Source of the DNA: a virus
Strand: one strand, 5' to 3'
DNA length: 26,530 nucleotides
IMG/VR virus record: IMGVR_UViG_3300005939_000484
Coordinates: 1-26,530 of that record
A program made the translations under genes and the position numbers. The notes below the pieces were generated by a model. The model made no database searches. It was not told the origin of the DNA and saw only the letters and a list, made by a program, of their open reading frames with translations. Below, in pieces: positions 1-26,530 of the stretch (position 1 is the first letter of the stretch; every line of letters begins with the position of its first letter).

Positions 1-1519
1 TTAATATCTCTTTACATTTTACACTCTTATCTTGGTTCATTTTGAATCCTTGAGCATTAAATCTAGTTCTAGTTTCTTGGCTTAAACCACCATACATATT
101 AAGTCTTTCATTAAACATTCCAGCTTTGAAGAAGTCTTTCTTTCTTATCCATGCAAAGTTCTCAATAAATGCTTTCTTTGTAGATTCTTTACCCTTAATA
201 ACCTTTACACCAAAGTCAAAGTGGTTATTCTTACATTTAGATATATGTTCTAGTGCATCAGGTTCAAGTGCATATCTATCATCTAAAAATAGAAGTACCT
301 CACCTAGTGCTTCACATGCTCCCATGTTCCTAGCTTGAGCCAATCCATAGTAGTCATTAGCATTGCCAGTATTCATATAAATAACTGGTGTCTTAAGGTG
401 TTTCTTTATCTCTTCACATACTTTCTTTGTCTTACCTCCATCATCACCATCTTCAACTATAATAATCTCTTTAGCAGGATAAGTTTGACTATCAATAGAT
501 TCAATTATGTCATATAGCTTTTCTGCTCTATCAAATGTTGGGATAATAACAGAGATAACAGGATTATCTTTGAATACAGTCTTGTAATAAACCTTTGCAT
601 AATCTCTAGCCATCTTTGATTCACTATAGTTCTTTATAGTCTCCCAAGCATTCTTTCTAATCTTTTCTCTTAACTTCTTATCTTCCATGACAAGTTGAAG
701 CTTCTCTTCAAAGTTTTCTTCATTAAAGAATACTCCATTCACTCCATCTTTAATCAAATCTCTAGCCATACCCTGTTCTGTAGCTAAAATAGGAACTCCA
801 CTCGCCATTGCTTCTAGTAAAGGTAATGTTCCTGATTCTTTTTCACCAGTAGAATACATGACAAAACACATCATATCTTCATATAAGTCGTCTTTAAACG
901 ATGCTGAAGCCATTTCAGCCCTGCAAGTACCACCATTAAACTCTAATCTATCCCTTGGTATCTCTTCCCAATACTTAACATCATCAATATATCCTGATCC
1001 AACTACATTATATTCGAACTTATTAGCTGCTTCACATATCTCTTTTAGGCATTTCCAAGGTACTACTCTACCGATATACCCTATATTCTTGTTTTCTGTT
1101 AGCTCATCAATGTAAGCAAACCTATCTAAATCAATTCCATGAGGTATTTTAAACACATTTTCGTGTATCTTACTTAACTTATCTACTCCCCATTGTGTCA
1201 TTTCATTCAAAGAGTTAAAGTCTTCCCAAGTGTCCTTGTTTAAACAATGATGGTTGTGATGAGTTAATAGGCTTGTCTGCTTTCTTAAATGAGGGAAGTA
1301 ATCAAACATCTTTAGCGAACTGTTCCAATATTGTCCATGCCAAAGATCAACTCCTTTAACATCTATCGCATCTTTTAAAGGAATTAATGATTCTCCAACT
1401 CCCCTAGGATGTACTGGAACTTTAATAAAATTAAACCTATTCTTGTTGTGCTTGATAATGGCATCAGTTAGGTTTCCAATAGCCCAACCTTCCACGTCAT
1501 TTGTTATTAGAATACGCAT
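1..1519 (-). CDS. Two-domain glycosyltransferase (GT4-like + GT2-like), 3' end cut by window
   Basis: The frame starts at ATG 1519 (MRILITNDVEGW) and stays open to the window edge, about 505 codons, so the C-terminus is missing. The first part looks like a GT4-type GT-B retaining transferase: it has NIGYIGRVVPWK and an EX7E-type segment, KESGTLPLLEAMASG, followed by GVPILAT. The second part begins PVISVIIPTFDRAEKL and continues with EIIIVEDGDDGG and LLFLDDRY, the nucleotide-binding start and metal-binding acidic motif of a GT-A (GT2) domain. A bifunctional enzyme adding two sugars in sequence to a glycan is the natural inference. It is the last visible gene of the glycan cluster and lies one base after a tiny ORF. 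The acceptor is unknown. The fold calls are fairly safe; sugar specificity cannot be read. Confidence 0.85.
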   Translation of the reverse strand, partial: MRILITNDVEGWAIGNLTDAIIKHNKNRFNFIKVPVHPRGVGESLIPLKDAIDVKGVDLWHGQYWNSSLKMFDYFPHLRKQTSLLTHHNHHCLNKDTWEDFNSLNEMTQWGVDKLSKIHENVFKIPHGIDLDRFAYIDELTENKNIGYIGRVVPWKCLKEICEAANKFEYNVVGSGYIDDVKYWEEIPRDRLEFNGGTCRAEMASASFKDDLYEDMMCFVMYSTGEKESGTLPLLEAMASGVPILATEQGMARDLIKDGVNGVFFNEENFEEKLQLVMEDKKLREKIRKNAWETIKNYSESKMARDYAKVYYKTVFKDNPVISVIIPTFDRAEKLYDIIESIDSQTYPAKEIIIVEDGDDGGKTKKVCEEIKKHLKTPVIYMNTGNANDYYGLAQARNMGACEALGEVLLFLDDRYALEPDALEHISKCKNNHFDFGVKVIKGKESTKKAFIENFAWIRKKDFFKAGMFNERLNMYGGLSQETRTRFNAQGFKMNQDKSVKCKEIL

Positions 1520-1520
1520 A

Positions 1521-1577
1521 TTATTTTAAATTATTTATTAAATACTCATGTTTCACTGGTGTTATTAATACTCTCAT
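1521..1577 (-). CDS. 18-residue micro-ORF bridging two glycan genes
   Basis: The peptide is MRVLITPVKHEYLINNLK. Its ATG overlaps the TGA stop of the upstream methyltransferase (ATGA), and its TAA ends one base before the ATG of the next glycosyltransferase. The first residues resemble the start of that glycosyltransferase (MRILIT), so it may be the remnant of a duplicated gene start. It could also be a real micropeptide or a translational coupling device. There is no ribosome binding site beyond the overlap. Chance is a serious alternative in AT-rich DNA. Confidence 0.3.
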   Translation of the reverse strand: MRVLITPVKHEYLINNLK

Positions 1578-2173
1578 AATGTTATTAAATAATTTTTAGC
1601 TATTCTTTCCATAAAATCTGTCTCACAATTATCAAAGTATTTCTCGTGATGATGACAAAAAGTTCCACCATGACTATCACTACCTACATTTACTGTATGC
1701 TTATCTGGATAGATTGGTCTAAATGGTTCACTCAAGAAAATAACCTTTTTAGCTACCCTCTTTAGTTCATCTCTTACTTTATCAATATCATAGTAAGCAA
1801 TATGGCATAAACACTCACTTGTATATACTAAATCGAACTCATTGTCCTTATATGGTAATCCTTCTACTATATTTACCTTTCTTAACTCTGCTTTAGGGCA
1901 TCTTTCTTGCAAAATATCCAAAGCTTCTCGGCTTATATCACATCCTTCTATGTGTCTTTTAGGAAAATGCTTGAATAAAGGCTCTAATATCCTGCCATTA
2001 TTACAACCAACTTCAAGTGCTGTCTTAAAATTAATCTTCTTTAATGCGTCTAATGCGAACTTTCTTTGTATAACATAAGGATTTTTGCCAGATTGTTTCA
2101 ATCTTCTATCAAGATCAATAGCATATTCGCCACCTGTTTTCTCCCATGTTTCTGTGTTTGTTATTTTTCCCAT
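1574..2173 (-). CDS. Class I SAM-dependent methyltransferase
   Basis: This 199-residue protein has the Rossmann methyltransferase signature: motif I ALEVGCNNG at residues 52-60, an acidic residue after strand 2 (EGCDIS, D79) and the post-I region NEFDLVYTSECLCHI. The likely role is to methylate a sugar or a glycan-linked acceptor, inferred from the surrounding glycosyltransferases and deacetylase. The N-terminus, MGKITNTETW followed by EKTGGEYAID, is almost identical to that of the neighbouring methyltransferase-like gene, after which the two diverge. The start ATG overlaps the upstream TAA by one base (TAATG). The C-terminus contains a His-rich stretch, GTFCHHHEKYF. The substrate is unknown. 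Confidence 0.8.
   Translation of the reverse strand: MGKITNTETWEKTGGEYAIDLDRRLKQSGKNPYVIQRKFALDALKKINFKTALEVGCNNGRILEPLFKHFPKRHIEGCDISREALDILQERCPKAELRKVNIVEGLPYKDNEFDLVYTSECLCHIAYYDIDKVRDELKRVAKKVIFLSEPFRPIYPDKHTVNVGSDSHGGTFCHHHEKYFDNCETDFMERIAKNYLITL
2114..2173 (-). repeat. 60-base 5' gene tag, copy A
   Basis: The first 60 bases of this methyltransferase gene match the first 60 bases of the neighbouring one (2779-2838) with only three substitutions, and the 37 bases at the inner end are identical. Similarity drops abruptly beyond it. The block encodes MGxITNTxTW then EKTGGEYAID. Confidence 0.9.
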
Positions 2174-2838
2174 TACTTTTTTATTTTTAATAATATATTA
2201 AAGCTGTTTTCTTGATTCTTCTCTTTCCATAGCTTAACTAAATCAAACTTATCTTTATCTAATGACTTATCAATGTCTTTCTCATCAAAAGAGTATATAT
2301 CACATTCTGTAATCAATCCTTTACTTAAGGTTAGAAGCATATATCCCCTTGAGTGCATTATTCTATACCATTCGTCTAGTGTATCTTTTAACAAGTAAGC
2401 ATGATCTAAACTATTGCTATAAAGAAAGTCAAACTTATCCTCCCACTCATCAGGTAATTCATTAAAGTCTAATTGATGAAACTTTAGCTTATCATCTCCT
2501 TTAGCAGTCTTAACTAATTCGCTTAATTCAACTCCATGTATTTCTGCTTCGCAATAAAATCTATTCTTTTTAAATTCAAAACATTCAGCACCATTTTTTA
2601 CTCCCATACAAACTATCCTTTTTAGTTTTGGTAATTTTTCTCCTGCTGTGTTTGCTATTTTCTTAAACATTTCTAATCTATCTGGTTGTTCTAAAAAAGT
2701 ACCTTGCTTTGATTTAACTCTAGCAAGTTGTGATTCTATATATTCGTCGTACGAAACTAAATTATATCTTTTCATATAATCAATAGCATATTCGCCACCT
2801 GTTTTCTCCCATGTTGCTGTATTTGTTATTTCTCCCAT
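2173..2838 (-). CDS. Methyltransferase-like protein, twin of the downstream gene
   Basis: This 221-residue protein opens with the same tag as the downstream methyltransferase (MGEITNTATW, EKTGGEYAID). A degenerate SAM-binding core follows: RIVCMGVKNGAECFEF in the motif I position, then EIHGVELSE and KFDFLYSNSLDHAYLLKDTLDEW, which matches the motif IV/post-motif region of class I methyltransferases. The C-terminal half reads GYMLLTLSKG, like the usual strand 5 region. The glycine motif is weaker than in the twin, so catalytic activity is less certain. It belongs to the glycan operon; spacing to the next gene is a TAATG overlap. It could also be a non-catalytic partner of the twin. Confidence 0.65.
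   Translation of the reverse strand: MGEITNTATWEKTGGEYAIDYMKRYNLVSYDEYIESQLARVKSKQGTFLEQPDRLEMFKKIANTAGEKLPKLKRIVCMGVKNGAECFEFKKNRFYCEAEIHGVELSELVKTAKGDDKLKFHQLDFNELPDEWEDKFDFLYSNSLDHAYLLKDTLDEWYRIMHSRGYMLLTLSKGLITECDIYSFDEKDIDKSLDKDKFDLVKLWKEKNQENSFNILLKIKK
2779..2838 (-). repeat. 60-base 5' gene tag, copy B
   Basis: This is the partner of the block at 2114-2173, with 57 of 60 bases identical. Two of the three substitutions change an amino acid (K/E at residue 3, E/A at residue 8). The shared block includes the start codon and ends within codon 20. Confidence 0.9.
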
Positions 2839-2839
2839 A

Positions 2840-3130
2840 TTATTCTTTTATCTTATTGATTTTTTCTTCAAGAAATTCTTTTGTCTCATCAAAAGATGGG
2901 TTTATATTTATTCTTTGACAGTTATTGTTTGTCTCCTCTTCAAATTTATCCAACTTATATAACATCTCATCAAGGCATTTCTCTATTGATTGTTTTATGA
3001 AGTCTTTAGTTTCCTTCTCTGAATCGTATTTTTTACCATGCAAAGCTCTATAACCAATATCAGCTATTAGCTTATCAAACTCCTCAAGTATTTTGCTTAT
3101 GTTATTTGTCATCTTTTTTTTATTAATCAT
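2840..3130 (-). CDS. Small hypothetical coiled-coil protein
   Basis: This is a 96-residue, strongly charged protein rich in Lys and Glu, with long predicted helices (SKILEEFDKLIADIGYRALHG and KCLDEMLYKLDKFEEE) and no catalytic motif that I recognise. The first ATG (3130) overlaps the upstream gene by eight bases; a second ATG at 3112 (MTNNISKIL) is a possible start. It sits between a glycosyltransferase pair and the twin methyltransferases, so it may be a structural partner of the glycan enzymes, but that is only context. Function unknown. Confidence 0.6.
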   Translation of the reverse strand: MINKKKMTNNISKILEEFDKLIADIGYRALHGKKYDSEKETKDFIKQSIEKCLDEMLYKLDKFEEETNNNCQRININPSFDETKEFLEEKINKIKE

Positions 3131-3407
3131 CTAAATTAAAAGGTTTATAAATTTTCCTACATCTTTTTGATATAGTATTTAAATAAATCCGTGTAAGGTT
3201 TGAATATACAGTTTCTCCATTATTAACATCTTTAGCTTGTTTTATAATCTTTTCCAATGTACTAATTCCAATTTCAGCAAACATCATACTTATAGTATCT
3301 TTCTTATTACCATAACCAGTCATTTTAAGAATACAGAATAAATCCATGAAGCCACCAAACAAGTATCTTTTTAGAGTATAAATAAAATAACTATTAAAAA
3401 TCTTCAT
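3123..3407 (-). CDS. Small hypothetical protein
   Basis: This 94-residue protein has an aromatic and hydrophobic N-terminus (SYFIYTLKRYLFGGFMDLFCILKM) followed by a polar basic half ending KRCRKIYKPFNLDD. The N-terminal stretch is too interrupted by charges to call a clear membrane helix. The ATG overlaps the TGA stop of the upstream glycosyltransferase (ATGA), which supports translation. An internal ATG at MDLFCIL is an alternative start. Function unknown. Confidence 0.55.
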   Translation of the reverse strand: MKIFNSYFIYTLKRYLFGGFMDLFCILKMTGYGNKKDTISMMFAEIGISTLEKIIKQAKDVNNGETVYSNLTRIYLNTISKRCRKIYKPFNLDD

Positions 3408-4285
3408 AGTATTCCTTCAAAATTATTCCAGTTGTTATACCCCATCTGATCTTCTGTCATATTCTTTACCTTATCTCTTACAAATTTAGGATGATCGTCT
3501 AATGATAAAGGCTTATAAGTAGCTCCAGTCTTCTTTAATCTACTAGCAGACATCTCACAAAACTTCTTTAAAGCTTCTTCTTTAGTCTTACCCCAAGTTG
3601 CACCAAACCCTGCTTTATCTCTAGAATGACTGAATCTCAAGAACTGTTCACCTGTTATCTTCTTATCCTTGAAGAAGTTATCATAATTCCAGCAATCTAC
3701 ACCAGTTGATCTAACTACACTAGGATCTATTGACCTTCCTTTAGGTAATCCTAACTCATCATCAAACTCGTCTCTATGAATAGGGTATCCCCAAGCTGTA
3801 TTCTCTGTTGTTGATGGGCCATAGCCTACTGTATCTCCTAACATCTTCTTATTCAAAATGAATGGTAGATGAACCTTCTGATAAGCTCTATCTTTATTCA
3901 TTATTGTATATTTCATAAAAGAACATGCTAACCAACCCTCTTCTAAATACTTCTCGAGCTGTGTTCTCATATTCTTAATATCGTTCTCATGGAATACATA
4001 ATCACAATCAGTCTTCATTACCCAATCACCAGTACATAGTGAATAGCCTAGATTATTGTGCCTACTTATCTCATCCCAACTAAAATTATAAGGCCATTCA
4101 AGATAAGCCCATTTTAATTCCTTTCCATGTGGTACATCTATGTTCTGTAATAACCTCAAGTCTGTTTCAGAACCATAAATTACTATTACTTCATCAGCCA
4201 ATGCCAAGAATGATTCAATAGATTCTTTCCATGCGTATTGCCAGTAGTCTGGATTAGTTATTGTTGTGTGTATGCTTAATTTCAT
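3404..4285 (-). CDS. GT-A fold glycosyltransferase (GT2-like)
   Basis: This 293-residue protein begins MKLSIHTTITNPDYW, resembling the first strand of a nucleotide-sugar binding GT-A domain. It continues ALADEVIVIYGSETD and carries a DxD metal-binding motif at D93-C94-D95 (VMKTDCDYVF), preceded by a GDWVM strand typical of the family. The C-terminal half contains GVDCWNYDNFF and FLRFSHSRDKAGFGATWG, which look like acceptor-site loops; no membrane anchor is visible. It is coupled to both neighbours by ATGA overlaps, so it is firmly part of the glycan operon. It most likely transfers a sugar from a nucleotide donor. Donor and acceptor cannot be named. Confidence 0.8.
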   Translation of the reverse strand: MKLSIHTTITNPDYWQYAWKESIESFLALADEVIVIYGSETDLRLLQNIDVPHGKELKWAYLEWPYNFSWDEISRHNNLGYSLCTGDWVMKTDCDYVFHENDIKNMRTQLEKYLEEGWLACSFMKYTIMNKDRAYQKVHLPFILNKKMLGDTVGYGPSTTENTAWGYPIHRDEFDDELGLPKGRSIDPSVVRSTGVDCWNYDNFFKDKKITGEQFLRFSHSRDKAGFGATWGKTKEEALKKFCEMSASRLKKTGATYKPLSLDDHPKFVRDKVKNMTEDQMGYNNWNNFEGIL

Positions 4286-4848
4286 CTTTTTATAGCTTTA
4301 ATTATAAATCCTGTTACATTTGAATCTCCTCCAACGTGCATTCCATCTGACTTATAGAAATCTCTTAACTTTTCAGGGTCTTTTGCTACTCTATCCATAA
4401 TCATTTCTATCTCAAATCCAGCATTTTCTAGTAATTTAATAGCTCCCATCCTTGTATATCGTAGATAATCATTCTTAACAGGCTTATGGATACAATAAAC
4501 AAAAGGGAAAGATATGTATAGTTCTCCACCTTTCCTTAAAAACCCACATACAATACTTAAAGCATTAACAGGATCGTATATATATTCCATTACTTCTAGG
4601 CAGAATGCTATGTCAAAAGTCTCATATAAATCTTTTCTAATGCCACTCTTCTCATTTATATCCCACACTATATCTGATTTTTCTCCCTCATGAGGAACTT
4701 CTAAATCTAATGTTATATATTCTTTTACATCCCAACCTTTTGTTCTATCAAATACTTTTTTTTGACTAGAACCAATATCAAGAACACTATCTGCTTTAAT
4801 TTCAAGCCTAGCAATAAAGTCTGTTAATTGTTCACTATAATAACTCAT
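4282..4848 (-). CDS. Class I SAM-dependent methyltransferase
   Basis: This 188-residue protein has a clear motif I, VLDIGSS at residues 22-28, then EYITLDLEVPHEG for the ribose-binding acidic region, and FDIAFCLEVMEYIYDP with LRKGGELYISFPF, the usual strand 4 and 5 layout of small-molecule or glycan methyltransferases. The C-terminal part (YLRYTRMGAIKLLENAGFEI) matches the Methyltransf_11-type arrangement. It overlaps the downstream glycosyltransferase by ATGA and follows a structured 70-base gap. It is unrelated in its N-terminus to the twin methyltransferases further downstream. Function in sugar methylation is inferred from context. Confidence 0.8.
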   Translation of the reverse strand: MSYYSEQLTDFIARLEIKADSVLDIGSSQKKVFDRTKGWDVKEYITLDLEVPHEGEKSDIVWDINEKSGIRKDLYETFDIAFCLEVMEYIYDPVNALSIVCGFLRKGGELYISFPFVYCIHKPVKNDYLRYTRMGAIKLLENAGFEIEMIMDRVAKDPEKLRDFYKSDGMHVGGDSNVTGFIIKAIKR

Positions 4849-4853
4849 AATTT

Positions 4854-4907
4854 TTAAAATTGCGGGGGATTTGCAATACAGCTGGGGTCAGGTAACTCCC
4901 ATTTCAT
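4854..4907 (-). CDS. 17-residue micro-ORF with a Shine-Dalgarno-like leader
   Basis: The peptide is MKWELPDPSCIANPPQF. A purine run AGGGGG sits six bases before the ATG, one of only two good ribosome-binding-site candidates I see in the window. The ORF begins 10 bases after the upstream glycosyltransferase stop and its TAA lies five bases before the methyltransferase ATG. Its base composition is visibly richer in G and C than its neighbours, and it lies inside an inverted repeat. I do not recognise the peptide. It may be a real micropeptide, a coupling ORF, or just part of a structured element. Confidence 0.4.
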   Translation of the reverse strand: MKWELPDPSCIANPPQF

Positions 4908-4919
4908 GTGATTCCCCCT
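4864..4919 (-). repeat. GC-rich inverted repeat enclosing the micro-ORF
   Basis: GGGGGA (4919-4914 on the minus strand) can pair with TCCCCC (4869-4864), closing a loop of 44 bases that contains a second possible stem, TGGG/CCCA. If it forms in the mRNA, it would trap the Shine-Dalgarno-like run of the 17-residue ORF. It is not a terminator, because no T-tract follows. Confidence 0.5.
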
Positions 4920-5778
4920 AAAGAACTAATTTTTTGAATACCTCCATATACTCGTCTGCCATCACTTGGATGGTCTTAACTCCATTCAGATTCTTTTTGT
5001 ACAGTTCAAGACTGCCACCTTCGGAGTTAAGATATAGAGGTTTCATTCCACAAGCCATAGCCTCTAACAAAGTGTTAGGGTATGCCTCACAGAATGAAGG
5101 ATACAATAAATAATCGCACTTTCTCATTAATTCAGCCACTTCTTTTGGCTCATTCTTTATACCAACATATTCAATATCAGCAGGAATAGGTAAATCCCAG
5201 TCATATTCTGGGTGTTCTTTGTAGATTCTAGGCGCATCACCAGCAATTATAAGCTTAATTCCATTGTTTTTACGCCATTCCATGTCAAATCTATACAATG
5301 CTTCATCAAATCGCTTGTTAGGATTATCGTTATAATTGATGTATAAATAGGTCTTTTCGCCTGTTTCTCTACCTTTTTCATTGAATATAGATGTATCTAC
5401 GCCATTGTTAATAATATATTCTTTCTTATTGTCTATAAAATAACCAGCATAATACTTACACCATTCTCCTTGATATATAACAGCGTCAGCTAGGTTACCA
5501 AACTCTTTTAATCTAGCAACAGGAGACTGTCTTTTATTCCTTGATTTTCTAGGTATATTATCAACCCTTAAAACAAGCTTCTTACCAGATGAAAGAGCAT
5601 TATAAATCTCTCCTTTGTCTATTGTGGTTATACCGAATACAAAATATATATCACATTCTTTCCAATTATCAACTATCTCTACTTTCCCTTCTAATCCTTT
5701 TAATAAATTACGAAGAAAAGTCCAACCTCCACCAATGCTTGTGTTGCTAAAGTTTGATATATATAATTTAATCTTCAT
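4918..5778 (-). CDS. GT-B glycosyltransferase, family 4 type
   Basis: This 286-residue protein begins MKIKLYISNF with a glycine-rich loop SIGGGWTFLRNLL, as in the N-terminal Rossmann domain of GT4 enzymes. The centre has IINNGVDTSIFN, the usual linker motif before the donor domain, then IKLIIAGD and YVGIKNEPKEVAELMRKCDYLLYPS. The EX7E motif is present (E231 to E239 in CEAYPNTLLEAMACG). It probably transfers a sugar from a nucleotide donor with retention. It overlaps the NodB-type gene upstream by a few bases. The protein is shorter than typical GT4 enzymes (about 350-400 residues), mainly in the N-terminal half. Substrates unknown. Confidence 0.85.
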   Translation of the reverse strand: MKIKLYISNFSNTSIGGGWTFLRNLLKGLEGKVEIVDNWKECDIYFVFGITTIDKGEIYNALSSGKKLVLRVDNIPRKSRNKRQSPVARLKEFGNLADAVIYQGEWCKYYAGYFIDNKKEYIINNGVDTSIFNEKGRETGEKTYLYINYNDNPNKRFDEALYRFDMEWRKNNGIKLIIAGDAPRIYKEHPEYDWDLPIPADIEYVGIKNEPKEVAELMRKCDYLLYPSFCEAYPNTLLEAMACGMKPLYLNSEGGSLELYKKNLNGVKTIQVMADEYMEVFKKLVL

Positions 5779-6403
5779 AACTCTTAATAAATTTAAATAA
5801 TTCTTCTAACTCATCCCACAAACCATACTTTTCTATTTCCCAACTATGTCCCCATAAATGGAAATATTCTGTTTCTGGATCTTTCCAAACTTCTTTAGCT
5901 ACTTCCAACCAATTCTTTCCATTGTATTCTTTCCTACTAGGATGAACATGTATTGTTGGCTTGATAGCATAATTATCTTTTGGTAGTTTATTATTTAAAA
6001 CATCAACTGTTCTTGCTTCCCTAAACTTACATTTCTTTACCATTGCTTTTACATCCTCATTATATCTTCCTTTAGGATAGCAAAATGAATCTAGTGTTTG
6101 TCTATAAAGACCTCTCCTTAAAACTCTTTTACCTTCTCTGATTTCAGCAATAGCAACTTCTGGTGATACTTTAGATAATTCTACATGTGTATTTGTATGA
6201 CCACCTATCTCAAATAATCTATCATAGGATAGCTTTGATATTACAGTTGGTTTCATTACTTCTCTTTCTGGATTATTTGGAGCAATAAAGAATGTTCCAG
6301 TAAAAGTATATTTTTTTAATAATTCAGCTATTCTTAAATCTAGTGGGTGTCCATCATCCCAACTGGTAGTAAAATAAATATTCCCTATCTTTTTATAGAT
6401 CAT
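5768..6403 (-). CDS. NodB-type polysaccharide deacetylase
   Basis: Counting from ATG 6403 this is 211 residues. The carbohydrate esterase 4 motifs are visible: SWDDG with D16 and D17 (catalytic base and metal ligand), the metal-binding H69-x3-H73 in GGHTNTH, and CYPKGRYN at 108-115 in the place of the RxPY motif. A late histidine motif, HLWGHSWEIE, lies at 182-191. The family removes N- or O-acetyl groups from sugars using a divalent metal. No signal peptide is seen, so it should act on an intracellular glycan intermediate, which suits the adjoining glycosyltransferases. The upstream in-frame TTG (6412) would add three residues; ATG is preferred. Confidence 0.85.
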   Translation of the reverse strand: MIYKKIGNIYFTTSWDDGHPLDLRIAELLKKYTFTGTFFIAPNNPEREVMKPTVISKLSYDRLFEIGGHTNTHVELSKVSPEVAIAEIREGKRVLRRGLYRQTLDSFCYPKGRYNEDVKAMVKKCKFREARTVDVLNNKLPKDNYAIKPTIHVHPSRKEYNGKNWLEVAKEVWKDPETEYFHLWGHSWEIEKYGLWDELEELFKFIKSYED

Positions 6404-6692
6404 TGTTTTCAATAATTTTTACAACCTCTTGCATATTCTCTCTATCTTCTCTTGACTGTAAATACTTTGTATTCAAATCAAGTGATTTATTTACATATCT
6501 ATCATAAATATCAGTAGCCTTCTTTTGGTCATCAGTTAACTTATCGTTGCCATAACACTTTGGCTTTTTAACCTTACCTAAATCTTTTAATTTGTTCTCA
6601 AATAATAACTCATTAACTCTATGTGCTACACAAGATTTTCTTGCTCCCATTAATGAATCTTTAATTGCTTTCTTAAATCCTTTATCTAACAT
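6393..6692 (-). CDS. Hypothetical protein, 99 residues
   Basis: This is a basic, mostly helical protein (MLDKGFKKAIKDSLMGARKS at the start; DRENMQEVVKIIENNDL at the end). No motif that I recognise. It follows the previous small gene directly (ATG 6692 abutting the upstream stop at 6693) and overlaps the deacetylase start. Together with the next two genes it forms a trio of short charged proteins between the terminase and the glycan cluster, where phages often keep small structural or scaffolding-type proteins. No function can be given. Confidence 0.6.
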   Translation of the reverse strand: MLDKGFKKAIKDSLMGARKSCVAHRVNELLFENKLKDLGKVKKPKCYGNDKLTDDQKKATDIYDRYVNKSLDLNTKYLQSREDRENMQEVVKIIENNDL

Positions 6693-6938
6693 TTATATAT
6701 GGTTAATTGTAATGTTTTTTAATCCTTCAATCTTTAAATTATTACCATCTAGCCTATTATTAAACTCTGCCATATCCTTTTCAAAAACTGGAATAAGTTT
6801 TTTATCTATCGGTTTCCTAGTTTCTAACTCTCTCATACCTATTAATGCTTTAAGACTATCAGCCTCTAATTCGGCTCTACACATAGCTTTATTTTCCTTC
6901 AACCTTCTCTCCTTTGTCTTCTTCATTGAGAATATCAT
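6693..6938 (-). CDS. Hypothetical protein, 81 residues
   Basis: This is a short charged protein (KKTKERRLKENKAMCRAELEADSLKALIG) likely to be helical. It overlaps the upstream gene by about 50 bases if the first ATG is used; a second ATG four codons later (6926) would reduce that to 38. No recognisable domain. It is translationally tied to its two neighbours. Function unknown. Confidence 0.5.
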   Translation of the reverse strand: MIFSMKKTKERRLKENKAMCRAELEADSLKALIGMRELETRKPIDKKLIPVFEKDMAEFNNRLDGNNLKIEGLKNITINHI

Positions 6939-7182
6939 TTTCTTTTAATTTAATTATTAATTTTTCTTTCTTTTCTAAATCAATTAAATGAGCCTTATTA
7001 CCTTCGGTTAATTCTTTGACTGTCTTTTCCTCTGTCTTTCCAGTCATTTGATTCATGACATTTATTTTGTCATCATCTTTACTCTCTTTTAATTCTTCAA
7101 GACGCAATATTGTCATAACCATTTCTTCGTTAAGTTTTAACAACTGCTTGTCTAAAATTTTGTTCTTTACTTTGTTTTCCAT
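6889..7182 (-). CDS. Hypothetical coiled-coil protein, 97 residues
   Basis: This Lys- and Glu-rich protein has heptad-like helices at residues 10-33 and in the C-terminal third (EKKEKLIIKLKENDILNEED), which suggests a coiled coil. It is the first gene after a 225-base gap behind the large terminase and may be driven by a promoter candidate in that gap. No Shine-Dalgarno sequence. Function unknown; a scaffolding or regulatory role would only be a guess. Confidence 0.6.
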   Translation of the reverse strand: MENKVKNKILDKQLLKLNEEMVMTILRLEELKESKDDDKINVMNQMTGKTEEKTVKELTEGNKAHLIDLEKKEKLIIKLKENDILNEEDKGEKVEGK

Positions 7183-7184
7183 TT

Positions 7185-7250
7185 TTATATATTATTATTT
7201 ATTAAATCTCGAGCGGGTAAATGTGTATATGATTTTGTAGATATTTTCAT
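7185..7250 (-). CDS. 21-residue micro-ORF ahead of the coiled-coil gene
   Basis: The ORF begins MKISTKSYTHLPARD and stops two bases before the next ATG (7182). It has no ribosome binding site. It resembles the other gap-filling micro-ORFs in position rather than in sequence. It may be a coupling ORF, a micropeptide or chance. Confidence 0.25.
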   Translation of the reverse strand: MKISTKSYTHLPARDLINNNI

Positions 7251-7276
7251 GGCTAATACCCATTAATAACCAAGAA

Positions 7277-7306
7277 ATTGTACCTCTTTTTTACAATCCC
7301 GCTCAA
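7277..7306 (-). promoter_or_regulatory. Candidate sigma70 promoter with overlapping inverted repeat
   Basis: On the minus strand TTGAGC (7306-7301), an 18-base spacer and TACAAT (7282-7277) form a plausible promoter in front of the post-terminase genes. The -10 hexamer is one arm of a perfect inverted repeat, ATTGTA/TACAAT (7277-7282 and 7292-7297), which could be an operator. A longer inverted repeat, GAGCGGG (7211-7217) with CCCGCTC (7298-7304), flanks it. The -35 matches only four of six positions. Confidence 0.35.
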
Positions 7307-7333
7307 GATGCAACAAACAATTAATACCTCTAG

Positions 7334-7362
7334 CCTCCCCTCAAGCGTCCTAGCCAGAGAGG
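7334..7362 (-). other. Hairpin downstream of the large terminase
   Basis: CCTCTCT (minus strand, 7362-7356) can pair with GGGGAGG (7340-7334), including two G-U pairs, around a 15-base loop. No T-tract follows, so it is not a standard terminator. The rest of the 7251-7407 gap shows no ORF worth reporting. Confidence 0.3.
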
Positions 7363-7407
7363 AAAGACCTATCTATTTTACTCCTTCAAAAGAAGAAGCT
7401 AGAAATA

Positions 7408-8769
7408 TTAATAAACAAATGGTAAATTAGATTCTCCAAATGTTAAGAAGAAAGCATCTGCATAATCAGGAGATTTACCTGTTCTTTTCTTTAAATCAGC
7501 TTTTGGTTCTATCTTCATTAACTTCTCTGTATTAACCTTATACTTAATCCAATTAAGCTGATTAAAGCCATCATCTCTCACAATCTTACCACCTTCTTTT
7601 AACCATGTTCTTGCTTTCCATGATACCTCTGCTTTGATATTAGAATACTTATCATTTTCAGTAGCTGAACCACCAACTGATACTCCACTAACAGGATGTC
7701 CCATTTCAATAAGTCTGTCTGTAACACCTCTGCCAATTCCTATATCATCTATGAATACATCTTGGGGTGTTATATTATATTCCTTTATCAATCTTACAAT
7801 CTCTGTAACATTGGTCATTGTATCATTAGACTTGTTTGAACTCTCTATCCATGCACATTTACCATTTCTCAAGACATAAACATTCTTATCTCCACCACCA
7901 CCTACATCAACTCCTAGTCTTAAGTTATCCCCATCTGTCTTCTTATCAACATATCTATCAATCAGTAAGTCCATAGGAATAAGTGTTCTATAACCTCTAG
8001 CATCTATCTCGTCTTCATTAGGGAATTTACACTCATAATAGACCTCCCAATTAGCTTCACCCTTCATTTCTTCCATGAATGTCTCATCAAAACCATGATA
8101 ACCGTCTTGGCTATCCTGTAAACTATCTAAATAAGTATGTCTTATCTGGTGATACCTGTTAGATATAGAGCTTTTATGGAAGTGATTTCTATAGAAAGGA
8201 TTACCAATCTTTAACAGAAAGGTATCTTTATACTTACCAGCACCACCAAGCATACGCATAACAGTTGACCATATAGGATCATCAATAAGCCCTGCTTCAT
8301 CAGCTATAATATTCTTTGCACCAAATCCCATAGCAGCTTCCATTGAGGCTCTACTATTCCTAGCATCTAAAGTAAGTGTCTGAACTCCTCCACCACCTTT
8401 GAATGTGATGTGTTTCTTACTCCTTTCTCTTCTTAAACTGTCTAACTTCTCGTTCTTATCTAATAACAACTTGTCAGATAATATAGGGTTTTGTGTAACA
8501 AAATCAATAACATAAGCCATGATAATATCAGCTTTCTTTTGTGAAGGTGCTAGTATCGTGAATTTCTCTTTATATATTGCTGCTCTACATGCTACCGCTG
8601 CTCCAATAGTTAAACTCTTACCATCCTGTGTTGGAGCTATTACATTAGTTCTGGGATACTTTCTCTTATATATAATATCAAATAATTCTCTAAACCTTGG
8701 TGGTATTATCAGGGGCTTGTTCTCCAGTTTGAACAGTATCTCCGCTGCTTTGTACGTCCTTGTCTTCAT
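7408..8769 (-). CDS. terL: Terminase large subunit
   Basis: This 453-residue protein is the DNA-packaging motor: an ATPase that drives DNA into the prohead and a nuclease that cuts it. The ATPase domain has a Walker A variant APTQDGKS (45-52), Walker B NIIADEA (153-159) and a coupling motif LLKIGNP near 185. The RNase H-like nuclease domain shows the acidic set D288 (LRLGVDVGGGG), D341/D342 (VFIDDIG) and D435/D438 (SPDYADAFF). Length is normal for the family. The ATG lies inside the small terminase gene, an 80-base overlap that implies coupled translation. Portal and capsid genes do not follow, which is unusual. The identification is very secure. Confidence 0.95.
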   Translation of the reverse strand: MKTRTYKAAEILFKLENKPLIIPPRFRELFDIIYKRKYPRTNVIAPTQDGKSLTIGAAVACRAAIYKEKFTILAPSQKKADIIMAYVIDFVTQNPILSDKLLLDKNEKLDSLRRERSKKHITFKGGGGVQTLTLDARNSRASMEAAMGFGAKNIIADEAGLIDDPIWSTVMRMLGGAGKYKDTFLLKIGNPFYRNHFHKSSISNRYHQIRHTYLDSLQDSQDGYHGFDETFMEEMKGEANWEVYYECKFPNEDEIDARGYRTLIPMDLLIDRYVDKKTDGDNLRLGVDVGGGGDKNVYVLRNGKCAWIESSNKSNDTMTNVTEIVRLIKEYNITPQDVFIDDIGIGRGVTDRLIEMGHPVSGVSVGGSATENDKYSNIKAEVSWKARTWLKEGGKIVRDDGFNQLNWIKYKVNTEKLMKIEPKADLKKRTGKSPDYADAFFLTFGESNLPFVY

Positions 8770-9076
8770 TACCTAATTCTTTTAATGATTTCAATGCCTC
8801 TTCCACCCTATCATCCTGTATAGTGCTTTCGATCTTATCTGGGTATATCTTCTTAAAAAACTCTAGCATTACCTTTTCATTACCTTCCATAGCCTTTAAC
8901 AGTAACCTTGTCTTTATTGAGAACTTTCCTGATTCTATCTGTTTAATTAGGTCTTCTTCATCCTGATCCTCAAAAAACATTTTAGCCAAAAACTCTGCAT
9001 CCATCTTTTCTTGATACATTGATTTCCTTCCACTTTTTCCTTTCACTCCATGAAAATTCTCTGGTACTGATCCCAT
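8690..9076 (-). CDS. terS: Terminase small subunit (probable)
   Basis: This is a 128-residue protein directly before and overlapping the large terminase. The N-terminus has GVKGKSGRKSMYQEK, a glycine/lysine-rich segment common at the start of phage small terminases, followed by helices (DAEFLAKMFFEDQDEEDLIKQI) and SIKTRLLLKAMEGNEKVMLEFFKKIYPDK, which resembles the oligomerisation region of this family. It should recognise the packaging site and load the large subunit. The acidic C-terminal tail is low complexity. The call rests mainly on position and the N-terminal motif. Confidence 0.75.
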   Translation of the reverse strand: MGSVPENFHGVKGKSGRKSMYQEKMDAEFLAKMFFEDQDEEDLIKQIESGKFSIKTRLLLKAMEGNEKVMLEFFKKIYPDKIESTIQDDRVEEALKSLKELGNEDKDVQSSGDTVQTGEQAPDNTTKV

Positions 9077-9116
9077 AGTATTATTACTTACTTAATTACC
9101 TAACTTTAGCCAAGTC

Positions 9117-9130
9117 TATGTGTCGTAAAA
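9117..9130 (-). repeat. Repeated motif TTTTACGACRCATA, copy 1
   Basis: The minus strand reads TTTTACGACACATA immediately after the stop of the coiled-coil gene and about 40 bases before the small terminase start. It is identical to the copy at 11205-11218 and differs by one base from the copy at 9575-9588. Confidence 0.5.
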
Positions 9131-9466
9131 TTAACACATATTCCTTAATTCATCACTCTTTACTGTCAGCATCTTCTTAAGGCTTCTGATTGATTCCATT
9201 ACTGCCTTGTATATATATTTTGCCTGTTCTAGTTCTTTGTATTGATCTGTTTGTTTAATCTTATTATCAGCCTGTTTGTCAGAATCTGTTAGTTCTCTTA
9301 TTTCATCCCATTTAAAGCTGTATGCCTGTTCTTTCTCTATGATATGTTTGCCTACTACATCTATTCTGGCTGAAAGTAAACATAGATACTCTGATAATTG
9401 AGCTGGAGTTAATATGGACAACTTCTCCACATCCCTTAATTCAACTATTATTTCACTTATATTCAT
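9131..9466 (-). CDS. Hypothetical coiled-coil protein at the head of the terminase operon
   Basis: This 111-residue protein is mostly helical, with a charged coiled-coil-like stretch in the middle (SDKQADNKIKQTDQYKELEQAKY) and a basic end. It has no catalytic motif. It lies first in the operon that contains both terminase genes, a place often used for packaging helpers or DNA-binding proteins; that is only context. Its ATG follows directly on the T-tract of an intrinsic terminator, with no Shine-Dalgarno sequence, so it can be expressed only when transcription passes the terminator. No later ATG would leave a sensible protein, so the start is kept. Confidence 0.7.
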   Translation of the reverse strand: MNISEIIVELRDVEKLSILTPAQLSEYLCLLSARIDVVGKHIIEKEQAYSFKWDEIRELTDSDKQADNKIKQTDQYKELEQAKYIYKAVMESIRSLKKMLTVKSDELRNMC

Positions 9467-9492
9467 AAAAAAACAACGCTAAAATTGCGTTG
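9467..9492 (-). terminator. Intrinsic terminator touching the terminase-operon start codon
   Basis: On the minus strand CAACGC (9492-9487), a seven-base loop and GCGTTG (9479-9474) form a perfect six-base-pair stem, followed at once by seven T (9473-9467) and then the ATG at 9466. It is a textbook rho-independent terminator placed upstream of a gene rather than after one. Confidence 0.8.
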
Positions 9493-9494
9493 GA

Positions 9495-9527
9495 TTAGAT
9501 TATTAATCTTTTGTTTCCTCTCTTCAT
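9495..9527 (-). CDS. Possible 10-residue leader peptide
   Basis: The peptide MKRGNKRLII begins at the position where transcription from the 9534-9561 promoter is expected to start and stops three bases before the terminator stem. This fits a leaderless leader peptide in an attenuator. It is very short and highly basic; chance cannot be excluded. Confidence 0.3.
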   Translation of the reverse strand: MKRGNKRLII

Positions 9528-9533
9528 GTACTT

Positions 9534-9561
9534 ATTCTATCATATAGAAATAGTTTGTCAA
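9534..9561 (-). promoter_or_regulatory. Strong sigma70-type promoter of the terminase operon
   Basis: TTGACA (9561-9556, perfect consensus), a 16-base spacer ending in TGA (extended -10), and TAGAAT (9539-9534, five of six). It reads toward the terminase operon but meets the terminator about 40 bases after the expected start near 9527, so read-through should be controlled. Confidence 0.8.
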
Positions 9562-9574
9562 CTCTATTCTTACG

Positions 9575-9588
9575 TTTTACGACGCATA
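9575..9588 (+). repeat. Repeated motif TTTTACGACRCATA, copy 2
   Basis: The plus strand reads TTTTACGACGCATA, inverted relative to the other two copies, and lies 14 bases upstream of the -35 of the terminase-operon promoter. It forms part of an imperfect palindrome, CTTACG...CGCATAAG (9569-9590). This is a sensible operator position. Confidence 0.5.
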
Positions 9589-9663
9589 AGGTATTCCCCT
9601 CTATACTCTTATTGTATTATATAAGCGTTAAAAAGATTTTTTTATGTATTAATAAGATTCGAT

Positions 9664-9814
9664 TTATCAAGTTATCAACAAGTAAGAGACCTAGTTGTCA
9701 GGGGACGACATTGCTAGGTTTTATATCTGGCGACAACCTGTCCTTAACGCATACTCGGAATTAAGTTAGATTGGCTTGATTTAGATTATCCAGTAAAATC
9801 AAGGGTAAAACTGG
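9664..9814. other. Gene-free structured region with inverted repeats and DnaA-like sequence
   Basis: No credible ORF lies here. TTATCAACA at 9672-9680 is one base from the DnaA box consensus, preceded by TTATCAAG at 9664. ACCTAG (9689-9694) and CTAGGT (9714-9719) form a hairpin with an inner TGTC/GACA stem. GTTGTC (9694-9699) can instead pair with GACAAC (9732-9737). CTTGATTT (9775-9782) pairs with AAATCAAG (9796-9803), and CCAGT (9790-9794) with ACTGG (9810-9814). The competing pairings suggest a regulatory RNA or an origin. The stretch 9589-9663 is AT-rich and shows nothing certain. Confidence 0.45.
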
Positions 9815-9835
9815 CCTTATTAAATTGTAGCGAAT

Positions 9836-9910
9836 ACAAAAGAGGTCCACATTCCCGAAGACCTCTTGTGTACACTGAATAAATTTAAATGTATTGCTGT
9901 GAAGGAATGT
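9836..9910 (-). ncRNA. Candidate short RNA from promoter to terminator
   Basis: A near-consensus promoter at 9917-9945 should start RNA near 9910, and a hairpin with a short U-run ends it near 9838, giving about 75 bases with no ORF. The 5' end carries ACATTCC, which is complementary to GGAATGT in the loop of the terminal hairpin, so the ends may interact. No known RNA family is recognised. Confidence 0.4.
9840..9867 (-). terminator. Intrinsic terminator-like hairpin
   Basis: AAGAGGTC (minus strand, 9867-9860) pairs perfectly with GACCTCTT (9847-9840) around a 12-base loop, extended by ACA/TGT after one mismatch. The T-run is short (four T at 9841-9838), so termination may be partial. It also lies downstream of the cytosine methyltransferase gene. 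Confidence 0.6.
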
Positions 9911-9916
9911 ACTTAC

Positions 9917-9945
9917 ATGATAGACTACTTTTTTATATCTGTCAA
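9917..9945 (-). promoter_or_regulatory. Near-consensus sigma70 promoter
   Basis: TTGACA (9945-9940, six of six), a 17-base spacer and TATCAT (9922-9917, five of six). It begins just after the stop codon of the cytosine methyltransferase and points into the gene-free control region. It is the best match to consensus in the window. Confidence 0.75.
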
Positions 9946-9949
9946 GTAG

Positions 9950-10567
9950 TTAGAATAAATTCTTTTGTTTCTGTTTTCCCATAGCACAATCTAACACATG
10001 CTTTCCTACTTCTGGCTCAACACAATTTCTTAAAACTTGCCTTTTGTTTTTCAGTTTATAATTTGACAAATCAAACCCATATTTCTCTTGCAAGTCTGGT
10101 ATTTGTGCTGTTCTGATATTGTCTTTCTTGAATTCTCTAATTGGTATTTCAAAGTTTGACCAGAATAAATGCCTTTGCAATATGACTGATGGTCCAATCA
10201 ATGTCTTATAATATGGTTTTACATTTTCTACAACCCACTTACAGTCAGCGTGATGCTGTAGGAATAATATCTCTTGATACAGTGTCATATCTGGATAAAC
10301 CGGTTCTGTACCACGATACCTAACACAAATATTTTTTCTAAAACTTGAGTGACTTTGGCAAGGTGGGCTACTCCAAATAAAATCAAACTCCTTGTAGTGT
10401 TCTAATATGTATTGATGAGCGTCTGCAACAATGACTTTATCTTTTGGAAATAGATCACTATATATTTTTGCTATATCTGGATCATTTTCAATAGCAGTCA
10501 CTTGATATTTGTTTCCCCAGGGCTTTCTATTACCGCCTATCCCTGAATAAGCATTTAAGATACGCAT
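9950..10567 (-). CDS. DNA cytosine-5 methyltransferase, short form
   Basis: This 205-residue protein has C5-MTase motif I (NAYSGIGGN, 5-13), an acidic strand 2 end (IENDPDIA), motif IV SPPCQ with catalytic C70, motif VI ENV (114-116) and RHLFW (132-136) in the motif VIII position. The end, EPEVGKHVLDCAM, resembles motif X. It would transfer a methyl group from SAM to cytosine in DNA, probably shielding phage DNA from host nucleases. Typical enzymes exceed 300 residues; the target-recognition region here is very small, so specificity may be low or need a partner. The HNH gene upstream ends inside its first codons. Confidence 0.85.
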   Translation of the reverse strand: MRILNAYSGIGGNRKPWGNKYQVTAIENDPDIAKIYSDLFPKDKVIVADAHQYILEHYKEFDFIWSSPPCQSHSSFRKNICVRYRGTEPVYPDMTLYQEILFLQHHADCKWVVENVKPYYKTLIGPSVILQRHLFWSNFEIPIREFKKDNIRTAQIPDLQEKYGFDLSNYKLKNKRQVLRNCVEPEVGKHVLDCAMGKQKQKNLF

Positions 10568-11046
10568 ATTTTTTTATTTTTATAATAGTTTCTTAAATAT
10601 TTCTTTTTTTCTTCAACCCACTTTTTATCTTTTCTTTTTTTCTTCCACATAATTAAACTACATTTAATACAAATATTTGATGGTGTTAATCCTTTCCTTT
10701 GATAAAATTTATCCAAGGGCAATATTTTTTTACAATCTTTACATGGCTTTAATATCCATTTGTTATTTTTTCTTATCCAACCAGCATGTATTTTTAAATG
10801 GTCAGACTTATTTAATAATTCTAAATTAGATAATTTATAATTTCTTTTATTAAAATCTTTATGATGTATATCATATCCTTTTAGTTTTTCTCCATTAGCT
10901 TTTTCCCATATATAAATATGTAATTTAATAGATTTCATATTTATCCAAATATTTGCATATCCTTTTTTGTCATACCAAATACCAAAACCATCATAAGTTT
11001 CACCGTTTGTTCCTTTTATAAATTGTCCTTTTTTATTTCTTTCCAT
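10555..11046 (-). CDS. HNH homing-type endonuclease with C-terminal zinc finger
   Basis: This 163-residue protein opens with GQFIKGTNG, an NUMOD-like start. It then has the HNH core: IHHKDFNKRNYKLSNLELL (H61, H62, N74) followed by SDHLKIH (H83, H87). The C-terminal third carries CKDC (102-105) and CIKC (126-129), a four-cysteine zinc site, and ends in a very basic tail. Free-standing HNH genes of this build nick or cut a specific site and spread their own gene between phages. It has its own promoter that starts on the ATG and ends within the start of the cytosine methyltransferase, so it looks inserted there. Confidence 0.85.
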   Translation of the reverse strand: MERNKKGQFIKGTNGETYDGFGIWYDKKGYANIWINMKSIKLHIYIWEKANGEKLKGYDIHHKDFNKRNYKLSNLELLNKSDHLKIHAGWIRKNNKWILKPCKDCKKILPLDKFYQRKGLTPSNICIKCSLIMWKKKRKDKKWVEEKKKYLRNYYKNKKICVS

Positions 11047-11052
11047 ATATTA

Positions 11053-11081
11053 ATATTATCAAATCTATGTTATAAAGTCAA
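11053..11081 (-). promoter_or_regulatory. Sigma70-type promoter for a leaderless HNH mRNA
   Basis: TTGACT (11081-11076), a 17-base spacer and TAATAT (11058-11053), with GATAAT (11060-11055) as an alternative -10. Only six bases separate the -10 from the ATG at 11046, so the expected transcript starts at or next to the start codon. Confidence 0.65.
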
Positions 11082-11111
11082 ATATCATAAAGATTGAGTA
11101 TTTTCATTTGA

Positions 11112-11312
11112 TTATTCATTAAATTTTAATATCTCACTACCTCTTATTAAAAAGTAGTTCTTTTTTGTTGAACAATAGTCTTTTGCGCTAATATTACCTA
11201 ATTTTATGTGTCGTAAAATAAAATAGTAATCAGGATTGCCTTTAGAATTAACTATCCAGCCATTGTCTGCTATGTCTTTTGGTTTGTAATACTTGTCCTT
11301 TTTTAATTGCAT
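11112..11312 (-). CDS. Small helix-turn-helix, excisionase-like protein
   Basis: This 66-residue protein reads YYKPKDIADNGWIVNSKGNPDY in the first half, fitting a MerR/excisionase-type helix-turn-helix where the PKDIA helix is followed by a turn and the DYYFILRHIKLG recognition helix, then a beta-hairpin (SAKDYCSTKKNYFLIRGSEIL). Such proteins bind DNA as small regulators or recombination directionality factors. No integrase is in the window. The gene is preceded by a structured 95-base leader that could regulate it. The HTH call is moderate. Confidence 0.6.
   Translation of the reverse strand: MQLKKDKYYKPKDIADNGWIVNSKGNPDYYFILRHIKLGNISAKDYCSTKKNYFLIRGSEILKFNE
11205..11218 (-). repeat. Repeated motif TTTTACGACRCATA, copy 3
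   Basis: The minus strand reads TTTTACGACACATA inside the HTH gene, where it encodes part of the ILRHIK helix. TTAGGTAAT follows it both here and, at a greater distance, after copy 1, so copy 1 may be a fossil of this gene rather than an operator. Confidence 0.45.
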
Positions 11313-11337
11313 AGTTGTTTATTTGTCCCACAAAACC

Positions 11338-11386
11338 GTAGTGATAGCACTCTGCCTGTTTAACAGGTTCTAGTTACTACCACTAC
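11338..11386 (-). other. Structured leader: 10-bp stem with inner hairpin
   Basis: GTAGTGGTAG (minus strand, 11386-11377) pairs with CTATCACTAC (11347-11338), ten pairs with one G-U. Inside lies CCTGTT/AACAGG (11367-11362 and 11360-11355). It ends 25 bases before the ATG of the HTH gene. It could be a cis-regulatory RNA or a processing site. Confidence 0.5.
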
Positions 11387-11407
11387 AAATTTCGAAGGAA
11401 AATAACT

Positions 11408-11779
11408 CTAATCGTCTTTTGATATATTTAATTGAGCTATTTTCTTATTAAATCTCCTGATTGCTTCCTCCTTTTTCAGCGTACTATTTGCTTTCCTCCT
11501 TAATCTATTGTATCTTTCCTCTCCTAACTGTTTTATTTTAAAGTCTCTGTACCATCCTTGCTTCTCTCCTTCTGACCTCATATGACAGCCAGTACATAAA
11601 GCATCAGCATTATCTTCATCAAACCTTACAGCCCAATTACCTCTTCCCCAAAAATGTGAACATTCAAGTCCTCTAGCTGGTGGGTAGTATTTAGTAGTAC
11701 ATTTCTGACAAGTCCATTTATCTCTATCCCTTATGTATTTACTAAATATTGTATCTTCTTTTAGTATCTTTATTCTCAT
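11408..11779 (-). CDS. NinG/Rap-like HNH recombination protein
   Basis: This 123-residue protein has a CxxC pair (C24, C27), then LECSHFWGRGNWAVRFDEDNADALCTGCH, giving H42, N57, C62 and C65. The H-x3-R...RFDEDN...CxxCH layout is that of lambda NinG (Rap) and related HNH proteins, which act on branched recombination intermediates. A basic helical C-terminus follows (RYNRLRRKANSTLKKEEAIRRFNKK). It is joined to the upstream PD-(D/E)XK nuclease by an ATGA overlap, suggesting that the two work together in phage recombination or DNA processing. Confidence 0.7.
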   Translation of the reverse strand: MRIKILKEDTIFSKYIRDRDKWTCQKCTTKYYPPARGLECSHFWGRGNWAVRFDEDNADALCTGCHMRSEGEKQGWYRDFKIKQLGEERYNRLRRKANSTLKKEEAIRRFNKKIAQLNISKDD

Positions 11780-12315
11780 AATGAATATTGATGTATTTTA
11801 TTAGTTAATTCGCTGAAGCTATCTGCGTTTATCAGCTCTTTATTAGGTATTTCGTATGTATCTACCTTAAATATGAACGATGTTTTATCAAATCTTATCC
11901 TTTTTGTGCCTTTAGGGAGGAAATACTTATCAAGATTCTCCTTCTTTATGAAGCCACAAAACGTCATTTCTAGTGTTCCTTTGTTAATTGATGCGAATAC
12001 ATACATTTCTGTCTCTGATTCTACCTGTGAAGCTACTAAATTATTGATATAATTATTTGTAGGATCAACTGTTCTGCCCATTGTTTTAAGATCTATTGCC
12101 ATATCGTGAATTATGAAGTCAATACCATTATCACTTCCTAATCCTCCAAGTGGTCTTCCAAATCCTATACCATCAGCCATAACTACTTCTCCTAGTATTC
12201 CTGTATATTGTCTCTCTTTATTGCCATCAAAGACACCTCTATTACCAAAATTACATTCATTTACTAACTTCCAGGCGTACTCTTTCTGTTCAGTTGTTAT
12301 TTCAAGTTTGAACAT
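11776..12315 (-). CDS. PD-(D/E)XK-type nuclease
   Basis: This 179-residue protein shows the pattern E43 (GILGEVV), D66 (NGIDFII) and D75-L76-K77 (IDLKT). That matches the catalytic core of the PD-(D/E)XK superfamily, where D and the D/E-x-K lysine bind metal and activate water. The length fits a restriction-endonuclease-like or Holliday-junction-like enzyme with little extra. No partner methyltransferase is directly adjacent, although a C5 methyltransferase lies 1.2 kb downstream in the same block. It could be a phage recombination or host-DNA degrading nuclease. The start overlaps the HNH gene upstream by 19 bases. Confidence 0.7.
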   Translation of the reverse strand: MFKLEITTEQKEYAWKLVNECNFGNRGVFDGNKERQYTGILGEVVMADGIGFGRPLGGLGSDNGIDFIIHDMAIDLKTMGRTVDPTNNYINNLVASQVESETEMYVFASINKGTLEMTFCGFIKKENLDKYFLPKGTKRIRFDKTSFIFKVDTYEIPNKELINADSFSELTNKIHQYSL

Positions 12316-12713
12316 TTGTCTCTGTAAGTTATTACTTTGTTTTGTTTAGAAAGATTACATTTTAAGCACAATGGTTGTATGTTTTTTATATCATCATACA
12401 TATACTTTATATGTTTATTTTCTTTTATCCATTCACCCCAAACACTTACTGATACAATATGATCTACAGTTAATATAATATCTGGCTCTCTTGTATTACA
12501 GCATGGACAAGTATAATTATATTTTATTTTTAAATCATTCCATTCTCCTAAAGTATGTGTACCACCATATTTCTTAATTAAATTATTACGTTTGTCAACA
12601 TGTTTTTTATATAATAATTTATTTTCTACATATCTCTTCTTATATTCTTCTTTTCTAGAATGTGTCTTTCTGTATTCTTTTATTCTATTATTTATCTTTT
12701 TTCTATTTATCAT
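12297..12713 (-). CDS. HNH endonuclease
   Basis: The start is placed at ATG 12713 (MINRKKINNR), giving 138 residues; the longer frame back to 12776 would run through another gene. The protein is very basic for its first 60 residues and then has a zinc-stabilised HNH: CPCC at 69-72, VDH with H85, N111, and CLKCN at 116-120. This is the McrA-type HNH arrangement seen in free-standing phage endonucleases. Its ATG lies within the last codons of the 48-residue gene upstream. It is probably a selfish or homing-type element. Confidence 0.8.
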   Translation of the reverse strand: MINRKKINNRIKEYRKTHSRKEEYKKRYVENKLLYKKHVDKRNNLIKKYGGTHTLGEWNDLKIKYNYTCPCCNTREPDIILTVDHIVSVSVWGEWIKENKHIKYMYDDIKNIQPLCLKCNLSKQNKVITYRDKCSNLK

Positions 12714-12849
12714 TTTTGTATTGTTCCCTTGCATATCCACAATAACTAGACTTCTCATAACCAATACAACAAGCATTTAAATTATCTCTGTTCTTACACA
12801 TGGGGTAGAATCTACATCTACCTAGTAACCAGTTAATAATTCTTTTCAT
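12703..12849 (-). CDS. Small cysteine-rich protein, 48 residues
   Basis: The frame starts at ATG 12849 (MKRIINWLLGRCRFYPMC) and ends in the overlap ATGATAAATAG with the HNH gene. Cysteines at 11, 17, 27, 28 and 38, with SYCGYAREQY near the end, suggest a small zinc-binding or knuckle fold. I recognise the C-x5-C...YCGYAR pattern only loosely from uncharacterised phage proteins. A promoter candidate lies 35 bases upstream. There is no Shine-Dalgarno sequence. Confidence 0.55.
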   Translation of the reverse strand: MKRIINWLLGRCRFYPMCKNRDNLNACCIGYEKSSYCGYAREQYKNDK

Positions 12850-12883
12850 ATTTGTTTTAGTTAATTTTTTTAGGCGGTGTTTT

Positions 12884-12911
12884 TTTATACTGGAACACCA
12901 TAACCAGTAAA
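12884..12911 (-). promoter_or_regulatory. Candidate promoter before the cysteine-rich and HNH genes
   Basis: TTTACT (12911-12906), a 16-base spacer and TATAAA (12889-12884). It lies in the 96-base gap behind the zinc-ribbon gene. A hairpin (GGTGTT/AACACC) overlaps the downstream edge. The hexamers are moderate matches only. Confidence 0.35.
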
Positions 12912-12945
12912 GAACATGCCCGTTACCCTGGGCTGGGAGATTTAA

Positions 12946-13143
12946 TCACCTTCCTTTCTTACTGTAAGCCAGTTTGTTACACTTCGGGCAGATGGCAACT
13001 TTCTTGTTTCCGTAACCAGTTACAGTTACGGTTACATCCTTCCTGCAAGTTATACACTCACATTTTCTCTGGTGGAGATGTCTCATCTTTCTGAAAGCTT
13101 CAAGTCCATGCTTCTTCTTGTCGAATGTTCCTGCATAGCACAT
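12946..13143 (-). CDS. Small zinc-ribbon protein, independently transcribed
   Basis: The start is taken as ATG 13143, eight bases after a strong AAGGAGG; a TTG at 13149 would be too close to it. The 65-residue product has CECITC (C28, C30, C33) and CPKC (C52, C55) around VTGYGNKKVAI, a zinc-ribbon layout, and a basic N-terminal half. It may bind nucleic acid. The gene has its own extended -10 promoter with an operator-like palindrome and is richer in G and C than its neighbours, all signs of recent acquisition (a moron-like gene). The specific role is unknown. Confidence 0.75.
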   Translation of the reverse strand: MCYAGTFDKKKHGLEAFRKMRHLHQRKCECITCRKDVTVTVTGYGNKKVAICPKCNKLAYSKKGR

Positions 13144-13151
13144 ATCCAATG

Positions 13152-13158
13152 CCTCCTT
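13152..13158 (-). promoter_or_regulatory. Consensus Shine-Dalgarno site
   Basis: The minus strand reads AAGGAGG, eight bases before ATG 13143. It decides the start of the zinc-ribbon gene and is exceptional here, because nearly all other genes lack such a site. Confidence 0.85.
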
Positions 13159-13169
13159 CTTGTTCTATT

Positions 13170-13195
13170 GAGTACCGTACTCTAATTATACCATA
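13170..13195 (-). promoter_or_regulatory. Extended -10 promoter with palindromic operator
   Basis: TATGG followed by TATAAT (13195-13185) is a perfect extended -10; no clear -35 is present. Just downstream, over the expected start point, lies the perfect palindrome GAGTACCGTACTC (13170-13182), a likely repressor site. Confidence 0.7.
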
Positions 13196-13200
13196 GTTGG

Positions 13201-13539
13201 TTATCGACATTCCCACCATGTGGGGTGTCGTGGATATAACTTTCTGAAACACTTTAGGTTATCTTCTGGGCTGAAAACGTCACCTGTGCAGTAGTTTTCC
13301 CAAGTACCGTCAAGAAATTGAAAAATTCCTTTAGCTGAAGAATTTGGATTTTCTGCAAAATTATTTCCCTTACTCTCACACATCATTATCCTATATTCTG
13401 TATCTGTTAATGTATCTTCCCAACTTTCTCCACAAGAAACAACATTTAACGAGCAGGTCATTGTGTCTATCTGTTCAACAAACTCTGGTACTTCTACAGG
13501 TTGCATCATGAATATTAGATTAAATAGTAGGATTAGCAT
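13201..13539 (-). CDS. Secreted lysozyme-like / lytic transglycosylase protein
   Basis: This 112-residue protein begins with a hydrophobic segment (MLILLFNLIFMM) that may be a short signal or anchor. The core TEYRIMMCESKGNNFAENPNSSAKGIFQFLDGTWENYC matches the small transglycosylase-like (RPF or SLT type) fold, with E55 as likely catalytic glutamate and the GIFQF...TW signature. Six cysteines (29, 36, 54, 84, 97, 111) would suit an exported disulfide-bonded protein. It would cleave the glycan strands of peptidoglycan. It sits far from the lysis cassette, so it may serve DNA entry or exclusion rather than lysis. Confidence 0.75.
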   Translation of the reverse strand: MLILLFNLIFMMQPVEVPEFVEQIDTMTCSLNVVSCGESWEDTLTDTEYRIMMCESKGNNFAENPNSSAKGIFQFLDGTWENYCTGDVFSPEDNLKCFRKLYPRHPTWWECR

Positions 13540-13557
13540 GTTATTTTATTCTTTTAT

Positions 13558-13710
13558 TTAATTATCATCTTCTTCTTCTTCATAACTAAACTTTGCTAGA
13601 ACACCAGCTACACATGAACTTTCTATCTTTTCTTTGTTGGGTGTAATTTCATAACTTCTATGTACTCCTACAATTTCGCCATCTTCATTATAAATTGGTT
13701 TTTCTTTCAT
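13558..13710 (-). CDS. Small acidic protein, 50 residues
   Basis: The frame starts at ATG 13710 (MKEKPIYNEDGEIVGVHRSYE) and ends in SYEEEEDDN. Acidic C-terminus, no cysteine motif, no membrane segment. It fills the gap between the cysteine-triplet gene and the lysozyme-like gene with tight spacing, which supports it as real. Function unknown. Confidence 0.5.
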   Translation of the reverse strand: MKEKPIYNEDGEIVGVHRSYEITPNKEKIESSCVAGVLAKFSYEEEEDDN

Positions 13711-13728
13711 ACCTTTATTGTTAATTTA

Positions 13729-14244
13729 TTATAACTCCCCAACATCTTTCAATATTCTTTTAGCATTTTCAATAGTTTCCTTTGAATATAATTCTGTCTT
13801 ATCTAAATCTAATTCAATGCCAGTTATTCCTTCAACAACTCCTTTATCAAATTCAGGTATTTTAGATATTTCAATCCATTGTTTTCTGGTTACTTTTTTC
13901 CATTCATCTGACCAAGATTCTTCGTTTAGTTCTAATTTTAAATCTTCTAATATTTTTCTTAATTCACCTAAAATTTCATCATATCTTTCTTCTGAAACTT
14001 TTTTATTAAAAGCCATATGGTTTTTCTGATAACCAATTCCTTTACTTTTATGTCTTCCTTCTCCAAGACAAAATATCATTTTTTCTGACATTCTTAATCC
14101 TTTAGAGTAATAGCAGTAATAGCAGGAATCGCAGGAATAGCAGGAATCGCAGTAATTGCAGTAATAGCAGTAATTGCAGTAATTGCAGGAATAGCAGGAA
14201 TTGCAATCTTTTAAATTTTCTGAATTTTCGTTTGTGTCTTTCAT
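13729..14244 (-). CDS. Cysteine-triplet repeat protein
   Basis: In this 171-residue protein, residues 14-44 carry 11 cysteines spaced exactly every third residue, with N, Y, S or D between (for example CNSCYSCNYC). Then comes KGLRMSEKMIFCLGEGRHKSKGIGYQKNHMAFNKK and a helical C-terminal half. I have a loose memory of similar cysteine-triplet proteins in uncharacterised phage genes, but know no function. The strict period suggests a metal cluster array, a metallothionein-like buffer, or a narrow solenoid with a cysteine ladder. It lies between an SSB-like gene with a small membrane protein and the lysozyme-like gene. No Shine-Dalgarno sequence. Confidence 0.75.
   Translation of the reverse strand: MKDTNENSENLKDCNSCYSCNYCNYCYYCNYCDSCYSCDSCYYCYYSKGLRMSEKMIFCLGEGRHKSKGIGYQKNHMAFNKKVSEERYDEILGELRKILEDLKLELNEESWSDEWKKVTRKQWIEISKIPEFDKGVVEGITGIELDLDKTELYSKETIENAKRILKDVGEL
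14113..14202 (-). repeat. Ten tandem 9-base units encoding C-x-x
   Basis: Ten complete units of the form GCAG(T/G)AAT(A/C/T) on the plus strand, with the cysteine codon TGC invariant on the coding strand. Unit number can change by slippage without breaking the frame, so repeat length may vary between relatives. Confidence 0.9.
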
Positions 14245-14256
14245 TTTTTTTATTGT

Positions 14257-14382
14257 TTAATAATTTGTATATAAAATAATTAATGCTACCGAAATAACTA
14301 CTGCCCAGAATAATACTATTAAGGCTATTACGAATAATGCGTTAAAAAAGTATTTCCAATTCATATTATTTTTATTAATCAT
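14257..14382 (-). CDS. Small single-pass membrane protein, 41 residues
   Basis: The frame starts at ATG 14382 (MINKNNMNWKYFFNALF) and continues with one long hydrophobic helix, VIALIVLFWAVVISVALIIL, before a short polar end. It could be a membrane effector or an extra holin-like protein. A second ATG at MNWK is possible. It follows an inverted repeat. Confidence 0.55.
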   Translation of the reverse strand: MINKNNMNWKYFFNALFVIALIVLFWAVVISVALIILYTNY

Positions 14383-14390
14383 CTCATCCC

Positions 14391-14426
14391 GTTACCATAA
14401 ACTTATCGTGATATGAGTATGGTAAC
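14391..14426. repeat. Nine-base perfect inverted repeat
   Basis: GTTACCATA (14391-14399) and TATGGTAAC (14418-14426), with 18 bases between. It sits in the short gap between the SSB-like gene and the small membrane gene. There is no T-tract, so it is more likely an RNA processing stem or protein-binding site than a terminator. Confidence 0.6.
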
Positions 14427-14437
14427 CAAGGAAATGA

Positions 14438-15013
14438 CTAGAAGGGTAGAGGATCATCAGGATCTTCTCCATGAACATCCTCTTGCATAACTTTCTTATC
14501 TTCTGCTGTAGGTTGCTCCATTGGTTCGAGATTATGTAACCAATTAGCCTCATCTATGATAAACTTCCTTCTTGCTATCTCGTCTTCCATCTCTGGGTGC
14601 AGTTTAACTAATACTCTATATAATGTTACTGCATTAGTTTTAGCATTACCCCATGACTGACCATCAGAGTTCTGTTTTCTAGCCTCTTCAAATTTATCTG
14701 GTACATCTTTTGCTTCAACAAATGGTGGTATGTCTTCACTTTCTTTATCACTAGCTTTTTCGAAGATTGTAATGTTCTTATATACTTGATCTCCATTCGG
14801 TGTCTCATAATAAGTTACCTTACAAGTGCTGTTGTCCTTAATGCCTAAATCTCTAAATGTTCTTAAAGCTTCTGTCTCTGTTGGTTTTTGATACTCTTTG
14901 TCGAAGAATGAATACCACTCTCCTTCGTGATCTCTAATTGAATGCCTACCATCTTTTGAGTTCCAACTTGCGACCGTAATAACTTTTTGGATGTAATTTT
15001 TTTCTTTTTTCAT
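14438..15013 (-). CDS. Probable single-stranded DNA-binding (SSB-like) protein
   Basis: This 191-residue protein starts with strand-rich sequence of OB-fold type (YIQKVITVASWNSKDGRHSIRDHEGEWYSFFD, then CKVTYYETPNGDQVYKNITIFEK). It has a flexible acidic middle and ends in EDPDDPLPF, resembling the acidic tip with terminal Phe that SSB proteins use to recruit partners. A helical segment, ARKQNSDGQSWGNAKTNAVTLYRVLVKL, lies between. It should coat single-stranded DNA during phage replication. Sequence similarity to classic SSB is weak; the call rests on the tail and fold pattern. Confidence 0.55.
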   Translation of the reverse strand: MKKEKNYIQKVITVASWNSKDGRHSIRDHEGEWYSFFDKEYQKPTETEALRTFRDLGIKDNSTCKVTYYETPNGDQVYKNITIFEKASDKESEDIPPFVEAKDVPDKFEEARKQNSDGQSWGNAKTNAVTLYRVLVKLHPEMEDEIARRKFIIDEANWLHNLEPMEQPTAEDKKVMQEDVHGEDPDDPLPF

Positions 15014-15017
15014 GGGT

Positions 15018-15170
15018 TTATTTAATTATCTTATTAATTTCTTCAAGGGTTAATTCTGCTAACCATCTCTCATAACTATCAGGCATATCATCATCTGTTC
15101 CATGATAGTCTTTTCCAAAAGCTTCCATTAATTGTTCGTTGTTAGCCTCTATTTTATTTTCTATGCTCAT
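15018..15170 (-). CDS. Small hypothetical protein, 50 residues
   Basis: The frame starts at ATG 15170 (MSIENKIEANNEQLMEAFGK) and ends ELTLEEINKIIK. Acidic and helical, with no motif. Its stop lies four bases before the next ATG and its start four bases after the previous stop, so it fits the operon exactly. Function unknown. Confidence 0.6.
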   Translation of the reverse strand: MSIENKIEANNEQLMEAFGKDYHGTDDDMPDSYERWLAELTLEEINKIIK

Positions 15171-15174
15171 ACAT

Positions 15175-15351
15175 TTAAATTATTGATTTATTAAATATTT
15201 GATCTTGGCAATAGCTATCTGACTTATTGTATAATTCTTCCATACATTCGTTGCATACTTCTTCTGAAGGGTCTTTAGGTTTACTACATTCTATACAGAT
15301 ACGCATATTTATCTCGTTTTGTTTTATTTGGTCTAATGTTAATTGGTTCAT
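15175..15351 (-). CDS. Small zinc-binding protein, 58 residues
   Basis: The start is set at ATG 15351 (MNQLTLDQIKQNE), which overlaps the TGA of the upstream gene as ATGA; the longer open frame to 15414 is rejected. Cysteine pairs CIEC (19-22) and CNEC (33-36) separated by ten residues form a compact zinc-finger-like site. It may bind DNA or a protein partner. Confidence 0.65.
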   Translation of the reverse strand: MNQLTLDQIKQNEINMRICIECSKPKDPSEEVCNECMEELYNKSDSYCQDQIFNKSII

Positions 15352-15497
15352 AATACTTGTATTAATAATATAACAGCAATTAAAGTTGTTGCTAAACCTA
15401 GAGTGCCGATACATACTTTTAGTACGTCTCTCACATCATTAATAGTATCTAGATAAGCCATTGATCTTAATTTTGCCTTTAGTTGTCTCTTGTTCAT
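15348..15497 (-). CDS. Small membrane protein, 49 residues
   Basis: The frame starts at ATG 15497 (MNKRQLKAKLRSMAYLDTIND) and ends with a hydrophobic helix, VCIGTLGLATTLIAVILLIQVL. The basic N-terminus should stay in the cytoplasm. It is the first gene behind the 15537-15565 promoter. ATGA overlap with the next gene supports translation. Confidence 0.6.
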   Translation of the reverse strand: MNKRQLKAKLRSMAYLDTINDVRDVLKVCIGTLGLATTLIAVILLIQVL

Positions 15498-15536
15498 AAT
15501 TTTGTTTAAATTAATTGTCTTGTTTCTTATGTTTAT

Positions 15537-15565
15537 ATACTACCATACTTTTCAAGACTAATCAA
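15537..15565 (-). promoter_or_regulatory. Promoter of the accessory block
   Basis: TTGATT (15565-15560), a 17-base spacer ending in TGG (extended -10) and TAGTAT (15542-15537). It lies between the lysis terminator and the first accessory gene, as expected for a new transcription unit. Confidence 0.55.
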
Positions 15566-15573
15566 GACCTTCA

Positions 15574-15582
15574 TGTGGATAA
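15574..15582 (-). promoter_or_regulatory. Consensus DnaA box
   Basis: The minus strand reads TTATCCACA, the exact bacterial DnaA box, nine bases upstream of the -35 of the accessory promoter. A single box may regulate the promoter or mark an origin. Confidence 0.5.
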
Positions 15583-15587
15583 CTTTA

Positions 15588-15619
15588 ATAAAACAAAAGA
15601 AAACCGCTAATACTAGCGG
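15588..15619 (-). terminator. Intrinsic terminator after the lysis cassette
   Basis: CCGCTA (15619-15614), tetraloop GTAT and TAGCGG (15609-15604), followed on the minus strand by a T-rich tract interrupted by single C and G (15603-15588). It ends the tail-lysis transcription unit. Confidence 0.8.
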
Positions 15620-15642
15620 AATTCTTTTACGACTGATTTAAT

Positions 15643-15828
15643 TTATTTCTTCTTTTTAATGTCTCTGTAACCTTTAATGGCATTGGATAGATTGTAAACT
15701 CCAATAGTTCCACCTAGAACTGTTAGGACTTCCCATCCAATAGCTTTGTCGAATACCCAGAAATCTAGGCATACAATAATTACGAATAGCAAAGTTAAAA
15801 TAAACTTTCTACTAAATAACTTACTCAT
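15643..15828 (-). CDS. Small holin-like membrane protein
   Basis: This 61-residue protein has two hydrophobic segments, FILTLLFVIIVCLDFWVF and WEVLTVLGGTIGVYNLSNAI, and a charged C-terminus (GYRDIKKKK), typical of small class II holins that open the membrane to let the endolysin out. It lies directly after the M23 endopeptidase and before a terminator. The two-helix topology and position are the evidence; no specific holin family is recognised. Confidence 0.65.
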   Translation of the reverse strand: MSKLFSRKFILTLLFVIIVCLDFWVFDKAIGWEVLTVLGGTIGVYNLSNAIKGYRDIKKKK

Positions 15829-15839
15829 AATATTTAAAA

Positions 15840-16490
15840 TTACTTATTATCTGGAATTTTACGAGCATCCTCTTCTGTTGCTCCTACTGATAGAAGATTA
15901 ACTAGAGCTTCTGTTGGTTTTATCTTTGTTTTCTTGCCATCTCTTATAATATATGTCTTCCCTTTAGAAAACATAAATACTACTTTCCCGTCCATTATGT
16001 CTTGAAACTTTTGTTTTTGCCCTTTAACGAGCTTATCTATGATATTCATAGGTGGTTTTAAATAATTATATATTGAATCGTATTTGTTAGCTATTTGTAT
16101 GTGAAAATGTAGATGTGGACCAGTAGATATACCAGAGCCATACCCTCCACTTTTTCCACCAGATAGAGCAATTATCTCTCCTTCTGACACATATTGTCCT
16201 ATTCCTACCATGATACGACTTAAATGGGCGTTGTAAGAGTAAATTTGGCTGTTGTGGCGTATCTTTACTACATTACCAGACATGGAACCATCCCAGCCTG
16301 CTTTGACCACCTGACCGTCTGCTACGGCTTTAACTGGAGTTCCAACATTACAAACAAAATCATCTCCTCTATGTCTAACGCCATAGAAAGTCCATTGACC
16401 ATTTCGGTAGCCATATCCTTTTAAATTTTTTTCATCAATCGGTAGTATCATATCGGGTGGTACATCTTTAAATATATCCAAAAATGGCAT
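15840..16490 (-). CDS. M23 (LytM-type) peptidoglycan endopeptidase, endolysin
   Basis: This 216-residue protein has the zinc-peptidase signature: H40-x3-D44 (RHRGDD), H89 (NAHLS) and H126-x-H128 (TGPHLHFHI), with GTPVKAVADGQVV and GNVVKIRH as in lysostaphin/LytM folds. It should cleave peptide cross-links in peptidoglycan during lysis. There is no signal peptide, so export depends on the holin. The C-terminal 60 residues (KGQKQKFQDIMDGKVVFMFSKG and beyond) form an extra domain that might bind the cell wall. It could alternatively be virion-associated, but the flanking holin-like genes favour lysis. Confidence 0.9.
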   Translation of the reverse strand: MPFLDIFKDVPPDMILPIDEKNLKGYGYRNGQWTFYGVRHRGDDFVCNVGTPVKAVADGQVVKAGWDGSMSGNVVKIRHNSQIYSYNAHLSRIMVGIGQYVSEGEIIALSGGKSGGYGSGISTGPHLHFHIQIANKYDSIYNYLKPPMNIIDKLVKGQKQKFQDIMDGKVVFMFSKGKTYIIRDGKKTKIKPTEALVNLLSVGATEEDARKIPDNK

Positions 16491-16506
16491 ATATTGTTAT
16501 TAATTA

Positions 16507-16788
16507 TTAGATAGGCAAAGCGAGTGCAACAATAGCCAATAATACAGCAACCAGTATAGTTCCAACCATACCATAAACAATTTTTTCTACAACCTTACTA
16601 GCAAACTTCTTATCAGCCTTTTCTACGAATATTTTAACACTATCTTTAATCTCGTCAACTGACTTATTAATCTGTTTAACATGAACCTCAACAGAAGTAA
16701 CCCTTCTTTCATTTTCTATCTTATCTTTCATAATCATTTGATTTAATTCTTTGTGTATCTCTTGACACTTATCTTCATTAGATTTCAT
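16507..16788 (-). CDS. XhlA-like membrane protein (lysis helper)
   Basis: The start is placed at ATG 16788, overlapping the fibre gene stop; the TTG at 16794 would add two residues. The 93-residue product has a coiled-coil-like half (VTSVEVHVKQINKSVDEIKDSVKIFVEKADKK) and one C-terminal membrane helix (VEKIVYGMVGTILVAVLLAIVALALPI). This is the build of haemolysin XhlA, which works with a holin and amidase in lysis in Bacillus phages. Position next to the endopeptidase supports this. Confidence 0.7.
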   Translation of the reverse strand: MKSNEDKCQEIHKELNQMIMKDKIENERRVTSVEVHVKQINKSVDEIKDSVKIFVEKADKKFASKVVEKIVYGMVGTILVAVLLAIVALALPI

Positions 16789-18172
16789 AAGCAAAGTCTA
16801 TTCCTATTCTTGTATTCGCACCAATCGGAAAAACTGCATTATCATATCTCTTTATAGAAACTTTAGTAGTACCACTATTATAGAATAAACCTTGTAAAAA
16901 AGTTATTCCAACCATACAAGAACCACAAGCACTTTCTCCACTAGTTGCATCTTTAAAAACTATCGGAACAGTAAACTGAATATAATCTTCAGCTATTCCA
17001 TTTGTTTCTCCAATAGAATAAAGTCTTATAAAGCAAGTTCTACCAACTATTGAATAAAAAGCCTTATAAGTAATTCCTATATATCCCATACTAGCACCAG
17101 AATTAAATGCAGGTGTCCATGTATCAAGCCAATATCCACCAGTAGAGTATTCAGTTACATTTCCAAGAATATAAACCTCTTTGTTTTCATCAGCTATTAT
17201 ATTATTACCCTCGCCAATCTCTAAATAAGTTATTGAAGCCCCGTCATAAGCTGAAGCAGCAATACCATAATTATTAGTAGCACCAGTTACACTAATTAGA
17301 TTATCATTAATAGAGACTTCCCTTATATCTGCTCTATAATCTAAAGCTGCTGACATATAAATACCATAAGCATTTGTAGATCCTGTTCCATCGACATATA
17401 TTCTATTACCAGATATAACAACTTGCTCAATAACACTATTTAAAATATCAGTTCCTTTAAGACATTGTATTTGAATAGCAGCATTATCACTAGCTATATT
17501 TCCATTAGCTACAATCTTATTATTTATAATATGAATATTCTTTGTGGTAGCATTTGTTACACCAGTAGCTGAATAACAATAGAACTTTATTATAGAATTA
17601 GCATTAGCCGCCGTGCTTAAAAAATAACAATTCTTAATTAAATAATTATCATAAGTACCATAATTTAAGTCATGGTTACAGTTAAGCATGTGATTAACCT
17701 GATCTGAATTAAGGTTACAATCTATTAATGAGAAATTTTCAGAAGTAGATATGTCTATAACGAAACCATTTTGAGTATCTTTTGTTAAAGTAAGACTCTT
17801 TACAGTAACATAATCTCCACTATTATAAAGACAATGTGTAGTAGTACCATTTTTAATAATTACTTGACTTTTATTCTCCCCTTCTAAAGTAACACCATCT
17901 TGAGTATTATCTAGTGTTTCATTATAAGTACCATTTCTTATAAAAATGTGGTAGCCATAACCAGTATCTTTTGCTTCGTCTAAAGCCATTTGGATATTAT
18001 CAAAATCAGCCTCTTCATCAGTTGTAGAGTTGGTATCAACAATTAAGACATTATTAAAAGACCTGTACTTCTCAAGGAAAGTCTCATTACTATCAAAATC
18101 ATCATGTTTAGCCCTACCTTTAGTGGTAAAAGTTATAGGTCTATCATCTCTATTGTCCCAAAAATTACTCAT
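16778..18172 (-). CDS. Beta-helix tail fibre / receptor-binding protein, copy 2
   Basis: This 464-residue protein has an N-terminus, MSNFWDNRDDRPITF...NETFLEKYRSFNN, that matches the upstream paralogue and probably anchors it to the tail. Then comes a pectate-lyase-like part (FDNIQMALDEAKDTGYGYHIFIRNGTYNE, GVTLEGENKSQVIIKNG) and many Asn- and Ile-rich turns of a right-handed beta-helix. The C-terminal 110 residues (YSTGGYWLDTW onward, IVGRTCFIRLYSI) form a globular domain also shared with the paralogue. It probably binds or cleaves a host surface glycan. No catalytic residues can be named. Confidence 0.8.
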   Translation of the reverse strand: MSNFWDNRDDRPITFTTKGRAKHDDFDSNETFLEKYRSFNNVLIVDTNSTTDEEADFDNIQMALDEAKDTGYGYHIFIRNGTYNETLDNTQDGVTLEGENKSQVIIKNGTTTHCLYNSGDYVTVKSLTLTKDTQNGFVIDISTSENFSLIDCNLNSDQVNHMLNCNHDLNYGTYDNYLIKNCYFLSTAANANSIIKFYCYSATGVTNATTKNIHIINNKIVANGNIASDNAAIQIQCLKGTDILNSVIEQVVISGNRIYVDGTGSTNAYGIYMSAALDYRADIREVSINDNLISVTGATNNYGIAASAYDGASITYLEIGEGNNIIADENKEVYILGNVTEYSTGGYWLDTWTPAFNSGASMGYIGITYKAFYSIVGRTCFIRLYSIGETNGIAEDYIQFTVPIVFKDATSGESACGSCMVGITFLQGLFYNSGTTKVSIKRYDNAVFPIGANTRIGIDFAYEI

Positions 18173-18174
18173 AA

Positions 18175-19566
18175 TTAAATTTCATAATGGAAATTAACAC
18201 CAAATCCTCTTCCTGCTCCTAAACCAAAGTTAGCATTGTCATATCTCTTAACCGCTACTAATGTAGCATTACTATTAAAATATAATCCTCCATAGAAAGA
18301 TCCATCATCTGCCATACACCCACCTGTATTGTAGTATTGGGTTGATTCTTTAAATGCGACAGGAACAGTAAAAGTTATATTGTCCGAAGCAGTACCACCA
18401 GTTGTTCCTTGAACAAAAGCATTTATATAACAAGTTCTACCAATAATGGAGAATCTAGCTGTCTCGGTTGTTATTGTTCCAAATGTCATAGTTCCTCCAC
18501 CAGTCCAATTAGCGATAGATGTAAAATCTACCCAATAACCACCTGTACTAAAGTTGGTAGGATATGTAGTTGATAGTCTAATTTCTTTTTGAGAATCTAC
18601 ATAGATACTATTACCAGAACCTATTGCAATATTATCTAATGTTCCACTAGCCCCTGCATTATAAAGATAAATACCATAGTCAGTGCCACCACTTCCATTT
18701 ATTAAATTATTATTAATAGTAACTTCTTCTATTTTACAATTTGCATTATTAGCAACAGATATTCTTATGCCATAACCAGTACCAGCATTTTCTGAATATA
18801 TCCTATTGCCAAGAATCCTAACCTGAAAAATCTCACTTTTTGTTGTTGTTGTACCTGTATCTGCTTCGAGTCGTAACAATTCTTTATTATTTCCCAAAGA
18901 ATCAACAACAAGTTTATTATTAAGTATTGATATGTTTTTAAATGTGCTGTTTACATCATCTGAACCAGAAGTAATTTGAAAAGATATAATTGGATTTGAA
19001 TTCAATGCTGTATTTCTAATATAACAGTTTTCTATTATTAAATTACTTAAATCAGTATCTAACGCTTGAATAACATATATAGTAGAATTAGTTTGGTCTG
19101 AAGTAACAATACAATTCTTTAGATGAAAATTACTCTTACCATCAACTTGTATAGCATTACTACCAGAAGTTGTTTTATTTATTGTTAGATTATCAACAGT
19201 TATATAATTAGCATCAACGGCAATAGCTTCAGCAGCCCCATTACCTAATATTATACTTTGACTTTTATTCTCTCCTTCAAGAGTTACACCAGCTTCAAAT
19301 GTTGATAGATCTTCATTATAAGTTCCTACTCTAATAAATATATGATAGCCAATACTATCAGAAACAGCTTGATCAATAGCACCTTGAATTGTAGTCTTGT
19401 CGCAATCAGTATCTTCAATACCGTCTGTATCTACTACTAATAAATTATTAAAAGACCGATACTTCTCTAAAAAAGTTTCGTTTCCATTCACATCTGCTGA
19501 CTTTGCTATTGTCCCAGAAACGTATGAATTAGGTCTATTGTCTCTACTATCCCAAAATTTTGCCAT
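18175..19566 (-). CDS. Beta-helix tail fibre / receptor-binding protein, copy 1
   Basis: This is the 463-residue paralogue of the next gene, with the same order: N-terminal anchor (MAKFWDSRDNRPNSY...NETFLEKYRSFNN), an entry segment GYHIFIRVGTYNEDL and GVTLEGENKSQSIILGNG, a right-handed beta-helix of Asn/Ile-rich turns (ISILNNKLVVDS, VRILGNRIYSE, VTINNNLINGSG), and a C-terminal domain (FSTGGYWVDF, SIIGRTCYINAF, VKRYDNANFGLG). Anchor and C-terminal domain are conserved while the helix turns differ, as expected if the two recognise different surface structures. Confidence 0.8.
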   Translation of the reverse strand: MAKFWDSRDNRPNSYVSGTIAKSADVNGNETFLEKYRSFNNLLVVDTDGIEDTDCDKTTIQGAIDQAVSDSIGYHIFIRVGTYNEDLSTFEAGVTLEGENKSQSIILGNGAAEAIAVDANYITVDNLTINKTTSGSNAIQVDGKSNFHLKNCIVTSDQTNSTIYVIQALDTDLSNLIIENCYIRNTALNSNPIISFQITSGSDDVNSTFKNISILNNKLVVDSLGNNKELLRLEADTGTTTTKSEIFQVRILGNRIYSENAGTGYGIRISVANNANCKIEEVTINNNLINGSGGTDYGIYLYNAGASGTLDNIAIGSGNSIYVDSQKEIRLSTTYPTNFSTGGYWVDFTSIANWTGGGTMTFGTITTETARFSIIGRTCYINAFVQGTTGGTASDNITFTVPVAFKESTQYYNTGGCMADDGSFYGGLYFNSNATLVAVKRYDNANFGLGAGRGFGVNFHYEI

Positions 19567-19579
19567 ATGTTTATTTTAA

Positions 19580-20782
19580 TTATGTTGGTATTGTTGGTAC
19601 TTCTAATGATTGAGTTTGATCTAAATTCCTATTAATGTCTTCTATTCTCTTTGTAACATTCTCTAATTGCAATGAAAGTTTTAATGTAACACTATAAAAA
19701 TCATAGTTTATTTCAAGTATCTGCATAGGAAGTCCAAAGACACTTGTAAAATCATAATCCCAACTATCTATATCAAATGTGAAATCCCACAATGTCTGGT
19801 CTGATTTAACTCTAGGATTATTAACTTGTACTAATTGCCCAGGCTCAAAACTTTCAATATCATATCCTTTTCTTGAATCTATATCATCATCTATTACTTT
19901 AATTGTTACAAATGATCTAGGTATATTCTGTTGGTCTAAAACTTTATTCGCTATTATCTGTGCTGTTGCATCTTCTTCTACATTCAAATCAACTACTTTA
20001 GAATTTCTAATTCCCCATTCAGTTATAGATCCAGGGTCAGTGTATCTGTTATATAATAATGGATCTCCACCACCTACAAAATAAACTGAATTTACTAACT
20101 CATCTATTGATTTTTCTCCCTCTAAAGAGTTAATCTCTTTACCTAGGAATAACTCATGATCTACTACTTCATCTGGTCTATCAAGATGTATAATATTATT
20201 AGCATCAACATACCAAAACCAGTAATTAGGTGTCATATTAAGAACCTTTGTAACTGCTGTGAACGCTATTACAGATTGAAATGTATAACTAACTAATGTT
20301 CCAGTATTTCTAATACTTCCACCATCATAACAAATCTGTGAACCTGTTAATCTATCTACAACTCCTTTTAAAATATTACTAGGGTCTTTACTATTAAAAG
20401 CTATAGTTGTTGTTTCATCAGCCTCTTTAAGCATCTGTTCAGTTAGTTGTTTTGTATAACCAATACAAGTAACAGTTACAGATTCTTTTCCATTCTCTGG
20501 AATCGTTTGTGAATATCCTGTTATCTCTCCAGAATATATCCTTACAGTTTCAGTATCATTTAATCCTTTTATAAATGTTCTTAATTCATAACCTAATTTT
20601 ATTATTATATTCTCATAGGTTGTATTAAATTCTTTAAAAGACAAAGCCAACTTAATATTCATCTGACCAATACCAGAGTTAATCTTCCAAGTAAAAGATG
20701 GCACTGAAGTTACTATATCCCTTGATAAGGTAGCTACATAAGTTCCATCTCTATCATAAATTTTATGTATAAATTGCTTCAT
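19580..20782 (-). CDS. Tail hub / tail-associated protein
   Basis: This 400-residue protein follows the distal tail gene with overlapping ends. It begins MKQFIHKIYDRDGTYVATLSRDIVTSVPSFTWKINSG, a strand-rich start shared by siphovirus hub proteins of the gp37-like/Tal type, and has a beta-rich middle (DELVNSVYFVGGGDPLLYNRYTD). The C-terminal part ends in a coiled segment (LQLENVTKRIEDINRNL). It should sit at the tail tip and carry the fibres encoded next. No peptidase domain is visible. Confidence 0.7.
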   Translation of the reverse strand: MKQFIHKIYDRDGTYVATLSRDIVTSVPSFTWKINSGIGQMNIKLALSFKEFNTTYENIIIKLGYELRTFIKGLNDTETVRIYSGEITGYSQTIPENGKESVTVTCIGYTKQLTEQMLKEADETTTIAFNSKDPSNILKGVVDRLTGSQICYDGGSIRNTGTLVSYTFQSVIAFTAVTKVLNMTPNYWFWYVDANNIIHLDRPDEVVDHELFLGKEINSLEGEKSIDELVNSVYFVGGGDPLLYNRYTDPGSITEWGIRNSKVVDLNVEEDATAQIIANKVLDQQNIPRSFVTIKVIDDDIDSRKGYDIESFEPGQLVQVNNPRVKSDQTLWDFTFDIDSWDYDFTSVFGLPMQILEINYDFYSVTLKLSLQLENVTKRIEDINRNLDQTQSLEVPTIPT

Positions 20783-21570
20783 TATAAATATAAACTGTAA
20801 TAAATATACTTGACTGTTATGTCAGCAGCAGTTGCTCTTAATCCAACATTAATTCTATTTGTACTCCTAGCAAAATCAGGGAACATTCCTCTATAATCTA
20901 TTGCCGTATCTACACCAGCCCTTGTTAAAACAACAGTATAATTCTCTGTATCTATGGTTAGAACATCTAAATCTTCAAAAACATAATCAACTATTATATA
21001 ACTACCAGTAGTTACATTAGTAAATATCATCTGTGATAATCCAGTTTCTGAATTAACTGTGGTCTGTATTATTGGCAGTGGTCTTCTAGTACCTTCAAAA
21101 GTATAACTACCTTCAATAGTAGATGTACCTGTAACGATTATTCCTTGTTCTATTGTAGATGTATCTATACTGTGTCCGAATGGTTGAAATGCAACTACAA
21201 ACTCTGCCTCATATTCAGCAAAAGTAAGGTTATAATGCCTTCTAACATAGTTTATTTTGGCTGTATAAACATCATATCTTCTCCAATCACCAGCATATTC
21301 AACGTCTAAAGGCTTATTATCTTGATTCAAAAGGAACTTAAACTGATCTATATTATCTTCTAGGTTATCAATATCAGTACCAAAAACAGTTCCTCTGATC
21401 CTAACTATCTTTACATCATATAATTGAGAAACAATTTTACCACCATCATTATTACCTAATCTCTGTATATTTAATTCCTTATTATCCATTGATTCATGCT
21501 CAATCTCCTCAACTACATAAGTTGAAGTTTGAATTGATTGCTCATTGTATTTTATGTCTACTCTTGCCAT
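20782..21570 (-). CDS. Distal tail protein (Dit-like)
   Basis: This 262-residue protein directly follows the tape measure gene, the usual place of Dit. The N-terminal part (YVVEEIEHESMDNKELNIQRLGNNDGGKIVSQLYDVKIVRIRG, then NIDQFKFLLNQDNKPLDVEYAGDWRRYDVYTAKI) is characteristic of the phage tail-component family that forms the hexameric ring joining tube and tip. The C-terminal half is a beta domain of galectin-like type. ATG overlaps nothing upstream and the end overlaps the hub start. Confidence 0.85.
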   Translation of the reverse strand: MARVDIKYNEQSIQTSTYVVEEIEHESMDNKELNIQRLGNNDGGKIVSQLYDVKIVRIRGTVFGTDIDNLEDNIDQFKFLLNQDNKPLDVEYAGDWRRYDVYTAKINYVRRHYNLTFAEYEAEFVVAFQPFGHSIDTSTIEQGIIVTGTSTIEGSYTFEGTRRPLPIIQTTVNSETGLSQMIFTNVTTGSYIIVDYVFEDLDVLTIDTENYTVVLTRAGVDTAIDYRGMFPDFARSTNRINVGLRATAADITVKYIYYSLYL

Positions 21571-21574
21571 AGTT

Positions 21575-23881
21575 TTAAACTCCCATCTGGGTTAATTTTA
21601 ATTGCCTCGATATAGCCGCTTGAACTATTTGTGATATTGAATTTAAGTCATCATCATTTCTAACAGAAACATTATTAAAGTTTATAGTAATTCCACCAAC
21701 TTTATTATTGGGTACAATATCTCCTGAATTTTTCGGTACAAATAACTCTGGTCCTTGCTCTCCCACCATATAAGGTTGGTTTGCTCCTACTGGTCCACCT
21801 TTTGCTCTTTTAGCAAAAATCTTTCCATCAATTCTAACTAATTGATCTTCTGTATAATTTTTTAAATCTTCAGGACTAGTAATATGTTTAAGACCCAATT
21901 TATCCCATTCAACATTCATTTTTGCAACCTCTTTCCTTGTCGATTCTGTTATATCAATTAATGTTGTTTCGTATTCACTCTTATAATCACTTAACTCTTT
22001 TTTTAATTCAGCATAGTATTCTTTATATTCTGCCTTTTCAGCATTTAATGTCTCATCTAAAATCTTTAATCTTTCAGCATGTTCTTCTTTTGCTATTCTT
22101 TTCTTTTCTTTAAATTCATATTCAAGTCTTTCCATCTCATTCATGTGTGCAACATTTCTGACACTATCTATATCAATATTATATTTTTGTATGAAAGAAA
22201 AACCATCATTGATTAATCTTTTTTCTTCGTTTAATTCTTTTCTTAATGAATCCAGTTTTTTAACATCTGCATCAACTCCCTTTTTCAATTCTTCAGCTAT
22301 TTGTATTTGTATTGCTTTAGATTTATCTTCATGATCGACAACCATTTCTCCCATTCTTGTTTTAAAATCTTGTGCGCTTTCTTCTTGTGATTCTTTAAAA
22401 CTATCTTTTTCTTTCTTTATATCATCTAAAATACTACTAACAGATGCTTTGTGTCTTTCAGCTAGGTCGTCTAATTGTTTTCCTGCACTATCTTTGAATG
22501 AAATCCAATCATTAGTAGCCTGTTCTATGGCACTTTTTTGTTCTTTTACTAAATCATTTATAGTATCTTGATATTCTTTAACTGTATCTTTTAAACTATC
22601 AGAAGCCTTTTTAGCTGATTCAGAAGCTTCTTCAGCAGCATCAGTCATTGCTCCTCCCACTCCTTTAGCAGAATCAACAGCAAAACTTTCTAATGGTTTA
22701 AATCCACGCTGATCCATAGCCTCTGCAAAATGTCCCCACATATTAGAAACATTATTGCCCATGTCTTCAAATACAAAATGTAATGTTCTGCCAAAATTGA
22801 CCGCACTAGATATAGTACTGTCAAAAGATGTACTAATCATTCTCTTGGCATCATCAAAAGCACCTGCAAAATCTCCTCTAAAAACTTTTTTTACCATAGA
22901 GGCAAATCCTTGTATAAACCATCCAACATTTTTAAATGCTTTTATAGTATCTTTGGCAAAACCAACAACTGTTGTTCCAACTCCCCATAGTAATTCTCCG
23001 ATACCTGCTAATGCTCCACCTACAACTTTCAAGGCTGACCAAACACCTAACATAACTTGTGCTAAAGAATAAAATGCTTTAGATAATGCGTTAGATTTAT
23101 CTAATTGATCGCCAGTATTTTCAATAGATTCTTTCCACCCACCAGATAATTGTGATAAGGCATTAATAACTGCTCCACCGATTATCTCTTTTAAGTCTCC
23201 AAAGCTATTAGTAAGTTGTGTTAATTGACCACCATAAGTCTGGGCTGCATTAACAGCGGCACCACCATAGTTATCATTTAAAACCTTTTGCATCATATCA
23301 ACTTTTCCCTGTGTATCTAACATATTAAATGTTTTCATCTCTGCATCAGTCATGGTTACACCATACCTAGTCAATGCTCCTGCTCCAGTAGTAAATGCTT
23401 TACCAAGTGCTTTAGCACCATCTTCTAATTCCATTGTTGTCCCAGTTGCTTTGCTCTGATGTACTGCCATATCTAACAAGCTCATTGATAATTGTTTGAC
23501 TTGATCTGTTGTTAAACCGAATGTACCCAATTGTGCTTGGGCAGATATTATAGCCTCATCTCCAAATGTAGTAACCTTCTGCAAACTTTTAGCAAAGTTT
23601 TCCATTTCTTTAGCTGTTTCTTCCGTTATTCCACCAACAAAACCAAAAGACGACCGCAATCTCATTGCGGCAGCCTCTTGGACTAGAAAAGCCTTTGTGG
23701 TGCTTTTTAATCCACTTATCAATGCATACCCACTTATAAATGGGGCTAGTCTTTTAACCATACTGCCAAACGAACTGGTTGCTTTACTTGTTTTTGTCAG
23801 TCTGTCTTGCAGTTTTTTCATGTCATTACTAGCCTTGTCCTGCATCTCTATAACTAATTGTAATTTAGTTGTTTGTGCCAT
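21575..23881 (-). CDS. Tape measure protein
   Basis: This 768-residue protein is the longest gene in the window. The N-terminus (EMQDKASNDMKKLQDRLTKTSKA) and GAKALGKAFTTGAGALTRYGVTMTD are typical of tape measure proteins. A hydrophobic central part (VVGGALAGIGELLWGVGTTVVGF) is the usual membrane-active region. A long charged coiled coil follows (about residues 420-640). The end contains GEQGPELFVPKNSGDIVPN, a frequent C-terminal signature of siphovirus tape measures. It sets tail length and helps DNA enter the cell. The length predicts a tail of roughly 100 nm or a little more by the usual 1.5 angstrom per residue rule. Confidence 0.92.
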   Translation of the reverse strand: MAQTTKLQLVIEMQDKASNDMKKLQDRLTKTSKATSSFGSMVKRLAPFISGYALISGLKSTTKAFLVQEAAAMRLRSSFGFVGGITEETAKEMENFAKSLQKVTTFGDEAIISAQAQLGTFGLTTDQVKQLSMSLLDMAVHQSKATGTTMELEDGAKALGKAFTTGAGALTRYGVTMTDAEMKTFNMLDTQGKVDMMQKVLNDNYGGAAVNAAQTYGGQLTQLTNSFGDLKEIIGGAVINALSQLSGGWKESIENTGDQLDKSNALSKAFYSLAQVMLGVWSALKVVGGALAGIGELLWGVGTTVVGFAKDTIKAFKNVGWFIQGFASMVKKVFRGDFAGAFDDAKRMISTSFDSTISSAVNFGRTLHFVFEDMGNNVSNMWGHFAEAMDQRGFKPLESFAVDSAKGVGGAMTDAAEEASESAKKASDSLKDTVKEYQDTINDLVKEQKSAIEQATNDWISFKDSAGKQLDDLAERHKASVSSILDDIKKEKDSFKESQEESAQDFKTRMGEMVVDHEDKSKAIQIQIAEELKKGVDADVKKLDSLRKELNEEKRLINDGFSFIQKYNIDIDSVRNVAHMNEMERLEYEFKEKKRIAKEEHAERLKILDETLNAEKAEYKEYYAELKKELSDYKSEYETTLIDITESTRKEVAKMNVEWDKLGLKHITSPEDLKNYTEDQLVRIDGKIFAKRAKGGPVGANQPYMVGEQGPELFVPKNSGDIVPNNKVGGITINFNNVSVRNDDDLNSISQIVQAAISRQLKLTQMGV

Positions 23882-24379
23882 TTCTTTTTTGTTGACGTTT
23901 TATTTCTCTTCTCTCTCGTTGGATGTATTCAGCCAAATATTCTATAAAAAATCTAGGCTGGGAATAGAAAGTGTAATAATCCCAGCCGCCCATAAACTTA
24001 CATATTGTTACTACACTCTCTAATTCTCTTTTTTTTTAGAAACTTCAACAATATCTTCTTTATTATCATTATGTATTTTATCTATTTCAGATAATACAAA
24101 GTCAAAATCTTTATAATGTAATTCTCCTATCAGGTCTAATATGCCTTCTGTCTTTTCATCTACTGAACAAATTACTTGTTCGATAGTTACATCTTGTGAT
24201 TTAGATAATATTTCTCCTTTAATTTTTCCTAAATCAGCTTTCTCTCCACCCATACTAAATTCAGTATTGTTTAGAAAGATACTTTGAATCTTACGCTTCT
24301 CAAATCCAGTAAGCCATGCTTTAATTTTAATCTTGTTTTTTCCAATGGGAGTTTCTATCTCCTTAAATTCTCTTTCCAT
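23865..24379 (-). CDS. Tail assembly chaperone, -1 frameshift product (gpGT-like)
   Basis: Slippage of one base back on the A-run at 24029-24037 continues the upstream chaperone in the -1 frame: RELESVVTICKFMGGWDYY, then TFYSQPRFFIEYLAEYIQRE and a basic end, stopping at 23865 inside the tape measure start. The fusion is 171 residues. In lambda, gpG and gpGT bind the tape measure and recruit tube subunits. The open -1 frame with the WDYY...QP...F pattern, in exactly the right place, is strong evidence although frameshifting itself is inferred. Confidence 0.8.
24020..24379 (-). CDS. Tail assembly chaperone, unshifted product (gpG-like)
   Basis: This 119-residue protein lies between the major tail protein and the tape measure, starting MEREFKEIETPIGKNKIKIKAWLTGFEKRKIQ. 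The sequence (IKAWLTGFEKR..., LIGELHYKDFDFVLSEID) resembles phage tail chaperones that regulate tube assembly. It ends KKKEN just after the slippery A-run. Confidence 0.8.
   Translation of the reverse strand: MEREFKEIETPIGKNKIKIKAWLTGFEKRKIQSIFLNNTEFSMGGEKADLGKIKGEILSKSQDVTIEQVICSVDEKTEGILDLIGELHYKDFDFVLSEIDKIHNDNKEDIVEVSKKKEN
24029..24037 (-). other. Slippery run for -1 ribosomal frameshift
   Basis: Nine consecutive A on the coding strand, followed by G, containing the in-frame heptamer A-AAA-AAA. The zero frame stops two codons later, while the -1 frame stays open for 54 codons. Confidence 0.8.
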
Positions 24380-24398
24380 AGTTGTCTATATTAATTTA

Positions 24399-25382
24399 TT
24401 AATAAGTATCAGTAGTATTTCTCAATACGATTGATGATATTGATGATAAGTCATTATCTTCATCTCGTTTTGCTTTAAAGCTTATTTCTTGTTCGTATAG
24501 TTCTCCTTTTGGTCTTTGTGGTGTGAAATCCTCAAATGTTACAGAAGGCATTTGGATTGTAAGTGTTGGATGTGAAACTGCACCAATAAGAGTAGAATTA
24601 TCTAATAATTCAATCTCCATTGCCATGCTTGTACCATCCTTAAAGTAATCTCTGAAAGTCTTATCTTCATAAGGTAATGTGAATGAACCAGTTACACCAA
24701 ACACTTGATTCAAAATATCATAAGGGTCAATAGTTCCTAGAACCATTTTTCTTAATAGATTTTTAGCAACTGTTAATGTCATTGATTGCATCTTTGTAAC
24801 CGAAGCCGCGGCTAATCCTGCAATGTTTACAGCAAACTTAATATTTGCCTGTGTAGAAACAAATTTATAATCGTCAATATGTGTCGGTGAAGCTATAACA
24901 GAATCTTGTTCTTTATTAGAAACAAACGACCCGTTAAATTTAACATACTCACTTAACTCACATTGAAGTTCAAATGTTTCAATCATTACTAAAGGAAATC
25001 TATAATCCCCATTTGGTTCATCAAAATAAAATGTCAATGATTGATGTTGATTATTATTTGCTAAAGTAAATGTATGATCCCAAACTGTTCCAGCCTCTAC
25101 TACTGCTGTTGACAGCGTACCCATAAGACCATATAACAAATAGCCTATTGGATTAACTCTTACCTCTCCACTAAAATCTCCTTCGCCATACGCTGCTATT
25201 ACTTTTGATTCGTGGGTTTCATCTATATTACCCAAAGCTTCTTGCGAATAAATATATTCTCTCATTGGTTTGAAAGAAACATCTATCCAAGGATACCAGA
25301 CATCAGCTGTGTCAGGCATTGTTCCTCTTGCTAATTCTTTTGCGATTCCTAGGTTTACTAAACCACCGATTGTTCTTGCCAT
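24399..25382 (-). CDS. Major tail (tube) protein
   Basis: This 327-residue protein lies in the standard place between tail terminator and chaperone. MARTIGGLVNLGIAKELARGTMPDTADVWYPW is typical of a siphovirus tube protein start, and the rest is beta-rich (EGDFSGEVRVNPIGYLLYGLMG, FELQCELSEYVKFNGSFV, VTGSFTLPYEDKTFRDYFKDG). It should polymerise into the hollow tail tube. No immunoglobulin-like add-on domain is obvious. Confidence 0.8.
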   Translation of the reverse strand: MARTIGGLVNLGIAKELARGTMPDTADVWYPWIDVSFKPMREYIYSQEALGNIDETHESKVIAAYGEGDFSGEVRVNPIGYLLYGLMGTLSTAVVEAGTVWDHTFTLANNNQHQSLTFYFDEPNGDYRFPLVMIETFELQCELSEYVKFNGSFVSNKEQDSVIASPTHIDDYKFVSTQANIKFAVNIAGLAAASVTKMQSMTLTVAKNLLRKMVLGTIDPYDILNQVFGVTGSFTLPYEDKTFRDYFKDGTSMAMEIELLDNSTLIGAVSHPTLTIQMPSVTFEDFTPQRPKGELYEQEISFKAKRDEDNDLSSISSIVLRNTTDTY

Positions 25383-25394
25383 TTTATTTATTAT

Positions 25395-25847
25395 TTAATA
25401 ATTGTATAAACACGAAACTTGTACATTAATTAATATCCTTGCGAATATCATATCTTTATCTGGGACTTCTCCCCATCCTGCTGAAACTGGTACTACTAAC
25501 ATTACTGTTTTATTGGCTGGCATACTAATTTTTGATATAACACCAACCCCTTGAAATGTTTTTTGTTGTGTAAAAAGGTCTAATATGTCATCTGTTGTAT
25601 CGAATAAGGCATTTATTGCTTTGGCTGTTCCACTATACTTTGTCTCATAATATAGACTAACTTCGAAAGCATATGTTCTTAAATCTTCTGTATTTGTTTC
25701 AAAATCTGCTGCACCTTCTACTGGTGTTATTGTTGCTACTGGATATTTGTCAAACTGTAATTCAGGATTATCAATAACTTCTTCTACCTTTGTCAATGAA
25801 TCTAAAAGTGTCGATATGTAATTCCTTATTGTTGTGTATGATGTCAT
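25395..25847 (-). CDS. Tail terminator-like protein
   Basis: This 150-residue protein starts MTSYTTIRNYISTLLDSLTKVEEVIDNPE and has a strand-rich core (YPVATITPVEGAADFETNTEDLRTYAFEVSLYYETK) and a late helix (AINALFDTTDDILDLF), matching small tail terminator/minor tail proteins that cap the tube. Position directly before the major tail protein agrees. It overlaps the gp10-like gene by four bases. Confidence 0.75.
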   Translation of the reverse strand: MTSYTTIRNYISTLLDSLTKVEEVIDNPELQFDKYPVATITPVEGAADFETNTEDLRTYAFEVSLYYETKYSGTAKAINALFDTTDDILDLFTQQKTFQGVGVISKISMPANKTVMLVVPVSAGWGEVPDKDMIFARILINVQVSCLYNY

Positions 25848-26206
25848 CTCGTAATTTTATTTAATGAATCTTGTACTGCCTTATCAAATGCTCTTGTAAT
25901 AAATGTTCTTGACCTTCTTGTTCCATCCTCTAAAAATGGTCTTCCTCTCATATACTTTGTTCCTTCATGAACATATAAAGCATAATCTGCCTGTACCCAT
26001 AATACTCCTCTGAAATGACTAAACTGTTCTTTGTAACTTCCTCTCAACCTTCCTGTATCTATTGGTGTTAATGGTTTTGACTTTGCCTCTACTTGAAATA
26101 TTGATTTTTTAATTGCTCTATTCAAATTTAATTTAGAAGCAGAAGGATATTTTTTAACTCCTTTTATCAACTTATCTAAACCTTTAATTTGAACTGCGAG
26201 CGCCAT
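25844..26206 (-). CDS. HK97 gp10-like tail completion protein
   Basis: This 120-residue protein contains KSKPLTPIDTGRLRGSYKEQF and ADYALYVHEGTKYMRGRPFLEDG, the hallmark segments of the HK97 gp10 family, which acts in head-tail joining. It overlaps both neighbours and lies between head closure and tail terminator genes, as in HK97-type modules. Confidence 0.88.
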   Translation of the reverse strand: MALAVQIKGLDKLIKGVKKYPSASKLNLNRAIKKSIFQVEAKSKPLTPIDTGRLRGSYKEQFSHFRGVLWVQADYALYVHEGTKYMRGRPFLEDGTRRSRTFITRAFDKAVQDSLNKITR

Positions 26207-26528
26207 ATTCTTTTAAAATCAATTCTAAATGGTTGTTAATGTGAAAACTTAACTCTAATTTATTAACTGCGATTACTGTATATCTATTATCCCCTCTATC
26301 CATTACTTCATCTCCTTCTTTAATATCTGTATCTACATCTACCCAAGCCTTCCATAATGCTCCCTGTACTCCATATGTATCTAATGTATCTCCATCCTCA
26401 ATCCTTTGTATGTGTGCATCAATAGTTCCAGTATTACCGAATGATATTGCATAAGGTCTAGTTGCATCTCCACTATCTGATATTCTATAAACAGCTATCT
26501 TCTTATTAAAATAATCTTGTATTGCCAT
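26184..26528 (-). CDS. Head closure / head-tail connector protein
   Basis: This is a 114-residue protein whose ATG lies two bases from the window edge. The small beta-barrel-like sequence (KIAVYRISDSGDATRPYAISFGN, GTIDAHIQRIEDGDTLDTYG, IKEGDEVMDRGDNRYTVIAVN) matches SPP1 gp16-type stopper proteins. An earlier in-frame start outside the window cannot be excluded. It implies that portal and capsid genes lie further to the right. Confidence 0.72.
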   Translation of the reverse strand: MAIQDYFNKKIAVYRISDSGDATRPYAISFGNTGTIDAHIQRIEDGDTLDTYGVQGALWKAWVDVDTDIKEGDEVMDRGDNRYTVIAVNKLELSFHINNHLELILKEYGARSSN

Positions 26529-26530
26529 CT

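Follow-up and report, generated by a model that had tools for sequence, protein, structure and literature searches.

The stretch of viral DNA analysed here (the window) comprises the 26,530 nucleotides of IMG/VR record IMGVR_UViG_3300005939_000484. A sister record, G002, was used to extend the map: it leaves the window at base 1, crosses 8980 further bases and re-enters at window base 26530, so that the map, which is circularly permuted, closes at about 35.5 kb. All assigned genes lie on one strand of this closed map (names were given by eye, except for TerL, capsid, portal and the early genes with family matches). The late operon runs in the order gene 1, probable TerS, TerL, sugar-modifying genes, portal, protease, capsid, tail and lysis region. 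It is followed by a terminator at 15619–15604 and then by an early block, from 15497 to 9950, that encodes small proteins, HNH nucleases, a NinG/Rap-like protein and a C-5 methylase. The early block is followed by a gap of 483 nt, longer than any other in the window, which contains a promoter (P1), a structured stretch, and a second promoter (P2) with its terminator. The map thus agrees with the first-pass annotation, which had placed the P2 unit at the door of the terminase operon: it sits where the early genes meet the terminase-first late operon. Searches for relatives of gene 1 retrieved only two near-identical sister contigs.

Table 1. Features at and around the junction of early and late genes (window coordinates)
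Feature	Position	Strand	Basis or remark
Large terminase subunit (TerL)	7408–8769	-	phrog_2, E 8.4e-26
Probable small terminase subunit (TerS)	8690–9076	-	inferred from its location and its overlap with TerL; no family match
First gene of late operon (gene 1), 111 aa	9131–9466	-	no family match
T7 tract, directly 5' of ATG 9466	9467–9473	-	base-level check
Terminator hairpin CAACGC-AATTTTA-GCGTTG	9474–9492	-	6 bp, -6.5 kcal/mol
Leader mini-ORF MKRGNKRLII*	9495–9527	-	ATG at predicted +1, stop 2 nt 5' of hairpin; predicted translation only
Promoter P2, TTGACA-16-TAGAAT, extended -10 TG-A-TAGAAT	9534–9561	-	11/12 matches
P2 -10 hexamer TAGAAT	9539–9534	-	base-level check
P2 -35 TTGACA	9561–9556	-	base-level check
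Non-coding stretch between P1 and P2, 350 nt	9562–9911	-	more structure than shuffles: z -2.54, 1/100 as stable
Weak terminator-like hairpin GAGGTC...GACCTC TTTTG	9842–9865	-	51 nt past P1 -10, d = -4.4
Promoter P1, TTGACA-17-TATCAT, near-consensus	9917–9945	-	promoter scan
C-5 cytosine methylase-like, last early gene before control region	9950–10567	-	family match
66-aa early protein, candidate regulator	11112–11312	-	DNA-binding-like by eye; no family match
NinG/Rap-like HNH nuclease, early block	11408–11779	-	family match
Terminator, late operon far end, after gene 15643–15828	15604–15619	-	d score scan

As listed in Table 1, the unit of P2, terminator and ATG lies on the minus strand of the window, the strand being a detail that the earlier description did not give. 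That description, a near-consensus promoter some 40 bases 5' of a T7 terminator abutting an ATG, was confirmed base by base for all elements, the spacing from the P2 -10 to the hairpin being 41 nt. If transcription starts at about 9527, as predicted from a distance of 7 nt past the -10, the leader measures 61 nt, in line with the approximately 60 bases first proposed, and the ORF for the suggested peptide MKRGNKRLII is present. When the leader was folded together with the T tract, its first nine nucleotides paired with that tract (MFE -11.3, z -1.76, 11 of 200 shuffles as stable).

Terminators were scanned with d'Aubenton Carafa's score d. Three coding-strand terminators in the window had d > 0, namely 15619–15604, 23681–23643 (inside the tape-measure gene) and 9492–9474, so the only other intergenic one marks the far end of the late operon. 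In the remaining 8980 bases of the genome, the coding strand had none with d > 0. In 2000 dinucleotide shuffles of a 500-nt region, a terminator as strong as 9492–9474 arose once, promoters with at least 11/12 matches averaged 0.011 per shuffle, and a promoter and a terminator within 60 nt of each other never occurred. Shuffling the window coding strand 60 times likewise gave no terminator this strong and no promoter–terminator pair. Promoters alone are less telling: three with at least 11/12 matches occur in the coding strand, whose shuffles gave a mean of 1.18 and a maximum of 3, and the opposite strand has none. A simple scanner returned eight terminator-like sites in a half-window against 4.0 expected, which is weak evidence.

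P1 and P2 share TAAGTACAT just past the -10; when 14-nt pieces were paired at random, 14 of 20000 pairs had a 9-mer in common. The stretch between the two promoters is possibly a cis-acting RNA. Since P2 starts downstream of it, only transcripts from P1 or from further upstream would carry it. Rfam gave no match at gathering score in the window; a search of 9440–9960 returned three matches far below gathering scores, at chance level, and one of 11 relatives returned a single weak tRNA match. A conserved non-coding RNA was also sought through a 15-nt core of 9562–9911 and was rejected: 31 contigs carried the core, two of them being the sisters, and the other 29 had no similar surroundings by eye. 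These 29, sharing that core only, served as our control set of unrelated phages.

Some further sequence elements were noted in and around this gap. By eye, 9562–9911 contains crossing helices (GGUUGUC/GACAACU and ACCUAG/CUAGGU) that might form a pseudoknot. The repeat TATGYGTCGTAAAA occurs in three exact copies, at 9117–9130 (+), 9575–9588 (-) and 11205–11218 (+). Two of these fall within a 35-nt stretch that is 80% alike (9100–9134 and 11188–11222) and one lies inside the HTH-like gene 11112–11312, so that a shared coding ancestry is possible; the repeat may be an operator or a shared coding remnant. DnaA-box-like sequences, TTATCAACA at 9672–9680 (+) and TTATCCACA at about 15574–15582 (-), lie near both control regions.

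Relatives were gathered by TerL and portal searches. The first TerL scan returned the two near-identical contigs plus three loci of 45–46% identity, and the last search supplied the best 80 of 256 relatives, among which the closest, L059, has a TerL 60% identical to that of the window. The resulting 88 loci (again with the last search represented by its best 80 of 256) contained 42 intergenic coding-strand terminators. After addition of the window and removal of redundancy, 74 of 89 loci were kept, with 34 such terminators; the 15 dropped loci include L037, L119, L120 and L122. Loci L116, L061 and L089 belong to the 74, with leaders that did not score as terminators (none found, d -30.7 and d -50.3, respectively; the long stem of L116 has mismatches by eye), while L043, L042 and L039 lie outside the set.

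We defined the full layout as a promoter 5–80 nt 5' of an intergenic terminator, followed within 30 nt by the ATG of an ORF of at least 60 aa. A promoter stood in the upstream position at 10 of the 34 terminators, with about one expected from promoter density (binomial p 5e-8), and in the mirrored downstream position at three; a suitable ATG followed 14. The full layout was found at nine: L059, L066, L084, L003, L114, L117, L123, L055 and the window, which thus conforms to the definition for its TerL group. Two more loci, L028 and L124, have the terminator and the ATG with no promoter at threshold. On the antisense strand of the 74 loci there were eight terminators, one with an ATG and none with an upstream promoter, and local shuffles of these loci gave no promoter–terminator pair.

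Both control sets were scanned on both strands. The 29 unrelated viral contigs held 24 terminators, of which none had a promoter, one had an ATG and 0/24 the full layout; 18 host pieces held 23, two with a promoter, one with an ATG and 0/23 with both. By Fisher's test the full layout was enriched with p 0.0078 against host DNA, 0.0074 against phages and 0.0002 against both (0.0005 without the window), figures to be read in the light of layout thresholds chosen after sight of the window sequence and of viral controls with a G+C content of 0.48 versus 0.39 and half the promoter density. The promoter-then-terminator order alone gave p 0.10 against host DNA, which is not significant, and 0.003 against the two controls together. 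At these thresholds 65 of the 74 loci lack the full layout, and most of them do hold sequence next to TerL (more than 600 nt downstream in 72 of 73 loci, more than 1500 nt upstream in 55 of 73). The unit of P2, terminator and ATG is real and is not unique to the contig of the window; its anatomy, its position and its recurrence in some relatives are directly observed.

The gene behind these leaders encodes the portal protein in L059, L084, L116, L117, L124 and L061 (by PHROG match) and in L003 (by homology), a head protease in L114 and the major head protein in L123; the gene behind the L028 terminator had no PHROG match. In L055 and L066, as in the window, the unit precedes the first small gene of the terminase operon. 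The order in L055 is HNH genes, a 77-aa ORF, promoter, terminator, the ATG of a 101-aa gene, a 50-aa ORF, probable TerS and TerL; its TerL is 39% identical to that of the window, its gene order is similar, and by eye its HNH gene preceding the unit resembles the NinG/Rap-like gene of the window. Homology between gene 1 and the 101-aa gene in the same place was considered and dropped, no similarity being found. The leaders of the relatives are unlike each other, and neither the window leader nor gene 1 has intermediate homologues. As the two sister contigs are near-identical, they offer no covariation for the window's own hairpin.

The position at the junction, together with recurrence before head or terminase operons of some diverged relatives and absence from two control sets, fits late genes being held off by premature termination. 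On this basis we propose, with a probability of roughly 0.55, that the unit would act as an off-by-default switch heading the late operon and needing regulated read-through. Host RNA polymerase would start at P2 and by default stop at the hairpin and T7 tract, releasing a short RNA of some 60 nt. The terminase-first operon, which takes up about 29 kb of the 35.5 kb, would be transcribed only if the polymerase were carried or let through the terminator. From the sequence arrangement we infer termination itself, the regulated character of the read-through, and two states marking early and late infection.

The hairpin is modest, at 6 bp and -6.5 kcal/mol, so read-through could be high without any factor. 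It might then be simply the terminator of the early operon, a constant brake, with late transcription supplied by P2, P1 and early transcripts that leak past it without regulation or antitermination. This would account for the fact that from the early genes (15497 to 9950) as far as 9474 the coding strand has no other terminator with d of at least 0, for the leak to be expected of such a stem, for our finding no antiterminator, and for most relatives lacking the layout. However, a near-consensus promoter immediately 5' of the terminator is not required at a plain boundary, the opposite order is the rarer one in the TerL group (three versus 10 of 34), and relatives share the abutment of terminator and start codon. 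We regard a constant brake as rather unlikely.

The isrK locus of prophage Gifsy-1, as outlined in PMC4825925, is likewise a promoter–terminator unit that gives a short RNA and a read-through mRNA, and there the short RNA acts in trans. By analogy, P2 and the terminator could make up a small-RNA gene in their own right, some 60 nt long, with the late genes transcribed from another promoter, and such a unit would yield abundant short RNA like the short form of IsrK. Against this, no other promoter with at least 11/12 matches lies between 9466 and the end of TerL (one with 10/12 is inside TerL at 8122), the abutment to the start codon recurs, and the relatives' leaders are unlike each other, which makes a dedicated small-RNA gene very unlikely in our judgement.

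Under the preferred reading of a switch at the level of transcription, a hairpin that stays folded in the read-through RNA may also impede translation, given that only 7 nt separate the stem from the AUG and that this phage seldom uses Shine–Dalgarno motifs. Such motifs preceded one of 21 long window ORFs, two of 11 in L010 and five of 73 in nine relatives (four of the five in L066), as compared with 22 of 135 in host pieces and 46 of 114 in unrelated phage contigs. One could go further and suppose that translation or mRNA stability is the main target of the hairpin and that termination is incidental. In all 13 leaders measured the stem ends 7–25 nt from the AUG, few starts have Shine–Dalgarno motifs, the portal leader of the window phage (L010) has a promoter (TTGACA-17-TACAAT at L010:2097), a hairpin without T tract and an ATG, and L042 has a hairpin before the portal ATG with neither T tract nor detected promoter. 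Nevertheless, in 11 of the 13 leaders the stem is followed by at least six consecutive T (L066 has four, and in L061 the run starts after TA), a feature that translation control does not need. We consider it highly improbable that termination is incidental.

The mini-ORF raises another way of passing the terminator, namely ribosome-mediated attenuation, in which a ribosome at the MKRGNKRLII stop would cover the 5' arm of the hairpin and let the polymerase pass. An ATG mini-ORF ends 1–4 nt before the hairpin in three of 13 leaders (window, L059 and L055; 0.61 expected, p 0.02), and an ATG stands at the predicted RNA start in four of 13 (0.83 expected, p 0.008), both tests having been suggested by the data and conceived after looking. 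On the other hand, six of the 13 leaders (L003, L037, L089, L116, L123 and L114) have no ATG mini-ORF of at least four codons, the peptides of different phages are not alike, and mutually exclusive terminator and antiterminator hairpins were not found in the window leader, where no helix of the 20 nt upstream with the 5' arm of the terminator beat shuffles (p 0.40). Attenuation by a translating ribosome may still apply, with a low probability.

In some portal leaders a competing hairpin was found. Those of L003, L037, L089/L039, L059 and L116 can form a 5–7-bp hairpin, closed by G-C and with a purine pentaloop (AAGAA or AGAAA), that uses the 5' arm of the terminator. Although the bases differ between phages, the 5' strand of this hairpin is in each case identical to the 3' arm of the terminator (TAACGG/TAACGG, TAGCGG/TAGCGG, TAACAG/TAACAG, CACTG/CACTG and ATCCTTG/ATCCTTG). 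A pattern written after sight of some leaders, G-C closure and purine loop included, matched four times on the coding strand of the 74 loci and once on the antisense strand (apparently by chance), compared with 0.2 matches per shuffled set on both strands; it was absent from the 29 control contigs. A separate pattern search for more L003-type leaders gave none beyond contigs already in the set. When leaders were tested singly, L116 being left out of this test, the alternative helix was modestly better than in shuffles in five of 17: L003 (0.0135), L037 (0.039), L089 (0.0385), L059 (0.05) and L043 (0.01). As L003, L037 and L089 are related phages, these results are not independent. The other 12, both window leaders included, gave p of at least 0.23. 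The pattern is absent from the window leader and from L010, so that this kind of RNA switch is unsupported in the window.

The LicT/BglG–RAT and lambda N–boxB systems are RNA-binding antiterminator systems with competing hairpins. The leaders of L003, L037, L089, L116 and L059 are alike in that their hairpin excludes the terminator, and its size and loop recall boxB; they differ from the window leader, where the hairpin is absent, and no N- or LicT-like protein was noticed. The put site of phage HK022 and EAR are cis-acting RNA antiterminators, structured RNAs that let polymerase pass terminators in their own transcript. Another, canT, is found in the mobile element Tn916, as outlined in PMC11658703. 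The 350 nt that separate P1 from P2 could be a structured RNA of this kind, transcribed ahead of terminators in a mobile element, but differ in having no Rfam match.

In phage lambda, late genes lie beyond an intrinsic terminator until a phage protein acts (outlined in PMC4604602). Similarly, protein P7 of phage Xp10 lets host polymerase pass intrinsic terminators before late genes (outlined in PMC6624301), and the late genes here also sit beyond an intrinsic terminator. The first-pass annotation had likened the unit to the hold on late genes at lambda pR'–tR'. The likeness stood as regards position and recurring order: a strong sigma-70-type promoter lies between early and late genes, and the RNA would end at a nearby intrinsic terminator. 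The Q-family protein and the pause element, by contrast, were not found, the leader is only 61 nt and the terminator touches the start codon. Searches with PF06530 and PF03589, the Q-family models, gave no hit at E ≤ 1 in four records (window, two sisters and L059), and an antiterminator PHROG was matched by none of the 18 window proteins scanned, which included the products of 14 of the 16 listed early genes, in agreement with the earlier remark that no lambda Q-like protein is recognised in the window. No -10-like pause hexamer (A2 and T6) occurs in the 24 nt past the P2 -10. Judged from these searches, membership in the lambda Q family fails on both protein and pause element, although a Q of unrelated sequence may be encoded.

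The agent of read-through may be an early protein, a leader peptide or a structured RNA upstream; if the unit is a switch, it would most likely be an early phage protein acting on the polymerase or the nascent RNA. A candidate next to the portal leaders is A4, a small protein with a YGKLEV-like core that follows TerL in 14 aligned loci (16–39% identical to the first row). The portal gene comes next or close by in the 12 loci checked (all but L081 and L104); in L124 another ORF lies between the two. The window phage has its own A4 at L010:1922–2095. The predicted fold is beta-beta-alpha-beta-beta. Identification of A4 as a known RNA binder was not upheld, as the AlphaFold model (mean pLDDT 82) had no match at E ≤ 0.001 in PDB or BFVD, and Pfam gave only one weak DUF2292 match among five members. 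Elsewhere, a Com-like zinc ribbon is encoded 5' of the L028 terminator (PF10122, E 0.004, below cut-off) and, by eye, a zinc-ribbon-like protein 5' of the L117/L122 leader.

As for the host, a scan of cellular genome contigs with a three-sequence TerL alignment gave no loci, and one with a 19-sequence alignment gave five in bacterial and archaeal genomes. Four were in Patescibacteria bins (Daviesbacteria, Woesebacteria and two unplaced) and one in a Pacearchaeota bin. The phage therefore probably infects Patescibacteria, an indirect attribution because bins can be wrong and these TerL relatives are just 37–53% identical.

Putting these elements together, one may imagine, as a tentative and on the whole unlikely scenario, a lineage of Patescibacteria phages that would use a compact RNA switch (promoter, leader of about 60–120 nt, terminator abutting the start codon) on late or head operons. 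In the portal branch, the terminator would be blocked by a G-ARRAA-C hairpin to which a dedicated small phage protein binds, such as the YGKLEV-type protein encoded just upstream. In the window phage, the 350-nt RNA made from P1 would let the polymerase through in cis, P2 alone would give only the short RNA, and a promoter switch would turn the late genes on.

A literature search, mostly outside subscription journals, gave no account of transcription timing in Patescibacteria phages and no description of the promoter–terminator–ATG layout in them. The words 'terminator', 'promoter' and 'antitermination' do not occur in the main text of PMC12911398, PMC10746230 and PMC13059738, which deal with such phages; the last mentions late-gene timing there only through suppressor tRNAs. 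The recurrent unit is a short, testable control point with diverged natural versions and with candidates for its regulator. Should it prove to be operated by an early phage protein or RNA, it would represent an antitermination system from a bacterial branch with little molecular genetics.

A few minor observations concern the genes and leaders around these units. Directly behind the unit of L066, the ORF at L066:6980–7267 is sigma-70 region-4-like (PF08281, E 5.9e-6, scanned as L020:4983–5267) and is possibly a self-regulator of the terminase operon. The TerL of the Pacearchaeota-binned locus (L055:6870–9251) seems, by eye, to carry an intein-like insertion at the Walker A motif. The leader at L117:7160–7267 has three copies of CUUACGAG, two of which cap hairpins in the predicted fold, the second hairpin being the terminator. 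Upstream of the portal promoter in L003 and L025 we noted, by eye, the DnaA-box-like sequences TTATGAACA and TTATTAACA. In the window, a block of genes at 1–6412 (-) separates TerL from portal; by eye these are glycosyltransferase-, methyltransferase- and deacetylase-like. Genes similar to this block sit upstream of TerS instead in L003 and L005. Finally, the early protein encoded at 13729–14244 (-) contains a run of C-Y/N/D-x-C repeats arising from 9-nt tandem repeats (14088–14223).
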